Assembly (NCBI GenBank): GCA_017624235.1
Contig: JAGANL010000006.1
Coordinates: 173,524 to 237,523, forward strand
Direction: 5' to 3'
From: Lachnospiraceae bacterium
GTDB lineage: Bacteria > Bacillota > Clostridia > Lachnospirales > Lachnospiraceae
Length of the DNA stretch: 64,000 nucleotides
Part shown: positions 1 to 64,000 of the stretch, piece after piece
Layout of the letters: each line of letters starts with the position of its first letter
How positions within the stretch are numbered: position 1 is the stretch's first letter
Notes under the pieces: generated by a model
What the model was told of the DNA's origin: nothing
Database searches by the model: none
Seen by the model: only the letters and a program-made list of their open reading frames with translations
Position numbers and translations under genes: made by a program

Positions 1-76
1 GTCGTTCTAGATAGATGATCATTCACGACATAACCCGGCTTATCGTATTGCTTCTTTTTTCATAAATTTGTATTCC

Positions 77-110
77 AAAGACCTTACAGGGCATCCCTGC
101 ATGGTCTTTT
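77..110 (+). terminator. Hairpin, possible terminator of the upstream gene
   Basis: AAAGACC (77-83) pairs with GGTCTTT (103-109), and an inner CAGGG/CCCTG stem (87-91, 95-99) closes on a CAT loop, separated by a symmetric TTA/CAT internal loop. Only a short T-run follows. It lies about 20 bases before the protease start, so it may end an upstream transcript or act in the protease leader. Confidence 0.45.
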
Positions 111-130
111 GTTTATGAGAAAGGATAACC

Positions 131-916
131 GTGAAACAGATTCTTCAAAAGGTAGTGCAAATGGCAGTGCTGCTGCTTCTGGCGGCAGGAACGGGAGGCT
201 GCGGGGCGGTAGAACAGGCGGAAACCGAACAGGCAGAAACGAAGCAGGAAGAGACAGCTGCAGCAGAGCAAAAGAAAGCAGCAGCAGAGAAAACGGCGGT
301 TTATGAAATTGCATCCGTCTGGACAGGAAAAGAGGAAAATATTGATAAAGCCGTACTGGAAAATGGGTCTGCAGTAGTGAAGGTCGCGGATGGAACACTG
401 TATGGAAGCGGTGTGCTCTGGAGCACCGACGGGGAGCAGCTCATCGTTGTGACCAATCAGCATGTGATTCGGGAGGGAGACAGTGGAAGCATCACCTTTG
501 CGGATGGAACGAACGCTTCTTTTTCCGTGCTGTTTTCTGATGCAGAGAGGGATGTGGCATTTTTAGGAGTCCGGCTTTTGGCACTTTCGGAGCAGACCCG
601 GAGGGCCGTACGGCTGGTGTCCTGTTCTGCGGGATGCTATGAGGCTTTGGAGAGCGGCAGTGAAATCGGATTGGTCGGTACAGCCGGGGACGGCAGCCGT
701 ATTTCCTATATCGGGGAAGTCATTGACAGAGCGTGGGCAGTCAGTGATTTTGAGATACCGATGCTGTATGTCAAGTCTCAGGCTGAGCCGGGGATGTCAG
801 GAGGCGGTATGTTCGATGCCCATGGACATTATGTGGGAATGCTGACCGGAGGAAACGGGGACGAATGTGCGGGGGTACCGTTTCCGGTGCTTTGGGAAAT
901 TTTTAGAAATTTTTAA
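131..916 (+). CDS. Secreted trypsin-like serine protease (S1/HtrA-like fold)
   Basis: A 261-residue protein with a GTG start. The N-terminus is a hydrophobic signal segment (about residues 8-23) followed by Cys24 in the context TGGC, a poor but possible lipobox. A low-complexity Glu/Ala/Gln linker follows (about 27-55). The catalytic triad is readable: His111 in TNQHV, Asp141 in ERDVAF and Ser223 in PGMSGGG. No PDZ domain follows, so this is a minimal trypsin-like protease, shorter than HtrA/DegP. It probably acts outside the membrane as a lipoprotein or secreted enzyme; the substrate is unknown. It stands alone before the CobW-type genes. Confidence 0.75.
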   Translation: MKQILQKVVQMAVLLLLAAGTGGCGAVEQAETEQAETKQEETAAAEQKKAAAEKTAVYEIASVWTGKEENIDKAVLENGSAVVKVADGTLYGSGVLWSTDGEQLIVVTNQHVIREGDSGSITFADGTNASFSVLFSDAERDVAFLGVRLLALSEQTRRAVRLVSCSAGCYEALESGSEIGLVGTAGDGSRISYIGEVIDRAWAVSDFEIPMLYVKSQAEPGMSGGGMFDAHGHYVGMLTGGNGDECAGVPFPVLWEIFRNF

Positions 917-1051
917 TCATCTGCCGGAAAGGTAGACTATGGCATTTTGGGACAGGTAGTGTTATAGTAGTAAATAGTGGTGCTTTGCCGGCATAGTGCA
1001 GAGCAGGACAGAAAGCAGGCACTTTATAGTTTGAAAGGAGCATGATATAAA

Positions 1052-2080
1052 ATGACAAGAATTGATATTGTATCCGGTTTTTTGGGAGCCGGCAAGACAA
1101 CGTTGATTAAAAAGCTGTTAAAGGAAGCATTGGCAGATACGAAGGTTGTGCTGATTGAGAATGAGTTTGGGGAAATAGGGATTGACGGTGGCTTTTTAAA
1201 GGAGGCAGGAATTGAAATCAAGGAGATGAATTCCGGCTGTATTTGCTGTTCTCTGGTAGGAGATTTCGGAGCCTCGCTTCAGGAGGTCTTAAAGACCTAT
1301 GAGCCGGAGCGGATTTTGATTGAGCCGTCCGGTGTCGGAAAGCTGTCCGATGTCATGAAAGCGGTACAGGATGTGAAAACGGATGTGGAGGTGCAGTTAA
1401 ACAGCGCTGTTGCTGTGGTGGATGCTTCCAAATGTAAGATGTACATTAAGAATTTCGGAGAGTTCTTCGTAAATCAGATTGCTCATGCGGGAACCATCAT
1501 TTTAAGCCGTACCGGCAATCTGAGTGAGGAAAAGGTGGCAAAAGCGGTAGAATTGATTCGCGAGCATAATGCAAAGGCGACCATTATTACGACACCATGG
1601 GACAGACTGGACGGCAAGGACATTCTGGAGACCATCGAGGGAGCCAGAGATCTGGAGGCAGAACTGATGGAAGAGGTGCGCAGGGCGCATGAGCATCATC
1701 ATGAGCATGACGAGGAGTGCTGCGGTCATGAACATCATCACCACGAGCATGGTGAGACCTGCAGCTGCGGTCATGATCATGGTCATGAGGGACATCATCA
1801 TGCCGACGAGGTATTTACCAGCTGGGGCATGGAAACGCCGGCTCATTATGAGATGAGTGAGATTGAGTATATTTTGCAGGAGCTGGAAAAGGAAGCGGAA
1901 TATGGTTTTGTCCTTCGTGCCAAGGGAATGGTTCCGGCAGAGGATGGAAGCTGGATTTATTTCGATTATGTGCCGGGAGAGAGCGACATACGTACCGGAA
2001 ACCCGGATGTAACCGGAAAATTCTGCGTAATCGGATCCAAATTGAACGAAGAGAATCTGAAGAAGCTGTTTGAAAAATAA
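1052..2080 (+). CDS. CobW/COG0523 (G3E) GTPase with His-rich metal-binding loop
   Basis: A 342-residue G3E P-loop GTPase. The Walker A motif GFLGAGKT is at residues 9-16. The family signature CxCC (Cys63, Cys65, Cys66) is the nucleotide-coupled metal site of COG0523 chaperones. A His/Cys/Glu-rich stretch at about 213-250 can bind several zinc, nickel or cobalt ions, and a CobW C-terminal domain follows. The RBS is GAAAGGAG. It is co-directional with a second G3E gene 17 bases downstream and with a metal-exporter-like gene further on. Which metal it delivers, and to what, cannot be told from sequence; zinc is commonest in this family. Confidence 0.85.
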   Translation: MTRIDIVSGFLGAGKTTLIKKLLKEALADTKVVLIENEFGEIGIDGGFLKEAGIEIKEMNSGCICCSLVGDFGASLQEVLKTYEPERILIEPSGVGKLSDVMKAVQDVKTDVEVQLNSAVAVVDASKCKMYIKNFGEFFVNQIAHAGTIILSRTGNLSEEKVAKAVELIREHNAKATIITTPWDRLDGKDILETIEGARDLEAELMEEVRRAHEHHHEHDEECCGHEHHHHEHGETCSCGHDHGHEGHHHADEVFTSWGMETPAHYEMSEIEYILQELEKEAEYGFVLRAKGMVPAEDGSWIYFDYVPGESDIRTGNPDVTGKFCVIGSKLNEENLKKLFEK

Positions 2081-2097
2081 GAGGAAAGAGGGACAAC

Positions 2098-3039
2098 ATG
2101 AAACCGGTTTATATCATCAATGGTTTTCTGGAGAGCGGTAAGACAGAATTTATTACCTATACATTGGCACAGCCGTATTTTCAGGTGAGAGGAAAGACAT
2201 TGCTGATTCTGTGCGAGGAAGGCGAGGTCGAATACGATGCGGAGCTGTTACGAAAGAGCCGTACCATTCTGGAATGGATAGAGGATGAAGAGGAGTTTAC
2301 TCCGAAAAAGCTGACGGAGTTAGAGAAGGCCTATCGTCCGGAGCGTATTATCATCGAATATAACGGTATGTGGAATTTTAAGGAGATGAAGCTTCCGGCA
2401 AACTGGCAGGTGGAGCAGCAGATTACGACCATTGACGCATCTACCTTCCAGATGTATTTCAGCAATATGAAATCCCTGCTGGCAGAAATGCTGCGCCGGT
2501 CGGAGATGATTATCTTTAACCGCTGTGACGGCCTGAAGGATGAACTGGCCAATTATAAAAGAAATGTCAAGGCAATCAACCAGCAGGCAGAAATCATTTT
2601 TGAGGATGCCAACGGCGAGGTAGATGAGATCTTTGAGGATGATCTGCCCTATGATCTGAAAGCGGATGTGTTGAAGCTGGACAATATGGGATATGGTATC
2701 TGGTATCTGGACTCACTGGATCATCTGGAGCGATATCTTGGAAAGACGGTAGAGTTTACCGGAATGGTGCTGCATCCGAAGCATTTCCCGAAGGATCTGT
2801 TTGTACCGGGGAGAATGGCAATGACCTGCTGTGCGGAGGATATGGCCTTTTTAGGCTTTGCATGCCGGTATGAGGGTGCGGATGCGCTTGCAGATCAGGA
2901 ATGGGTGAAGGTAAAGGCTGTAGTAGGGAAAGAATATCTGGCAGATTACCAGGGAGAAGGTCCGGTTCTGACGGCTGTCAGTGTGGAGCAGACGAAGGCT
3001 CCGAAACAGGAAATTATAGATTTTGCGGCGGCACAGTAG
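2098..3039 (+). CDS. Second CobW-like G3E GTPase, divergent
   Basis: A 313-residue protein with Walker A motif GFLESGKT at residues 9-16 and an NRCDG motif in the position of the guanine-recognition loop. The family CxCC motif is not at the expected place after the first switch region, and there is no His-rich loop. It is therefore a relaxed paralogue of the upstream GTPase. A C-terminal TCC and later Cys could still bind metal. It starts 17 bases after the previous gene with its own RBS (AAAGAGGG), so the two are probably co-transcribed and may act as a pair, for example as a heterodimer. Partnership is inferred. Confidence 0.75.
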   Translation: MKPVYIINGFLESGKTEFITYTLAQPYFQVRGKTLLILCEEGEVEYDAELLRKSRTILEWIEDEEEFTPKKLTELEKAYRPERIIIEYNGMWNFKEMKLPANWQVEQQITTIDASTFQMYFSNMKSLLAEMLRRSEMIIFNRCDGLKDELANYKRNVKAINQQAEIIFEDANGEVDEIFEDDLPYDLKADVLKLDNMGYGIWYLDSLDHLERYLGKTVEFTGMVLHPKHFPKDLFVPGRMAMTCCAEDMAFLGFACRYEGADALADQEWVKVKAVVGKEYLADYQGEGPVLTAVSVEQTKAPKQEIIDFAAAQ

Positions 3040-3042
3040 CTT

Positions 3043-3813
3043 ATGGCAGGAACAACAGAGAAAGAGAACAGACAGCTCAAAAAGCGGTTTGAAGAGCTGG
3101 CAGAGAAGGCATATACGGAAAACCGGTTTACCTTTTCGGATTTTCTGGGCATGGCTGAGTTGGCCCTTTTTTATGACTTTCTCGATGAATATGGAAAGAC
3201 GCCGTATACCGTCTGGGGAGGCTATGATGGCAGCGAACGTCAGATGGTACGGTTTGGAAGCACAGAAGAGCTTGGGTATGAGGTGGAATTTCCCATCGTA
3301 TGTATCAAGGTCGTGCCGCTTTTGAAAAAATTTGCAGACGAACTTTCCCACAGGGATTTTCTGGGTGCACTCATGAACCTTGGAATCGAGCGGGATACGC
3401 TGGGGGACATTCTGGTACAGGAACGGGAGGGGTATGTCTTTGCACAGGAGACGATTGCAGATTTTATTATCGAAAATCTCACCAGGGTGAAGCATACGGC
3501 CATGCGTTGTGAACGGTGCGAGCAGCCTCCTGCAATTCTGAAGAAGGAGCCGGTGGAAAAAAGCATCGTGACAGCATCCTGCCGGGCAGACAGTATCCTT
3601 TCCAAGGTATATAACCTGTCGCGCAGTCAGAGCCTGCTGCTGTTTCAGGAAAAGAAGGTCTATGTAAACGGCAGAGTGAATGAGAATAACAGCGGCCTGT
3701 TAAAGGATGGGGATGTCGTAGCCGTCAGAGGCTATGGAAAGTTTATTTATCGTGGCATACAATATGAGAACAAAAAAGGAAAATACTGCGTTCTGGTAGG
3801 GCTGTATGTCTGA
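3043..3813 (+). CDS. ylmH: YlmH-family S4-domain RNA-binding protein
   Basis: A 256-residue protein. The C-terminal S4 RNA-binding domain (about 175-245) shows the SRSQSLLLF and KVYVNGR pattern. The N-terminal two-thirds matches the YlmH fold. In Bacillus ylmH sits in the ylm/div cluster; recent work on the family ties it to ribosome-associated rescue. Here it lies 3 bases after the second G3E GTPase, outside a division cluster, and no strong Shine-Dalgarno precedes it, suggesting translational coupling. The family call is good; the ATG at 3043 is the likeliest start. Confidence 0.8.
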   Translation: MAGTTEKENRQLKKRFEELAEKAYTENRFTFSDFLGMAELALFYDFLDEYGKTPYTVWGGYDGSERQMVRFGSTEELGYEVEFPIVCIKVVPLLKKFADELSHRDFLGALMNLGIERDTLGDILVQEREGYVFAQETIADFIIENLTRVKHTAMRCERCEQPPAILKKEPVEKSIVTASCRADSILSKVYNLSRSQSLLLFQEKKVYVNGRVNENNSGLLKDGDVVAVRGYGKFIYRGIQYENKKGKYCVLVGLYV

Positions 3814-3863
3814 AAAGGACAGAATCCATGTGAGAGGGACGCTCTGAAACGAGGAGAGAAACG

Positions 3864-4817
3864 ATGTATTCTTACAATATGACACAGTGGCTTTTTTTCT
3901 TTTATTTTTATTGCCTGTTTGGATGGTGCTTTGAATCAGCCTATGTGTCCGCGCGACAGAGACAGCTGGTCAACAGGGGCTTTATGAGAGGGCCTTTTTT
4001 ACCGCTTTATGGGAGCGGAGCGATTATGATGCTGGTGGTTTCCATGCCATTTCGCGGCAATCTGCTTCTGACCTATATCTCAGGCTGTATCGGTGCAACT
4101 GCGCTTGAATATGTGACCGGAGTAACGATGGAGGCACTGTTCAAGGTACGTTACTGGGACTATTCAAACCAGAAATTGAATTATAAGGGACATATTTGTC
4201 TGTCCTCTACGATAGCATGGGGATTTTTGACCATCTTTATGACGGATGTCGTGCATAAGCCGATTGAACAGTTTGTGCTTGCGATTCCGATGTCGGTGCT
4301 GTCCCCGGTTGTATTTGTGCTTACGGTTGTGATTGTAGTCGACTTTACATTATCCTTCAAGGCAGCTCTGGATCTGCGGGATGTCCTTGTGAAAATGGAG
4401 CACGTCAAGGAAGAGATGGAGCGTATGCAGAAGCGTCTGGATGTGCTGCTCGCTGTTGCAGACGAGGAGATTGAAAATCGTATCGAGGCAAGAAAGCAGA
4501 AATCTGCCGATCGCAATGAAGAACTGCTGAATGCGCTGGAAGATCGTTTTGCAGGGGTGAAGGAGCAGATCAGGGAGCGTTATGAGGCGTTTCCGGAGGA
4601 CGTCAGAGAGGAAATTGCAGAGCTTCGCATGAAATTTACATCGATTAAGGAGAAGAGGCTGCAGCTTCGTTCGGTAAGGGATTTCTATAAGAGACATCTG
4701 ATTCTGGATAATCCTACCATGCACTCTGAAAAATTCCGGGAAGCATTGGAGGAATTGAAGCGCGCAGCAGCAGAGCATAGGAAACAGGGCAGTAAGGAGA
4801 AGCAGGAGGAGGCATAA
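3864..4817 (+). CDS. PF06541-type (CmpB) membrane protein with C-terminal coiled coil
   Basis: A 317-residue protein. The N-terminal half (about 1-165) has about five membrane segments and conserved motifs of the putative ABC permease family PF06541: FGWCFES, RGPFLPLYG, YWDYS. The C-terminal half (about 170-317) is charged, strongly helical and probably coiled coil. Members are often annotated as putative ABC transporter permease, but no ATPase or binding protein adjoins, so transport is unproven. The RBS GAGGAGAG is well placed. A shorter relative of the same family lies at 27891-28304. Confidence 0.75.
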   Translation: MYSYNMTQWLFFFYFYCLFGWCFESAYVSARQRQLVNRGFMRGPFLPLYGSGAIMMLVVSMPFRGNLLLTYISGCIGATALEYVTGVTMEALFKVRYWDYSNQKLNYKGHICLSSTIAWGFLTIFMTDVVHKPIEQFVLAIPMSVLSPVVFVLTVVIVVDFTLSFKAALDLRDVLVKMEHVKEEMERMQKRLDVLLAVADEEIENRIEARKQKSADRNEELLNALEDRFAGVKEQIRERYEAFPEDVREEIAELRMKFTSIKEKRLQLRSVRDFYKRHLILDNPTMHSEKFREALEELKRAAAEHRKQGSKEKQEEA

Positions 4818-4848
4818 GGATGCCGTTTGGACAGAAAGGATATGATGT

Positions 4849-5694
4849 ATGCAGGAAGTAATACTGGATACGTTACTGGATACGGGAAAGCTGATTCCGT
4901 TTTTGTTCGTAACGTATTTATTGATGGAGTATATGGAACATAAGGCACAGAATAAGATGATGGCTCTGATACGCAAAAACGGTGTGGCAGGCCCTGTGAT
5001 GGGAGCAGTCATCGGGGTATTTCCGCAGTGCGGTTTTTCCGCTTCTGCGGCGAATTTCTATGCGGGCAGGCTGATCAATCTGGGAACGCTGCTTGCCGTA
5101 TTTTTATCGACCTCGGATGAAATGCTGCCGATTTTGTTATCCGAGCAGGTGCCGCTGTCGGTTGTAGGAGGTATCCTGCTGTTTAAGATTCTGGTAGCTG
5201 TGACAGTGGGTGTGGGAATCAATCTGCTTTGGAGATTCTGGAAAAAGGATACCGAAGAGGTGGATATTCATGGCATGTGTGAAAAAGAGCATTGCCATTG
5301 TGAAGAAGGGATTGTGCGCTCGGCGCTGCATCATACGATTCATATTACGTTATTTGTTCTTCTGTTTTCCTTTGTGTTAAATGTACTCATCTTCTGGATT
5401 GGGGAAGAGACGCTGGCAGGCTTTATTCTGAATAAGCCGGTGGTCGGGCCGCTGATTACCGCTTTGGTGGGGCTGCTGCCGAACTGCGCGGCTTCGATTC
5501 TGATTACACAGCTCTATTTGAACGGTCTGATGGGCCTTGGGGCTATGCTGGCGGGACTTCTTTCCGGCTGCGGAATCGGACTTGCGGTTTTGTTCAAGGT
5601 CAATCATCACTGGAAGGAGAATGTGACCATACTGGGTATTCTGTATGCAGTCGGAACTGTGGTTGGAATTTTAGTGGAGTTGTTTTTGATGTAA
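4849..5694 (+). CDS. ArsP_2-type (PF11449) putative heavy-metal/manganese exporter
   Basis: A 281-residue integral membrane protein with about eight to ten segments in two similar halves, each with a Pro-Cys motif (FPQCGFSA near residue 60, LPNCAAS near 207). A cytoplasmic loop between them carries a Cys/His cluster (CEKEHCHCEE, near 144-153). This matches the putative manganese or heavy-metal exporter family PF11449. The RBS AGAAAGGA is 8 bases before ATG 4849. Two COG0523 metal GTPases lie upstream on the same strand, which supports a metal-homeostasis role. The actual ion is not determined. Confidence 0.75.
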   Translation: MQEVILDTLLDTGKLIPFLFVTYLLMEYMEHKAQNKMMALIRKNGVAGPVMGAVIGVFPQCGFSASAANFYAGRLINLGTLLAVFLSTSDEMLPILLSEQVPLSVVGGILLFKILVAVTVGVGINLLWRFWKKDTEEVDIHGMCEKEHCHCEEGIVRSALHHTIHITLFVLLFSFVLNVLIFWIGEETLAGFILNKPVVGPLITALVGLLPNCAASILITQLYLNGLMGLGAMLAGLLSGCGIGLAVLFKVNHHWKENVTILGILYAVGTVVGILVELFLM

Positions 5695-5773
5695 TGGTCT
5701 ATGAATGTTCACTTTAAGAGATTTGCAGATTGTATTTCTGTAGAGGAAGCCTTCAGGTTGTTGCGGGCATAGT

Positions 5774-5824
5774 TTCGAAAAAATACCCTTCCGTATGGTA
5801 CAGCGGAAGGGTATTTTTTTGAAA
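5774..5824. terminator. Strong bidirectional rho-independent terminator
   Basis: AAAAATACCCTTCCG (5779-5793) pairs with its complement from 5804 on; flanking A- and T-runs extend the stem on both sides. It ends the metal-exporter transcript and isolates the following small-ORF transcript. Confidence 0.9.
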
Positions 5825-5992
5825 CCATAACTAAATGACATTGGTGTATACGCACTGCCTTGTCGGTGTTAAGAGGATGCTAATAAAACGCCAAAAAAGC
5901 GTTAAGAAACGGCATAAATCATAGAAACAGAGACTTTACTGTGATACAGTCAGAATATCCAATAGATGGGGAGAAAAAGCAGGAGGGCATAT

Positions 5993-6073
5993 ATGGATAT
6001 CTGGGCAGTAATCGCGATTGTCATATGCGTGGTTGGTTTTTTCGGAGGTATTATTTACGAACATAAGAAATAG
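5993..6073 (+). CDS. 26-residue single-span membrane micro-protein A
   Basis: ATG at 5993 with a strong RBS (AGGAGGG). It encodes 26 residues: short N-terminus MDIWA, about 17 hydrophobic residues ending in GFFGGII, then a charged tail YEHKK. No family is recognised. It lies between two strong terminators with a second micro-ORF 34 bases on, so the two form their own transcription unit. The shape (one helix, charged tail) resembles accessory subunits such as KdpF-like peptides, and also type I toxins; sequence alone does not decide. Confidence 0.6.
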   Translation: MDIWAVIAIVICVVGFFGGIIYEHKK

Positions 6074-6107
6074 CATAGGGAAAGGGTAATGGAAAGGAGG
6101 ATTTTGA

Positions 6108-6185
6108 ATGACATACGCTATCCTGGGACTGACATTTGCGTCGCTTGCGCTGTGTCTGATTTATTCTTTTAAGAAGGACGCATAA
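6108..6185 (+). CDS. 25-residue single-span membrane micro-protein B
   Basis: ATG at 6108 preceded by a near-perfect RBS (GGAAAGGAGG). It encodes 25 residues: one hydrophobic span from about residue 4 to 19 and the charged tail KKDA. It is similar in design to the preceding micro-protein but not obviously homologous. A terminator follows 18 bases after the stop. No known family is recognised. Two good ribosome binding sites in tandem are the main evidence that these are real genes. Confidence 0.6.
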   Translation: MTYAILGLTFASLALCLIYSFKKDA

Positions 6186-6203
6186 AAAATCAAAGGAACA
6201 AAG

Positions 6204-6238
6204 AAGGGGAACTGCTTGTGTCGGCAGTTCCCCTTTTT
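6204..6238 (+). terminator. Rho-independent terminator of the micro-protein transcript
   Basis: A 12-bp perfect stem, AAGGGGAACTGC (6204-6215) with GCAGTTCCCCTT (6224-6235), an 8-base loop and a T-run. The A-rich 5' flank could also serve the convergent PHP gene. Confidence 0.9.
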
Positions 6239-6279
6239 AGGTGCACCAGACGGCGCACGTGTCATGTCTTATAGAATGA

Positions 6280-7068
6280 TTATTTTACACCCAGCTCCAG
6301 ATAGTGATTCAGCGCAGCACGTCTCTGATGGGAGCGGAACAGTGCTGAGGTCTTGTTGTAGAGCCAGAAGGAATAAAGCAAAAGGTCGTTGGCTTTTCCA
6401 ATCTTTTCCTTGGTCGTTCCGTGATAATATTCCCCTCCGCAGCTGACCGGCTGTCTGGCACGGATGTGGCGGATCAAATCGGATTCGGTCTTTATATTGC
6501 CGTCGAATGAGGTAAAGCTGAGTCCGGCACAGTCGGCACGGTGTGCGTCGCTTCCACCGAAGCCGGGCAGATTGTATTTTGCAGCAAGTGCAGCCGCCTG
6601 TCGGTTGGATTCAGCGGGTTCGCAGGCGTTGAAGGTCTCCAGAAAGTCAAAGGAGGCTAAAATACCGGGGTTTTTCCGATAACGTCTCGTATTGGTAATG
6701 CTCAGATATTTTTCACCGCATGGGTGAGCAGGGCCTAAGATTCCACCGAAAAAGTGTACGGCATCAATCAGAACAGAGACAGGAAGTCCGCGCAGCTCGA
6801 TGAGAGGCAGACGAATGTGCTCCGGCATAATGACCAGAATGTGTCCGGCATCAATCGTATCATATTCAATTCCCTTTAAAACGGTAAAATCAGAAAAAAC
6901 AGAATCCTGTTTATGTTTTTTATAATATCGATAAGCGTTATAAGAGTTGTGGTCTGTGATCAGCATGCCTTGAAAGCCTTTTTTCTTCAGAATCGCAACA
7001 TACTCGGCAAGCGGCAGTTTCCCGTCCAGGGAACCTTCTTTGGTGTGGCAGTGCATATCAAATTTCAT
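6280..7068 (-). CDS. PHP-domain metal-dependent phosphoesterase
   Basis: A 262-residue protein. The N-terminal PHP motif MHCHTKEGS, then LITDHNSY, a GPAHPCGE motif and the late GSDAH motif supply the His and Asp ligands of the trinuclear PHP metal centre. The length fits stand-alone PHP phosphoesterases (YciV/TrpH-like), not polymerase-linked ones. The substrate is not evident; small phosphorylated metabolites or nucleoside bisphosphates are plausible. It is transcribed alone, convergent with the micro-protein unit and divergent from the ECF sigma gene. Confidence 0.8.
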   Translation of the reverse strand: MKFDMHCHTKEGSLDGKLPLAEYVAILKKKGFQGMLITDHNSYNAYRYYKKHKQDSVFSDFTVLKGIEYDTIDAGHILVIMPEHIRLPLIELRGLPVSVLIDAVHFFGGILGPAHPCGEKYLSITNTRRYRKNPGILASFDFLETFNACEPAESNRQAAALAAKYNLPGFGGSDAHRADCAGLSFTSFDGNIKTESDLIRHIRARQPVSCGGEYYHGTTKEKIGKANDLLLYSFWLYNKTSALFRSHQRRAALNHYLELGVK

Positions 7069-7273
7069 GTGGTGCTCCTATTCTGCAATCTGCGATTGCG
7101 GCATCAGTCAACGGTAGACCGACATAATCTTGTACTAAAGTACTATTATGCCCTCATCGTTTTCATCCTATCATACAAAAATGAAAAAAGCTATCCTAAA
7201 ATATTGGAAAAGGCAAAAAGTTTTGAAAGTATTTGTAAAAAATATGCCGATATGTAAAGCAAAGGAACGAAAG

Positions 7274-7300
7274 TGAAACCTTTCGGACACCTGATTCGTT
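7274..7300 (+). promoter_or_regulatory. Predicted ECF-type (SigW-like) autoregulatory promoter
   Basis: TGAAAC (7274-7279) followed by CTTT and, after a 17-base spacer, CGTT (7297-7300). Promoters of the SigW/SigV class in Bacillus have TGAAAC, then 16-17 bases, then CGT. It lies 50 bases before the ECF sigma gene, the usual place for autoregulation. Confidence 0.55.
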
Positions 7301-7349
7301 TTCCAGATAGATAAAGTATACAGACAGAGAAAGAAGGCAGGGAAGGAAG

Positions 7350-7865
7350 ATGGCGCAACGGCAGACCATGCAGCAGAGGGAAAAGGAATATCTGCTCGAG
7401 GAAATCTTTGAGCAATACAGAGCCGTGCTGTACCGGATTGCATTTACGCATATGAAGGATCATGCGGATGCGGAGGATATGGTGCAGGAGGTTTTTATCC
7501 GCATGATGCGCAATTGTCCGATTTTAAAAACGGAAGAGCACAGGAAGGCGTGGATGATTCGCACTCTGCTCAATTTGTGCAAGGATCATGAAAAACAGGC
7601 ATGGAACAGAAAACGGATACCGCTTACGGAGATACCGGAGACAGAAAAAGCGTATTTTCATATTCCGGTTGTCGGTGAGGATGAAACTCTTTGGAGAGTG
7701 CTTTCACTGCCGGAGAAGTACCGTGATCCGCTTTACCTTTTTTATTATGAGGATTATTCCATCCGGGAAATCTCGGAAATTCTCGGAGAACAGGAAAATA
7801 CGGTGAAGACGCATCTGCGGCGTGGCAGGGAGGAGCTCAGGCAGAAAATAACAGCAGGGCAGTGA
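7350..7865 (+). CDS. ECF-subfamily RNA polymerase sigma factor
   Basis: A 171-residue protein. Region 2 (about 20-90) includes the DAEDMVQEVFIRMM stretch typical of sigma region 2.2-2.4. Region 4 (about 115-165) has the helix-turn-helix motif YSIREISEILG and NTVKTHLRRGRE. There is no region 3, as in ECF factors. The RBS is GGAAGGA before ATG 7350. The upstream ECF-like promoter suggests it drives its own gene. The next gene encodes a soluble protein rather than an obvious membrane anti-sigma factor, so the signal it responds to is unclear. Confidence 0.9.
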   Translation: MAQRQTMQQREKEYLLEEIFEQYRAVLYRIAFTHMKDHADAEDMVQEVFIRMMRNCPILKTEEHRKAWMIRTLLNLCKDHEKQAWNRKRIPLTEIPETEKAYFHIPVVGEDETLWRVLSLPEKYRDPLYLFYYEDYSIREISEILGEQENTVKTHLRRGREELRQKITAGQ

Positions 7866-7952
7866 AAGCAGAGCGGATGATGGACAGGCACAAACCAGGC
7901 CGCGTGCCGGACAAGAGTATGCAGAGGAAGGAAAGGAGCAGGAAGAACGAAG

Positions 7953-9095
7953 ATGACAATAAGAGGTGTGGAAAGCTCATATGCTTTTCGGATGGTGCAG
8001 GGCGGACAGAAGCGGGAAAAGGACAGCCCGGTTGGAGGTTTTCCGAAGGGATTTACAGAGCAGAAAGCAGAATCAGAAACAGAAACAGGGGAAAAGGTCT
8101 ATGCAAAAGGACGGGTCAGTTCCAAAGAGATGTATGCTTACCAGAAAGCAGCTGGTGGAAGTCCGGTTCGGGAAAGCGGACAGATGGCTTCTGGTGTCGG
8201 CGTGGAAACAGAGGTACGAAATGTGAAATATGAGGATTGTGACCGGGTCTCTGTGGACGTTTTAAACGGATATGTCATGAAGGTTCAGGTGGATGCTCCG
8301 GGACGCAGTGTTTATGTAGAGGTGAAACGTGAGGATGGGGAGACCTGCGCCTATGAGTTTGATCCCTTTCATATTCCGCGAGGGACGGAAAATACCATGG
8401 AAAAGCTGGCTCTGGAATGTTATCACAGGGCTGTGGCTGAATCGGCCGGTGCAGAGCAGTCAGAGGAGCAAAATACAGAGGAAGCCACACCGGAGGAAGA
8501 AGAGGATGGAAGCAGCGGCGGCATGAATCTGCCGGGCGCGGAAAAGGCAGAACGGTATGCCTATCATCCGAAATACATCGGAGAAATGACAAACGACGAA
8601 TGGGATGAGTTGTTAAAGAAGACGGATCAGGGTATTGAGGAAGGAAAGGAAGCCAGCCGCCTGCATAAAGAGGAGATGGAGAAGAAAGCAGAAGAAAAGA
8701 GCATTGACCGACGCAGCGCCATGCAGAAAAGGCTGGATGACACCAGAAAATATGTGCCCTATTCATGGCTTGCAGATGAAAATGGAATCGTGGAATATAA
8801 TGGTGTCATCTTTCGGTGTGATTATGAAAGCGGCGCGCTTTGCCTGGGTGATATGTCCAATAAAGAAAAGGTGCTGACTATTCCTCTGAGCGGAGGCGGG
8901 TGTCTGAAGGTAAATCGGGATAATATCGGGGATCTTTCGGCGGCAATCGGTATGTTTTCCCCGGAGGATGTCAATCGTATTTTACGTGCTCTGGCACAGG
9001 ATGCGAAGGTAAAGAAGGTGGAACAGGAGCTGGAGGAGGAAGCGGACAGTATCGGAGAGCCTGTGGAAGAACATCCGGATGAGGAAGTCGAATGA
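7953..9095 (+). CDS. Unknown acidic soluble protein linked to the ECF sigma gene
   Basis: A 380-residue protein of no family recognised. It has no signal peptide and no membrane span. Residues 1-85 are polar and probably flexible. Residues about 90-155 look like a small beta-rich domain. An acidic linker (near 170-185) and a charged helical stretch (near 225-260) follow. The last third (about 265-350) may be a second compact domain, before an acidic tail. It starts 87 bases after the sigma gene and is probably co-transcribed. By position it could regulate the sigma factor or be its target, but it lacks a ZAS or transmembrane anti-sigma signature. Confidence 0.65.
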   Translation: MTIRGVESSYAFRMVQGGQKREKDSPVGGFPKGFTEQKAESETETGEKVYAKGRVSSKEMYAYQKAAGGSPVRESGQMASGVGVETEVRNVKYEDCDRVSVDVLNGYVMKVQVDAPGRSVYVEVKREDGETCAYEFDPFHIPRGTENTMEKLALECYHRAVAESAGAEQSEEQNTEEATPEEEEDGSSGGMNLPGAEKAERYAYHPKYIGEMTNDEWDELLKKTDQGIEEGKEASRLHKEEMEKKAEEKSIDRRSAMQKRLDDTRKYVPYSWLADENGIVEYNGVIFRCDYESGALCLGDMSNKEKVLTIPLSGGGCLKVNRDNIGDLSAAIGMFSPEDVNRILRALAQDAKVKKVEQELEEEADSIGEPVEEHPDEEVE

Positions 9096-9140
9096 TTGGA
9101 TGAGCTGAATTTGATTCGTAAATTTCATTAGAAAAAATAC

Positions 9141-9169
9141 TTGACAAATGGAGTGATTCTTCATATAAT
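9141..9169 (+). promoter_or_regulatory. Consensus sigma-A promoter of the sulfur operon
   Basis: A perfect TTGACA (9141-9146), a 17-base spacer and a perfect TATAAT (9164-9169). Expected transcription start is near 9176, about 50 bases before the Cys-rich leader ORF. Confidence 0.9.
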
Positions 9170-9225
9170 GATTTCATACTTATCATACTAAATGTGTAGG
9201 AAATAAGAGAAAGGAGCGTAACGCT

Positions 9226-9327
9226 ATGAGAACAGGACATCAGGAAAATACAAAGGCTTATATGTGTTGTTGTTGTCAGGCTGTATTTATGTGTACAGTC
9301 CCGTTTGTCATGCGTTATGATACCTGA
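9226..9327 (+). CDS. 33-residue leader peptide with four consecutive Cys codons
   Basis: ATG 9226 is preceded by the strong RBS AAGGAG (9211-9216). The peptide has four TGT codons in a row at 9265-9276 (YMCCCCQA) and a fifth Cys codon at 9292. It ends with TGA at 9325-9327, 33 bases before a strong terminator. This is the architecture of a transcription-attenuation leader, in which a ribosome short of charged tRNA-Cys stalls on the Cys run. It sits between a consensus promoter and cysK, so Cys starvation would be the logical inducer. The product itself is probably not functional. Confidence 0.8.
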   Translation: MRTGHQENTKAYMCCCCQAVFMCTVPFVMRYDT

Positions 9328-9390
9328 ATGAAACACTTTCACAGAAAAGAGTGAGAGGCTGCGGGTACCATAATGGTATCCGCTTTTTTT
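9312..9390 (+). promoter_or_regulatory. Cys-responsive attenuator: terminator and competing antiterminator
   Basis: Terminator: 9361-9370 pairs with 9374-9383 (10 bp, one G-T) around loop TAA, then seven Ts (9384-9390). Competing pairing: GATACC (9319-9324) can pair with GGTATC (9375-9380), extended by GCG (9312-9314) with CGC (9381-9383), which removes the terminator 3' arm. A separate small hairpin (9336-9342 with 9351-9357) lies between. GATACC overlaps the last codons of the leader ORF. A ribosome reaching the stop would mask it and let termination occur; one stalled on the Cys run would leave it free. Pairings were found by eye. Confidence 0.75.
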
Positions 9391-9460
9391 ATACGCAGCT
9401 CGCGGAGATGAAATGAGCCGTATAACGGCAGTAAAGAAAAAGATTAAGGAGGATAAAAAC

Positions 9461-10399
9461 ATGAGTCAGATTAAGGAAAGCGCATTGGAACTGATTGGAG
9501 GGACCCCGATTCTGAAGCTGAACCGCTATGCGGAGAAGGCGGGAGTCAGAGATGCAGTAATTCTGGGAAAGCTGGAGTACCTGAATCCGGCAGGTTCTGT
9601 GAAGGATCGTATTGCATTTGCCATGATTGAGGATGCGGAGAAACAGGGAATCTTGAAGCCGGGTGCGACTATCATTGAGCCGACCTCGGGAAATACCGGA
9701 ATCGGTCTGGCAGCCGTAGCGGCAGCCAAGGGCTATAAGGCTATCCTGACACTGCCGGATACCATGAGCGTAGAGCGCCGCAATCTGCTGGCAGCCTATG
9801 GGGCTGAGCTGGTACTGACAGAAGGAGCGAAGGGAATGAAGGGAGCCATTGCAAAGGCAGAAGAGCTGCATGAATCGATTCCGGGTTCCGTGATTCTCGG
9901 ACAGTTTGTAAATCCGGCAAATCCGGCGGCACATAAGGCAACGACAGGACCGGAAATCTGGGAGCAGACGGAGGGCAAGGTCGATATCTTCGTGGCAGGT
10001 GTCGGCACAGGCGGTACGATTACCGGTGTTGGTGAGTACTTAAAGGAGAAGAATCCGAATGTGAAGATCGTGGCAGTGGAGCCGGCGACCAGTCCGGTAC
10101 TTTCACAGGGAACTTCAGGTGCACATAAGATTCAGGGAATTGGCGCAGGCTTTGTACCGGAGGTCTTAAATACCAGGGTATATGATGAGGTGCTTGCCAT
10201 TGAAAATGACGATGCGTTTGCAGAAGGAAAGGCCTTTGCAGTCAGTGAGGGTATATTAGTTGGAATTTCTTCGGGAGCCGCCTTAAAGGCAGCCACGATT
10301 CTGGCATCCAGACCGGAGAACAAGGGAAAGACCATTGTAGCATTGCTGCCGGATTCCGGTGACAGGTATCTTTCTACGCCACTGTTTAGCAATAACTGA
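9461..10399 (+). CDS. cysK: Cysteine synthase family (O-acetylserine sulfhydrylase, CysK-like)
   Basis: A 312-residue PLP fold-type II enzyme. The PLP lysine is in NPAGSVKDR (about residue 46). The substrate loop TSGNTG and the GTGGT phosphate-binding loop are present, with a C-terminal [10 protein letters not shown]. It would make cysteine from O-acetylserine and sulfide. A cystathionine beta-synthase (MccA-like) activity is a real alternative, because a cystathionine gamma-lyase/synthase lies in the same operon. Start ATG 9461 follows a perfect RBS (TAAGGAGG) and matches the family N-terminus; an in-frame ATG at 9413 is a poorer choice. Expression is probably controlled by the Cys leader upstream. 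Confidence 0.9.
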
Positions 10400-10443
10400 T
10401 CAGACCAGTCTGTGGCTTGGGAGTTGACGGAAAAGGGGAGATT

Positions 10444-10593
10444 ATGGAAAAGACATTCAAAAAGGAGCAGGTCAGTAGCCAGCTGGAGCTGATAGAGAAA
10501 CTGATTCACAGCATACAATACGGAACCATAACGATTATCATTCAGGATGGAAAAATCGTTCAAATTGATAAAAGTGAGAAATACCGAATTTAA
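10444..10593 (+). CDS. yezD: YezD-family (DUF2292) small protein
   Basis: A 49-residue protein. An N-terminal helix (to about residue 24) is followed by the characteristic YGTITIIIQDGKIVQI hairpin of DUF2292/YezD. Members are small and uncharacterised and are often next to sulfur-assimilation genes, which fits this position between cysK and the NifB-like gene. The RBS AAGGGGAG lies just upstream. No catalytic residues are apparent; a regulatory or binding role is likely. Confidence 0.75.
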   Translation: MEKTFKKEQVSSQLELIEKLIHSIQYGTITIIIQDGKIVQIDKSEKYRI

Positions 10594-10601
10594 CTGACTG
10601 G

Positions 10602-10672
10602 ACGACCAGAGGTTTTGCAGGAAAGCAAGCGGAGCAAAATGCCGCAGCCTGTAAAAAGCTCTGGTCGTTTTT
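10602..10672 (+). terminator. Intra-operon hairpin with T-run
   Basis: ACGACCAGAG (10602-10611) pairs with CTCTGGTCGT (10659-10668). An inner TTTGCAGG/CCTGTAAA stem extends it, and TTTTT follows. It lies between yezD and the NifB-like gene and could lower expression of the distal genes. Confidence 0.7.
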
Positions 10673-10698
10673 AGTTTGCTGCAATTAGTTTGCTGCAA
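10671..10698 (+). repeat. Perfect 14-bp tandem duplication
   Basis: The unit TTAGTTTGCTGCAA occurs twice head to tail (10671-10684 and 10685-10698), between the intra-operon terminator and the RBS of the NifB-like gene. It changes the terminator-to-gene spacing and may be a recent replication slip. Confidence 0.85.
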
Positions 10699-10719
10699 AA
10701 AGAAGAAAGAGGAAATGAG

Positions 10720-11637
10720 ATGAGCAATAACTATGAAGCACTACAAAAGTCCCACCCCTGTTTTGGAGGGCAGAAAAACAATGTGGGGCGTATTCATCTT
10801 CCGGTCAGTCCGGGCTGTAATATTGAGTGTCGGTTCTGTGAGCGTTCAATCAATGATGAGGAAAACCGTCCCGGTGTGACATCCAGAGTTCTTTCACCGG
10901 AGGAGGCGCTTGAGGTACTGGGAAAAGCGCTGGAATTGTGTCCGGAAATCACGGTAGCCGGAATAGCGGGGCCGGGAGATACTCTGGCCAGTGATTATGC
11001 GTTGCAGACCTTCCGGTTGATTGGAAAGAAGTATCCGGGGATGCTCAAATGTATGAGTACGAATGGGCTGCTGCTGCCGGAGCGGGCGGAGGAAATCGTA
11101 GAAGTCGGAATAGATTCACTAACCGTCACAGTCAACGCGGTAGACCCGGAAATTGAGGCGAAGCTGAATCAATACATTGTGTATCACGGAAAACGTTATG
11201 AGGAGGAAGAAGCAGCCAAAATACTGATTGAAAATCAGTTAGCCGGCATCCGTAAGGTTGCAGAGGCCGGTATTACCATCAAGGTCAATACCGTGCTGGT
11301 GCCTGACATCAATGGCAGTCATATAGAAGAAATTGCCAGATGCGTAAAGGATGCGGGCGCCAGCATCTATAACATTATTCCGTTGATTCCACAGGCACAG
11401 CTAAAAGGACATCCCGCTCCTGTCTGCGCAGAGATTGATGAGGCCAGGACAAGGGCAGGAAAGTATATCGATGTATTTCGCCATTGTCAGCACTGTCGGG
11501 CGGATGCGGCAGGCGTGCCGGGCAAATCGGAATATGGGGATCAGATCTATCAGAGAATCTCTATACTTTTAGAACAGGTGTTACAGAGATGGGAACAGAG
11601 GTTGGAAAAACGTAAGAAATTAGTGGCAAGGAGGTAA
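10720..11637 (+). CDS. NifB-like radical SAM protein
   Basis: A 305-residue radical SAM enzyme strongly resembling the NifB core. It has the N-terminal SHPCF and GRIHLPVSPGCN, the [4Fe-4S]/SAM motif CNIECRFC (residues about 33-40), ENRPGV, a Cys before STNGL and the C-terminal HCQHCRADAAG. NifB makes NifB-co, the Fe-S-carbide precursor of nitrogenase cofactors. No nifHDK, nifE or nifN is in the window. The Cys that follows the radical SAM motif in the usual NifB YDC segment is not present here (SINDEENRPG). Start ATG 10720 has RBS AAAGAGG; the longer in-frame start at 10690 lacks one. It may make a related Fe-S cofactor or serve sulfur metabolism. Confidence 0.8.
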   Translation: MSNNYEALQKSHPCFGGQKNNVGRIHLPVSPGCNIECRFCERSINDEENRPGVTSRVLSPEEALEVLGKALELCPEITVAGIAGPGDTLASDYALQTFRLIGKKYPGMLKCMSTNGLLLPERAEEIVEVGIDSLTVTVNAVDPEIEAKLNQYIVYHGKRYEEEEAAKILIENQLAGIRKVAEAGITIKVNTVLVPDINGSHIEEIARCVKDAGASIYNIIPLIPQAQLKGHPAPVCAEIDEARTRAGKYIDVFRHCQHCRADAAGVPGKSEYGDQIYQRISILLEQVLQRWEQRLEKRKKLVARR

Positions 11638-11643
11638 GAAGTC

Positions 11644-12345
11644 ATGAAATGGCATTTTTTATACCGGACCTTTCTGCTGTGTTTAAAGGGTGTACCCACA
11701 ACACTGCTGATTACGATATTAACCTTAGTGTTTTCCAGTATTCCGGCCATAGGGATTGCCGTAATCAGAAGTAAGCGGGTGCCCGTGCTACAGAAGATTT
11801 GTAGTGTGTATGTGTCTTTTATCAGGGGGACACCGGCAATCGTACAGATTTATCTGCTATATAATACCCTTGCAAGCATACTGACCGTATGGTTTGAAAA
11901 AAATAATGTTTCCATTAACGTCTTTGACATTAGTCCGATTGTTTTTGCAGTAATTGTATTTACTCTAAACATTACAGCAACGATGTCGGAGGTAGTCCGG
12001 TCAGCTTTGCTAACGGTGGATAAGGGGCAGATGGAGGCAGCTGTATCCATTGGATTAAGTGAGCTGCAGGGGTTTTTACGGGTGGTATTTCCACAGGCGC
12101 TGGTGTCGGCAATACCTAATTTATGTACCCTGATTGTTAATCTGATTAAGATGACCTCGTTAGCTTTTGCTATGACTGTAAAGGATATCACAGCAATTGC
12201 TAAAATTGAGGCGGGAAGCTCCTATAATTATATAGAGGCATATCTGGATATCTTTGTCATCTATTTGATTTTGTGCATAGTGATTGAAAAAATGTTTCAG
12301 AAATTGGAGAGGAATTTGAGCAGATATAAGGCAATTGCAGATTAA
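11644..12345 (+). CDS. Polar amino-acid ABC transporter permease (lone subunit)
   Basis: A 233-residue inner-membrane permease of the His/Glu/Gln/cystine (HAAT) family. It has about five membrane segments, the FIRGTPAIVQIYL motif in the first third and the cytoplasmic EAA loop (EAAVSIGLSE, then VFPQA) that contacts the ATPase. It overlaps no gene but has an excellent RBS (AAGGAGG). The cognate solute-binding protein and ATPase are not adjacent, which is unusual. Its position in a Cys-controlled sulfur operon suggests cystine or another sulfur amino acid as substrate (inferred). Confidence 0.85.
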   Translation: MKWHFLYRTFLLCLKGVPTTLLITILTLVFSSIPAIGIAVIRSKRVPVLQKICSVYVSFIRGTPAIVQIYLLYNTLASILTVWFEKNNVSINVFDISPIVFAVIVFTLNITATMSEVVRSALLTVDKGQMEAAVSIGLSELQGFLRVVFPQALVSAIPNLCTLIVNLIKMTSLAFAMTVKDITAIAKIEAGSSYNYIEAYLDIFVIYLILCIVIEKMFQKLERNLSRYKAIAD

Positions 12346-12395
12346 AAAGAAGTAAGTGGAAAGAACTTAAATTTTGCGGAAAGGTCAGAAAGAAT

Positions 12396-13535
12396 ATGCG
12401 GGAAAAAACAAGACTGGTACATGGATATACGGGAATCGATCAAAACACGGGAGCCATCAGCTTCCCAATCTATCAGGGGGTTACCTTTGCTCATCCGGCG
12501 CTGGGAGAAACCACCAGGGGATTTGCTTATGCAAGAGCAGACAGTCCCACCAGACAGGAGCTGGAACGGACGCTTGCGCTGCTGGAGCACGGAACAAGGG
12601 CATGGGCCTTTTCCAGCGGAATGTCTGCTATTTCGGTCTTTATCAAGCTGTTTGAGCCGGGAAGCCATCTGCTCGTATCCGAGGATTTATATGGCGGCAC
12701 TTACCGTCTGTTTACGGAAATATATGGCAAATACGGATTGGAATTTGATTATGTGGATACCAGTAATCTGGAAGTGGTAAAAGCGGCTATCCGGCCGAAT
12801 ACGAAGGGAATTTTTATAGAGACGCCATCCAATCCGATGATGCACGTGACAGATATCCGTGCCGTTTCGGAGGTGATTCGGGAGGCTGGTGGTGTTGTGG
12901 CAGTGGATAATACATTCCTGTCCCCCTATTTTCAAAAGCCGCTTGATTTTGGGGCAGATATCGTCATACATAGTGCTACAAAGTATATCGGCGGTCATAA
13001 CGATGTGCTGGCAGGAGCCCTGATCGTTCGGAATGAAAAGTGGATAGAACCTATTTCCCGGCTGGCCATGTCAGAGGGAGGCACGCTGGGACCACATGAC
13101 AGCTGGCTGCTGCTTCGCAGCCTGAAGACGCTTTCCGTGCGCATGGACAGACAGCAGGAAAATGCGCTGCACCTTGTGGAATATCTGAAAAAGCATCCGA
13201 AGGTGGAAGCGGTGTATTACGTAGGTGATCCGGAGCATCCCGATTATGAAACAACGTTAAAACAGACGACTGGCTATGGCGGCATGATTTCCTTTTCACT
13301 AAAGAGCGGGGAAAAGGTGCCGGATCTTCTCAAACGGTTTAAGGTCATTACCTTTGCGGAAAGTCTTGGAGGCGTAGAAAGCCTGATCACTTATCCGATG
13401 GTACAGACGCATGGAGCGATTCCGGTGGAGATGCGGGAAAGGCTTGGAGTCAACGAAAAGCTGCTTCGGATGTCGGTCGGAATTGAGGATGTGGAGGATC
13501 TGCTGGAAGATCTGGAGCAGGCGCTTTCCATCTGA
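12396..13535 (+). CDS. Cystathionine gamma-synthase/lyase family PLP enzyme
   Basis: A 379-residue member of the Cys/Met-metabolism PLP family (fold type I). The PLP lysine is in HSATKYIGGHND. Other family landmarks are AYARADSPTR, FSSGMSAI, ETPSNPMM and SLGGVESL, and the length is typical. It could run transsulfuration forward (MetB) or break down cystathionine or homocysteine (MetC/MccB, methionine gamma-lyase); these cannot be separated by eye. Pairing with a CysK/MccA-type enzyme under Cys-limited control fits reverse transsulfuration, supplying Cys from homocysteine. Confidence 0.85.
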   Translation: MREKTRLVHGYTGIDQNTGAISFPIYQGVTFAHPALGETTRGFAYARADSPTRQELERTLALLEHGTRAWAFSSGMSAISVFIKLFEPGSHLLVSEDLYGGTYRLFTEIYGKYGLEFDYVDTSNLEVVKAAIRPNTKGIFIETPSNPMMHVTDIRAVSEVIREAGGVVAVDNTFLSPYFQKPLDFGADIVIHSATKYIGGHNDVLAGALIVRNEKWIEPISRLAMSEGGTLGPHDSWLLLRSLKTLSVRMDRQQENALHLVEYLKKHPKVEAVYYVGDPEHPDYETTLKQTTGYGGMISFSLKSGEKVPDLLKRFKVITFAESLGGVESLITYPMVQTHGAIPVEMRERLGVNEKLLRMSVGIEDVEDLLEDLEQALSI

Positions 13536-13602
13536 AAAGCAGGAAGCAGGCTTGCAGGAAAAATCGTAGAGATGCAAATCGGAGGAAAGGAGACAGTCAG
13601 GG

Positions 13603-15126
13603 ATGGAAAAATTATTTTATCCGGATTTTTTTAATGATGTGTTCGGCCCCATTATGCAGCCGGGCTCCAGCGGCGCCTTTGCAGGAACGAGCAGAGTCGG
13701 CAGAGTGGCAGGCAGTCTGGTCAGAGGTAAATTGGAGGAGGTTCATTTTCTGTTTAATCAAAGCGACAGAGGAAGCTTTGATCGGCTGGGAAATATGATG
13801 GAGGACAGAGGATATCTGGGCGGAGCGCTTGGCTTTACGACGGATGATTACCGCCTTTTTGAGGCACATGAGATTGCAAGAGAGCAGAAAATTTCCTATG
13901 ATTTTAAGCTGAGTGAGATGGTTAACGGCTATCCGGGAAGCATTACGATCCGGGTCAAAGGGAGGAATCGGGAAGAGGGATTTTTAAAGGGCGCTTCGGT
14001 AGGAGGCGGCATGATCCGTATCTATGAGATCAACGGCTATCCCTTGAAGTGGCAGTCGGATACCTATGGTATTCTGGTAGAGGTTCAGGATAAAAAGACG
14101 ATTGGGCGGCAGAAGGAAGCGTTTGAAAGAGAACAGGGAGATGACCATATACAGACACTGTCTTTGAAAAAGAACGGAGAGGAAGAAAGCAGCGCTTATT
14201 TTATCGAACTTTCCAGAGAACCGGAGGAAGGGGATGCAGACCGGGCCTTTGCCGGGCAGCGGGTCACGATTCTTCCGGCTGTATTGCCGGTGGTAACGAC
14301 CAGACAGAAAAGGCCACAGCTTTTTCAGACCGTGGCTCAATGGCGTGAGGTAGCGGAAAAGAAGAATATTTCCTTCGTGCAGGCAGCCATAGAGTATGAA
14401 AAGGCTTCTTCCGGCTGGACGGAGGAAGAAATCTGGGCCTACTTTGAGAAAATAGCCGATATTTTTGAGAAACAGATTCATGCTCTGGAGCGCATGGGCT
14501 ATGAAAATGCAAAGGATACACCGCTCCTTCCGATCTACGGCAAGCTTTGGAAAAAGTATCTGGATACACAGAAACCAATTAGTGACACACTGACCAGGCA
14601 TATCCTGACGCATGCTTATGCGGTAAATGCCAAGCTGCCGGGTGTACTAATCGTGCCTGGGCCGATGGGAACCGGAGGTGGATATTTGTTTTCTGCGCTG
14701 GATGCGGTACGGGAGGAAAGAGGGTACAGTCATGAAAGGCTGATCGAGTCGCTGGTTGTGGCAGCAGGATTGGGCGCACTTGCCTATACGCACACGAATG
14801 CCAGCGGAGAGGTTGGATGTGTGGGAGAATCCGGTGTCTGCTGCGCTATGGCATCGGGAGCGGTCGCATGGCTGGCAGGAGGAGACGGTGTGGCAGTGGA
14901 GCGGGCGGCTGTGACTGCACCGATGTATGCTGAAATGGCTCTTGCAGGCATCGATCCGCTGATTCCGTATCATGAATGCCTGCAGGCAATCGAGAGACAT
15001 TTCAGAGCGGTGCCGAATGCCCTTTTGCGCGGCAGTGCGTGTGGATGTAACTGTACACCCACTGCAGAGCGATGCCGGGCCTTTTTGAAGGAACAGATGG
15101 CAGACAGTCTTCAGCATCAGGCATAG
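13603..15126 (+). CDS. Divergent fused L-serine dehydratase-like (Fe-S) enzyme
   Basis: A 507-residue protein with the order beta domain (1 to about 200) then alpha domain (about 225-505) of iron-sulfur L-serine dehydratases. The alpha part keeps a GEVGCVGESGVCCAMASG motif (normally GEVGCQGEVGVACSMAA) and late cysteines in GSACGCNCTP that could complete the cluster. The beta part opens with GPIMQPGSSGAFAG, where family members usually read SSSHTAG, so the conserved His-Thr is replaced. The substrate may therefore not be serine; a sulfur compound such as cysteine is an operon-based guess. RBS GGAAAGGAG. Confidence 0.65.
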   Translation: MEKLFYPDFFNDVFGPIMQPGSSGAFAGTSRVGRVAGSLVRGKLEEVHFLFNQSDRGSFDRLGNMMEDRGYLGGALGFTTDDYRLFEAHEIAREQKISYDFKLSEMVNGYPGSITIRVKGRNREEGFLKGASVGGGMIRIYEINGYPLKWQSDTYGILVEVQDKKTIGRQKEAFEREQGDDHIQTLSLKKNGEEESSAYFIELSREPEEGDADRAFAGQRVTILPAVLPVVTTRQKRPQLFQTVAQWREVAEKKNISFVQAAIEYEKASSGWTEEEIWAYFEKIADIFEKQIHALERMGYENAKDTPLLPIYGKLWKKYLDTQKPISDTLTRHILTHAYAVNAKLPGVLIVPGPMGTGGGYLFSALDAVREERGYSHERLIESLVVAAGLGALAYTHTNASGEVGCVGESGVCCAMASGAVAWLAGGDGVAVERAAVTAPMYAEMALAGIDPLIPYHECLQAIERHFRAVPNALLRGSACGCNCTPTAERCRAFLKEQMADSLQHQA

Positions 15127-15166
15127 CTTATGATCTTCGTATGAGAAGTAAGAAAGGAAAAGAAGG

Positions 15167-15538
15167 ATGGGTGGAGTGTATCGGATCGGTGTGGCAACCT
15201 CGGACGGGATTGTGGTAAACGAGCATTTTGGAAGAGCGTCGCGCTTCCTGATTCTGGATATTGAGGAGGACGGTAGCATCCGCACGGTAGAGAACCGGAC
15301 AGTGACACCTGTCTGTGAGGGCGGCAATCATGATGATGAGAAGCTGGCCGAAAATGTCAAATGCCTGTCGGACTGCAGATATCTGCTGGTCAGCCGTATC
15401 GGGCAGGGAGCGGCAAATGCTTTGGAGCAGCAGGGTGTTTTGGCTTATGAGCTGCCGGGCATCATAGAGGAATCGGTACAGAAGCTGCTAAGTTACGTGA
15501 AAATTCAGAGCCTTTTAAGCTGGTCCGACAGGGAATGA
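15167..15538 (+). CDS. NifX/NafY-like dinitrogenase cofactor-binding domain protein
   Basis: A 123-residue single-domain protein of the Nitro_FeMo-Co family, with IGVATSDG near the N-terminus, the NEHFGRASRF motif (residues about 21-30) and C-terminal GQGAANALEQQGV. Relatives NifX, NafY and the NifB C-terminal domain bind NifB-co or FeMo-co; others handle unknown Fe-S cofactors. It is the last gene of the Cys-controlled operon and complements the NifB-like gene, which lacks this C-terminal domain. RBS AAAGGAAAAGAAGG. Confidence 0.75.
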   Translation: MGGVYRIGVATSDGIVVNEHFGRASRFLILDIEEDGSIRTVENRTVTPVCEGGNHDDEKLAENVKCLSDCRYLLVSRIGQGAANALEQQGVLAYELPGIIEESVQKLLSYVKIQSLLSWSDRE

Positions 15539-15636
15539 AACCGTTGCGATTGGCTGGATTCGATCCATAAAAGTACTGCCAGCATAGAATAGATTGTACC
15601 GAAAGAGGATTATATGGTCGACTTAATTAAAATGTG

Positions 15637-15665
15637 TTGCATGGGTAGGAAATTAGTGTTAGCAT
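15637..15665 (+). promoter_or_regulatory. Possible sigma-A promoter of the first chemoreceptor gene
   Basis: TTGCAT (15637-15642), a 17-base spacer and TAGCAT (15660-15665), 23 bases before the ATG. The match is moderate, and no other good candidate was seen between 15539 and 15687. Confidence 0.3.
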
Positions 15666-15687
15666 TGAAACAGTAGGAGGTACAAAT

Positions 15688-17695
15688 ATGAAAAAAAGAA
15701 CATCTATCACTACACAACTCATGCTGCGCATCATTCCGTTGGTTGTAATCCTGATGATTATTGTCGTTGGTTCCACAATGCTTCTGACAAATGTATCTGT
15801 TCGGGAGATGGCAAAATCTGAGTTAAAGAAGGATGCCTATGGAAATGAGAAGGTTCTGACTCGCTTTATTTCAGATGCGCTAAGCAATTTGGAGCCGGTA
15901 AAGGATACACTGGAAACAGTTGATTTTGTCGATGATAAGGCACGTCTTTCCTATATGGAGACAACGGTAGGGCTGAATGAGAGCATTCCTAACGGTGTTT
16001 ATATGGGGGATGATCAGGGTCATTATCTGGATGCCTCCTTGTGGGAGCCTGGGGCTGATTATGTAGTCACAGAGCGTGATTGGTATCAGGAGGGTATGAA
16101 GCATGATGATTTTACTCTTGGTGTACCTTATCAGGATGCCGATACAGGACAGCTGATTGTAAGTATTTCATCAAAGGCTAATATCAAGGGATGGGGGGAA
16201 TACCGTTTTAGTAGGAGATATGTTTCTGGATCAGATCTCGGAGTTTATCTCTGAGCTTACCGTTATGGATGCAGGTTACTCCTTTGTCTTTGATTCGGAT
16301 AATGATATGATAATTGCACATAAGGATACTCAGTATAATGGAATGGCTTTATCTGTTGCAGCAGAACAGGAAAGCGTTATCAGTCATCTTCAGAAGCAGA
16401 TTACAGAATCGGGAAATCTGGATGAGGTTCTAACGGCTTCTACAGATAATGGAACCTATATGGTTGTGGCTGAGCCGGTAGAGAACACTAGCTGGTATCT
16501 GGTATCGTGCGTATCGGAAGACATTGTCTTAAATAAATTATATGATTTGCTTTATAAAATCAGTTTGATTGCAATTGCTTTGACAGCAATTGTTATGATT
16601 ATTGTTGCATTTTCCATCCGCCGGAAAACCAGACCGATTAAGAAGCTTACTGGTGTAATTGAGGGAATCACCTCCGGTGATTTTACGGTAGATGTTACTC
16701 CGACAGGAAATGATGAGATTACCACAATGTCTGAAAAGCTTAAGATATTTATTGACAGCATGCGTGGAACCATATGCCAGTTGACAGAGATTTCTTCGCA
16801 TCTGGGTGGACAGTCCGCTAACAGTGCCGAAGTTTCCAAAGTGCTGAGCGAGGCTGCGGCTGTACAGTCTGAGTCCATGGGACAGATGAAGGCAACAGTA
16901 GATGATCTGGCACACTCTATTGAAAGTATCGCAGAAAATGCAACTTCACTGGCAGAGGCTGTAAGTGTTGTATTTGCTAATGGAACTGAAGCAGAAGAAA
17001 AGGTAACGGAAACAGTAGCTGCAGCTGAAAGGGGAAAATGTGATATTGAAAAGGTAGCGGCAAATATGGACAAGATTAATGGAAATATTGAGTCTCTATC
17101 AAAGAGTGTCCGTGAGGTTGGTGAGTCTACAGCAGAGATTAATAATATTACAGGAATGATCGGTGATATTGCAGGGCAGACAAATCTATTAGCATTAAAT
17201 GCCAGTATTGAGGCAGCCCGGGCCGGAGAAGCAGGCAGAGGCTTTGCTGTTGTTGCAGATGAGATTGGTACCCTTGCTAATATGTGTGCAGATGCCGTAA
17301 AGAAAATTGCGTATTTGATTGAAAAGATTAACCGGCAGGTAGGCAGTACGATTGACCAGACCAGTCAGAGTGTAGATAGCATAAAGGAGAGTAAGGAACT
17401 GGTTGATGTTTCCTATGAGACCTTTATGGAAATCTATAATAAGGTTATTACAACCAATGAAAATATCAAAAAGGTTACTTCCAAGATTCGTGAAGTTGAA
17501 GATGTTGCGAGTTCCATGGCGGCAATTACCGAGGAGCAGTCGGCCAGTACAGAAGAGATTCTGGCAACCTCTGAGAATCTGTATGAGCAGTCACAGAATA
17601 TTGCTGATAATAGTCATGAAGTTGAAAGCATGGCTGGAAATCTGGAAACAACAGCGGCAGATATCCGTAACCGAATGAATGAATTTGAAGCATAA
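15688..17695 (+). pseudogene. Methyl-accepting chemotaxis protein split by a +1 frameshift
   Basis: The two halves (15688-16254 and the frame entering near 16199) join into one chemoreceptor of about 668 residues: N-terminal membrane span, extracellular dCache sensor, second span (about residue 290-310), HAMP domain and signalling domain with the hairpin-tip motif [19 protein letters not shown]. The break lies in a run of six Gs at 16193-16198; with five Gs the frame continues as [13 protein letters not shown], a normal Cache sequence. It may be a true mutation, a reversible homopolymer switch or a sequencing error. No chemotaxis genes are nearby. Confidence 0.85.
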
Positions 17696-17741
17696 GGATA
17701 GTAAGCTTATAAAGCATAGATGATAAAATAAAAATTCCGGG

Positions 17742-17771
17742 TTGACAAATCCCCCTGTTTGCGCGTATAGT
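17742..17771 (+). promoter_or_regulatory. Promoter of the Trp T-box transcript
   Basis: TTGACA (17742-17747), an 18-base spacer and TATAGT (17766-17771). A T-box leader begins immediately downstream. Confidence 0.8.
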
Positions 17772-17789
17772 AATAGCAGATTTCATAAA

Positions 17790-18049
17790 ACAAACCGATG
17801 AGAAAGAGAAGTAACCGATTGGAACTTTCACAGAGAGCTGTTGGCGGTGGAAATGCAGCAAAGGGAAGAATGGCGAATGGACTTTCGAGGACAACCTGAA
17901 AGAAAAGTAGGCGTTGGCGGGAAACCGGATCCGTTATCAAACCGGCATGTATGATGGTACATGAAAGAGTGGACATTACGTCAATTTGAGTGGCACCGCG
18001 ATAATAAGATTTATTACCGTCTCAAGCATAGACTTGAGGCGGTTTTTTT
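17790..18049 (+). ncRNA. T-box riboswitch, Trp-type specifier
   Basis: The leader has the stem I landmarks GAGAAGTAA (S-turn) and AGAGAGCTG (distal bulge), a likely specifier TGG at 17878-17880 in GCGAATGGAC, and the T-box GAGTGGCACCGCG (17988-18000). TGGC in the T-box pairs with tRNA ending GCCA, so the discriminator base is G, as in tRNA-Trp. The terminator follows: 18017-18026 with 18033-18042 (10 bp), then seven Ts. Uncharged tRNA-Trp would stabilise the antiterminator and turn on the transporter genes. Specifier placement was by eye. Confidence 0.88.
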
Positions 18050-18081
18050 AGCTGCAAAGGGCAGCAGAAAAGGAGGATATT

Positions 18082-19161
18082 ATGAAGAAAAAGGTATTAG
18101 CAATGTTACTGGCAATGACCATGGTTGCAGGAATGACAGCCTGCGGAAGTACGGCACAGACCGAACCGGAGACGACACAGACAGAGAGCAGCGTACAGAC
18201 GGAGAACGCTTCTGAAGCGGCAGTGGATGCCGGGGCAGCAGGGGGAAGCTACACAATCGGCATTTCTCAGTTCGCAGAGCATGGTTCTCTGGATAACTGT
18301 AGAGAGGGCTTTTTGGCAGGACTGGCAGAAAACGGCATTGTAGAGGGCGAGAATCTGACGGTTTTAAGCGATAATGCACAGGCTGATATGGGTACAGCCA
18401 GTACGATTGCGGATAACTATGTGGCTCAGAAGGTCGATTTGATTTGTGCCATTGCAACACCGAGTGCCATGAGCGCTTATAATTCCTGTATGAAGACGGA
18501 CATTCCGGTTATTTATACAGCAGTATCCGATCCGGTGGCAGCAGGACTGGCTAAGGAGGATGGCAGCAGCGTAGGAAATGCAACGGGTACATCCGATGCC
18601 CTTCCGGTTACCAATCAGCTGGAAATGATTCGTAAGATTATGCCGGAGGCTAAGACCATCGGTATCTTATATACGACCAGCGAGACCAATTCGGAAAGTA
18701 CGATTGCGGAATATAAGAAATATGCAGCCGATTATGGCTTTGAAATTGTAGACAGCGGCATCAATACCATTGCAGATGTTCCGATGGCAGCAGCCGATCT
18801 GGCCTCAAAAGTAGACTGCATGACGAACCTGACGGATAATACGGTCGTATCGGCATTGCAGACCGTACTGGATGCTGCTACTAAGGAAGGCATTCCGGTA
18901 TTCGGCTCCGAAGTAGAGCAGGTAAAAAGCGGCTGTGTAGCATCCATGGGACTGGAATATTTTGAGCTTGGCAAGCAGACCGGTGCTATGGCAGCTAAGG
19001 TGTTAAAGGGTGAGGCTGCTGCATCCGATCTGAAATACGAGGTGATTTCAGAGGCAAGCCTGTATGTGAATACGGCAGCAGCCGACAAGATTGGACTGAA
19101 GCTGGAGGAAGACTTTGTAAACAGTGCAGCAGAGAAGTTTGATGAAATTGTAGTAGAGTAA
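18082..19161 (+). CDS. trpX: ABC transporter substrate-binding lipoprotein (TrpX-like)
   Basis: A 359-residue lipoprotein with signal peptide and lipobox VAGMTACG (Cys21), an acidic/Thr-rich linker, then an ABC_sub_bind (PF04392) periplasmic-binding fold from about residue 54. This family serves the TrpXYZ transporters that T-box leaders control in many Firmicutes. The Trp-type T-box directly upstream supports tryptophan, or a Trp precursor, as ligand. RBS AAAAGGAGG. The permease and ATPase follow at once. Confidence 0.85.
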   Translation: MKKKVLAMLLAMTMVAGMTACGSTAQTEPETTQTESSVQTENASEAAVDAGAAGGSYTIGISQFAEHGSLDNCREGFLAGLAENGIVEGENLTVLSDNAQADMGTASTIADNYVAQKVDLICAIATPSAMSAYNSCMKTDIPVIYTAVSDPVAAGLAKEDGSSVGNATGTSDALPVTNQLEMIRKIMPEAKTIGILYTTSETNSESTIAEYKKYAADYGFEIVDSGINTIADVPMAAADLASKVDCMTNLTDNTVVSALQTVLDAATKEGIPVFGSEVEQVKSGCVASMGLEYFELGKQTGAMAAKVLKGEAAASDLKYEVISEASLYVNTAAADKIGLKLEEDFVNSAAEKFDEIVVE

Positions 19162-19208
19162 CGTACGTAGCAAACAGAGGAAAAGTACAGGAAGGCAGGA
19201 AAACAGCA

Positions 19209-20093
19209 GTGGCATTGATATTGAGTGTATTGGAACAGGGAATGATATACGCCATAATGGCATTGGGCGTTTATATTACTTATAAGATTTTGGATTTCCC
19301 CGATTTGACCGTGGATGGCAGTTTCCCGATGGGGGCAGCGGTAGCCTGCATCTTGATTTCCAAAGGAATAAACCCATATCTGACACTGCCTGTTTCCTTT
19401 CTGGCAGGAGCTGTTGTGGGAATGATTACGGGTCTGATTCATGTAAAGCTGAAGGTACGTGATCTGCTTTCCGGCATCATTATGATGACGGCGCTCTATA
19501 CGGTAAATCTGCGGATTGCAGGAAGGGCAAACCTGCCGATTTATAATGAAGAAAACATTTTTGACAACCGTCTGGTCAATGCTGTTTTTCCGGCGGCGCT
19601 TCAGAATTACAAGACGGTAATTATTATATTCTTTATCATGATTATTACCAAATATATTCTGGACTGGTACATGAACAGCCAGTCGGGCTTTATGCTCCGG
19701 GCTGTCGGAGATAATGAAACCATTGTGACCTCGCTTGGTGTGGATAAAGGAACGGTCAAGATTATCGGCCTTTCCATTGCAAATGGACTGGTTTGCCTGA
19801 GTGGCTGCATTTTTGCCAATCAGCAGCGCTTCTTTGATATTTCCAGCGGTACCGGAACGGTGGTCATCGGTCTGGCCAGTGTCATTATCGGTACAAGCGT
19901 TTTTAAAAAGGTGACCTTTTTACGGGTGACAAGCAGTGTGATTATCGGCTCCCTGCTGTACAAGGCCTGCGTGGCAGTGGCCATCCGGGTGATACCGGCA
20001 TCCAGTGACCTGAAGCTTGTGACAGCCGTCCTGTTTTTGGTCATTTTGGTTATCGGAGCGGACAGAAGGAAGAAGGTGAAGAAAAATGCTTGA
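19209..20093 (+). CDS. trpY: ABC transporter permease (TrpY-like)
   Basis: A 294-residue inner-membrane permease of the branched-chain/ribose-like permease group, with about eight spans. The motif FPDLTVDGSFPMGAA near residue 30 is typical of permeases that pair with ABC_sub_bind proteins. The start is probably GTG 19209 with a modest RBS (AGGAAAA). The 3' end overlaps the ATPase gene by 8 bases, indicating coupling. Tryptophan uptake is inferred from the T-box. Confidence 0.85.
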   Translation: MALILSVLEQGMIYAIMALGVYITYKILDFPDLTVDGSFPMGAAVACILISKGINPYLTLPVSFLAGAVVGMITGLIHVKLKVRDLLSGIIMMTALYTVNLRIAGRANLPIYNEENIFDNRLVNAVFPAALQNYKTVIIIFFIMIITKYILDWYMNSQSGFMLRAVGDNETIVTSLGVDKGTVKIIGLSIANGLVCLSGCIFANQQRFFDISSGTGTVVIGLASVIIGTSVFKKVTFLRVTSSVIIGSLLYKACVAVAIRVIPASSDLKLVTAVLFLVILVIGADRRKKVKKNA

Positions 20094-20859
20094 ACTGAAA
20101 CACATTGATAAGAATTATAACCCGGGTTCGGTCAACGAGCTATGCCTTTTTCAAGATTTTAATCTGATCGTAGAGGACAGGCAGTTTGTATCGGTGGTGG
20201 GAAGCAACGGCTCTGGCAAGACGTCCATGCTGAATCTGATCTGCGGAAGCATTGATGCGGACAGAGGACAGATTCTCGTCAATGGAGAGGATATCACGGG
20301 CAAGAAGGATTATCTGCGGCAGCGTAAGATTGGACGTGTCTATCAGGACCCGGCCAGGGGAACCTGCCCGAATATGACGATTCTGGAAAATATGTCGATT
20401 GCAGATAATAAGGGCAAGGTGTTTGGTTTGGGGCGCGGTGTCAAAAAGCATCGGATGGAGGAATACCGGGAGATGTTAAGACCGTTAGGACTTGGACTGG
20501 AAGACAAGCTGCATACCAGGGTCGGTTCTCTTTCCGGTGGACAGAGACAGGCATTGGCCCTTTTGATGTCTACGATGACCCCGATCGAATTTTTGATTCT
20601 GGATGAGCATACGGCGGCACTGGATCCGAAAACAGCGGAAATCATCATGGAGCTGACAGACAAAATCGTGCGGGAGAAGCAAGTGACAACCATTATGGTT
20701 ACTCATAATCTGCGATATGCTGTGGAATACGGAAACCGTCTGATTATGATGCACGAAGGAAAAGCCATTCTGGATAAATGCGGAGAAGATAAAAAGGCCG
20801 TAAGGACCGAAGAAATTATGAAAATTTTTAATGAGATCAGTGTGGAGTGTGGTAACTGA
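20086..20859 (+). CDS. trpZ: ABC transporter ATP-binding protein (TrpZ-like)
   Basis: A 257-residue ABC ATPase with Walker A GSNGSGKTS (about residue 40), signature LSGGQRQAL, Walker B FLILDEHTAALD and the H-loop His in MVTHNLRYAVEYG. It powers the permease encoded just upstream, with which it overlaps. The DEHTAALD form is common in this transporter group. Confidence 0.88.
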   Translation: MLELKHIDKNYNPGSVNELCLFQDFNLIVEDRQFVSVVGSNGSGKTSMLNLICGSIDADRGQILVNGEDITGKKDYLRQRKIGRVYQDPARGTCPNMTILENMSIADNKGKVFGLGRGVKKHRMEEYREMLRPLGLGLEDKLHTRVGSLSGGQRQALALLMSTMTPIEFLILDEHTAALDPKTAEIIMELTDKIVREKQVTTIMVTHNLRYAVEYGNRLIMMHEGKAILDKCGEDKKAVRTEEIMKIFNEISVECGN

Positions 20860-20874
20860 CCGGACTGATGAGAG

Positions 20875-20910
20875 ACACCTCTGGTTCTATTGTGAATCAG
20901 GGGTGTTTTG
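20875..20910 (+). terminator. Terminator of the trpXYZ operon
   Basis: A 13-bp stem, ACACCTCTGGTTC (20875-20887) with GAATCAGGGGTGT (20894-20906), a 6-base loop and TTTT. Confidence 0.85.
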
Positions 20911-21292
20911 CTGTGTAGGAGGAGAATAGGTAATTGCGAGACAAGTGCGCAATTGATGGAAGATGTGGATCGCATTCTGCGACGCAGGATTCTTAAGATG
21001 AAAAGTGGGTGATTTTAAATTTAGGCATAGCGAAAGAACTTCCTGAATGAAACTATCAGAAATGATAACCGTAACAAGTTGTGTAATGCCAACAAGCATG
21101 AACAATGCCAAGCTCATTTGTAATAATACCAAACTTGTAGGCGTAACAGAAATGCCCATTAATGTACATTTGCTGGATAGCCTGATTAGAAGCAGCATGG
21201 GAAGGCATGGTCGGATATTGAAAAATTCAAACCGGTGAGTAAAATAGACAAAAAACAAGCAATAAAAGTGTGAAATATGTACAAAATATGGA
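20911..21292. other. Intergenic stretch without a supported gene
   Basis: About 380 bases between the trpXYZ terminator and the next promoter. Open frames of 63 residues (plus strand, 21047-21238) and 123 residues (minus strand) exist, but neither has a convincing RBS or recognisable family. TTGCG/CGCAA near 20933-20951 can form a short hairpin. It may be decayed coding sequence. Confidence 0.5.
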
Positions 21293-21320
21293 TTGCAGTT
21301 ATGAGTTGTGGTGCTATAAT
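21293..21320 (+). promoter_or_regulatory. Promoter of the second T-box transcript
   Basis: TTGCAG (21293-21298), a 16-base spacer and a perfect TATAAT (21315-21320). Confidence 0.75.
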
Positions 21321-21329
21321 ATAGCTAAA

Positions 21330-21653
21330 TAGAAAATGGAGCGATGAAAAAAGCTCCGTAGAATGCGATGAAAGGGATACATCGCAGGAAGATACTGGAA
21401 TACAGAGAGTCGTTGTCTGGTGAAAAACGACAGAAAGCCTTCCTGAGATATCACCCGGGAGCATCCGACTGAAAATGATAGCATTTGTGTAAAGTGATGC
21501 AAGGTGTGAGTAAGTTAGGACGTTTTCTCCACGTTACAGGAGAGGCTGTTTCAAATGACAGTACAAAGGGCCGTACATTGATTACGGTAGGCAAAGTGGT
21601 ACAACGGAAAATTCCGCCTTTGCAGTTCAGCATGGACTGCAAGGGCGTTTTTT
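21330..21653 (+). ncRNA. T-box riboswitch with probable Ile (AUC) specifier
   Basis: Stem I helix CAGGAAG pairs with CTTCCTG (3' strand 21439-21445) around a distal arm containing ACAGAGAGTC. Immediately 3' is GATATCACC, placing ATC at the specifier position (21450-21452), the same GA-N-codon-AC layout as in the Trp T-box of this window. The T-box is AAAGTGGTACAACGG (21593-21607); TGGT demands a tRNA ending ACCA, as tRNA-Ile does. The terminator is a 14-bp stem (21615-21628 with 21634-21647) and six Ts. A Tyr TAU reading is possible but less well placed. Confidence 0.82.
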
Positions 21654-21726
21654 ATAGATACAAATGAATAGAGGAAGGCTTTTGATAGAGTCTGAGCCTC
21701 CCAAGAAGGGAAAGAGGTAATGAAAA

Positions 21727-23415
21727 GTGAATGGAATCTTAATGATGGTAATCGCTATTGTGGTACTGGGAGGTGCATATCTTCTGTATGGTATGTATCT
21801 TCAGAAAAAATGGGGAATAGATCCCAACGCAAAGACTCCGGCTTATGAGATGGAAGATGGTGTAGATTATGTACCGGCGGATACTAACGTGGTATTTGGA
21901 CATCAGTTTGCATCCATTGCCGGTGCAGGACCGATTAATGGGCCCATCCAGGCTGCTATTTTTGGATGGCTGCCGGTATTGCTCTGGATATTGATTGGTG
22001 GTGTGTTCTTTGGAGCTGTACAGGATTTTGCCGCAATGTATGCTTCGGTGAAAAACAAAGGACGTACCATAGGATATATTATTGAAGAATATATTGGAAA
22101 GCTTGGTAAGAAGCTTTTTCTGTTGTTCTGCTGGCTGTTCTGTATTTTGGTTGTTGCAGCATTTGCAGATGTAGTAGCCGGTACATTCAACGGATTTGCA
22201 GAGGACGAATCCGGAGTGGTCTCTCAAATATCTGCGAATGGAGCAGTTGCAACAACCTCCATGTTGTTTATTTTAGAAGCAGTTGCATTGGGAATAATAT
22301 TAAAGTATGCAAAACTGAATAAATGGGTTAATACCATAATTGCAATTGTAATGCTTGTAGCAGCCGTAGCACTTGGCCTACAGTTTCCAATCTATCTGAG
22401 TCGTGGGACATGGCATTTGATTATTTTTGCCTATATTCTTGTAGCATGTGTAGTACCGGTGTGGGCATTGCTGCAGCCCAGAGATTATTTGAATAGTTAT
22501 CTTTTGATTTTTATGATTGCAGGAGCTGTGATTGGAGTATTTGTTGCCAATCCTTCTTGTAATCTGAAAGCATTCACAGGATTTAAGGTAGATGGACAGT
22601 ATTTGTTTCCGATTTTATTTGTTACGATTGCCTGTGGTGCAGTATCAGGTTTCCATTCCCTGGTGTCTTCTGGTACAGCTTCCAAACAGATTAAAAATGA
22701 AAAAAATATGCTGCCGGTATCCTTTGGCGCAATGTTGATGGAAAGTATGCTTGCTGTAATTGCACTGATTACGGTTGCTTCATTCGCACAGGGTGAAGCT
22801 GCGGCGCAGGGTCTGACTACACAGCCGCAGATTTTTGCCGGAGCAATTGCCAACTTTCTGTCAGTTCTGGGGCTTCCGCATTCCCTGGTATTTACCCTGA
22901 TTAACCTGGCGGTATCAGCATTTGCATTGACTTCCCTGGATTCTGTTGCCAGAGTGGGTCGATTGTCTTTCCAGGAATTTTTTATAGAGGACAATGTGGA
23001 TGAAAAGCATATGAGCCCATTTATAAAAGTTGTTACTAATAAATATTTTGCAACTATTTTAACTCTTGTTTTGGCATATTTATTGACAAAAGTCGGCTAT
23101 GCAGAGATTTGGCCGCTGTTCGGCTCGGCGAATCAATTACTGTCTGTATTGGCATTGGTTGCTTGTGCAGTATTTTTGAAAAAAACAAAAAGACAAGGTG
23201 CAATGCTTTGGCTTCCGATGCTATTCATGATGGCAGTTACTTTTACGGCTCTGGGGATGACAATTGTAAAATTATCAAAGGCATTTGTAGCAACCGGGCT
23301 GAGTCTGGGGAATACACTACAGCTGATCTTTGCAGTACTGCTTTTGATTCTGGGTGTGCTCGTAGCGGTGCAGGGAATTAAAAAACTGATGGAAAAGTCC
23401 AACGAAACAGAATAG
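21727..23415 (+). CDS. cstA: CstA-family (carbon starvation/pyruvate or peptide) transporter
   Basis: A 562-residue integral membrane protein with about 15-16 spans and CstA landmarks: FGHQFASIAGAGPINGP near residue 57, then the FHSLVSSGT and LTSLDSVAR motifs. Relatives include E. coli CstA (peptide or pyruvate uptake) and BtsT (pyruvate:proton symport). The start is GTG 21727 after GAAAGAGG; an overlapping ATG at 21731 is out of frame. It lies 70 bases after a T-box terminator whose specifier reads Ile, so expression should rise when Ile-tRNA is uncharged, suggesting uptake of a branched-chain amino-acid source or precursor. Confidence 0.88.
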   Translation: MNGILMMVIAIVVLGGAYLLYGMYLQKKWGIDPNAKTPAYEMEDGVDYVPADTNVVFGHQFASIAGAGPINGPIQAAIFGWLPVLLWILIGGVFFGAVQDFAAMYASVKNKGRTIGYIIEEYIGKLGKKLFLLFCWLFCILVVAAFADVVAGTFNGFAEDESGVVSQISANGAVATTSMLFILEAVALGIILKYAKLNKWVNTIIAIVMLVAAVALGLQFPIYLSRGTWHLIIFAYILVACVVPVWALLQPRDYLNSYLLIFMIAGAVIGVFVANPSCNLKAFTGFKVDGQYLFPILFVTIACGAVSGFHSLVSSGTASKQIKNEKNMLPVSFGAMLMESMLAVIALITVASFAQGEAAAQGLTTQPQIFAGAIANFLSVLGLPHSLVFTLINLAVSAFALTSLDSVARVGRLSFQEFFIEDNVDEKHMSPFIKVVTNKYFATILTLVLAYLLTKVGYAEIWPLFGSANQLLSVLALVACAVFLKKTKRQGAMLWLPMLFMMAVTFTALGMTIVKLSKAFVATGLSLGNTLQLIFAVLLLILGVLVAVQGIKKLMEKSNETE

Positions 23416-23452
23416 GTCTGATAGGAATAAATTGACCGCGTTCTAGGCTTCC

Positions 23453-23762
23453 GTGCTAAGGAGCGTCAAGGCAATGCTGGATCAGAAATACAGTGTGGCT
23501 GTTGCTGTTTCGGGAGCACAGGCCATGGCATCTATTGGAAAGAAGAAACCGGATCTGATTCTTTTGGATTATGAGATGCCGGTCTGCGACGGACGCATGA
23601 CCATGGAAATGATACGTAAGGAGGAATATCCTTGCAGTGCTTCGGCTGAAGCCGGCAGCGTATTTTTTGAAGCCTGTCATGCAGGAAAAGCTGTTGAAGG
23701 CGATTGAGGATGTATTGGACGGAATAGAGGCATTGTCAGATCAGGATATTGAAATAAACTAG
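23453..23762 (+). pseudogene. Decayed response-regulator receiver domain
   Basis: The first frame reads VLRSVKAMLDQ and DLILLDYEMPVCDG, the helix 1 and phospho-acceptor segments of a receiver domain. The C-terminal LKPVMQEKLLKAIEDVL segment, with its conserved Lys-Pro, continues in another frame from 23667 to the TAG at 23760-23762. The N-terminal acidic pair and the middle strand-4 region are missing. The remnant therefore has an internal deletion, a frameshift and no start region. Confidence 0.75.
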
Positions 23763-23775
23763 AAGAGGATATTGA

Positions 23776-23832
23776 AACAGGCGAAAGTCCCGAAACCTGC
23801 TCAAAAGGAGCGGATTTCGGGACTTGTTTCAG
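23776..23832. terminator. Bidirectional terminator between receiver remnant and pyrI
   Basis: AAAGTCCCGAAA (near 23784-23795) pairs with TTTCGGGACTT (23815-23825). Inner GCTC/GAGC and outer GAAACA/TGTTTC pairs lengthen the stem. It sits at the 3' end of the minus-strand pyrBI genes. Confidence 0.8.
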
Positions 23833-24260
23833 AATCTGACATCACATTTTTCTTCGCAGTATTTACAGCGGTAGATTTCCTTTTGTTCGTCAGTCAACAC
23901 GAAAATATGAGGAAGCTCCTGCTCAATTGAGGTAATACATCTCGGATTGCGGCATTTGATGACATTTTTAATCTCGCGGGGAAGTACCAGTTCCTTCTTG
24001 GCCACGATTTTGCCATCCTTGATGACATTGACGGTTATGTTGTGGTCGATAAAGGCCAGTACATCCAAATCCAGCATATTGATATCGCATTCTACTTTTA
24101 AGATATCCTTTTTCCCCATCTTGTTGCTTCTGGCATTCTTGATGATGGCAACGGTACAGTCTAATTTATCCAACTGTAAGTGATGATAGATGGAAAGACT
24201 TTTTCCGGCTGCGATATGGTCGAGTACAAAACCCTCTTCAATTTTTCCAACGTTTAACAT
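23829..24260 (-). CDS. pyrI: Aspartate carbamoyltransferase regulatory chain
   Basis: A 143-residue PyrI. The N-terminal allosteric nucleotide-binding domain begins MLNVGKIEEGFVLDHI. The C-terminal zinc domain has four cysteines, in CRNPRC and CKYCEEKC. It binds the PyrB trimer and confers allosteric control in pyrimidine synthesis. Start at 24260 has a good RBS (AAAGGTGG); a longer frame to 24293 overlaps pyrB and is unlikely. pyrB lies 16 bases upstream. Confidence 0.93.
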   Translation of the reverse strand: MLNVGKIEEGFVLDHIAAGKSLSIYHHLQLDKLDCTVAIIKNARSNKMGKKDILKVECDINMLDLDVLAFIDHNITVNVIKDGKIVAKKELVLPREIKNVIKCRNPRCITSIEQELPHIFVLTDEQKEIYRCKYCEEKCDVRF

Positions 24261-24276
24261 ATATATTCCACCTTTC

Positions 24277-25191
24277 TCAGACCTGAATTTCAAGCAGTGT
24301 CAGAATCAGCGCCATGCGGACGTAAACCCCGTACTGTACCTGCTTAAAGTAAGCGGCGCGGGGGTCGTCATCAACCTCTACAGAGATTTCGTTGACTCTC
24401 GGAAGGGGGTGCAGTACTAGCATATCCTTTTTGGCAGGTTCCATTTTGGCTTTGTTCAGGATATAAAAGTCCTTTAAACGGACATAGTCCTCTTCGTTGA
24501 AGAAACGTTCCTTCTGTACACGGGTCATGTAAAGCAGATCCAGCTGCGGCATGCAGTCCTCCAGACGAATGACCTCTTCGTAGGGAATGCTTTTTTCTTT
24601 TAGCATTTCGGTGATGTAGTCCGGCACCTTCAGCTCCTCCGGGGAGATAAAAATGAATCGGATGTTATCATAGCGCACCAGAGCATTGATGAGGGAATGG
24701 ACAGTACGCCCGAATTTTAAGTCACCGCAAAGACCAATGGTAAAATTGTTCAGCCGTCCTTTCAGGGAGCGGATGGTCAGCAGATCCGTCAGAGTCTGAG
24801 TCGGGTGCTGGTGTCCGCCGTCTCCGGCATTGATGACCGGAATCGAGGATTTGGAAGCCGCTACCATGGGTGCCCCCTCCTTGGGATGACGCATGGCACA
24901 AATATCGGCATAGCAGGAAATGATACGGATCGTATCGGAAACACTTTCTCCTTTGGCTGCCGAAGAATTGGAAGCATCGGCAAAGCCGAGCACCTGTCCT
25001 CCGAGACTTAACATAGCGGATTCAAAGCTTAAACGGGTACGGGTACTGGGTTCATAAAAGCAGGTTGCCAGCTTTTTGCCCTCGCAGGCATGCGCGTATT
25101 TCGCAGGATTTTTTTCAATATCATTGGCCAGGTCGAAGAGCCTGTCCAGCTCTTCCGTTGTAAAATCTAACGGATTCATCAAATGTCTCAT
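24277..25191 (-). CDS. pyrB: Aspartate carbamoyltransferase catalytic chain
   Basis: A 304-residue transcarbamoylase. The carbamoyl-phosphate motif STRTRLSFE, the 80s-loop SAAKGES, HPTQ and C-terminal HPLPR are all present. It condenses carbamoyl phosphate and aspartate, the committed step of UMP synthesis. The start at 25191 follows AAAAGGAGAAC; the open frame to 25341 runs through the hairpin upstream and is not used. It forms a pyrBI pair, not joined to other pyr genes here. Confidence 0.95.
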
Positions 25192-25216
25192 AATCTGTTC
25201 TCCTTTTTTAGACCAA

Positions 25217-25252
25217 ACAAAATCGAAGAGAAGTGCTTCCCTTCGATTTTGT
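25217..25252. terminator. Hairpin between nitroreductase and pyrB
   Basis: ACAAAATCGAAG (25217-25228) pairs with CTTCGATTTTGT (25241-25252), 12 bp. The T-run on the minus strand is interrupted. It probably ends the nitroreductase transcript or reduces read-through into pyrB. Confidence 0.6.
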
Positions 25253-25255
25253 GTT

Positions 25256-25795
25256 TTACTTGTAGGATAATAAATCTTCCACCGGTTTCCGTCTTGGCGC
25301 TGCCGGTTCCTCGTCCGGATAACCGACCGGAATGAGGGCAATCAGTTCCCTGTCTTCGGGAACCTCTAATAGAGAAGCGGCTTTCGCTTCATCAAAAATA
25401 CCGAGAATAACGGAGCCAAGTCCTTTTTCGTAAGCGGCCAGACAGAAGGTCTGGGATGCGATACCGGCATCGAACATCTGCCAGGTATCCTTACGGGGAG
25501 TAGTAAAGGAACCATCTCTTTCGTAGCCACAACGATTTTTAATGATGGTTACAGCGATGAGCAACGGTGCATTTTCAATAATCTTTCCGTTGTTCGGGAA
25601 CATGTCTGTACATTCGGAGGCAATGCGGTTTTTCATATCACCCTCTACAGCGATGTAACGGACAATCTGAGTATGCTTCCAGCTCGGTGCATAGGATGCA
25701 GTCTCTACGATTTCAGCGAGTAAAGCATGGTCAATCGGTTCTGGTTTAAACTTACGGATGCTTCGGCGTCCTTTGATACATTCTGTTGCGTTCAT
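25256..25795 (-). CDS. Nitroreductase-family flavoprotein
   Basis: A 179-residue FMN-dependent nitroreductase-like protein. The N-terminal [12 protein letters not shown] supplies FMN-phosphate contacts; the mid region [11 protein letters not shown] and the late [11 protein letters not shown] and IPVGYPDEE match the family. It is compact, like other single-domain clostridial members. The start at 25795 has RBS AGGAGGG; the extension to 25879 lacks one. The physiological substrate is unknown. Confidence 0.85.
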
Positions 25796-25992
25796 AGCGG
25801 CCCTCCTATGTGTCTTTGCGGTCAGTTTCCTGCCGTTTTTCCTTTGTCTAATGATACCACATCGGATAGTTGGTTTCAACTAAAAATCCATCGATTTGCT
25901 ATCTAGGCAAAGGAGAAAATATCGATTATAATAGGAAAAGATTTCAAAAAAATTTAGTGATAGCAGAGCTATGGAAAGGGACAGGTGAGAGT

Positions 25993-26367
25993 ATGGAATT
26001 TCAGGAAAGAAAAAGAATTTTGTTCTTTGGTTTGCCGTGGACTTTTACCAAATATTCGGTAAAGGAAGAGGTTATTACGATAGACAGCGGTCTGCTCAGT
26101 ACCAGGGAAAATGACTGCTATATGTATAAGGTACAGGATGTGGAGCTGACCGTATCATTAGTGGAGAGAATTTTTGGTCTGGGAACCGTAATCTGCTATA
26201 CGGGAGATACGACGCATCAGACTTTGAAGCTGGAGCATATCCGCAATGCAAGAACGATCAAGGATTATATTCTGGAGGCATCCGAGAATGCCAGAAGGAA
26301 GAGAAGGACGCTCAATACACTGGATATCGGTACAGGTGAACTGGGTGAACTGGATGACATGGATTAA
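25993..26367 (+). CDS. Small bacterial PH-domain protein
   Basis: A 124-residue protein beginning MEFQERKRILFFGLPWTFTKYSV. The alternation of strands and the final helix (LEHIRNARTIKDYILEASENA) match the bacterial PH domain (bPH_2/YdbS-like), usually without the membrane spans here. ATG 25993 follows AGGTGAG; the upstream frame to 25870 lacks a start signal. It lies 18 bases before the MATE gene and is probably co-transcribed. Function unknown. Confidence 0.65.
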   Translation: MEFQERKRILFFGLPWTFTKYSVKEEVITIDSGLLSTRENDCYMYKVQDVELTVSLVERIFGLGTVICYTGDTTHQTLKLEHIRNARTIKDYILEASENARRKRRTLNTLDIGTGELGELDDMD

Positions 26368-26385
26368 AGAGGAGTAAGAAATATC

Positions 26386-27756
26386 ATGGAACTGGATATG
26401 ACGAAGGGAAGCCCCGTAAAGCTGATTTTTAAATTTATGCTTCCGCTTATTGTCGGCAATATATTCCAACAATTTTATAACATGGCAGATACGATTATTG
26501 TAGGCCGTGCAGTCGGGGTACAGGCATTGGCGGCAGTGGGGGCAACCGGGACGATCATGTTTCTGATCATCGGGTTCATGCAGGGTCTGACTACGGGCTT
26601 TACGGTGCTGACCTCCCAGCGTTTTGGGGCAGGGGATCTGGATGGCCTGCGCAAAAGTGTGGGAAATGCGGCAGTATTATCCATTGTGGTAACCGTTGTC
26701 ATGACGGTTCTCAGTGTGGCATTTATGAGACCGCTTTTAACCTTGATGAAAACGCCGGAGGATATTTTTGAGAGTGCCTGGCAGTATATTACGATTATTT
26801 GTCTTGGAATGGGCTTTACCATTCTTTACAATCTGCTTTCCAGCATTCTGCGTGCCGTAGGCAACAGTGTGGTGCCTCTTATCTTTTTGGTGATTTCCGC
26901 AGTGCTCAATATTGCGCTGGATCTGGTGTTCATTCTGGGATGCCATCTGGGAGTGGCCGGCGCTGCAATTGCTACGATTACGGCACAGGCTGTATCGGGC
27001 ATTCTGTGCCTGTTCTATATTAGAAAAAAGGTGCCGCTATTAAAGCTGTCCAAAACAGACTGGCAGTTGGATTATTATTGTGTGCGCAATGAGCTTTCCA
27101 TCGGTGTGCCAATGGCACTTCAGTTTTCCATCACGGCGGTTGGTACGATTCTGGTGCAGGTAGCGCTGAATATACTGGGGTCTACTGTGGTAGCGGCCTA
27201 TACTGCCGCGGGAAAAGTAGAACAGTTAGTTACGCAGCCGTTTGTGGCTATGGGTATGACAATGGCGACTTATGGTGGACAGAACCGGGGAGTCAATGAT
27301 CTGGACAGAATCAGAAAGGGTGTGAAAGCAGCCAATATCATTTCGGCTGTTTATGCGATTGTGATTGCCTTTGTGATTGTCAATACCTTCCAGTATGTGA
27401 TTCGGCTTTTTGTTTCCGGCGAAGAGGTAGGACAGATTATGGAATATGGAAAAACGTATATTCTCATCTGTGGTTCCTGCTTTGTGCCGCTTGGAATGAT
27501 CTTCATTTTCCGAAATATTCTGCAGGGCTGCGGTTTTTCCTTCTGGCCGATGATGGGCGGTGTGGTAGAGCTGGTCAGCCGATGTGTGATGGCATTTGCA
27601 GCCGCACAGTATAAGAGCTATGTTGGTGTATGTGCTGCCAATGCAAGTGCATGGCTGACGGCCGGAATCTTTTTATGGATTGCGTACCTGTTTATCATGC
27701 GGAAGCTGCTTTACAGACAACAGGAACAGGAAAGAAAAGCGGCAGTATCAAAATAG
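26386..27756 (+). CDS. MATE-family efflux transporter
   Basis: A 456-residue protein with 12 predicted spans in two homologous halves, N-terminal PVKLIFKFMLPLIVGN and family motif YNMADTIIVGR, with the second-half QPFVAMGMTMATYGGQN. It belongs to the DinF/NorM-like MATE group and would use a cation gradient to export organic cations or drugs. The substrate is unknown. A clean terminator follows. Confidence 0.92.
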   Translation: MELDMTKGSPVKLIFKFMLPLIVGNIFQQFYNMADTIIVGRAVGVQALAAVGATGTIMFLIIGFMQGLTTGFTVLTSQRFGAGDLDGLRKSVGNAAVLSIVVTVVMTVLSVAFMRPLLTLMKTPEDIFESAWQYITIICLGMGFTILYNLLSSILRAVGNSVVPLIFLVISAVLNIALDLVFILGCHLGVAGAAIATITAQAVSGILCLFYIRKKVPLLKLSKTDWQLDYYCVRNELSIGVPMALQFSITAVGTILVQVALNILGSTVVAAYTAAGKVEQLVTQPFVAMGMTMATYGGQNRGVNDLDRIRKGVKAANIISAVYAIVIAFVIVNTFQYVIRLFVSGEEVGQIMEYGKTYILICGSCFVPLGMIFIFRNILQGCGFSFWPMMGGVVELVSRCVMAFAAAQYKSYVGVCAANASAWLTAGIFLWIAYLFIMRKLLYRQQEQERKAAVSK

Positions 27757-27774
27757 AATTTCATATGGACAGAG

Positions 27775-27817
27775 ACGCCGCACCGTGAAGTGAAAGCAGG
27801 AATGGTGCGGCGTTTTT
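27775..27817 (+). terminator. Terminator of the PH-domain/MATE transcript
   Basis: ACGCCGCACC (27775-27784) with GGTGCGGCGT (27804-27813), 10 bp perfect, then TTTTT. Confidence 0.9.
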
Positions 27818-27890
27818 CTGTGCAGTCTACAGAAAGAACAAACTGTACGAAGACATCCTCTGAAAAGGTGCCGCAGGCTTTAGGTGGAAT

Positions 27891-28304
27891 TTAGGAGGAT
27901 GTCTTAGTGCAGGAAGGGTGCAGCAGGATGCGCTCAAATAACAGGCCGGCAGCGAACCAGAGGGGCGCATAGTCCAGGCGGATGATGCTGTGGATATGAA
28001 AACGGCTTTTGCTGTAATCCCATGGACAGATTTTGTGCTTTTGCAGAGAGCGTCCGGTGAAATATTCTGCGGCAAAAATCAAAGAGGTATAGATGCAGCC
28101 GCGTAAAGGGAGCGGGCGGGTCTTCAGTCGTTTACAGACCGGAGAGAGAAGGCTGGCCATGCCGTAGATCGGAAACATCCACAGGGAGGTTGTCCCGATT
28201 AAACGAAGGTCGCGCCGTTGCATGGAATGGAAGGAAGTAAAGAGGATTTCCATGCACCAGCCGGTCAGGCCGCAGCGTAAAAAGGTGGAAAGGAAATTTT
28301 TCAT
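27891..28304 (-). CDS. Small membrane protein, PF06541-like
   Basis: A 137-residue protein with about three to four hydrophobic segments. The motifs GWCMEILFTSF and WMFPIYGMAS resemble the N-terminal half of the PF06541 family protein at 3864-4817, without the coiled-coil tail. The start at 28304 (MKNFLSTF) is chosen because the open extension to 28409 runs into the likely folC promoter region. It is transcribed alone on the minus strand. Function unknown. Confidence 0.65.
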   Translation of the reverse strand: MKNFLSTFLRCGLTGWCMEILFTSFHSMQRRDLRLIGTTSLWMFPIYGMASLLSPVCKRLKTRPLPLRGCIYTSLIFAAEYFTGRSLQKHKICPWDYSKSRFHIHSIIRLDYAPLWFAAGLLFERILLHPSCTKTSS

Positions 28305-28445
28305 AAGAGAAACCTCGCACACATCAGATTTTATGATATAGCATGCCCGGAATGCTGTATTTTTAGTAAAAAGTGTGATACGATAATGCGGATGATAGTA
28401 AGGGAGCATCCGTGTGTCAGAGAACAGAAAGGATAGGAAGAGGAA

Positions 28446-29768
28446 ATGAACGAACGGGAAGCGATGGAATGGATTACGGAAAGGGGTAAAGCCGGGAGCG
28501 TATACGGACTTCAGACGATCCGTGAGCTGTTAAGCAGACTGGGAAATCCGCAGGAGCATCTGCGGTTCATTCATATAGCGGGAACCAACGGAAAGGGCTC
28601 TGTACTGGCATTTGTTTCAACCATTTTGAAGTGTGCCGGCTATCGGGTCGGTCGTTATATTTCACCGACGATCTTTTCTTACCGGGAACGGATTCAGGTC
28701 TCGGAGAGACCGATTGCAAAAAAACGCATGTGTGAGCTGATGACGCAGCTTCGGAAAGTGTCCGAGGCTATGGAAGAGGACGGATGGATGCAGCCTACGG
28801 CTTTTGAAATTGAAACAGCCATGGCATTTTTATATTTTGTTGAGAAAAAGTGTGATATCGTGGTGCTGGAAACAGGGCTGGGTGGCAGGCAGGATGCTAC
28901 AAACATCGTGGAGCATACGATCATGGCAGTTTTTGCATCCATCAGCATGGACCATATGGCCATTCTGGGTGACAGCTTGGAAAAGATTGCTGCGGAAAAG
29001 TCCGGTATTATCAAGCCGGGCTGTGTTGTTGTGAGTATGAAGCAGGCAGATGCAGCAGAGCAGGTATTGAGAGCGCAGGCAGAAAAGCTTGGGTGTCCTT
29101 TCGTGTCGGCAGATATTGCAGGGGCATCAGGGATTCGTTATGGATTGGAAAAACAGCGCTTTTCGTACGCTGGCTACCGGAATCTGGAAATCACGCTGGC
29201 AGGGATCTGGCAGATTGAAAATGCTGTGCTGGCGGTGCAGGTAATCGAAGCCTTAAAAGAGAACGGCTTTCCAATCCGGGAAAAGCAGCTCAGAGAAGGA
29301 CTGTATACCGCAAGGTGGCCGGGAAGGCTTACCGTAATCGGAAGAAAGCCTTATTTTATCGTAGATGGCGCGCACAATGAGGACGCATCCCAAAAACTGG
29401 CAGATTCGCTGCGGTTCTATTTTACAAACCGCAGAATTATCTATATAATGGGAATATTAAGGGACAAGGAATATGAGAAAATAATACGAAATACGGCAGA
29501 GCTTGCCGAGCAGATTATTACGATTACACCACCGGACAATCCACGTGCCATGCATGCTTATGAGCTGGCACAGGAGGTCAGGAGGTTTCATCCGAGTGTT
29601 ACGGTAGCAGACAGTCTGGCAGAGGCAGTGGAGATGAGCCGCTTGTTGGCGGATCAGGACAGTGTGATTGTGGCATTTGGCTCCCTGTCTTTTTTGGGAG
29701 AACTGACACGGCAAGCAGGGATAAAGGACAGCAGAGGTGATTCATATGGTAAATCAGGAAAAGGTTAA
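28446..29768 (+). CDS. folC: Folylpolyglutamate/dihydrofolate synthase
   Basis: A 440-residue Mur-ligase-like enzyme. The ATP loop AGTNGKGS (about residue 45), [13 protein letters not shown], the SMDHMAILG motif and KSGIIKPG are diagnostic of FolC. It adds glutamate to dihydropteroate and folates. RBS AGAGGAA. It heads the folate operon and its last 23 bases overlap folE in another frame. Confidence 0.93.
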
Positions 29769-30303
29769 AGAAGCTGTAAAATTATTATTGGAAGGGATTG
29801 GCGAAGATGTGAACCGGGAGGGTCTGCAGGAGACTCCTGATCGTATTGCCAGAATGTATGCAGAGATTTTTGGCGGTATGGATGAAGAGGCGGGAAAGCA
29901 TCTGGCGAAACGCTTTCATGTGAAAAACAACGAGATGGTGGTGGAAAAGGATATTACATTTTACTCTACCTGTGAGCATCATCTGATGCCCTTTTACGGG
30001 AAGGCTCATGTTGCATACATCCCAAACGGCGAAGTAGTCGGACTGAGCAAGCTGGCGCGTACGGTAGAAGTGTTTGCCAGAAGGCCTCAGCTACAGGAAC
30101 AACTGACGGCTCAAATTGCAGATGCTTTGATGGAACACCTAAAGCCTCAGGGTGTGATGGTCATGGTAGAAGCGGAGCATATGTGCATGACAATGCGTGG
30201 TATAAAGAAACCGGGAAGTAAAACAGTAACGGTTGTTACCAGAGGAGCCTTTGAACAAAACAGTACTCTGCAGAATACTTTTTTCCGGATGGTGAGGGAA
30301 TAG
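29746..30303 (+). CDS. folE: GTP cyclohydrolase I
   Basis: A 185-residue type I GTP cyclohydrolase. The family signature is [10 protein letters not shown], the zinc ligands are in [12 protein letters not shown] (Cys and two His) and [10 protein letters not shown] (Cys), and SKLARTVE is present. It converts GTP to dihydroneopterin triphosphate. ATG 29746 has RBS AGAGGTGA at correct spacing inside folC; the GTG at 29737 is less likely. Confidence 0.95.
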
Positions 30304-30307
30304 CCGG

Positions 30308-30790
30308 ATGGAACGTATAAATAGAATATTAAAACATAATTTATTTTTAGAATGTATTGCCAAAACAGAATCCCTGGAGGCCGACCGGAAGTTCTGTCAT
30401 CATGATATGGTTCATTTTCTGGATGTGGCCAGACTGGCGATGATCCTGAATCTGAAGGAAGGGCTTGGCGTGGACGAGGATTACATTTATGCAGCGGCGC
30501 TGCTGCATGATATTGGCAGGTTCAGACAGTACGAGGATGGAACGCCGCATGAAAAGGCAAGTGCCGGGCTTGCACCGAAGATTCTGCAGGAATGTGGATT
30601 TGATGATAAAGAAACAAATGTTATCATAAGGGCCATTCTGGGACACCGCAATCCACAGAGCGCCTCTGAGAGGAATCTGACGGGGCTGCTGTACCGTGCC
30701 GATAAAATGAGCCGAAGCTGTTTTTGCTGTAAAGCCGAAGCGGAGTGCAACTGGAAGGAAGGAAAAAAGAACAGGGAGCTGCATTATTGA
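30308..30790 (+). CDS. HD-domain hydrolase in the folate operon
   Basis: A 160-residue HD superfamily protein. It has His-Asp metal motifs HHDMVHFLDVARL and LLHDIGRF, then ILGHRNP. A Cys-rich tail (SCFCC, then ECNW) ends it. It lies between folE (4 bases upstream) and folP, exactly where a dihydroneopterin triphosphate pyrophosphatase (FolQ step) would be needed, and no Nudix FolQ is present nearby. That function is inferred from context only; HD phosphohydrolases act on many nucleotides. Confidence 0.75.
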   Translation: MERINRILKHNLFLECIAKTESLEADRKFCHHDMVHFLDVARLAMILNLKEGLGVDEDYIYAAALLHDIGRFRQYEDGTPHEKASAGLAPKILQECGFDDKETNVIIRAILGHRNPQSASERNLTGLLYRADKMSRSCFCCKAEAECNWKEGKKNRELHY

Positions 30791-30850
30791 CGGAGAAACA
30801 ATGTAATGCCGGAAAGATTCCGGCAGACAGGCAGAAGGGAGTATAAAACG

Positions 30851-31681
30851 ATGAGAATCGGAAGCAGAGAATTTGATACTAAAAACAGAACATATGTTAT
30901 GGGTATACTGAACGTCACCCCGGATTCTTTTTCGGATGGAGGAAGGTTCAATCGGATGGATGCCGCAATGGCTCATACGGAGCAGATGATACAGGAGGGC
31001 ATGGATATTCTGGATGTTGGAGGAGAATCCACAAGACCCGGCTATACGCTGCTATCAGAGGAAGAGGAAATAGAAAGAGTGGTCCCTATAATCGAAAAAG
31101 TAAAAAGTGAATTTGATATTCCTGTTTCTCTGGATACCTATAAAGGAAGAGTAGCCCAGGCCGGAATTGATGCAGGCGCAGATCTGATCAATGATATCTG
31201 GGGATTGAAGTATGATAAAAAAATAGCAGATGTTATATCAAAGAGCGGCGTACCCTGCTGCCTGATGCACAATCGGAAGGAGCCGGATTATGGCAATTTC
31301 CTGCAGGATGTGGCAGCAGATCTGGCAGAAACGATTCATTTGGCCGAGAAGGCGGGGATTGCAGAAGATAAGATTATACTGGATCCGGGAGTGGGATTTG
31401 GGAAGACCTATGAGAATAATTTGGAGATTATCAACTGTCTGGAGGAACTTCATATGTTCGGATATCCGCTTTTGCTTGGCACCTCCCGGAAATCAGTTAT
31501 TGGACTGACGCTGGATCTGCCGGTTACGGAACGATTGGAAGGAACTCTTGTAACAACTGTTATGGCAGTAATGAAACGGTGTGCCTTTGTACGGGTGCAT
31601 GATGTACAGGCCAATGTAAGGGCAATCAAAATGGCGGAGGCGATTCGTGACAGTGGAAATGAAAAACAAAGATATTATTAA
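30851..31681 (+). CDS. folP: Dihydropteroate synthase
   Basis: A 276-residue TIM-barrel enzyme with both pterin-binding signatures: MGILNVTPDSFSDGG and DVGGESTRPG. Later NDIWGLKYD and LDPGVGFGKT are also typical. It joins hydroxymethyl-dihydropterin diphosphate and p-aminobenzoate and is the sulfonamide target. ATG 30851 follows AGAAGGGAG; the upstream in-frame ATG at 30806 is less well placed. It overlaps folBK by 35 bases. Confidence 0.95.
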   Translation: MRIGSREFDTKNRTYVMGILNVTPDSFSDGGRFNRMDAAMAHTEQMIQEGMDILDVGGESTRPGYTLLSEEEEIERVVPIIEKVKSEFDIPVSLDTYKGRVAQAGIDAGADLINDIWGLKYDKKIADVISKSGVPCCLMHNRKEPDYGNFLQDVAADLAETIHLAEKAGIAEDKIILDPGVGFGKTYENNLEIINCLEELHMFGYPLLLGTSRKSVIGLTLDLPVTERLEGTLVTTVMAVMKRCAFVRVHDVQANVRAIKMAEAIRDSGNEKQRYY

Positions 31682-32501
31682 AATTCAAAATCTGGAGGTA
31701 TTTGCTCATCACGGGGTCTATCCGGAGGAACGTGAGAACGGTCAGAATTTTTATGTGAATGCACAGCTCTATACCGGAACGCGAGAGGCCGGTCTGAGGG
31801 ATGATCTGAACTTGTCTACCAATTACGGTGAGGTCTGTCATTTTATGGATTGTTTTTTGAAGCAACATACCTGGCAGCTGATTGAGAGCGTGGCAGAACA
31901 GCTGGCAGAGGCAGTTCTTTTACAGTTTGAACGGGTGGAAGCGCTGCAGTTGGAAATACGAAAGCCGTCTGCACCGATAGGACTGCCGTTTGAATCGGTA
32001 TCCGTTTGTGTGGAAAGAGGCTGGCATACGGCATTTGTGGCCTTTGGTTCCAATCTGGGTGAAAAGGAAAAATACATACAGGATGCGCTGAAAGAGCTTC
32101 GCAGCCACCACCTGATACGGGTTGGAGCCGTATCGGATATTTTATGTACCAAGCCGTATGGAGGTGTGAAGCAGGATGATTTTCTAAACGGCGTTTTGGA
32201 GCTTCGTACCCTGCTTACCCCATGGGAGCTTCTGGAATTTCTGCATGAGCTGGAGCAGAAGGCCGGACGTACGAGAGAACTGCGCTGGGGACCGAGAACA
32301 TTGGATCTGGATATTATCTTTTATGACGATGAGGTGATCGATTCTAAGGAATTGACCATTCCGCATATTGATATGGATAACCGAACCTTCGTACTGGAAC
32401 CCATGTGCCAGCTTGCACCGTGGTACAGGCATCCTGTGCTGAACCGGACCATGGTGCAATTGCTGGATGAACTGAAAAGCGTAAGCAGGAAGCTGCTTTA
32501 G
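31647..32501 (+). CDS. folBK: Fused dihydroneopterin aldolase / hydroxymethylpterin pyrophosphokinase
   Basis: A 284-residue bifunctional protein. Residues 1 to about 122 are FolB (IQNLEVFAHHGVYPEE, then LEIRKPSAPIG). Residues about 125-284 are FolK (FVAFGSNLGEKE, GPRTLDLDIIFYDD, IPHIDMDNRTFVLEPM). It performs two successive folate steps, delivering the FolP substrate. The GTG at 31647 is preferred because GGAGG lies 6 bases before it; ATG 31659 is an alternative. Its stop overlaps the stop of the convergent DUF5050 gene. Confidence 0.93.
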   Translation: MTVEMKNKDIIKIQNLEVFAHHGVYPEERENGQNFYVNAQLYTGTREAGLRDDLNLSTNYGEVCHFMDCFLKQHTWQLIESVAEQLAEAVLLQFERVEALQLEIRKPSAPIGLPFESVSVCVERGWHTAFVAFGSNLGEKEKYIQDALKELRSHHLIRVGAVSDILCTKPYGGVKQDDFLNGVLELRTLLTPWELLEFLHELEQKAGRTRELRWGPRTLDLDIIFYDDEVIDSKELTIPHIDMDNRTFVLEPMCQLAPWYRHPVLNRTMVQLLDELKSVSRKLL

Positions 32502-33535
32502 TCCTTTAAATACCTGACAGCCGCGTCTGCCGCTGCATCAAAGGTGGCAACGTTAACTGGCCCGTCAGTCGGTGTCTGGTAGACCGGAGTCGGTATCTGG
32601 AATTCGTTAAAATAGACGTAGCGGGATGTAATATTGATTTTTTCATGATTGCCGGGGCGTATGATTTCTTCGTTCCGGCCATCCAGTGTCATACGCTTGA
32701 AAGCCGGATCCGTGGTATCATTTTTCTGATAATAAATATAGTTCCCATATACATTGAACGTATCGACACGGTCTTCTGTCAATACCTGCACCTCATGTGT
32801 GCTGAGGGAATAGCGGCAGAGCCGGTAATTGTTCGGTACATCCATATAATAGATATACCCGTTGTATGCTACAGGATTCCAGAGATTGCTGTCCCAGACC
32901 ATGCTTATGGTGTCGGAGGAGGTATCCAGTGCGTAAAGCTTATGATCCTCACCGGTGCCGTTGAAATAAAGGATTCCATTGTCCATGCCGGCTGGATTGA
33001 TATCATAGTTTGCCACAATGGTTTCAACCGACTTGTCGGTTTTCAGCTTATGAAGAGTGAGACCTTCATCGCTGTCAAAATGCTCGTAGTACAGATAGTC
33101 CCCGGCTAAGAGCATGGATGCAGAGTGATCTCTGGTCAGGCAGGTGTTGCGGGAACCGTTCTTCTTCATTCGGTAGATGCCGCTGAAACGGCTGATAAAG
33201 GAAAAGCTGGAAGAGGATGCGGAGTCGGTCTGAAAATAGTACAGGTAGTTTCCGCCTGCATTGATATCCTCCACCTGGGAATTAGCCAGCTTTTGGAAAT
33301 CGGTTTCATCCGGATTCATGGAATAGAGCGTATTATTGTCGTAGGCATTGGCAAAATACACTCTGCCGTCCGATTCACAGAACAGTCCGTGATTATTCAG
33401 ATTTCCGGCGGTATTTCCTATCGTCCCCGGATCATTCGACGGAATCCGTCTGCGCATAAGCGTATATAAAGTCAAAAGTCCAATCAATAAAAAGAAAAAG
33501 AGTATCAGAATCAGACCCCTTTTTTTACTTGTCAT
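32498..33535 (-). CDS. DUF5050-type surface beta-propeller-like protein
   Basis: A 345-residue protein with an N-terminal membrane anchor (about residues 8-27) and an extracellular part of repeated units with the pattern G-x-Y-I/L-Y-Y or I/V-Y-F, typical of DUF5050 and six- or seven-bladed propellers. No catalytic motif is evident. It may bind a surface ligand or an envelope protein. It is single, convergent with the folate operon, and shares 4 bases with folBK at the stop codons, with no terminator seen between. Confidence 0.7.
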   Translation of the reverse strand: MTSKKRGLILILFFFLLIGLLTLYTLMRRRIPSNDPGTIGNTAGNLNNHGLFCESDGRVYFANAYDNNTLYSMNPDETDFQKLANSQVEDINAGGNYLYYFQTDSASSSSFSFISRFSGIYRMKKNGSRNTCLTRDHSASMLLAGDYLYYEHFDSDEGLTLHKLKTDKSVETIVANYDINPAGMDNGILYFNGTGEDHKLYALDTSSDTISMVWDSNLWNPVAYNGYIYYMDVPNNYRLCRYSLSTHEVQVLTEDRVDTFNVYGNYIYYQKNDTTDPAFKRMTLDGRNEEIIRPGNHEKINITSRYVYFNEFQIPTPVYQTPTDGPVNVATFDAAADAAVRYLKD

Positions 33536-33638
33536 TCTTTTGTATCCCCCTTTTCAGGTTTTTTGTTTTTTATCATATCACAGATAATACCGAAATTGAA
33601 TATTCTGCCGTAAGTTTTTGAAGGATTTCCACTGCCAT

Positions 33639-33682
33639 ATACCCAGCGCCAGCCGCCACCCTTCCCGGCTGGCGCTGGGTAT
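33639..33682. repeat. 17-bp perfect GC-rich inverted repeat without T-run
   Basis: 33639-33655 is the exact reverse complement of 33666-33682, with a 10-base loop. No T-run follows on either strand, so it is not a standard terminator. It lies between the divergent DUF5050 and pheA genes. Confidence 0.85.
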
Positions 33683-33719
33683 CCGGTTATGACTTCCGGT
33701 ACAGAATCCTCAGAGATGC

Positions 33720-33748
33720 TTGCGCGCAGTCCCGGAATGGAGTATCAT
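33720..33748 (+). promoter_or_regulatory. Probable promoter of pheA
   Basis: TTGCGC (33720-33725), a 17-base spacer and TATCAT (33743-33748), 43 bases before the pheA start. Confidence 0.5.
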
Positions 33749-33790
33749 ATTAAATGAGTTTTTATGCTGAAAAATAAGGAGAAACCGCAT

Positions 33791-34918
33791 ATGGATTTAC
33801 AAGAGTTAAGGGAGCAGATTGATGGTATCGACAAGCAGCTGGTGGAATTGTATGAGGCCAGAATGGAGATTTGTAAAAACGTAGCACAATATAAAATTTC
33901 GACCGGAAAGAAGGTCTTGGATCGGGAAAGAGAGGAAGCTAAAATCAGGGCGGTGAAGGCAATGACGCATAATGAGTTCAACAGCCATGGCATTGAGGAG
34001 CTGTTTGAGCAGATTATGGCGATGAGCAGGAAGCTGCAGTATCAGCTGTTAGCAGAGCATGGCAGTCTGTCAAAGCTTCCGTTTATTGGAGTGGATGAGC
34101 TGGAGAAGGACAAGGCAAGAGTGGTCTTTCCGGGTGCGGAGGGAGCGTATACCCAAGCTGCCATGCAGCAGTTTTTTGGTAATCAGGTGAACAGCTTTCA
34201 CGTGGATACGTTTCGTGATGCCATGATTGCCATTGACGAGGGAAGCGCCGATTTTGCAGTACTGCCGATTGAAAATTCCACGGCCGGCATTGTCAGTGAG
34301 ATTTATGACATGCTGGTGGAGTTTGAAAATTATATTGTGGGAGAGCAGATTATTAAAATTGAGCACTGTCTGATGGCAACGCCGGGAACCAGAATGGAGG
34401 ATATCCAGACCATCTATTCCCATCCACAGTCGCTGATGCAGAGTGCGGGCTACTTAAGAGAGCATCCGAAATGGAAGCAGATCAGCATGAACAACAATGC
34501 GTTTGCGGCCAAAAAGGTGGCAGAGGAGCAGGACTGCACTCAAGCTGCGATTGCCTCCGCGTATGCGGCAGAGACCTATGGATTGGAAATTCTGGAGCGG
34601 GGAGTCAACGATCTGAAAAATAATTCCACCCGGTTCATTATCGTAACGAATCAGAAGATTTTTAAAAAGGATGCTAAAAAGGTCAGCATCTGTTTTGAGG
34701 TCGCACATGAAAGTGGTTCGCTTTATCACATGCTGTCTCATTTTATCTATAATAATCTGAACATGAACAAGATTGAGAGCAGACCGCTTGAGGGGCGGAA
34801 TTGGGAATACCGTTTCTTTATCGATTTTGACGGGAATCTGGCAGACAGTGCGGTCAAAAATGCTCTGAGAGGACTGCGCGATGAGGCGCGGAATATGAAG
34901 ATTCTGGGAAATTACTAA
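33791..34918 (+). CDS. pheA: Bifunctional chorismate mutase / prephenate dehydratase (P-protein)
   Basis: A 375-residue protein. An AroQ-type chorismate mutase domain (about 1-90; LREQIDGIDKQLVELYEAR, KVLDREREE) is followed by prephenate dehydratase (about 110-285; GAEGAYT, LPIENSTAG, NSTRF) and an ACT domain (about 295-375; ESGSLYHML, ESRPLEGR) for Phe feedback. It makes phenylpyruvate from chorismate. ATG 33791 has RBS AAGGAGA; the in-frame start at 33764 lies upstream of it. Confidence 0.95.
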   Translation: MDLQELREQIDGIDKQLVELYEARMEICKNVAQYKISTGKKVLDREREEAKIRAVKAMTHNEFNSHGIEELFEQIMAMSRKLQYQLLAEHGSLSKLPFIGVDELEKDKARVVFPGAEGAYTQAAMQQFFGNQVNSFHVDTFRDAMIAIDEGSADFAVLPIENSTAGIVSEIYDMLVEFENYIVGEQIIKIEHCLMATPGTRMEDIQTIYSHPQSLMQSAGYLREHPKWKQISMNNNAFAAKKVAEEQDCTQAAIASAYAAETYGLEILERGVNDLKNNSTRFIIVTNQKIFKKDAKKVSICFEVAHESGSLYHMLSHFIYNNLNMNKIESRPLEGRNWEYRFFIDFDGNLADSAVKNALRGLRDEARNMKILGNY

Positions 34919-34962
34919 TGTAATTGCCAGGGCAGAAACGGCAGAGTGCTGCCATAAAACAA

Positions 34963-36294
34963 ATGACAGGAGGACGCAGGCTCCCAGGGTATGAGAGGCT
35001 GCAAAATGAAATGAGAGAACGTGAATTACTGGTATATAAGGAATTGGAGGACGGCGACCTGTTTTTTGACATGGCCTGGCTGATGGAGGAATATGCGGAC
35101 GATTATTATAATATCGAGGATAAAAGAGCGCTTCTGTATGAATGTATCCATGAGCTGCTAGATATGGCAGGACATATGGGCTTCTATGGGAATCTCTGGC
35201 ACTGCTATCTGACCAATCTGCTGGTCAACAACGAAAATACCTACAGCCTGGCATGTGAGATTACCGGAGCGGTAGAGGGAACGATAAATGATGCGGTATT
35301 GCATGATTTTACGATTTTAAAAGAATTTTACGATTATGATTTTACCGATATGATAAACTACTTAGGTGCAGACGGTTTTTCCTTTGTGCTGGATTATAAG
35401 GGCAATGAGGAAAGCAAGGTATACAACAGACGCATCCGCGACCGGATCTGTTCCCTGGCGGTGAAGTTTAACGAGGCCTCCGATCCACAGGAAATGAAGG
35501 ATCGCATGACGGAATTTTACGGGGAATACGGAGTTGGTAAGTTCGGTTTACATAAAGCATTCCGCATCGAGCATGGAGAAAACGGAGTCGAGATCAAGCC
35601 GATTCAGAATATTGCGCATGTACATCTGGATGATCTGGTGGGCTATGAGATTCCGAAGAAGAAGCTGGTCGATAATACGCTGGCGTTTGTGGAAGGCAAG
35701 AAGGCCAATAACTGTCTGTTATTCGGAGATGCAGGAACCGGAAAATCCTCCAGCATCAAGGCAATCGCCAATGAGTACTATACCAGGGGACTTCGTATCA
35801 TAGAGGTCTACAAGCATCAGTTTCAGGATTTGAATGATGTCATAGCGCAGATCAAGAACCGTCATTATAAATTTATCATCTATATGGATGATCTGAGCTT
35901 TGAGGAGTTTGAAATCGAGTATAAATACTTAAAGGCTGTCATCGAAGGCGGATTGGAGAAAAAACCGCAGAATGTGCTGATTTATGCAACTTCTAACCGC
36001 AGACATCTGATTCGGGAGAACTTCAGTGACAAGGAAGAGGTCAGGGAGGATATGCATACCTCTGATACGGTACAGGAGAAGTTGTCCTTAGTGGCCCGTT
36101 TTGGCGTGACGATTTATTTTGGAGCACCGGATAAGAAGCAGTTCCAGCAGATTGTGCGTTCTCTGGCGGAACGGAACCATATTGAACTGCCGGAGGAGGA
36201 GCTGTTGCTGGAGGCGAATAAGTGGGAGCTTTCGCACGGGGGACTTTCGGGAAGAACCGCACAGCAGTTTATTGATTATCTGCTTGGAAAATAG
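34963..36294 (+). CDS. DUF815-family AAA ATPase
   Basis: About 443 residues. A helical N-terminal region (to about 225) precedes a AAA core with Walker A FGDAGTGKSS, Walker B FIIYMDDLSF, YATSNRRHL (sensor 1) and a C-terminal lid. This is the DUF815 ATP-binding family found widely in Clostridia, function unknown. The start is uncertain: ATG 34963 lacks a good RBS, and ATG 35011 (MRERELLV) and TTG 34924 are alternatives. It precedes ppx and ppk on the same strand. Confidence 0.78.
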   Translation: MTGGRRLPGYERLQNEMRERELLVYKELEDGDLFFDMAWLMEEYADDYYNIEDKRALLYECIHELLDMAGHMGFYGNLWHCYLTNLLVNNENTYSLACEITGAVEGTINDAVLHDFTILKEFYDYDFTDMINYLGADGFSFVLDYKGNEESKVYNRRIRDRICSLAVKFNEASDPQEMKDRMTEFYGEYGVGKFGLHKAFRIEHGENGVEIKPIQNIAHVHLDDLVGYEIPKKKLVDNTLAFVEGKKANNCLLFGDAGTGKSSSIKAIANEYYTRGLRIIEVYKHQFQDLNDVIAQIKNRHYKFIIYMDDLSFEEFEIEYKYLKAVIEGGLEKKPQNVLIYATSNRRHLIRENFSDKEEVREDMHTSDTVQEKLSLVARFGVTIYFGAPDKKQFQQIVRSLAERNHIELPEEELLLEANKWELSHGGLSGRTAQQFIDYLLGK

Positions 36295-36328
36295 AGCATA
36301 AGACAAAAGCAAACAGGAGGAACTCGGA

Positions 36329-37873
36329 ATGAGTGTGAAGACCTTTGCGGCCATTGTGGTCGGTTCATATGAAATTTCTATGAAAATTTTTGAATGCTCC
36401 AACCGGAGCAGAGTGCATGAAATTGACTTCATCCGCAAAAAAATCGATCTTGGTACGGATACCTATGCAACCGGGAAAATCAGCTATGAGCGTATGGACG
36501 AGCTGTGCAGCCTGCTTTGTGAATTTAAACAGATTATGCAGACCTATCGGGTCGAGGACTATACGGCATATGGAACCAGTGCCATCCGGGAGACGGAAAA
36601 TACAATGATTATTCTGGATCAGATCAGGCTTCGCACCGGCATCCGGGTAAGCGTGCTGAGCAATTCAGAACAGCGTTTTCTGGACTACAAGTCCATTGCC
36701 ATCCGGGGCGAGGACTTTAATAAGATCATTGGAAAGGGCACTGCCATTGTAGACATTGGAGGTGGAAGCATCCAGATTTCCCTGTTTGATATGGACCGTC
36801 TCGTGACAACACAGAATATGCGTCTGGGTGTGCTCAGGCTCAGGGAACGGCTGTTAAAGCTTCAGACAAGTCCGTCCAAATATGAAGAGCTGATTGATGA
36901 AATGGTCAGTACGCAGCTATCTGTTTTTAAAAAGCTGTATTTGAAGGACAGAGAGATTCAAAATGTCATCCTGGTGGATGATTATGTATCCCAGATTATG
37001 CACGGGCACGTGGAAAAGACGGGGAAAGAGGGCTATGTCAAGGCAGAGCAGTTTGACCAGTTTGTCAGTCACATCAAGAAGCATAATTCCGTAGAGGTGT
37101 CCAGATATCTCGGAGTGACGGAGGAGGATGCGTTCTTACTGTTCATCTCTTCTGTGATGACAAACCGTCTGTTAAAGCTGATGGATGCCCGGATTCTTTG
37201 GGCGCCGGGAGCGACTCTGGCAGATGGTATGGCATATGAATATGCGGAAAAGAATAAGCTGTTTGTACCGGAGCATGATTTTGAGCAGGATATCATTGCC
37301 TGTGCACAGAACATCAGCAAACGGTACATGGGCAGCCGTAAACGGGGAGAAACGCTGGAACAGATCTGTCTGACGATTTTTGACAGTATGAAAAAGGTGC
37401 ATGGACTGGGAAAACGGGAAAGGCTGTTGCTAAGGCTTTCAGCCCTGCTGCATGACTGTGGGAAATATATCAGTATGGTCAATGTGGGGGAATGCTCCTA
37501 CAGTATTATTATGGGGACGGAGATTATCGGGTTGTCCCATCGGGAAAGAGAAATTGTGGCAAGCGTTGTAAAATACAATCATCTGGATTTTGCGTATTAC
37601 AAGGAGCAGGGAAAAATGACAGACCTGGCTTCCGGGGACTATCTGGCCGTAGCCAAGCTGGTGGCAATTCTGCGTGTGGCCAATGGACTGGATCGCAGCC
37701 ATAAGCAGAAATTTAAGTATATTAAGGCCAGCCTCAAGGAGGATAAACTGATTTTAACGGTGGATACGCTGGAGGATATTACACTGGAAAAGGGACTGTT
37801 TGACGGAAAGGCAGATTTCTTTGAAGAGGTATACAGCATCCGTCCGGTGATTAAGCAAAAAAAGGTTTTTTAG
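36329..37873 (+). CDS. ppx: Ppx/GppA phosphatase with C-terminal HD domain
   Basis: A 514-residue protein. The N-terminal ASKHA-type fold (to about 300) carries the phosphate-binding loop IVDIGGGSIQIS and a GTSAIRE motif. The C-terminal HD-like domain (about 330-510) has ALLHDCGKYI. It should hydrolyse polyphosphate and perhaps (p)ppGpp. Lying 19 bases before ppk, it forms a polyphosphate synthesis/degradation pair. RBS AGGAGG. Confidence 0.88.
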   Translation: MSVKTFAAIVVGSYEISMKIFECSNRSRVHEIDFIRKKIDLGTDTYATGKISYERMDELCSLLCEFKQIMQTYRVEDYTAYGTSAIRETENTMIILDQIRLRTGIRVSVLSNSEQRFLDYKSIAIRGEDFNKIIGKGTAIVDIGGGSIQISLFDMDRLVTTQNMRLGVLRLRERLLKLQTSPSKYEELIDEMVSTQLSVFKKLYLKDREIQNVILVDDYVSQIMHGHVEKTGKEGYVKAEQFDQFVSHIKKHNSVEVSRYLGVTEEDAFLLFISSVMTNRLLKLMDARILWAPGATLADGMAYEYAEKNKLFVPEHDFEQDIIACAQNISKRYMGSRKRGETLEQICLTIFDSMKKVHGLGKRERLLLRLSALLHDCGKYISMVNVGECSYSIIMGTEIIGLSHREREIVASVVKYNHLDFAYYKEQGKMTDLASGDYLAVAKLVAILRVANGLDRSHKQKFKYIKASLKEDKLILTVDTLEDITLEKGLFDGKADFFEEVYSIRPVIKQKKVF

Positions 37874-37892
37874 GATAAAGGTGGGAAAGATC

Positions 37893-40085
37893 ATGGGAGA
37901 TAAACAAAATTTTACAGATCCATCTCTTTTTACGAACAGGGAGCTGAGCTGGACGCTGTTCAATGAACGGGTTTTGAGCGAGGCGCGGGATAAGACGATT
38001 CCGCTGTTTGAACGCTTAAAGTTTCTGAGCATTACAGCCTCCAATCTGGATGAATTTTTTATGGTTCGTGTAGCTTCCTTGAAGGATATGGTGAGCGCTA
38101 ATTACAAAAAGCCGGATATTGCCGGGATGACCCCGAAGGAGCAGCTGGAGGAGCTGAATCTGGCTACGCACAAAATTGTGGCTCAGCAGTATTCGACCTA
38201 TAAGCGTTCTCTTTTGCCGCAGCTGCTGGCAAACGGTCTGCGTGTGATTGAGCGGCATGAGGATCTGACAGAGGAAGAGGGCATATATGTCGACCGCTAT
38301 TTTGAAGAGAATGTATATCCGGTTCTGACGCCAATGGCGGTGGATTCTTCCAGACCGTTTCCTCTGATCCGCAACAAGTCCCTGAATATCGGAGCTCTGG
38401 TTTGTAAGAAATCAGGGGGGAAAGGCTCCGGCAGAGTGAATGACGGAGAGAAAACGGCAGGGATGGCAGAGTCGGAGGGAGGCTCTTTAGAGTTTGCCAC
38501 CGTACAGGTACCCAGTGTGCTTGCAAGAATCGTCCCGGTTCCGGCCAGGGAAGAGGGGGTACGCTCTGTTATTTTACTGGAGGAAATAATTGAACGAAAT
38601 ATCAGCAAATTATTCCTGAATTATGATATTGTCTGCGCTTATCCGTTCCGTATCATGCGAAATGCGGATTTGACGATTGATGAGGACGAGGCAGAGGATC
38701 TGTTAAAAGAAATCGAGAAACAGATTAAAAAGAGGCAGTGGGGGCAGGCCATTCGTCTGGAGGTGGAAGCCGGTATCGATAAGCGTCTGTTAAAGATCAT
38801 TCAGGATGAGCTGGACATTGAAACTCCGGATATCTATAAGATTGACGGGCCGCTGGATTTGACCTTCCTGATGAAGATGTATGGTCTGGATGGATTTTCA
38901 CACTTAAAGAATGAGCCGTATACACCACAGCCGGTACCGGAGATTGCCCCGGAGGAGGATATTTTTGAACAGATTCGGAAAGGGGATATCCTGCTGCATC
39001 ATCCGTACCAGACCTTTACTCCGGTCGTGGACTTTATCCGTCAGGCAGCAAAGGATGAGAATGTGCTGGCCATCAAGCAGACTCTCTATCGTGTCAGCGG
39101 AAATTCTCCGATTATTGCAGCGCTGGCTCAGGCTGCAGAAAACGGTAAGCAGGTATCGGTACTGGTGGAATTGAAGGCCCGATTTGACGAAGAAAATAAT
39201 ATCGTGTGGGCGAGGAAGCTGGAGAAAGCAGGCTGTCACGTAATCTATGGACTGGTCGGCTTAAAGACGCACAGCAAGATTACGCTGGTGGTTCGGAGGG
39301 AAGAGGATGGTATTCGCCGTTATGTGCATCTGGGAACCGGAAATTATAATGATGCGACGGCAAAGCTGTATACCGATCTCGGCCTTTTGACCTGTAAGGA
39401 GGCAATCGGAGAGGATGCCACTGCCGTATTTAATATGCTCTCAGGATATTCTGAGCCGCTTTCCTGGAATAAGCTGGCCGTGGCGCCGCTGTGGCTGAAG
39501 GATCGTTTCCTGTATCTGATCCGCAGAGAGGCAGAGCATGCAAAGGAAGGGCGTCCGGCACATATCATTGCCAAAATGAACTCTCTTTGTGACAGGGATA
39601 TTATGGCGGCCTTATATGAGGCCAGTGCAGCCGGGGTAAAGATTGAGCTGATTGTGCGGGGCATCTGTTGTCTGCGGGTTGGCATTCCGGGTATCAGCGA
39701 GAATATATCGGTACGTTCCATTGTCGGTAATTTCCTGGAGCATGGCAGAATCTTTTATTTTGAAAATGACGGAAACAGCGAGGTATTCATGGGCAGCGCC
39801 GACTGGATGCCGAGAAATTTAGAGCGCCGTGTCGAAATCCTTTTTCCGGTAGAGGATCCTGTCCTAAAGGAAAAGGTGATGCATGTTCTGGAGGGACAGC
39901 TCAAGGATACAGTGAAGGCGCATATACTGATGCCGTCCGGTGAATATGAAAAGGTGGATAAAAGAGGAAAAGTATTGTATAATTCTCAGGAAAGCTTTTG
40001 CAGGGAGGCCATGGAGGCCGCACGGCAGAACAGGGAAGAGCATAGCAGAGTGTTCATTCCGGAGACACATGTGGAAGGAAAATAA
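37893..40085 (+). CDS. ppk1: Polyphosphate kinase 1
   Basis: A 730-residue Ppk1. N-terminal NRELSWTLFNERVL is diagnostic. The two PLD-like catalytic domains show the VELKARFDEENN motif, the autophosphorylated His in VHLGTGNYN and a second His in LEHGRIFYFEN. It reversibly polymerises the gamma-phosphate of ATP. ATG 37893 matches family N-termini, with AAGGTGG upstream; GTG 37881 is a less likely start. Confidence 0.95.
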   Translation: MGDKQNFTDPSLFTNRELSWTLFNERVLSEARDKTIPLFERLKFLSITASNLDEFFMVRVASLKDMVSANYKKPDIAGMTPKEQLEELNLATHKIVAQQYSTYKRSLLPQLLANGLRVIERHEDLTEEEGIYVDRYFEENVYPVLTPMAVDSSRPFPLIRNKSLNIGALVCKKSGGKGSGRVNDGEKTAGMAESEGGSLEFATVQVPSVLARIVPVPAREEGVRSVILLEEIIERNISKLFLNYDIVCAYPFRIMRNADLTIDEDEAEDLLKEIEKQIKKRQWGQAIRLEVEAGIDKRLLKIIQDELDIETPDIYKIDGPLDLTFLMKMYGLDGFSHLKNEPYTPQPVPEIAPEEDIFEQIRKGDILLHHPYQTFTPVVDFIRQAAKDENVLAIKQTLYRVSGNSPIIAALAQAAENGKQVSVLVELKARFDEENNIVWARKLEKAGCHVIYGLVGLKTHSKITLVVRREEDGIRRYVHLGTGNYNDATAKLYTDLGLLTCKEAIGEDATAVFNMLSGYSEPLSWNKLAVAPLWLKDRFLYLIRREAEHAKEGRPAHIIAKMNSLCDRDIMAALYEASAAGVKIELIVRGICCLRVGIPGISENISVRSIVGNFLEHGRIFYFENDGNSEVFMGSADWMPRNLERRVEILFPVEDPVLKEKVMHVLEGQLKDTVKAHILMPSGEYEKVDKRGKVLYNSQESFCREAMEAARQNREEHSRVFIPETHVEGK

Positions 40086-40092
40086 TCAGTAT

Positions 40093-40671
40093 ATGAAGAA
40101 AATGATATTGGCATCGGGTTCGCCCAGAAGAAAGGAACTGCTGACACAGATTGGGTTTGCATTCGATGTGATACCGAGCACGAAGGAAGAGGTGCGAAGC
40201 AGCAAGGTACCGGAAGAACTGGTACAGGAGCTTTCCTATCAGAAGGCCATGGATGTGGCGGCCTGTACAGAGGAAGGAAGGCTCGTCATCGGAGCGGATA
40301 CTTTAGTGGCCTGCGAAGGTCAGATTATGGGGAAGCCAGAGGATAAAGAGCAGGCGGCAGAAATGCTGCGTGCTCTTTCCGGCAATACGCATCAGGTTTA
40401 TACCGGAGTCACTGTCGTGATGCGGGAAGGGGAAGATTTTGAATATTTCACCTTTTTTGAAAAGACGGATGTGTACGTTTATGAGCTGTCCGAACGGGAG
40501 ATTCAGGATTATATCCGGACGGGAGAGCCGATGGACAAGGCAGGCTCCTATGGGATACAGGGGGCATTTGCCAGATACATCAAAGGAATCTGCGGAGATT
40601 ACAATAATGTAGTCGGACTGCCGGTAGCCAGATTGTATCAGGAACTGAAGAAGAGAGGGCTGGCAGAATGA
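40093..40671 (+). CDS. maf: Maf-like nucleotide pyrophosphatase
   Basis: A 192-residue Maf protein. N-terminal MILASGSPRRKELL, the catalytic GADTLV, the GKPEDKEQA segment and C-terminal YGIQGAFARYIKGICGDYNNVVGLP are hallmark motifs. It hydrolyses non-canonical or selected nucleoside triphosphates (dTTP/UTP type) and is linked to septum control in Bacillus. ATG 40093 is preferred; the long upstream frame lies inside ppk1. It overlaps the next gene by 4 bases. Confidence 0.92.
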   Translation: MKKMILASGSPRRKELLTQIGFAFDVIPSTKEEVRSSKVPEELVQELSYQKAMDVAACTEEGRLVIGADTLVACEGQIMGKPEDKEQAAEMLRALSGNTHQVYTGVTVVMREGEDFEYFTFFEKTDVYVYELSEREIQDYIRTGEPMDKAGSYGIQGAFARYIKGICGDYNNVVGLPVARLYQELKKRGLAE

Positions 40672-41354
40672 GTGTGGAACGTAATACGGGGACAAATACC
40701 AAAACCAAAAGGCTGGTCGTATTCGATCTGGATGGAACGCTTTCGGACTCTCTGGATTCCATTACGATTTCTGCCAATAAGGCCATCGGAGCCTATGGCT
40801 TTGCACCCTATGACAGGGAGCGGTATAAATATTTCGTGGGAGACGGAGCGGACGAGCTTCTGCGCCGCTGTCTGATCCATGGTGGAGATCCGCAGCTAGT
40901 GCATTTTGAAGAGGTTCGTACAGAATATAAAAAGGTGTTTGAGGAATACTGTATGTACCACGTGGATCCTTATGAAGGAATCCGGGAAGTGCTTGCAGAA
41001 TTGAAGAAAAAGCAGGTAAAGATTGCTGTGCTGTCCAATAAGCCGCATCCACGTACGGTGGATGTCATTCGTGCATTGTTTGGAGAGGGCTATTTTGACT
41101 GTGTGCAGGGACAGACACCGGAAATTGAGAGAAAGCCCAGCCCGGAGGGTGTCTTTGCCATCAGCAGAACACTGGATATACCGATAGAGGATATGCTGTA
41201 TGTCGGCGATACGAGCACCGATATGAAGACCGGTAAGAGCGCCGGTGCGTTTACCATCGGAGTCCTGTGGGGCTTTCGTGAGAAAGAAGAATTGGAGGAA
41301 AATCACGCGGATGCGATTATTGCACATCCGTCTGAGATATTGCGGTATTTATGA
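40668..41354 (+). CDS. HAD phosphatase, phosphoglycolate-phosphatase-like
   Basis: A 228-residue HAD subfamily I hydrolase. Motif I VFDLDGTLSDS (about residue 18), motif II LSNKPH, motif III Lys in ERKPSP and motif IV YVGDTSTDM are in order, with an alpha-helical cap between I and II. The Gph class acts on phosphoglycolate or other small sugar phosphates. It overlaps maf and the next HAD gene by 4 bases on each side, so the three are translationally coupled. Confidence 0.9.
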   Translation: MSVERNTGTNTKTKRLVVFDLDGTLSDSLDSITISANKAIGAYGFAPYDRERYKYFVGDGADELLRRCLIHGGDPQLVHFEEVRTEYKKVFEEYCMYHVDPYEGIREVLAELKKKQVKIAVLSNKPHPRTVDVIRALFGEGYFDCVQGQTPEIERKPSPEGVFAISRTLDIPIEDMLYVGDTSTDMKTGKSAGAFTIGVLWGFREKEELEENHADAIIAHPSEILRYL

Positions 41355-42193
41355 TAAAAATGATTGCAACCGATATTGACGGTACGCTGGTGAAGGACTC
41401 TTCACCGGAAATCTATGAGGAGTTTCCGAGGCTTGTGAAAAGGCTTAGGGATGCAGGCTATCTGTTTGTGGCAGCCAGCGGCAGAGCTTATCCGAGCATT
41501 CGGAATATGTTCCGTGAGGTCGCTGATGAAATCGTGTACATTGCGGAAAATGGAGCCCATATGATTGAACAGGGCCGGGATTTGTCCGTGACCAAAATGA
41601 AACGGGAGGATGTCTGCGGCATCATGCAGGATTTAAGAGAGCTTTATCCGCTTGGCTGCAATGTGGTGGTCTCCACACCGGAATGCACACTTCTGGAGAG
41701 TAAGGATCAAAATTTTATTGATTTTATGCTGCACCATTATCACAATAAGATTCGGCTGGTGGAGGATGTGCTGGCAGAGGATGTAGACATTTTGAAAATA
41801 GCAGTGCACAAGCCGGGAAGCATCCGTTCCCTGGGGGAAGAAAGACTGATTCCAAAGTGGCAGGATAAGGTCAAGACCTGTATGGCAGGTGAGGAATGGG
41901 TTGATTTTATGGATGCTTCGGTGGATAAAGGAAATGCGCTTCGATTTTTGCAGGAATATTTCGATATCCTGCCGGAAGAGACGATGGCCTTTGGAGACAA
42001 TGCGAATGATATCGGTATGCTGCAGACGGCAGGTATCAGCTTTGCAGTGGAGAATGCCAGGGACGAAGTAAAGAGTGCGGCAAAATACACCTGTCCGGGA
42101 TATGAGCAGAGAGGTGTATATAATACATTATGTAAACTGTTGGAGCACGAGCTGGAAAGTATGGGAGGTGAAACGAATGACAACGGATTTTGA
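41351..42193 (+). CDS. Cof-type HAD-IIB phosphatase
   Basis: A 280-residue HAD-IIB enzyme. Motif I is ATDIDGTLVKD, motif II AASGRAYPS, the cap includes AENGAHM, the Lys of motif III is in SVDKGNAL and motif IV is AFGDNANDIGML. The family dephosphorylates sugar phosphates, nucleotides or flavin/PLP-type substrates; the substrate cannot be predicted. ATG 41351 overlaps the previous stop (ATGA), and its 3' end overlaps the next small gene. Confidence 0.9.
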   Translation: MIKMIATDIDGTLVKDSSPEIYEEFPRLVKRLRDAGYLFVAASGRAYPSIRNMFREVADEIVYIAENGAHMIEQGRDLSVTKMKREDVCGIMQDLRELYPLGCNVVVSTPECTLLESKDQNFIDFMLHHYHNKIRLVEDVLAEDVDILKIAVHKPGSIRSLGEERLIPKWQDKVKTCMAGEEWVDFMDASVDKGNALRFLQEYFDILPEETMAFGDNANDIGMLQTAGISFAVENARDEVKSAAKYTCPGYEQRGVYNTLCKLLEHELESMGGETNDNGF

Positions 42194-42443
42194 TGAAAAA
42201 GTTCTGCAGGCCTTTTTGGAGAAACAGGAGCAGCTTTTCCCGGAGCCGGTAGCGGAGAACGAAGCCGAGGCCGAAGCGTATCTGGAGGAGTGTATGGCTG
42301 TGGTAGCAGACAGCGTACAGGAGGTGCTGGACTATTTTGAAGAAGAGGGCGTAGATACGGAGGGAGCCGGAGCGGAGGATATTTTGGAGGCTTCCGAGGT
42401 ATTTGAGGTCGGAGACGGCAGATATCTGATTGTGGAGGGCTGA
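42177..42443 (+). CDS. Small acidic unknown protein
   Basis: An 88-residue protein unusually rich in Glu and Asp, largely helical, ending in a short strand-like DGRYLIVEG. The start at 42177 is set by the excellent RBS GGGAGGTG; the longer open frame to 42075 is inside the HAD gene and lacks a start signal. It overlaps the 3' end of the Cof gene by 17 bases. No family is recognised. It is the last gene of the maf-HAD run. Confidence 0.7.
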   Translation: MTTDFDEKVLQAFLEKQEQLFPEPVAENEAEAEAYLEECMAVVADSVQEVLDYFEEEGVDTEGAGAEDILEASEVFEVGDGRYLIVEG

Positions 42444-42520
42444 TTTTAAAATGAAGTGGGGTAGGCCGCAGCCCGTCCATCGCCGTGTCTGGGGCCTCTT
42501 TTGGTTCTGCAGATAGGAAT

Positions 42521-43330
42521 TTATTTGATGTATTGCTCCAGTACGAGAGCCAGACCGTCGTGGTCATTGTCCTGTGGGGTGATGATATCGGCGGCTTTTT
42601 TTACGTCCTCTGTTCCGTTACACATGGCGATGCCGGTTCCGGCGGCCTGCAGCATGGAGATGTCGTTGCCCTGATCGCCTGCGGCGAGGGAGTCGGAAAG
42701 TGGGATGTTCAGAAGGGAACAGAGCTTTTTGACAGAGGCCCCTTTGCCCGCTGTGGCCGGAAAAATCTCCAATAGATACTGGTTGGAGTAGACCAGCGTG
42801 CACTTTCCTTCAGCCCATGGAAGAAGGGAGAGCCGGAAGCGTTCCAGCTTTTCTGGGTCGGTCAGCTCGATGGCAAGGCATTTGCAGGGAGAGTCTGTAA
42901 GCAGCGAGGCCGGGTCGTCTGCAAAGCGGACGTGCAGGTGGATGTTACGGCGATAGAAGGCAATCTCCCTGCCGTCCACGGGGCTTAGAATCGCAGTATC
43001 GGAATAAGTGTGGCAGTAGATACCGGCTTCCCTGGCAGCATGAAGGATGTGTGCGGCCTGCTCCATGGAAAGGCCGTCCTTATAAAGGATGCGGTCGGTA
43101 TCGCATTCATAGATACAGCCGCCGTTAAAGCCGATCAGATACATTCCGGGATAGTCTAATTTCAGGGTTTCTTTAACCTCCTGAATACTGGGCAGAGGCC
43201 GTCCGGAGCAGAGCACCAGCTTATGTCCGGCCTTACTAAAACGGTTTAGTACCTGTCTCGTATAAGCAGATATTTCCTTTCGTTCCGTCAGCAGGGTACC
43301 GTCTAAGTCGGTAAAAAGTATTTTTGACAT
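42521..43330 (-). CDS. Cof-type HAD-IIB phosphatase
   Basis: A 269-residue HAD-IIB protein with motif I FTDLDGTLLTE, motif II CSGRPLPS, the FNGGCIY segment at the cap, motif III Lys in GKGASVKK and motif IV AAGDQGNDISML. It is related in class, but not closely, to the plus-strand Cof gene that ends near 42193. The substrate is unknown. It is convergent with the small acidic gene and about 100 bases from the PHP gene upstream. Confidence 0.9.
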   Translation of the reverse strand: MSKILFTDLDGTLLTERKEISAYTRQVLNRFSKAGHKLVLCSGRPLPSIQEVKETLKLDYPGMYLIGFNGGCIYECDTDRILYKDGLSMEQAAHILHAAREAGIYCHTYSDTAILSPVDGREIAFYRRNIHLHVRFADDPASLLTDSPCKCLAIELTDPEKLERFRLSLLPWAEGKCTLVYSNQYLLEIFPATAGKGASVKKLCSLLNIPLSDSLAAGDQGNDISMLQAAGTGIAMCNGTEDVKKAADIITPQDNDHDGLALVLEQYIK

Positions 43331-43434
43331 GTCGTTTGTATCCTTTCCGATTTAGAATGTATTTAAAATGTATGTCAGAGTTCCATGTATTTCAGCTCAG
43401 ACAGTTTTGATGTAGCAGGAAAGCTCCCGGAATA

Positions 43435-44322
43435 TTAACGGATTCCGAGAGCTGTTTTGATGTTCCACATAATTTCATCCGGCACACAGAGCTTTCCGTA
43501 ACCGCAGCCTAAATCCAGCTTCGGTTTGTTGTTGCCGTGAAAATCCGAACCGCCGCTTGGAAGCAGGGCGTATTTCTTTGCCAGCGCTGTCATTTGGCGT
43601 ATTTCTGCCGGAGTATAGGTGGAATAGATACATTCCATTCCCATCAGTCCGGCTTCCTTTAGTTCGGATACCAGCTTTTCCAGACGGTCATCACTCATAT
43701 GATAGAGCGTTGGGTGTGCAAGCACCGGAAAGCCGCCGCTGTCCAGCACCAGTCTGACGGCCTGTGCCGGGGTGACCTTTTCCCTTGGAACAAAATAGGG
43801 TGTGTGGTCGCCGATGTAACGGTCAAAGGCCTCGGGCATGCTCTTTACATAGCCGTAATCGAGCAGATAACGGGCATAGTGTGCTCTGGTGATGACAGCA
43901 TCCGGGAATGCGGCCAGAAGCTTTTCGTAGGTAATATCAATGCCTGCGTTCTGGAGATTTTGGCACATCTTTTCATTTCTTAAAATGCGGGAGTCCACAA
44001 AGGCCTGGATCTGTGACTGAAATACAGGAGCATGATGGTCAATAAAAAGGCCTACGATGTGGATATCTTTGGACATATATTCCGTGGAGAACTCGATGCC
44101 GGGAATGACCTCGACTGTCGGCATCGGTTCTTTGGAATCGGAACTGACGGATGCCTCACGGGCCTTTTGACTGGCATAAGTCATGGCTTCATCGATTCCT
44201 GCCGTGGTATCATGGTCGGTCAAGGCGAAGGCGGAGAGTCCTTTTTGGATTGCGTAATCCAAAAGCTCTGTCGGAGTAAAGCTCCCGTCTGAGCGGTTGG
44301 AATGTACATGTAAGTCTACCAT
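43435..44322 (-). CDS. PHP phosphoesterase, YciV/RNase AM-like
   Basis: A 295-residue PHP enzyme. MVDLHVHSNRSDG, ALTDHDTTAG, PGIEFSTEY, FPVLAHPTLY and SGGSDFHG supply the metal ligands. The order and length match the TrpH/YciV group, whose E. coli member is a 3',5'-nucleoside bisphosphate phosphatase and 5'-3' exoribonuclease. Its start overlaps the ABC-F stop by one base, so the two are co-translated. A second, more distant PHP gene is at 6280-7068. Confidence 0.88.
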   Translation of the reverse strand: MVDLHVHSNRSDGSFTPTELLDYAIQKGLSAFALTDHDTTAGIDEAMTYASQKAREASVSSDSKEPMPTVEVIPGIEFSTEYMSKDIHIVGLFIDHHAPVFQSQIQAFVDSRILRNEKMCQNLQNAGIDITYEKLLAAFPDAVITRAHYARYLLDYGYVKSMPEAFDRYIGDHTPYFVPREKVTPAQAVRLVLDSGGFPVLAHPTLYHMSDDRLEKLVSELKEAGLMGMECIYSTYTPAEIRQMTALAKKYALLPSGGSDFHGNNKPKLDLGCGYGKLCVPDEIMWNIKTALGIR

Positions 44323-45959
44323 CAGTTTTCGTCTTCTTCCTTCTGTGCCGTATAAACGGTACGTTTTCTTGCCATTTCATCACTTGCAAGATATTCGTCA
44401 TAGGTTGTAATCTTATCAATCAGAGTACCGTTCGGCAGAATTTCCATGATACGGTTTGCCGTAGTCTGTACGAACTGGTGGTCATGGCAGGAGAACAGCT
44501 CTACACCGGAGAATTTGATCAGTCCGTTATTCAGAGCAGTAATGGATTCCATATCTAGGTGGTTGGTCGGCTCGTCCAGAATCAGGCAGTTGGCTGCAGA
44601 AATCATCATTTTGGACAGGAGGCAGCGTACCTTTTCACCACCGGACAATACCCTGACCTTTTTCACACCGTCTTCTCCGGCAAACAGCATGCGTCCGAGG
44701 AAACCACGCACATAGGTCACATCCTTGACGGGCGAGTAACCGGTCAGCCAGTCCACAATCGTCAGATCATTGTCAAATTCGGCGGTGTTATCCTTCGGGA
44801 AATAAGCCTGAGAGGTGGTAACCCCCCATTTGCAGGTGCCTTCATCCGGTTCCATTTCTCCGGCCAGAATCTGGAACAGGGTGGTCTTTGCCAGCTCATT
44901 GCTGCCGACAAAAGCGATTTTGTCATCGTGTCCGACGATAAAGGAGATGTTGTCCAGTACCTTTTCGCCGTTGATGGTTTTGCTTAAGCCTTCCACGGTC
45001 AGTACTTCGTTGCCGATTTCACGTTCCGGGCGGAAGTCGATATAAGGATATTTACGGCTGGAAGGCTTGATTTCGTCCAGCTCGATTTTTTCCAGAGCCT
45101 TTTTACGGGAGGTCGCCTGCTTGGATTTGGAAGCGTTGGCGGAGAAACGGGAGATAAATTCCTGCAGCTCCTTGATCTTTTCTTCCTTTTTCTTATTGGC
45201 TTCCTTCATCTGCTTGATCAAAAGCTGGCTGGACTCGTACCAGAAATCATAGTTTCCGGCATAAAGCTGGATCTTGCCATAATCGATGTCTGCCGTATGG
45301 GTGCAGACCTTGTTTAAAAAGTAGCGGTCATGGGATACGACGATGACGGTATTTTCAAAGTTGATTAAAAATTCCTCCAGCCATGCAATGGCATCCAGAT
45401 CCAGGTGGTTGGTAGGCTCGTCCAAAAGAAGGATGTCCGGGTTGCCGAACAAAGCCTTGGCAAGCAGCACCTTAACCTTTTCATTTCCGTTCAGATCCTT
45501 CATCATGGAATAGTGCAGGGATGTGTCGATGCCAAGACCGTTTAACAGCATGGCGGCATTGGATTCTGCCTCCCACCCATCCATCTCAGCAAATTCTGCT
45601 TCCAGCTCACTGGCACGGATTCCATCCTCATCGGAGAAATCCTCTTTGGCATAGATGGCATCCTTTTCCTTCATAATCTGATAAAGACGCTCATTTCCCA
45701 TGATAACGGTATCCAGTACCGGATATTCATCATATTTGAAGTGATCCTGCTCCAAAACGGAGAGACGCTGGCCCGGTGTTATCGTCACATCACCGTTTGT
45801 TGTTTCCAGCTGACCGGAAAGGATTTTTAAGAAGGTGGACTTTCCGGCACCGTTTGCGCCAATCAAACCGTAGCAGTTTCCTTCTGTAAATTTGATATTG
45901 ACATCCTCAAAGAGTGCTTTTTTTCCGATTCGTAAAGTAACATTATTTGCCTGTATCAT
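44322..45959 (-). CDS. ABC-F family ATPase (YkpA/YbiT-like)
   Basis: A 545-residue soluble protein with two ABC domains and no membrane span. Domain 1 has Walker A GANGAGKST and Walker B ILLLDEPTNHLD, but its signature reads LNGNEKVKV instead of LSGGE. Domain 2 has signature LSGGEKVR, but its P-loop reads GSNELAKTT with Ala in place of the last Gly. A charged inter-domain linker (about 240-285) is present. ABC-F proteins bind the ribosomal E site and tune translation. The deviations may be characteristic of this subgroup. Confidence 0.88.
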   Translation of the reverse strand: MIQANNVTLRIGKKALFEDVNIKFTEGNCYGLIGANGAGKSTFLKILSGQLETTNGDVTITPGQRLSVLEQDHFKYDEYPVLDTVIMGNERLYQIMKEKDAIYAKEDFSDEDGIRASELEAEFAEMDGWEAESNAAMLLNGLGIDTSLHYSMMKDLNGNEKVKVLLAKALFGNPDILLLDEPTNHLDLDAIAWLEEFLINFENTVIVVSHDRYFLNKVCTHTADIDYGKIQLYAGNYDFWYESSQLLIKQMKEANKKKEEKIKELQEFISRFSANASKSKQATSRKKALEKIELDEIKPSSRKYPYIDFRPEREIGNEVLTVEGLSKTINGEKVLDNISFIVGHDDKIAFVGSNELAKTTLFQILAGEMEPDEGTCKWGVTTSQAYFPKDNTAEFDNDLTIVDWLTGYSPVKDVTYVRGFLGRMLFAGEDGVKKVRVLSGGEKVRCLLSKMMISAANCLILDEPTNHLDMESITALNNGLIKFSGVELFSCHDHQFVQTTANRIMEILPNGTLIDKITTYDEYLASDEMARKRTVYTAQKEEDEN

Positions 45960-46112
45960 TCTAATACCTCTATTTTCCTATATTTTTCTAGTTGGACATA
46001 CAGCTTTTATTATACATAAAATTGCTGATTTTTCAAGGGAAATAACCGCTGTACACAAAATGTACTTTCCGGTAGCCGTAAGATATGCCAGAAAAAGAAC
46101 TGTTAAAATCCA

Positions 46113-46141
46113 TTGATATTTATGCGCATATTTACTATAAT
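46113..46141 (+). promoter_or_regulatory. Promoter of fprA
   Basis: TTGATA (46113-46118), a 17-base spacer and TATAAT (46136-46141), 67 bases before the fprA start. Confidence 0.75.
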
Positions 46142-46208
46142 AGAGTCGAATGATGTTGCAGATTTCAGCAAATTTGATGAAGGGCTGAAAGAGCGGATGG
46201 AGGAACAT

Positions 46209-47372
46209 ATGCAGATAAAGATTACAGACGCAGTAAAGTACATTGGAGTGGATGATACAACTATAGACCTGTTTGAAAGTCAGTATGTTGTGCCGGAGGG
46301 CGTATCTTATAATTCATATCTGATTCTGGATGAGAAAACGGCGGTCATGGATACGGTGGATAAACGGGGTATGGAAGCATGGGAAAGAAATCTGCTGTCA
46401 GAATTAAATGGAAGAAAGGCAGATTATCTGGTCATTCATCATCTGGAGCCGGATCATGCGGGCAGCATTGCCAGACTGGTAGAATTGTTCCCGGACATCA
46501 CGTTGGTCGGGAATGCGAAGACCTTCAGTATGCTGCCGCAGTTTTTTGACCTGGATTTGGAGGGAAAGACTCTGGTAGTAAAGGAAGGCGATACGTTATC
46601 TCTGGGAGAACATGAATTACAATTCATCCTGTCGCCGATGGTACACTGGCCAGAGGTCATGGTATCCTATGAACGCAGGGACAAAATTCTGTTTTCCGCA
46701 GATGGCTTTGGCAAATTCGGAGCATTGGAGCTGACAAAGGATGAAGACTGGGCCTGTGAAGCAAGAAGGTATTACTTCAATATTGTCGGAAAATACGGTG
46801 CTCCGGTACAGGCTCTGCTTAAAAAAGCGGCAGCTCTTGACATTGCACAGATTTGTCCGCTGCATGGACCTGTTTTAAGTGAAAATCTGGGATATTATAT
46901 CGGAATGTATGATACCTGGAGCAGCTATAAGCCGGAAAATGAAGGTGTTTTGATTGCATACGCATCGATTCACGGCAATACGGGTGAAGCGGCTGAAAGG
47001 CTTGGCGAAATGCTGCGCGAGAAAGGCGTTCCGAAGGTAGTTGTCAGCGATCTGGCAAGAGAGGACATGGCAGAGGTCATTGAGGATGCCTTCCGGTACG
47101 ACAGGATGGTTGTGGCGGCTGCAAGCTATGATGGGGGAGTGTTCCCATGTATGCAGGACTTTTTACAGCATTTGCAGAGTAAGGCATATCAGAACAGAAA
47201 GGTAGCCATTGTCGAAAATGGCTCCTGGGCGCCGAGTGCTGCCAGAGTGATGAAATCTATTCTGGAAACGATGAGAAATGTGGAAATTGTCGGAGAAACG
47301 GTAACGATTCGCTCCGCTGTAAAACAGGAGGATGTGGCAAATCTGGAGAAACTGGCTGACGCCCTGGTTTAG
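46209..47372 (+). CDS. fprA: FprA-type flavodiiron protein (A-type flavoprotein)
   Basis: A 387-residue protein. The metallo-beta-lactamase-like domain (to about 250) carries the full diiron set: HHLEPDHAGS, HWPEVM, SADGFG and PLHGP. The flavodoxin domain (about 255-387) has the FMN loop YASIHGNT. It reduces oxygen to water, and in some members nitric oxide, protecting anaerobes. ATG 46209 with RBS GGAGGAAC is chosen; the extra 28 codons from 46124 overlap the promoter region. Confidence 0.93.
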   Translation: MQIKITDAVKYIGVDDTTIDLFESQYVVPEGVSYNSYLILDEKTAVMDTVDKRGMEAWERNLLSELNGRKADYLVIHHLEPDHAGSIARLVELFPDITLVGNAKTFSMLPQFFDLDLEGKTLVVKEGDTLSLGEHELQFILSPMVHWPEVMVSYERRDKILFSADGFGKFGALELTKDEDWACEARRYYFNIVGKYGAPVQALLKKAAALDIAQICPLHGPVLSENLGYYIGMYDTWSSYKPENEGVLIAYASIHGNTGEAAERLGEMLREKGVPKVVVSDLAREDMAEVIEDAFRYDRMVVAAASYDGGVFPCMQDFLQHLQSKAYQNRKVAIVENGSWAPSAARVMKSILETMRNVEIVGETVTIRSAVKQEDVANLEKLADALV

Positions 47373-47486
47373 AATACAGGTCAAATTTATACAAAAAATG
47401 ACAGAATTGAGAATGGTACTTTAGGACTGCTGATGCTATAATTTTTTATATATAAAGCAGTTACATACATAATGGAGGAAAAGAAT

Positions 47487-49507
47487 ATGGGGAACAAAAA
47501 AAGTGGCGGAAAGTCGCTCAAGGTCATTATGCTGGGCATCCTGATTCCACTCATCTTAGTAGGACAGATTGCCAGCAGTATCGGGGCAGTGCGCAACATC
47601 AGTGATTATGGAAATTCGGTCATTCAGACAGACCTGGCCAATGGATATAATGCGGCATCCCGTTCGTTGGATGATTATTTTTGGGGCATTGAGTATCGTA
47701 TGACGACCATGAGCATGACAGGGATTATCCAGAGGGAATGCCAGACGGGTGATTTTACAGGAACGCTGGGAATCTTAAAGGGCTTAAAGGGCGCCAATGA
47801 TGTGATTACCGGAACGGTGTTCCGTTCCGAAAAGGGTGACAACCTGATTGTAGCCAGTGATACGGATTACAAGAGCAAGGGAATGAGCTCTGTGATTGAA
47901 GATGAGTATTATGAGAAGGCCAAAGCCAATGAGAGCATCTGGGTCGGCCCGTATCAGGACAAGCTGACAGGTGAAATGACACTGTCTGAATATCGTACGG
48001 TGGCAGATGATAACGGCAATATTCTGGGTGTAATTGGCATGAATATCAATTATCATGATATTTCCCAGTTTTTCTGTGAAAGTCCTTCAGTAAGACCGGA
48101 TATTCCATCATGCTGAAATCCGATGGAACCATTTTGTCCGATCAGGTGGATATGAGTCGTGTACATACCAAAACGGATAATGCCACTCTTCTGGAGATTG
48201 CGGCAAGCACGGAAGAGATGGAGGGAACGATCGATATCAACGGAGGCACCTATTTTTATAAGGCGGGTCCTATCCCCAGAACGGACTGGAGACAGGTCAG
48301 CATGATCAGTGCAGACGAGCATACGGATGTGAGAAACCAGAGCCTGCAGCTGCAGATGATCATTATGGTCGCGGTTATCGTGGTAAGTATCGTCTTTGTC
48401 TGGCTGTTTATCAGTAGCATTACAAGACGTCTGTTTAAGATTAAAACTGCAATGAATGAGGCAGGAAAGGGAAATCTCACCAGCAGCGTTCAGATGAAAA
48501 AGGATAAGGCACAGAAGATGGATGAGCTGGATGTCATCGGTGATTCTTATAATCATATGCTGCAGGATTTCAGTATGACGATCGGTGAGACGAAGGAAAC
48601 GTTAAGACAGCTTCAGGAGCAGAATGATGCGCTCAATGAGTCCTTTGAACAGCTCAATACTTCTTCGGAGGATATCAACAATACGATGCAGCAGGTAGCG
48701 GTTGTTTCGGAAGAGCAGGCAAGATCGACTACAACGGTTGTAGGCGAGACGGATGAGCTGTCCAGAAATATTGAAGCAGTCTCTGATCTGGTGACCACGA
48801 TGAAGGGCTCCTGTGATACGCTGAAGGAAAATACAAAGTTTGGCCTGAAAATTGTGAACAATCTGGTGGCAAGCTCAGAGGATACGATACGTGTAACGGA
48901 GGAGATTACAACGAGTATCAACAATGTAGACTCCAGCTCCAAAGAAATCGAGGATATTATCGGCCTGATCAATTCTATTTCGGATCAGACGAATCTGTTG
49001 GCCTTAAATGCTTCCATAGAGGCAGCAAGAGCTGGCGAAGCCGGCAAGGGCTTTGCGGTAGTTGCAGATGAAATACGAAATCTGGCAGAGCAGTCCCAGA
49101 AAGCAACGGCTGATATCCGCAGCATTATTCAGACCATGCAGGAAAAGATTGGTGAGACGGTAGAAGCTGTGGCAAATGTCAATAGGGTAATGGATACACA
49201 GAGTAAGAACGTCAAGGAAACCGAAGATTCCTTCCAGAATATTTTTGGTGGAGTAGATTCCATGGATACACTTTTAAATGATGTAGAAGACAAGAATGCC
49301 ACCATGGTACAGAAGAAAGAGGTTATTTTTGCGTCCATGACAGATCTTTCCGCAGGTATAGAGGAAACCTCTGCATCCACACTGGAGGTTACGAACAGCG
49401 CTCATAAGCAGGCAGAAATTATCAGAAAGCTTATTGTGCTGACGGATAAAGTATCGGAATGCAGCGACAAGCTGAGTGAAAAACTGAACCAGTTTACATG
49501 TGAATAA
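47487..49507 (+). pseudogene. Methyl-accepting chemotaxis protein split by a -1 frameshift
   Basis: The two frames (47487-48116 and the frame joining near 48094) make one chemoreceptor of about 673 residues: span near residues 15-38, extracellular Cache domain, second span (about 290-312), HAMP and signalling domain with [19 protein letters not shown] at the tip. The frame changes at GTAAGACC (48089-48096); one extra A (GTAAAGACC) would restore [10 protein letters not shown], a standard Cache sequence. Start 47487 has RBS GGAGG. TATAAT at 47437-47442 is a likely -10. Loss may be genuine or a sequence error. Confidence 0.85.
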
Positions 49508-49510
49508 AAG

Positions 49511-49558
49511 AGAAAAAGCAAAAGAGTCCGGTGGGAACCGGACTCTTTCGCTTTTTCT
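49511..49558 (+). terminator. Terminator of the second chemoreceptor gene
   Basis: A stem of AAGAGTCCGGT with ACCGGACTCTT and flanking GAAAAAGC/GCTTTTTC, loop GGGA. The stem is nearly perfect over about 20 bp and ends in a T-rich stretch. Confidence 0.9.
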
Positions 49559-49676
49559 TATGAGGGGGGAGATAGTGAGTGTTATCAACTATCTGAAATA
49601 CAATATAAAGGATAAATGTGTTTAATCTGTGTTCAAAAAATGAAAAAAATCATAAAACTCTAAACAAAATATAAAA

Positions 49677-49977
49677 CCGGAGCAAAATCCGAGGGACAGT
49701 TCCGCCGCCCGATACGCCCCAGCCTGCGTCAATAAAACGAATACTTACAGAAGGACTGTGCGTTTTCTTAATAGAGCATTTCGGTACAGTAGGGAAAAAT
49801 CGGCACGGATGCCGATTTTAGACGTCACGCGCATGGATGCGCATTGACGCCGACCCGGACGGGTATGAAGCCTTTGCTGCTCTATTTAGAAAACACCAGT
49901 CCGTATGTCGTATTCGTTTTATTGACGCAGGCTGGGGCGTATCGGGCGGCGGAACTGTCCCTCGGATTTTGCTCCGG
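49677..49977. repeat. Very long inverted repeat (67-bp perfect arms) with structured core
   Basis: Bases 49677-49743 are the exact reverse complement of 49911-49977; the match extends by one more pair (49744 with 49910). Inside, three more blocks pair in order: GGACTG (49753) with CAGTCC (49897), TTTTCT (49763) with AGAAAA (49888) and AATAGAGCA (49770) with TGCTCTATT (49878). The core holds two further hairpins, 49796-49805 with 49810-49819 (10 bp, loop CGGA) and 49824-49848. The arms are GC-richer than the A-rich left flank. No gene is needed to explain it. It may be a palindromic mobile element, an inverted duplication or a structured RNA. Confidence 0.92.
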
Positions 49978-50059
49978 CTGCACCCTTTTGTTGAAAATCG
50001 CTCTTATTTGTGCTATCTTTAAAAGGAGTGTAATTTTGAAAAGGAATCGAGGTAAGAAG

Positions 50060-51535
50060 ATGTATTCTGTCAAAAGCTTGTTGGAAAAACTGGAATATAC
50101 CTGTGTCTGCGGTGATGCGGATACTGCGGTTACGGATGTGGTATATGATTCCAGAAAAGTACAGGAAGGAAATATGTTTATCTGTATCGCGGGTGCGAAT
50201 GTGGATGGACATGATTTAATAGACGAAGTCGCAGAGAAGGGCGCCAGAGTTCTGATTGTGGAAAAGGAAGTACAGATTCCAAAGGATAAAGAACTTACGG
50301 TCATCCGTGTGGCGGATACCCGTTATGCCATGGCATTTATCGCTGCGGCTTATTTTGGTTATCCGGCAGAGAAAATGAAGGTAATCGGCATTACCGGAAC
50401 CAAAGGAAAGACCACCACGACCTACCTGATCAAATCTATTCTGGAACATGCCGGAAGGAAGGTTGGTCTAGTCGGCACGATTGAGGCTATTATCGGAGAA
50501 AAGCATATCCCGGCCAATAATACGACTCCTGAGTCTTTTGTGCTGCAGGATTATTTTCATCAGATGGCAGAAGCAGGCTGTGATACCGTGGTGATGGAGG
50601 TGTCCTCGCAGGGTCTGATGATGCACCGGACGCAGGGCTTTGCATTTGATATCGGCATTCTGACCAATGTGGAGCCGGATCATATCGGGCCGAATGAGCA
50701 TGCCAGCTTTGAAGAATATATGGCCTGTAAAGGACTGTTATTCAAGCAGTGCAGAGTCGGTATCGTGAATGCGGACGATGTACATACGAAAACGGTCATA
50801 GAGGGACATACCTGTACTCTGGAAACCTATGGCTTTTCAAAGGAGGCAGATCTTCGTGCAGAGGATTATGAACTGGTACACCGGCCGGGCAGTCTGGGAG
50901 TGACCTTTGATGTGCGGGGGCTGCTTGATTTAAAAGCCGAAATTGCAACACCCGGCAAATTCAGCGTCTATAATGCACTGACAGCCATTGCGGTATGCAG
51001 GCATTTTGAAGTAACGATAGAGGATATGAAGGCGGCACTTTTAAAAGCCAAAGTAAAGGGCAGAATCGAAATGGTAAAGGTGTCGGATGATTTTACCCTG
51101 ATGATTGATTATGCACACAATGCAATGGCTCTGGAAAGTCTGCTTAGCACGCTAAAGGAGTATAAACCGCATCGTCTGGTATGTCTGTTCGGCTGTGGAG
51201 GAAACCGTTCCAGACTCAGACGTTATGAAATGGGAGAGGTCAGCGGTAAACTGGCAGACCTGACCATTATTACTTCAGATAATCCACGTTTTGAAGAGCC
51301 ACTGGCTATTATCGAGGACATCAAGACGGGTATGGCAAAGACCGACGGAAAATATATCGAGATCTGCGACAGGAAAGAAGCGATTGCCTATGCAATCGAC
51401 CATGGAGAGCCGGGGGATATTATCGTGCTGGCAGGAAAGGGCCATGAGGATTATCAGGAAATCAAAGGAAAGAAATATCCGATGGATGAAAGGGTTCTGA
51501 TTCAGGAGATACTGGATGAGAGGAAAGTACGCTAA
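50060..51535 (+). CDS. murE: UDP-N-acetylmuramoyl-tripeptide synthetase (meso-DAP-adding)
   Basis: A 491-residue Mur ligase. The ATP loop GITGTKGKTTTT (about residue 112), NTTPES, the EVSSQGL motif and GCGGNRSRLRR are present. SDNPRFEEP includes DNPR, the motif linked to meso-diaminopimelate rather than lysine addition. ATG 50060 follows GAGGTAAG; the open frame continues upstream to 49844 through the long inverted repeat, but that part does not resemble MurE. It overlaps priA by 20 bases. Confidence 0.95.
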   Translation: MYSVKSLLEKLEYTCVCGDADTAVTDVVYDSRKVQEGNMFICIAGANVDGHDLIDEVAEKGARVLIVEKEVQIPKDKELTVIRVADTRYAMAFIAAAYFGYPAEKMKVIGITGTKGKTTTTYLIKSILEHAGRKVGLVGTIEAIIGEKHIPANNTTPESFVLQDYFHQMAEAGCDTVVMEVSSQGLMMHRTQGFAFDIGILTNVEPDHIGPNEHASFEEYMACKGLLFKQCRVGIVNADDVHTKTVIEGHTCTLETYGFSKEADLRAEDYELVHRPGSLGVTFDVRGLLDLKAEIATPGKFSVYNALTAIAVCRHFEVTIEDMKAALLKAKVKGRIEMVKVSDDFTLMIDYAHNAMALESLLSTLKEYKPHRLVCLFGCGGNRSRLRRYEMGEVSGKLADLTIITSDNPRFEEPLAIIEDIKTGMAKTDGKYIEICDRKEAIAYAIDHGEPGDIIVLAGKGHEDYQEIKGKKYPMDERVLIQEILDERKVR

Positions 51536-53747
51536 TATTATTGTGGACATTTCACATGAAAAGGTGGATCGTCCATTCCAGTACCGTATTCCGCCGCATC
51601 TACAGGGTAAGCTTGAAGAGGGAATGGCGGTTACGATACCGTTCGGAAAAGGCAATAAGGAGCTGGCCGGCTATGTGATGGAGGTGACGGACCAGGCAGA
51701 ATATGCGGAAGATAAGCTGAAGGATATTCTGGATATCCGTGTCGGGGATATGCCGGTCGAGGCTGATTTTATACGGCTGGCGGCCTGGATGAAGCGAAAT
51801 TACGGTTCCACGATGATTACCGCACTAAAGACCGTGCTCCCCGTCAGACAGAAGAAAAAGACGCAGGAAAAGCGGACGGTAACCTTAAAGCTTCCGGTGG
51901 AGGAAGCGAAGGAGCAGCTTGCCTTTTATGAAAAAAAACATCAGACGGCCAGAGCAAGGCTTTTGAAGGAGCTGATTGGGCAGCAGGAGCTGTCTTATGA
52001 GCTGATTACGGGAAAGCTTCATGTAACAACCAAGACGATACAGGCTCTTGCCGAAGCTGGAATCTGTCAGATCAGGACAGAAAGCTTCTATCGGGATCCG
52101 GTGCGTTTGGAAAAACAGGAAACCCTCCGAAAGAGGCTCAGTGCAGTGCAGCAGGATATTGTGGAAAAAATATCGGCTGATCTGCAGGCAAAGAAGCCGG
52201 GAGTGCATCTGATCCATGGCATTACCGGAAGCGGAAAAACAGAGGTCTATCTGGCATTGATTGAGAGGGTGCTGAAAAACGGGAAACAGGCCATTGTGCT
52301 GATTCCGGAAATTGCACTGACCTACCAGACTCTGATTCGTTTTTTTAACCGTTTTCCGGGAAGAGTATCCGTGATGAATTCCAGACTTTCTGCCGGGGAA
52401 AAATACGATCAGTTCGAGCGTGCCAAGTCAGGTGAAATTGATGTGATGATTGGCCCTCGTTCGGCATTGTTTACCCCATTTCCAAAGCTGGGGCTGATTA
52501 TCATAGACGAGGAGCATGAGAACAGCTACAAAAGCGAATCGATGCCGAAATACCATGCACGGGAAACGGCGGTGCAGATTGCGTCCTGTCATGCAGCCGG
52601 AGTGGTGCTCGGCTCTGCAACCCCCTCGTTAGAAAGCTATTATCGGGCTAAAAACGGGGAATACTTTTTGTATGAAATGAAGGAGCGGCTCACCGGAGGC
52701 TGTCTTCCCACGGTTTATACGGTGGACTTAAGGCAGGAGCTGAAGGAGGGTAACCGTTCGATTTTCAGCAGAAAATTGCAGGAGCTTCTGACAGAGCGGC
52801 TGAACCGGGGAGAGCAGAGCATTCTGTTTTTGAACCGAAGAGGATATGCAGGCTTTATTTCCTGCCGTTCCTGCGGTTATGTCATGAAGTGTCCCCACTG
52901 CGATGTGTCCCTGTCGGAGCATCGAAACGGCACGCTGGTCTGTCATTACTGTGGCTATGAGCAGCCGAAGGTGTCCGTATGTCCGCAATGCGGTTCCAAA
53001 TATATTCTTGGATTCAGAGCCGGAACCGAACAGATAGAGGAACAGGTAAAGAAAATGTACCCAAAGGCAAGAGTGCTTCGGATGGATGCGGATACGACGC
53101 GGAGCAAGGACGGCTATGAGCAGATTTTGTCTGCCTTTGCAAATCGGGAGGCAGATGTGCTGATCGGAACTCAGATGATCGTCAAGGGTCATGATTTCCC
53201 GGATGTGACACTGGTGGGAATCCTGGCGGCTGATCTTTCTTTGTCAGTCGGAGATTACCGGGCATCCGAGCGCACCTTTGAACTGCTGACACAGGCGGCC
53301 GGCCGTGCGGGCCGCGGCAATAAGCCGGGTGAGGTAGTCATACAGACCTACCAGCCGGAGCATTACAGTGTACAGTATGCAGCGAAGCAGGATTATGAAG
53401 GCTTTTATGAAGAAGAGATTCTGTACCGTGAAATGATGCAGTATCCGCCTGCCGCGCACATGCTTGCCATCCAGATTGCGGCATTGGCAGAGGAAGGCGG
53501 CAGAGGTCTGGCAGAGAGGCTGGCAGAGGCGATTCGGAAAAGTCAGGATGGCTCGGTACGGGTGATCGGCCCGGCTCCGGCGGCGATCGGAAAGATCAAT
53601 GATATTTATCGTTTTGTGATTTATATAAAGCACAGGGAGTATGACAGACTGGTAGAAATCAAGGATTTTACAGAGGAACTTCTAAATGGAATAGAAAATC
53701 GCAAAGAGACCGTGTATTTTGATTTTGATCCGGTCAACGCATACTAA
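51516..53747 (+). CDS. priA: Primosomal protein N' (replication restart helicase PriA)
   Basis: A 743-residue superfamily 2 helicase. The N-terminal 3'-DNA-binding domain is followed by Walker A GITGSGKTEVY, the DEEHE box, GSATPSLES and two zinc-binding Cys clusters (CRSCGYVMKCPHC, then CHYCG and CPQCG), plus helicase motifs VLIGTQMIVKGHDFP and QAAGRAGR. It reloads the replisome at stalled forks. ATG 51516 lies within the murE 3' end. Confidence 0.95.
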   Translation: MRGKYANIIVDISHEKVDRPFQYRIPPHLQGKLEEGMAVTIPFGKGNKELAGYVMEVTDQAEYAEDKLKDILDIRVGDMPVEADFIRLAAWMKRNYGSTMITALKTVLPVRQKKKTQEKRTVTLKLPVEEAKEQLAFYEKKHQTARARLLKELIGQQELSYELITGKLHVTTKTIQALAEAGICQIRTESFYRDPVRLEKQETLRKRLSAVQQDIVEKISADLQAKKPGVHLIHGITGSGKTEVYLALIERVLKNGKQAIVLIPEIALTYQTLIRFFNRFPGRVSVMNSRLSAGEKYDQFERAKSGEIDVMIGPRSALFTPFPKLGLIIIDEEHENSYKSESMPKYHARETAVQIASCHAAGVVLGSATPSLESYYRAKNGEYFLYEMKERLTGGCLPTVYTVDLRQELKEGNRSIFSRKLQELLTERLNRGEQSILFLNRRGYAGFISCRSCGYVMKCPHCDVSLSEHRNGTLVCHYCGYEQPKVSVCPQCGSKYILGFRAGTEQIEEQVKKMYPKARVLRMDADTTRSKDGYEQILSAFANREADVLIGTQMIVKGHDFPDVTLVGILAADLSLSVGDYRASERTFELLTQAAGRAGRGNKPGEVVIQTYQPEHYSVQYAAKQDYEGFYEEEILYREMMQYPPAAHMLAIQIAALAEEGGRGLAERLAEAIRKSQDGSVRVIGPAPAAIGKINDIYRFVIYIKHREYDRLVEIKDFTEELLNGIENRKETVYFDFDPVNAY

Positions 53748-53799
53748 TCGGTTCACGCATACGAACATAGACAAGAATAGAACAAAGGAGAGAAGGAAG

Positions 53800-54282
53800 A
53801 TGGCAATTCGCAATATCAGAGAAATCGGAGAGGATGTCCTTACCAAGAAATGTAAGGAAGTCCAGGAAATGACAGACCGCACCAGAGAATTAATCGAGGA
53901 TATGATTGAGACGATGTATGAAGCAAACGGTGTGGGACTGGCAGCACCTCAGGTGGGAGTTTTAAAGAGAATCGTTGTGATTGATACGACAGGAGAGGAT
54001 CTGCTTGTGATGATCAATCCGCGGATTGTAGAAACAAGCGGGGAGCAGACCGGCTACGAAGGGTGTTTGAGCGTTCCGGGCAAGACCGGAGTTGTAACAA
54101 GGCCGAACTATGTAAAGGCAGTGGCGCTGGATGAGGAGATGCAGCCCTTTGAAGTAGAGGGAACAGAGCTTTTGGCCCGTGCCATCTGTCATGAGTTGGA
54201 GCATCTGGATGGTCACCTTTACGTGGAAAAGGTAGAGGGAGAATTGAAGGATGTGGACGAACTGGAAGAGGATGGTGAATAG
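53800..54282 (+). CDS. def: Peptide deformylase
   Basis: A 160-residue metallo-enzyme with all three motifs: GVGLAAPQVG, EGCLSVPG (Cys ligand) and ICHELEHLDG (HExxH). It removes the N-formyl group from nascent proteins and is paired with fmt, the next gene, whose ATG directly follows its stop. RBS AAAGGAG; the longer frame from 53719 is not used. Confidence 0.96.
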   Translation: MAIRNIREIGEDVLTKKCKEVQEMTDRTRELIEDMIETMYEANGVGLAAPQVGVLKRIVVIDTTGEDLLVMINPRIVETSGEQTGYEGCLSVPGKTGVVTRPNYVKAVALDEEMQPFEVEGTELLARAICHELEHLDGHLYVEKVEGELKDVDELEEDGE

Positions 54283-55224
54283 ATGAAAATCGTATTTATG
54301 GGAACACCGGATTTTGCGGTGGGAGCGCTGGAAGCAATCGTACAGGCCGGACATGAGGTGACCTGTGTGGTGACACAGCCGGATAAACCCAAAGGACGCG
54401 GTAAGGAGATGCAGTATACACCGGTCAAGGAATGTGCACGGAAATATCAGATTCCAGTTTTTCAGCCGATGAAGATCAAGCAGCCGGAAGAAATTGCTGT
54501 ACTGCGCAGCTATGAGGCGGATATTTATGTAGTGGCGGCATTTGGTCAGATTCTTTCACAGGAGATTCTTGATATTCCAAGATTTGGCTGTGTGAATATT
54601 CATGCGTCTCTTTTGCCGAAGTACCGTGGCGCTGCGCCGATTCAAAGAGCGTTGATTGACGGGGAGAAGGAAACCGGTGTGACCATCATGCAGATGAACG
54701 CAGGACTGGATACTGGGGATATGCTGACCAAAACGGTGGTGCCGATTCTGGACACGGATACCGGAGAAAGCCTGCATGATAAGCTGAGTGCTGCCGGGGC
54801 TGAGCTGATCGTAAAGACGCTGCCGATGATTGAGGCGGGGGAAGTGATTCCCGAGAAGCAGGATGATACTCAGTCTACCTATGCAAAAATGCTGAATAAG
54901 TCCATGGGAAGGATTGATTGGAGCCGTCCGGCGGTGGAAATCGAGCGGCTGGTCAGAGGACTGAATTCATGGCCCTCTGCTTATACTTCATTCCATGGGA
55001 AAAATCTGAAGATATGGGAGTCAAGAATTGCCAGGGAGGCAGAAAACGGCACAAATGCAGAGCCGGGATGCGTGGTTTGGGTGGATAAGGAATCCTTTAC
55101 GGTACAGACAGGTGAAGGTGCCTTATGCATTACCAATGTACAGATAGAAGGCAAAAAGAGGATGCCGGTAAAAGATTTTCTGTTAGGCTATAAAATTGAA
55201 ACGGGCGAAAAGCTCGGTGTCTGA
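54283..55224 (+). CDS. fmt: Methionyl-tRNA formyltransferase
   Basis: A 313-residue protein. MKIVFMGTPDFAV at the start, NIHASLLPKYRGAAPIQ (catalytic Asn-His) and GVTIMQMNAGLDTGDML are diagnostic. A C-terminal OB-like domain follows. It formylates initiator Met-tRNA using 10-formyl-tetrahydrofolate, tying to the folate operon metabolically. RBS GAGGATGGTG. Confidence 0.96.
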   Translation: MKIVFMGTPDFAVGALEAIVQAGHEVTCVVTQPDKPKGRGKEMQYTPVKECARKYQIPVFQPMKIKQPEEIAVLRSYEADIYVVAAFGQILSQEILDIPRFGCVNIHASLLPKYRGAAPIQRALIDGEKETGVTIMQMNAGLDTGDMLTKTVVPILDTDTGESLHDKLSAAGAELIVKTLPMIEAGEVIPEKQDDTQSTYAKMLNKSMGRIDWSRPAVEIERLVRGLNSWPSAYTSFHGKNLKIWESRIAREAENGTNAEPGCVVWVDKESFTVQTGEGALCITNVQIEGKKRMPVKDFLLGYKIETGEKLGV

Positions 55225-55255
55225 GTGATAACAGAGTAAAAAGGAGTGATACAGC

Positions 55256-55969
55256 ATGCCATATTATGGATATTACGGATTCTTCTATGATCCGACTTAT
55301 ATTTTGGTATTAATAGGAATTTTGCTGACCGTGTTTGCGTCTGTCAAGGTAAACAGCACCTACAGCAAATATGCGAGAGTACGCAGCATGTCCGGGATGA
55401 CCGGGGCAGAGGCTGCACAGAGAATCCTGTGGAATGCGGGGATTCAGGATGTACGTATCGAGCACGTCAGAGGAAGCCTGACCGATCACTATGATCCGTC
55501 GGCAAAGGTACTTCGTCTGTCGGATGCGACCTATGGTTCCAATTCAGTAGCAGCAGTCGGTGTAGCGGCTCACGAATGCGGACATGCCCTACAGCACAAG
55601 GAGGGGTATGCGCCGTTAAGCATACGTTCTGCACTGGTGCCTGCAGCCAACATCGGTTCCAGACTGGGTGTACCGATTATTCTGCTGGGATTGTTGTTTG
55701 GATCGGGCGGTATTCTGATTAATATCGGTATCTGGGTATTTTCCTTGTCGGTATTGTTTCAGGTGGTGACGCTTCCGGTAGAATTTAATGCTTCCAGCCG
55801 GGCTATGAAAATGCTGGAGGGCTATGGAATCCTTGGAGGTCAGGAGCTTTCCCAGTGCAGGAAGGTACTAAGCGCCGCGGCCCTGACCTACGTAGCTGCA
55901 GCCGCAGCATCCCTGCTGCAGCTTTTAAGGCTGGTTCTTTTGTTTGGAGGAAGAAGGGACGATGACTAA
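55256..55969 (+). CDS. Membrane zinc metallopeptidase (YugP/PF04298)
   Basis: A 237-residue membrane protein. A hydrophobic N-terminal span (about 15-32), the zinc motif AAHECGHALQH (near residue 104), two C-terminal spans (about 140-170) and a final hydrophobic helix are seen. It matches the Zn_peptidase_2 family (YugP), of unknown physiological substrate, and is commonly found next to fmt and rsmB as here. RBS AAAAAGGAG. It overlaps rsmB by 8 bases. Confidence 0.9.
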   Translation: MPYYGYYGFFYDPTYILVLIGILLTVFASVKVNSTYSKYARVRSMSGMTGAEAAQRILWNAGIQDVRIEHVRGSLTDHYDPSAKVLRLSDATYGSNSVAAVGVAAHECGHALQHKEGYAPLSIRSALVPAANIGSRLGVPIILLGLLFGSGGILINIGIWVFSLSVLFQVVTLPVEFNASSRAMKMLEGYGILGGQELSQCRKVLSAAALTYVAAAAASLLQLLRLVLLFGGRRDDD

Positions 55970-57344
55970 GGAAGCGTCGCGAGGAACACGGGCCATTGTA
56001 CTGGATATGCTGATGGAAATTACATCCGGTCAAAGCTACAGTCATATGGTCATAAAAAACGTGCTGGATAAATATAATTATATGGATGCCCAGGAAAAGG
56101 CCTTTGTGAAAAGGCTGACGGAAGGTACGCTGGAGCGGCAGATACAGCTCGATTATATACTCAACCAGTTTTCCAAAACAACGGTGACGAAAATGAAGCC
56201 CCTGATTCGCAATCTTTTGCGTATGAGCGTATATCAGCTGCTGTTTATGGATCGCATACCGGACAGCGCCGTGTGCAATGAGGCGGTCAGGCTGGCTGAG
56301 AAAAGAAAATTTCATACGCTGAAGGGCTTTGTCAATGGTGTGCTTCGGAATATTGCACGAAACAAGGAAAACATCCGTTATCCTGACAGGGAAAAGGAAC
56401 CGTTATCCTATCTGTCCGTGATGTATTCTATGCCGGAATGGATTGTAAAAATGTGGATGGCGGATTATGGAACGGAGACAACGGAAAGGATGCTGGAGGC
56501 GCTGCTGCAGGAGCATCCTGTGACGATTCGGCTGCGTGAAAATCTGACAGAGTCCGAAAAGACGTCTGTTCTTGACGGACTGAAGGCAGCGGGAGCAGAG
56601 CTCAGGCAGCACCCATATCTGCCGTACGCTTTTGTGCTGACCCATGCAGAAGGCATGAACAAGCTGGCACCTTTCCGGGAGGGAAAGATTTATGTGCAGG
56701 ACGTCAGTTCCATGTTCGTGGCAGAATGTGCGGGTATCAGGCCCGGTGACAGAGTGCTGGATGTCTGTGCAGCGCCGGGAGGAAAGAGTCTTCATGCAGC
56801 AGATAAGCTGCTTGCGGTCGGGGATACACGAGGCTGTGTGGAAGCCAGGGATGTATCGGAGGAAAAGACAGAGCTGATCAGGCAAAATGTAGAACGTCTT
56901 GGACTTTCCAATGTGATGGTGCGTGTGCAGGATGCAGTCGTAGCGGAGGTATCGTCGGAAGAGTCGGCGGATGTTCTGTTGATGGATGTACCCTGCTCAG
57001 GACTTGGAGTCATCGGTAAAAAACGCGATATCAAATATAACGCAGATCCGGAGAGAATGCCGGAGCTTGTAAAGCTGCAGAAGGATATTTTGCGGGCCTG
57101 TATACCCTATGTCAAAAAGGGCGGAACGATTCTGTTTTCTACCTGTACGATTCACAGGGCAGAGAATGAGGAGCTGCTTCAATGGATGCTTCAGGAGTTT
57201 CCGCTCTCCTTACAGAGTCTGGATGAGTTTCTTCCGGCAGAGCTTCATGGAGAGACAACGTCAAAGGGTTATCTGCAGTTTCTGCCGGGCATACATCAGA
57301 CGGACGGATTTTTCCTGGCGAAGCTGCGCCGGAGGGAAGAATGA
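55962..57344 (+). CDS. rsmB: 16S rRNA m5C967 methyltransferase RsmB
   Basis: A 460-residue protein. An N-terminal NusB-like RNA-binding domain (about 1-130) joins a SAM methyltransferase domain with VLDVCAAPGGKS, DVPCSGLGV (catalytic Cys) and FSTCTIHRAENE (second Cys). It methylates 16S rRNA C967. ATG 55962 lies in the 3' end of the peptidase gene with GGAGGAAGAAGGG upstream. It overlaps rlmN by 4 bases. Confidence 0.94.
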   Translation: MTKEASRGTRAIVLDMLMEITSGQSYSHMVIKNVLDKYNYMDAQEKAFVKRLTEGTLERQIQLDYILNQFSKTTVTKMKPLIRNLLRMSVYQLLFMDRIPDSAVCNEAVRLAEKRKFHTLKGFVNGVLRNIARNKENIRYPDREKEPLSYLSVMYSMPEWIVKMWMADYGTETTERMLEALLQEHPVTIRLRENLTESEKTSVLDGLKAAGAELRQHPYLPYAFVLTHAEGMNKLAPFREGKIYVQDVSSMFVAECAGIRPGDRVLDVCAAPGGKSLHAADKLLAVGDTRGCVEARDVSEEKTELIRQNVERLGLSNVMVRVQDAVVAEVSSEESADVLLMDVPCSGLGVIGKKRDIKYNADPERMPELVKLQKDILRACIPYVKKGGTILFSTCTIHRAENEELLQWMLQEFPLSLQSLDEFLPAELHGETTSKGYLQFLPGIHQTDGFFLAKLRRREE

Positions 57345-58411
57345 TGCAGAATGAGATTAGAAAAACAGATATCAAATCCCTGACACTGGAGGAACTGAAG
57401 GAGCAGATGGTTCTGCTTGGAGAAAAGCCGTTTCGTGCAAAGCAGATGTATGAATGGATGCACAAAAAGCTGGCGCGGAGCTTTGACGAAATGAGCAATC
57501 TGTCAAAGGATTTTCGGGAAAAGTGCAGAGAGAGTTTTGCATATACTTCTTTACGTGTGGTACGTGAGCAGGAATCGCAGCTAGACGGCACAAAAAAGTT
57601 TTTGTTTGAGCTTTCGGACGGTAATCTGGTAGAAAGTGTCTGGATGCGGTATAAGCATGGTAATTCGGTCTGTATTTCTTCCCAGGTGGGCTGCCGGATG
57701 GGCTGCCGTTTCTGTGCGTCTACACTGGACGGACTGGAGCGCTCCCTGCTGCCGTCTGAAATGTTAGATCAGATTTATGCGATTACGCTTCTGACCGGGG
57801 AAAGGGTATCGAACGTGGTTGTGATGGGGACTGGGGAGCCGCTTGATAATTATGATAACCTGCTTCGGTTCATCGAACTTCTGACCGATGAAAACGGCCT
57901 GAATGTCAGCCAGCGGAATGTGACCGTATCCACCTGTGGAATCGTACCGAAAATGAGAGAGCTGGCACAGGAGAAGCTGCAGATTACACTGGCACTTTCT
58001 TTACATGCCCCAACGGACGAGAAGCGGAGGAAGCTGATGCCGATTGCAAACCGCTATTCGGTAGCAGAACTGATGGAGGCCTGCGCCTATTATTTTGAGC
58101 GGACCGGAAGGCGCATTACCTTTGAGTATTCCCTGGTGGCCGGAGTCAATGACAATAAGGAGGAAGCAAGAGAGCTTGCCGCGCTGATCGGACATCTGAA
58201 CTGTCATGTCAATCTCATTCCGGTCAACCCGATTGAGGAGCGGGATTACAGGGAATCGAGCCGTACCGCAGTGCTCGGTTTTCAAAAGGAACTTGAAAAA
58301 AACAAAATTAATGTTACTATTAGAAGAGAAATGGGTCGGGATATCGACGGGGCCTGTGGACAGCTCAGACGCAGACATACGAAGAATATAGTGGAGGATG
58401 TGACGTGTTAA
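57341..58411 (+). CDS. rlmN: 23S rRNA/tRNA adenine-C2 methyltransferase RlmN
   Basis: A 356-residue radical SAM enzyme with the CxxxCxxC motif in GCRMGCRFCAST (near residue 120). The catalytic Cys near the C-terminus is in DIDGACGQL (the methyl-carrying site), and VVMGTGEPLDN is present. It methylates A2503 of 23S rRNA and A37 of some tRNAs. Start ATG 57341 overlaps rsmB; ATG 57344 is equally possible. It overlaps prpC by 7 bases. Confidence 0.95.
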   Translation: MMQNEIRKTDIKSLTLEELKEQMVLLGEKPFRAKQMYEWMHKKLARSFDEMSNLSKDFREKCRESFAYTSLRVVREQESQLDGTKKFLFELSDGNLVESVWMRYKHGNSVCISSQVGCRMGCRFCASTLDGLERSLLPSEMLDQIYAITLLTGERVSNVVVMGTGEPLDNYDNLLRFIELLTDENGLNVSQRNVTVSTCGIVPKMRELAQEKLQITLALSLHAPTDEKRRKLMPIANRYSVAELMEACAYYFERTGRRITFEYSLVAGVNDNKEEARELAALIGHLNCHVNLIPVNPIEERDYRESSRTAVLGFQKELEKNKINVTIRREMGRDIDGACGQLRRRHTKNIVEDVTC

Positions 58412-59148
58412 AGACGTTTTCCATAACAGACATTGGAAGAAAAAGAAAATTGAATCAGGACTATGTGTATAGCTGTGAACAGCCGATTGGTAATCTGCCA
58501 AACCTGTTTTTGGTTGCGGACGGCATGGGCGGACACAATGCCGGTGACTATGCGTCCAAATATACGGTGGAGACGATTGTAGAGGAAATCAGCCGGTCTT
58601 TTGAGAAAAATCCGGTCAGGATCTTACAGAAGGCCATTGAGAAGGCGAATACACATATCCGGGAAAAAGCCATGGAGGAGGAAGCTCTTGCCGGCATGGG
58701 AACAACGGTGGTGGCAGCTACCTGCATGGGAAAGTACCTGCAGGTGGCAAACGTAGGGGACAGCAGACTCTATGTGGTGAATGATAAGATTACACAGATT
58801 ACAAGAGACCATTCTCTCGTAGAAGAGATGGTACGGATGGGTGGTATCGATAGAGAAAGTGCCAGAAACCATCCGGATAAAAACATTATTACACGGGCAG
58901 TCGGAGCACAGGATACGGTGGAGGTCGATTTCTTCAGCGTGGAGCTTTCCGTAGGGGATATTGTGTTAATGTGTTCGGATGGCCTGACGAATATGTTAGA
59001 GGATGAGGAAATCCGCATGATCTTAAGCGGTCAGCGGGATATTGTGGAAAAAGCAGAGGAGCTTATCAAAGCAGCCAACAATAACGGCGGAAAGGATAAT
59101 ATTGCAGTTATTATTATCGAACCGTTCGCAGATGAGGTGAAAGAATGA
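58405..59148 (+). CDS. prpC: PP2C-type Ser/Thr phosphatase (PrpC/Stp)
   Basis: A 247-residue PP2C phosphatase. KLNQDY, VADGMGGHN, GTTVVAA, NVGDSRLY, DGLTNML and the final DNIAVIII motifs provide the two-metal site. It reverses phosphorylation by the PASTA kinase encoded next. The start is GTG 58405 after GGAGG; it overlaps both neighbours by a few bases. Confidence 0.95.
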   Translation: MLKTFSITDIGRKRKLNQDYVYSCEQPIGNLPNLFLVADGMGGHNAGDYASKYTVETIVEEISRSFEKNPVRILQKAIEKANTHIREKAMEEEALAGMGTTVVAATCMGKYLQVANVGDSRLYVVNDKITQITRDHSLVEEMVRMGGIDRESARNHPDKNIITRAVGAQDTVEVDFFSVELSVGDIVLMCSDGLTNMLEDEEIRMILSGQRDIVEKAEELIKAANNNGGKDNIAVIIIEPFADEVKE

Positions 59149-61307
59149 TCAAAATAGGAATGCTAATCGGCGATCGCTATGAAATACTGGAAAAAATCGG
59201 CACCGGCGGCATGTCTGATGTATATAAAGCAAAATGTCACAAGCTGAACCGGTTTGTGGCGGTAAAAGTGTTGAAACAGGAATTCAGTGAAAATACCAAT
59301 TTTGTTTCCAAGTTCCGGATTGAGGCGCAGGCAGCCGCCGGGCTGATGCATCCCAATATTGTAAATGTGTATGATGTCGGGGAAGAGAACGGCATCTATT
59401 ATATTGTCATGGAGCTGGTAGAAGGTATCACGCTGAAAAAATATATTGAGAAGAAAGCAAGGTTATCCGTGAAGGAAGCAGTGACCATAGCCATTCAGGT
59501 TTCCATGGGAATTGAAGCCGCACACAATAACCATATCATACACCGGGATATCAAACCCCAGAATATTATCATTTCCAAAGAAGGAAAGGTAAAGGTAACG
59601 GATTTTGGTATTGCCAAGGCAGCAACCAGCAATACGATTACTTCCAATGTGATGGGAAGCGTGCATTATACTTCGCCGGAGCAGGCCAGAGGCGGTTACA
59701 GCGATGCAAAAAGTGACATCTATTCTTTGGGTATTACCCTGTTTGAAATGCTGACTGGACGTGTTCCGTTCAATGGGGAGACAACGGTAGCCATTGCCAT
59801 TAAGCATATTCAGGAGGAGATGCCCTCTCCACGTGAGTTTGTACCGGAGATTCCAATCAGTGTAGAGCAGATTGTATTCAAATGTACACAGAAGAGTCCG
59901 GACAGGCGTTATCAGTCCATGGCAGAGCTGATTGAGGATTTGAAGCGTTCTCTGATCAGCCCGTACGAGGATTTTGTAAAAGTGATCGATGTGGATGGAA
60001 ATGGCGAGACGAAGGCGATTTCCGACAGTGAATTTGAACGGATCAAGAAGCAGTCAGCCAGACGGGATGATTATGAGGAAACGCTGCGGTTAAATGAGCC
60101 GGGAAGAGGTTCCCAGCAGGGCGGAAAGGCCGGACCGACGAAGCAAAAACAGACAAGGTCTGCCAACAGACCTCAGAGGCCGGTACGGAACAATGAGCCG
60201 GAAGAGGAAATTTATGAAGAATATAATCCCAGAATGGAAAAGCTGACTACCGTACTGGCAGTCATTGCAGCAGTTATCATCGGACTGATTGTCATCTTTT
60301 TGGCAGGAAGGGCATTTGGATTGTTTGGCCCGGATACCTTCAGCGGGCTTCCGTTTTCCGGCGAAAGCGGACAGGGAGTCATGCCGAATATAGTAGGTAA
60401 GACGTTGGAAGAGGCTAAGACAGAGCTTCGTAAGGCAGGAATTGATTATGAGATCAGCTATGAGGAATCGGGAAAATATGCGGCAGATGTGATTATGTCT
60501 GCCAGTGTGGCAGCCGGTGAGAAGGTCAGTGCCAATAAAACGGTAGAGGTCATTGTCAGCGCCGGGCAGAATGGAGTTTCCATTCCGGATGTGACAGGAA
60601 AGACCGAGGCAGAGGCTACGGCTGCACTGGAAAAGGAAGGGTTTGTCGTAAATAAGGCGGAGGGCAATTCCGATACCGTCCCGAAGGGAAGCGTCATGTC
60701 CCAGTCACCACAGGGTGGCGAGAAGGCACCTCTGGGTTCTGCCATCATTATTACCATCAGTGCAGGCTCGGATAACAGCAACAAGGTAGCTATGCCGCAG
60801 CTGCTTGGCCTATCCGAGATGGATGCGACCGTCCAGCTGACAGAGCTTGGACTTACGGTCGGCAAGGTGGAGCAGGTCAACTATGAGGATGCGGCCTATA
60901 TCGGTCTGGTCTGCTATCAGAGTTACTCGGTTGGAGAATATGTGGAGCTTGGAACCGCGGTGGATATTCAGGTGAGCATAGGGCCGGAACATGGCAGATT
61001 CAGCTACAATGCCAGCATCGACTCTCCGGCGGCAGAGGATCCACAGTACCAGTCCGGTACATCGACGCAGGTGATTCTGACGACTGCAGAGGGAATCGAG
61101 TTGATGCGCACTACGACCTCTTCCTTCCCAATTGCGGTGAATTTCAGTGGAATTGAGGGCTCCGGCGTTGGAATTATTACATTCGTCTATGATGTAACAA
61201 CGGATTCCTCCACAACCACTGATGAGGACGGCAATACGGTAAATATGCCGGGAACCACACAGCAGAAGACAACACAAAGAGCTGTCACATTTACACCGGA
61301 ATCTTAG
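59145..61307 (+). CDS. prkC: PASTA-domain Ser/Thr kinase (PrkC)
   Basis: A 720-residue membrane kinase. The N-terminal kinase domain (about 12-270) has GTGGMSDVY, VAVKVL, HRDIKPQN and DFGIAK. A juxtamembrane linker leads to one span (about 366-390), then three extracellular PASTA repeats (starting near 410, 478 and 548) that bind peptidoglycan fragments. A Thr/Ser-rich extra domain (about 620-720) ends it. It signals cell-wall state, and PrpC is its phosphatase. Confidence 0.95.
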   Translation: MIKIGMLIGDRYEILEKIGTGGMSDVYKAKCHKLNRFVAVKVLKQEFSENTNFVSKFRIEAQAAAGLMHPNIVNVYDVGEENGIYYIVMELVEGITLKKYIEKKARLSVKEAVTIAIQVSMGIEAAHNNHIIHRDIKPQNIIISKEGKVKVTDFGIAKAATSNTITSNVMGSVHYTSPEQARGGYSDAKSDIYSLGITLFEMLTGRVPFNGETTVAIAIKHIQEEMPSPREFVPEIPISVEQIVFKCTQKSPDRRYQSMAELIEDLKRSLISPYEDFVKVIDVDGNGETKAISDSEFERIKKQSARRDDYEETLRLNEPGRGSQQGGKAGPTKQKQTRSANRPQRPVRNNEPEEEIYEEYNPRMEKLTTVLAVIAAVIIGLIVIFLAGRAFGLFGPDTFSGLPFSGESGQGVMPNIVGKTLEEAKTELRKAGIDYEISYEESGKYAADVIMSASVAAGEKVSANKTVEVIVSAGQNGVSIPDVTGKTEAEATAALEKEGFVVNKAEGNSDTVPKGSVMSQSPQGGEKAPLGSAIIITISAGSDNSNKVAMPQLLGLSEMDATVQLTELGLTVGKVEQVNYEDAAYIGLVCYQSYSVGEYVELGTAVDIQVSIGPEHGRFSYNASIDSPAAEDPQYQSGTSTQVILTTAEGIELMRTTTSSFPIAVNFSGIEGSGVGIITFVYDVTTDSSTTTDEDGNTVNMPGTTQQKTTQRAVTFTPES

Positions 61308-61317
61308 AGAGGCTGCC

Positions 61318-62196
61318 ATGCAGGGAAAGATAATCAAAGGAATTGCAGGGTTTTATTATGTGCATGTAGAGGGGAAGGGCATCTATGAATGCAAGGCCAA
61401 GGGTGTGTTCCGAAAGAATCACAAAAAACCGTTGGTCGGGGATGACGTTCGTCTGGATGTGCTGTCGGAGGAAGACAAGCTGGGAAATATCGTTGAGCTT
61501 CTGCCACGAAGAAATGATTTGATTCGTCCGGCTGTAGCCAATATCGATCAGGCTCTTGTTATTTTTGCTGCCGCCAGACCCGAACCGAATTTTAACCTGC
61601 TGGATCGTTTCCTGATTATGATGGAAAGACAGGGATTACACAGTACGATCTGCTTCAATAAGCTGGATATCGTGACAGAGAAGGAAAAGGAAAGGCTGCG
61701 GAGCATTTATGAACCATGCGGCTATCGGGTATTGTTTGCGAGTGCCGTACAAAAGGACGGCATCGATGAACTGAAAGAGATCCTGTTTCATAAGACGACT
61801 GCGGTGGCAGGGCCCAGCGGTGTGGGGAAATCCTCTCTTGTTAATACGCTGCAGAGCCATACCAGGATGGAAACCGGCGCTATCAGTGAAAAGATAGAGC
61901 GCGGCCGTCATACGACCCGCCATACGGAGCTGATTTCCATTGCGGAGAATACGTATATTATGGATACGCCCGGCTTCAGTTCGCTGCATCTGGCGGATAT
62001 GGAGAAGGAAGAACTGAAGGATTATTATCCGGAATTTGTACGGTATGAGGAACGATGCCGCTTTCAGGGCTGTGTACATGTTCATGAGCCGGACTGCGCA
62101 GTAAAGGCGGCTTTAGAGGAAGGCACAATCAGCCGGACAAGATACGATAATTATGTGCTGCTTTATGAAGAATTAAAGAACAGACGGCGGTATTAA
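61318..62196 (+). CDS. rsgA: Ribosome small-subunit GTPase A
   Basis: A 292-residue circularly permuted GTPase. An OB-fold (to about 70) is followed by G4 FNKLDIV, G1 GPSGVGKSS and G3 DTPGFSS in permuted order, and a C-terminal zinc motif CRFQGCVHVHEPDC. It acts late in 30S maturation. Position directly after prkC is conserved in Firmicutes. RBS AGAGAGG. Confidence 0.96.
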   Translation: MQGKIIKGIAGFYYVHVEGKGIYECKAKGVFRKNHKKPLVGDDVRLDVLSEEDKLGNIVELLPRRNDLIRPAVANIDQALVIFAAARPEPNFNLLDRFLIMMERQGLHSTICFNKLDIVTEKEKERLRSIYEPCGYRVLFASAVQKDGIDELKEILFHKTTAVAGPSGVGKSSLVNTLQSHTRMETGAISEKIERGRHTTRHTELISIAENTYIMDTPGFSSLHLADMEKEELKDYYPEFVRYEERCRFQGCVHVHEPDCAVKAALEEGTISRTRYDNYVLLYEELKNRRRY

Positions 62197-62367
62197 GGGA
62201 AGTGTCCGTCGGTTGGTTGGGAGCAGCTGATTTTACTGCAAAGTCATATAATCCTAGGCTGATTCTGTGGTTTTGCTGACATAAATGGATGGAAGATGCT
62301 GGCAAAAGCATTGAACAAATGTCTGGGAAAAGGGGACGGCTGTTGATGAAGCTGGAAGGAGATACAA

Positions 62368-63687
62368 ATGATCATATTACAGTGGTGCAAAGTGCAGATT
62401 ATGAGTCTGCTGATTTTGATGTACATTGGAATTGTTTATATCAAAGAAGAAAAAAGTATTTCTGCCATTACGAAAAAAACAAATTGCAACAGGATTTTTG
62501 ATGCACTTTTTGTGGTATCGGAACTGGCAGTATTTTTTGACGGGGTAACCGCCTGCACCGTAAACTTTTTAGAACAGGTTCCAAGAGGGGTCAATCTATT
62601 GGTCCACTTGGGGATGTTTGTGTCCTATGAGATTTATGTTGCATTGTTATTCTGGTATTGGGTATCTGTAACGGTAGGTATACCAAAAGGAAAATGGATC
62701 AAGGCAGCTTATATATTGCCCAGTGCCATTTCCATTGGTCTGACCATTTATTTTCTGCCCGGACTTCAGTTTGTTCAGGGAAAGTTTACGAATTACTCCA
62801 TGGGAGACGCAGTCTATACATGCTTTATCAGTGTGGTAATCTATTGTGTACTTACGATTGTTGTCATTGTTGCAAAACACAGATATATACCGGATAAGAA
62901 GAGGAGAAGCTTAGTTTCTACACTGATATGTATTGCTTTAATCATGTCAATCCAGATCATATTCCCGGAGTCCTTAGTATCCTGTCTGGCAGTTGTCATA
63001 ATCAACGTAGGTATTTATTTGAACATGGAAAACCCGGCCATTCATGGATTGGAATACTATCATCGTGAAATGGTGATGGGCTTTGCCACACTGGTGGAAA
63101 ATAAAGACGATAACACAGGCGGGCATATCAGGCGTTCCTCTGCTTATGCTGTTCTGATTGCCCAAAATCTGGGAAAGAGTCGGAAATATAAGTATTTGAT
63201 TACAAAGGATTTTCTGGACAATCTGGCTCAGGCTGCTCCGATGCATGATATTGGCAAAATCGGCATTCCGGATGTGATTTTACAGAAACCGGGAAGACTG
63301 ACTGCGGAAGAATTTGATAAGATGAAAGAGCATCCCGTTATTGGCGGAAAAATCATCCGGGATACCTTTGGCCATCTTTATAATGGAGAATATGAAAATA
63401 TGGCATTTCAGGTGGCAGTGTATCATCATGAAAAATGGAATGGAAAAGGATATCCGGAGGGACTTAGCGGTTTGGATATACCGCTGTGCGCTCGCATCAT
63501 GGCTGTGGCAGATGTGTTTGATGCTGTATCGGCAAAGCGTTGTTATCGAGATGCCATGCCACTCGAAGAATGCTATCGTATCATAGAAAACGGAAGAGGT
63601 GTCGATTTTGATCCTGATATTGTAGACGCATTTATGATGGATCGGGAAAAGGTAGAAGAGATTTACTATCATAAAATACAGTTGTAA
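62368..63687 (+). CDS. Membrane HD-GYP protein (probable c-di-GMP phosphodiesterase)
   Basis: A 439-residue protein. The first 220 residues form about seven membrane segments, a sensor-like region. The C-terminal HD-GYP domain has HDIGKIGIPD (near residue 292), HPVIGGKII, YHHEKWNGKGYPEG (GYP near 358) and MAVADVFDA. Such domains hydrolyse cyclic di-GMP or related dinucleotides. No GGDEF protein is nearby. ATG 62368 follows GGAAGGAG. Overlapping frames upstream are not supported. Confidence 0.88.
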   Translation: MIILQWCKVQIMSLLILMYIGIVYIKEEKSISAITKKTNCNRIFDALFVVSELAVFFDGVTACTVNFLEQVPRGVNLLVHLGMFVSYEIYVALLFWYWVSVTVGIPKGKWIKAAYILPSAISIGLTIYFLPGLQFVQGKFTNYSMGDAVYTCFISVVIYCVLTIVVIVAKHRYIPDKKRRSLVSTLICIALIMSIQIIFPESLVSCLAVVIINVGIYLNMENPAIHGLEYYHREMVMGFATLVENKDDNTGGHIRRSSAYAVLIAQNLGKSRKYKYLITKDFLDNLAQAAPMHDIGKIGIPDVILQKPGRLTAEEFDKMKEHPVIGGKIIRDTFGHLYNGEYENMAFQVAVYHHEKWNGKGYPEGLSGLDIPLCARIMAVADVFDAVSAKRCYRDAMPLEECYRIIENGRGVDFDPDIVDAFMMDREKVEEIYYHKIQL

Positions 63688-63711
63688 AAAAGGCATGCAA
63701 TATGGTATAAT
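63682..63711 (+). promoter_or_regulatory. Possible promoter at the end of the HD-GYP gene
   Basis: TTGTAA (63682-63687), an 18-base spacer and a perfect TATAAT (63706-63711). No plus-strand gene of length follows within the window; the product could be a small RNA or a gene beyond the edge. Confidence 0.4.
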
Positions 63712-63907
63712 CCTTGTTTGTATCAAAATGCGTCAGTCAAAGGACGGGAAAACCGCTATTCTGAAAGAAAAAACGGAAAGTAATGAAATATAGGGAAAGG
63801 CAGAAATTCTGGAACAGGAAAGGAATTCTGGAAAGGGATCAGGAAATATGAAATTAGGAATCGTTGGATAAACAGCCTTTTCATATCTCTATATTCCTTC
63901 ATAAACC
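63712..63907. other. Intergenic tail with no supported gene
   Basis: A-rich sequence with a near-direct repeat (GGAACAGGAAAGGAATTCTGGAA region, 63811-63834) and a weak ATATGAAA/TTTTCATAT inverted pair near 63846-63888. No open frame with a start signal was found on either strand. Confidence 0.4.
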
Positions 63908-64000
63908 TCAATAAATCCCATATTTTCGTACTTTTCCGTTATATAAATCCATGTACTTACATATAGTTTCATGGGCATTTGGTGCGGAATTGGTGCGGTC
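63908..64000 (-). CDS. 3' end of an unidentified minus-strand reading frame
   Basis: Thirty open codons enter from the right window edge and end at TGA (reverse complement at 63908-63910). The peptide includes APNAHETICKYMD and VRKYGIY. Too short for family assignment. Chance openness over 30 codons cannot be excluded. Confidence 0.3.
   Translation of the reverse strand, partial: DRTNSAPNAHETICKYMDLYNGKVRKYGIY

Follow-up and report, generated by a model that had tools for sequence, protein, structure and literature searches.

The cysteine genes of Firmicutes are usually controlled by CymR, T-boxes or S-boxes. The trp, his and leu attenuators of Escherichia coli and Salmonella work by a 1:2, 2:3 and 3:4 pairing logic in which region 1 holds the control codons, and mycobacterial polycysteine leaders, in the work of Canestrari 2020, are reportedly leaderless and translational in their action. 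Leader attenuators for other amino acids have been described in Firmicutes, namely the ribosome-mediated Listeria Rli60/ilv leader for branched-chain amino acids, with its 13-aa leader (PMC5864092), and the His leader of hisS/hisZ in Bacilli (PMC2965389). For cysteine, actinobacterial polycysteine leader ORFs carry a Cys run near the stop codon and, in the available portion of the report, no conserved terminator (PMC1262725), and the Rhodobacterales cysS leader uORFC-8-2, with tandem Cys codons ahead of an intrinsic terminator, is predicted to act by attenuation (PMC8632094). The literature searched described no Cys leader from Clostridia, Lachnospiraceae included; most subscription papers lie outside that literature, and absence is thus unproven.

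The window analysed here is a 64,000-nt stretch of an 80%-complete genome (51 contigs, 2.33 Mb), in which a gene without a Pfam match (7953-9095) is followed by a promoter, a palindrome, an AAAGGAG motif, a leader ORF, a terminator and, 70 bp further on, cysK (Table 1). The initial annotation had listed a consensus promoter, an ORF of 33 codons preceded by a strong ribosome-binding site (RBS), four consecutive TGT codons plus one more, and a 10-bp terminator with seven Ts, and all of these were recovered. Attenuators are recognized by a short translatable ORF with an RBS between promoter and structural gene, by clustered codons for the amino acid that the downstream genes make, by an intrinsic terminator between leader and gene, and by a mutually exclusive antiterminator; judged by sequence, each of these is present, the last with covariation. 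The locus is therefore best explained, with high confidence, as a transcription attenuator that reads the supply of Cys-tRNA(Cys). Cys-sensing attenuation, as originally proposed, remains the best-supported reading, given a conserved leader family and covarying pairings, and a response to cysteine is predicted.

Table 1. Features of the leader locus and of the genes behind it (window positions)
Feature	Position	Strand	Basis or remark
Promoter TTGACA-17-TATAAT	9141..9169	+	consensus match 12/12
CymR-like palindrome CATA-N9-TAGG	9184..9200	+	one mismatch to CCTA-N9-TAGG
Leader Shine-Dalgarno AAAGGAG	9210..9216	+	read from sequence
Region 1, leader RBS/start	9212..9233	+	pairs with 9303-9325; partner-swap test
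Leader peptide ORF, 33 aa, MRTGHQENTKAYMCCCCQAVFMCTVPFVMRYDT	9226..9327	+	design common to 20 leaders analysed
Four Cys control codons, TGT x4	9265..9276	+	sequence; relatives carry a run of Cys or a Cys-rich stretch
Fifth TGT codon	9292-9294	+	sequence
Hairpin P1 within ORF, 9279-9285 with 9294-9300	9279..9300	+	covariation
Region 2, ORF end and stop codon	9313..9326	+	pairs with region 1 or region 3
Region 3, terminator 5' arm and loop	9362..9375	+	antiterminator partner of region 2
Intrinsic terminator	9361..9390	+	stem 9361-9383, T7 9384-9390
cysK, cysteine synthase A	9461..10399	+	TIGR01139, 445 bits (cut-off 351)
DUF2292 small protein	10417..10593	+	PF10055; weak OscA likeness, NF033785 24 bits, below cut-off 85
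NifB-like radical SAM protein	10690..11637	+	TIGR01290 264 bits, below cut-off 344
Amino-acid ABC permease	11644..12345	+	best specific model cystine permease, below cut-off
Cys/Met metabolism PLP enzyme	12396..13535	+	PF01053
Serine-dehydratase-like protein	13603..15126	+	PF03313; specific models below cut-offs
Nitro_FeMo-Co (NifX-type) protein	15167..15538	+	PF02579

The genes behind cysK, judged by their spacing, presumably form one operon with it. OscA, which the DUF2292 protein weakly resembles, is a sulfur-starvation protein (NF033785). Despite the NifB-like and NifX-like genes beside cysK, no match to nitrogenase component 1 was found in the 80%-complete genome.

The window leader shares the 1:2, 2:3 and 3:4 logic of the trp, his and leu attenuators, but its region 1 is its own RBS and start codon. 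Like Rli60, it has a short leader ORF, a 2:3 antiterminator opposed to a 3:4 terminator, a terminator that exceeds the antiterminator in stability (for Rli60, -17.1 vs -10.3) and, probably, a protein regulator layered on top, which is CodY in Listeria (PMC5864092). The two differ in the amino acids and genes concerned, and a pairing between RBS and ORF end is, as far as the available portion of that paper goes, reported only for the window leader. The hisS/hisZ leader is likewise a leader attenuator of Firmicutes, for His and before other genes (PMC2965389). With uORFC-8-2 the window leader shares tandem Cys codons in an upstream ORF before an intrinsic terminator; by its description, that leader is alphaproteobacterial, precedes cysS and has two Cys codons (PMC8632094). 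Cys-codon runs in a short ORF before cysteine genes are also found in the actinobacterial leaders (PMC1262725), from which, as they are described in the available text, the window leader differs by its RBS, intrinsic terminator and antiterminator. It does not conform to the actinobacterial polycysteine type (leaderless, Cys run at the stop codon, no terminator): 56 nt separate the end of the -10 box from the ATG, and the Cys run lies 20 codons before the stop. The T-box model (RF00230) had no match at 9100-9470 when E values as high as 5 were allowed, and none of the Rfam 15 families reached its gathering score at the locus, the best being L20_leader with 17.2 bits against a gathering score of 58.7. 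The attenuation logic is a known one, in a taxon that is new for cysteine as far as searched, and it comes with a conserved RNA of its own, with the RBS strand serving as region 1 and, in many members, with a protein-type operator as well.

The terminator has 10 pairs (6 of them GC), a loop of 3 and an energy of -15.0 kcal/mol, and folding of the whole leader region (9176-9400) gives z = -3.65. The competing pairing first proposed, between the ORF end and the terminator 3' arm (9312-9324 with 9375-9383), can be drawn at -8.4 kcal/mol, but it is not the antiterminator: it can form only after the 3' arm has been made, and the ORF end pairs with the 5' arm and loop instead at -15.7 kcal/mol, in a conserved pairing. 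When growing transcripts are folded, this antiterminator forms before the 3' arm exists, through pairs 9314-9319 with 9369-9374 and 9321-9326 with 9362-9367, separated by one A.C mismatch; at transcript ends 9376-9380 an extra pair, 9313-9375, brings it to 13 pairs with the one A.C mismatch. Shuffles of region 2, which preserve single bases only, paired with region 3 as well as the native sequence in 3 of 5000 cases. The leader RBS and start codon also pair with the ORF end.

Ribosome positions were mimicked by folding constraints in four settings, with the Cys run, RBS and stop codon covered or free. The antiterminator probability was 0.99 at transcript end 9376 and 0.98 at 9380 when the Cys run and RBS were both covered, 0.47 and 0.01 when the Cys run alone was covered, and 0.81 and 0.02 when no ribosome was present; a ribosome placed at the stop codon brought it to 0.00. 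With the 3' arm fully made, the terminator has the lowest energy in 4/4 ribosome settings (0.96), and the switch must therefore be kinetic, decided before that point. Equilibrium folding does not demonstrate that a stalled ribosome by itself would suffice, the stalled state with region 1 free being no better in the model than no ribosome, and strong antitermination is predicted only if both the Cys run and the RBS are occupied.

In the proposed mechanism, RNA polymerase would initiate at the promoter, to which a CymR-type repressor probably controls access as well, and a ribosome would load onto the leader ORF. With plentiful Cys-tRNA the ribosome would reach the stop codon and cover region 2, so that the terminator would form and cysK would not be transcribed. 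With scarce Cys-tRNA it would stall on the four TGT codons and leave region 2 free to pair with region 3 before the 3' arm is made, and polymerase would continue through cysK to the sulfur genes that follow. If the leader were untranslated, or its RBS free, region 1 could pair with region 2 and termination would be favoured. Because a free RBS would capture the antiterminator strand, we also put forward, tentatively and with slightly more doubt than confidence, a family of Cys attenuators in Clostridia that spans a regulon and in which the switch would need a stalled ribosome together with a second ribosome or initiating 30S on the leader RBS. If such a two-event switch is real and is combined with a CymR-type operator, cysteine genes would respond to the cysteine pool through a protein and to the charge of tRNA(Cys) through a ribosome, with the rate of leader translation as a third input.

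In all, 20 leaders were analysed. The best promoter-like site has at most 2 mismatches in 17 of them, and a hairpin of -10 kcal/mol or lower with a T tract follows 19, compared with 15/800 shuffles of the same stretches that approximately keep dinucleotides; the exception is L145, with a hairpin of just -4.7 kcal/mol. These terminators sit 16-69 nt past the stop codon. A partner-swap test compared the fit of each ORF end to its own partner with its fit to the partners of relatives. For the antiterminator, hand-cut segments of 16 leaders gave -14.0 kcal/mol native vs -9.6 swapped, and the ten loop-side bases alone -7.3 vs -4.0 (0/20000 permutations as low in both cases); the hand-cut segments were chosen by eye with the pairing known, and rule-cut segments of 17 leaders gave a weaker result (-11.3 vs -9.4 kcal/mol, 22/20000). 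The pairing of the RBS with the ORF end gave -13.4 vs -10.7 kcal/mol (17 leaders, 0/20000). The 17-member tests omit the near duplicates L136 and L144 and the weak L130; with all 20 leaders and rule-cut segments, the values were 7/20000 for the antiterminator and 1/20000 for RBS and ORF end. The rank of the own partner was poor in some leaders, for example L145 (11/16), L140 (8/16) and L070 (6/16). Native and swapped energies of 7 leaders were not visibly separated by inspection, because the arms are shared, whereas the larger sets were separated.

Several leaders illustrate the covariation directly. In L131 the ORF end CGTATACTTTATG stands opposite the loop CATAAAGATACGG, and in L142 and L143 GTATTAG stands opposite CTAATA; in all three the sequences are new and the predicted pairing is retained. 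Across 15 sequences, hairpin P1 within the ORF has 95.2% of its cells paired and 3/7 pairs altered on both sides, values that 0/500 shuffles reached on either measure, and its position would fit a possible pause hairpin. According to the initial annotation, a Cys run and terminator/antiterminator pairing that were unconserved in relatives would have told against attenuation; as far as this can be computed, the opposite was observed, for the family is conserved, though scattered, and its pairings covary.

The occurrence of such leaders was examined by scanning upstream of cysK at 81 loci (the window and its 80 nearest cysK relatives, four of the loci offering just 206-261 nt of upstream sequence) for an ORF of 12-60 codons that follows an RBS and has 3 or more Cys within 7 residues, at most 400 nt from cysK. 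Such an ORF was present at 13/81 loci compared with 8/8100 shuffled upstreams, in which dinucleotides were approximately kept; the scan misses the leader of L089, whose RBS lies outside the pattern. Upstream of other ORFs at the same loci the count was 4/343, and 3 of these 4 are, by their terminators, Cys leaders of neighbouring genes. Many of the 80 relatives carry Lachnospiraceae names and others different deposited labels; the window itself presumably comes from a member of the Lachnospiraceae. A first scan, of 30 cysK loci including the window's, had found no run of at least 3 Cys besides the window's own, and several of the 9 loci read closely have CymR-like boxes instead; by that scan alone the finding would have looked unconserved. 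Within the genome of the window, four TGY triplets in a row occur at 20 places, and the only one inspected beside the window's (C51:63682) is on the strand opposite a long ORF.

Seven leaders, including the window's, share sequence in the form of CCC or CCCC followed by Q/H, A/T and V. A first covariance model, made from the core of these 7 (72 positions, in-ORF hairpin only), matched 10/397 genomes of the family and none in G001, the sole same-genus genome listed, and its 7 matches at E < 0.01 among the 81 cysK sources were all its own training sequences; most cysK relatives are, by this model, without a window-type leader. A second model, built from 15 sequences, matched 7/392 order genomes, 5/391 class genomes and 1/398 phylum genomes (the window's own), with the family, order and class samples overlapping, each including the window's genome, and with filters that lose weak matches. 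Two of the five class matches (L146 and L147) were rejected as false, having no RBS-led Cys ORF. Hence, the counts by rank indicate a scattered leader family that is centred on the family of the window and present in two other families of the class (G514 and G996). Members are carried by the named isolates Lacrimispora celerecrescens (L089) and L. algidixylanolytica (L088), in which the reading given here is directly testable.

The gene next after the leader is cysK in 11/20 cases. Other leaders precede an NlpA-type lipoprotein and ABC ATPase followed by JAB and ThiF/ThiS/rhodanese proteins (L128), an SBP_bac_5 protein with a cysK-like PALP and a nitrogenase-component-1-like protein (L129), a Peptidase_M20 with an NlpA-type lipoprotein further downstream (L132), an ABC ATPase with a NIL domain (L141) and an SBP_bac_3 protein (L142). 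NifB-like radical SAM proteins follow L143, about 450 nt downstream, and L144, where the assignment was made by sequence likeness; a NifH-like protein lies about 500 nt downstream of L145, and the weakest case, L130, precedes an ABC ATPase fragment. Apart from the nitrogenase-like ones, most of these genes would, from their families, fit sulfur amino-acid uptake or synthesis. The leader family may mark the genes that are treated as cysteine-supply genes, the NifB- and NifH-like ones included. Apparent NifH-like genes near cysK were also seen in L131 and L136, as read from sequence rather than profile-scanned.

The palindrome upstream of the leader raises the alternative of ordinary CymR-type repression of cysK, with the short ORF and terminator incidental. 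The initial annotation had named CymR as a usual regulator of Cys genes in Firmicutes, and a CymR-like box with at most one mismatch does lie upstream of the leader ATG in 13/20 members (1.1% of shuffles), though the copy in the window carries a mismatch. The same box occurs in 44/74 cysK upstreams without a window-type leader (6.9% of shuffles); these shuffles preserve single bases only, and the consensus, CCTA-N9-TAGG, putatively a CymR-type site, was derived from these sequences together with known CymR sites. The second cysK of the same genome (L117, G000:C26:8280-9218) has no leader, and has a promoter with a perfect CymR-like box. The sole Rrf2 match over the Pfam cut-off in that genome is a strong one and lies 4 kb from this second cysK; against the NCBIfam CymR model, the best specific one with IscR close, the protein scores 126 bits, below the cut-off of 195. 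It may bind the window palindrome. Repression would, however, leave unexplained the Cys codons, the terminator with its conserved competing pairing and the presence of the family before other genes, and as a replacement for attenuation it is very unlikely. CymR-type repression is likely true besides attenuation rather than instead of it; the leader has probably not displaced it, the two controls being superimposed, and dual control by a CymR-type protein and the attenuator is likely, not proven. The conserved family of Cys leaders in Clostridia suggests that in these bacteria, too, the ribosome reads the charge of tRNA(Cys), often beside a protein-type operator.

The leader might instead encode a functional Cys-rich micropeptide (for example, a metal- or redox-sensing one) or a small-molecule arrest peptide, and not count codons. 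In the window leader, CCCC occupies codons 14-17 and the fifth Cys is codon 23, and conservation beyond Cys is seen in the residues after the run (QAV.M or KTV.M), as a peptide function would have it. These same codons form the 5' arm of P1, however, and the conserved residues are therefore explicable by RNA pairing. The N-terminal halves of the peptides are poorly conserved, and the number and spacing of Cys vary (CCCC, CCC, CCHICPC, CRCCMSC), as codon counting would predict. Ten pairwise comparisons of positions with Cys in either leader gave 27 identical codons, 12 synonymous and 18 replaced, so that aligned Cys positions were replaced in 18/57 codon comparisons; on this evidence the Cys run is not frozen, and what is conserved appears to be the cluster of Cys codons. 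We consider a peptide function highly improbable. TGT outnumbers TGC by 67:19 in the Cys codons of 18 leaders, compared with 127:121 in the window genes (p = 1e-5), a preference that is only suggestive, the leaders of many genomes being set against one window.

Barely tenable is the idea that the leader works at translation or via Rho, the mode proposed for the Cys leaders of actinobacteria, with the hairpin a plain upstream terminator: four Cys leaders before cysK do lack a convincing terminator, but the hairpin of the window family separates the leader from the gene that follows, and covariation ties the hairpin's 5' arm and loop to the ORF end.

Attenuation of the window type is probably not the only mode in the group. 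In L036, L037, L041 and L038, RBS-led Cys-run ORFs precede cysK (e.g., MRHRKRMCCCSKGRC and MQNKKMTMRCCCRCCSTYE), and these leaders are perhaps translational or Rho-type like the actinobacterial ones. Upstream of cysK in L062, L075 and L108 lie Cys leaders of other sequence (CCMCCMCSTC, CCDMCC) with a hairpin and T tract, apparently separate designs of the same switch.

A second Cys-rich leader, with a terminator and an ACCTGA stretch that is common to it and the window-type leader, was noticed downstream of cysK in three genomes (L070:5084-5255, L088:5082-5276 and L089:5088-5247). It precedes an ORF of 326-329 aa, presumably a glutathionyl-hydroquinone reductase, and a weak model match at L089:5092-5155 (E 0.55) corresponds to it. 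Its Cys stretch reads CRLSLCC in L070, CRCCMSC in L088 and CCCCNC in L089 at the same place, the Cys residues being rearranged but kept. These rearranged Cys leaders and the leaders of other sequence before cysK suggest that Cys-leader switches arise or turn over fast.

T-box matches were found elsewhere in the window, at 17789-18027 and at 21359-21624, the latter below the Rfam gathering score. The genome as a whole has 9 such matches, 3 of them above the gathering score, and T-box-type tRNA sensing therefore coexists with the Cys leader. A TwoAYGGAY RNA (RF01731) lies at window positions 49746-49909, with 78 bits.
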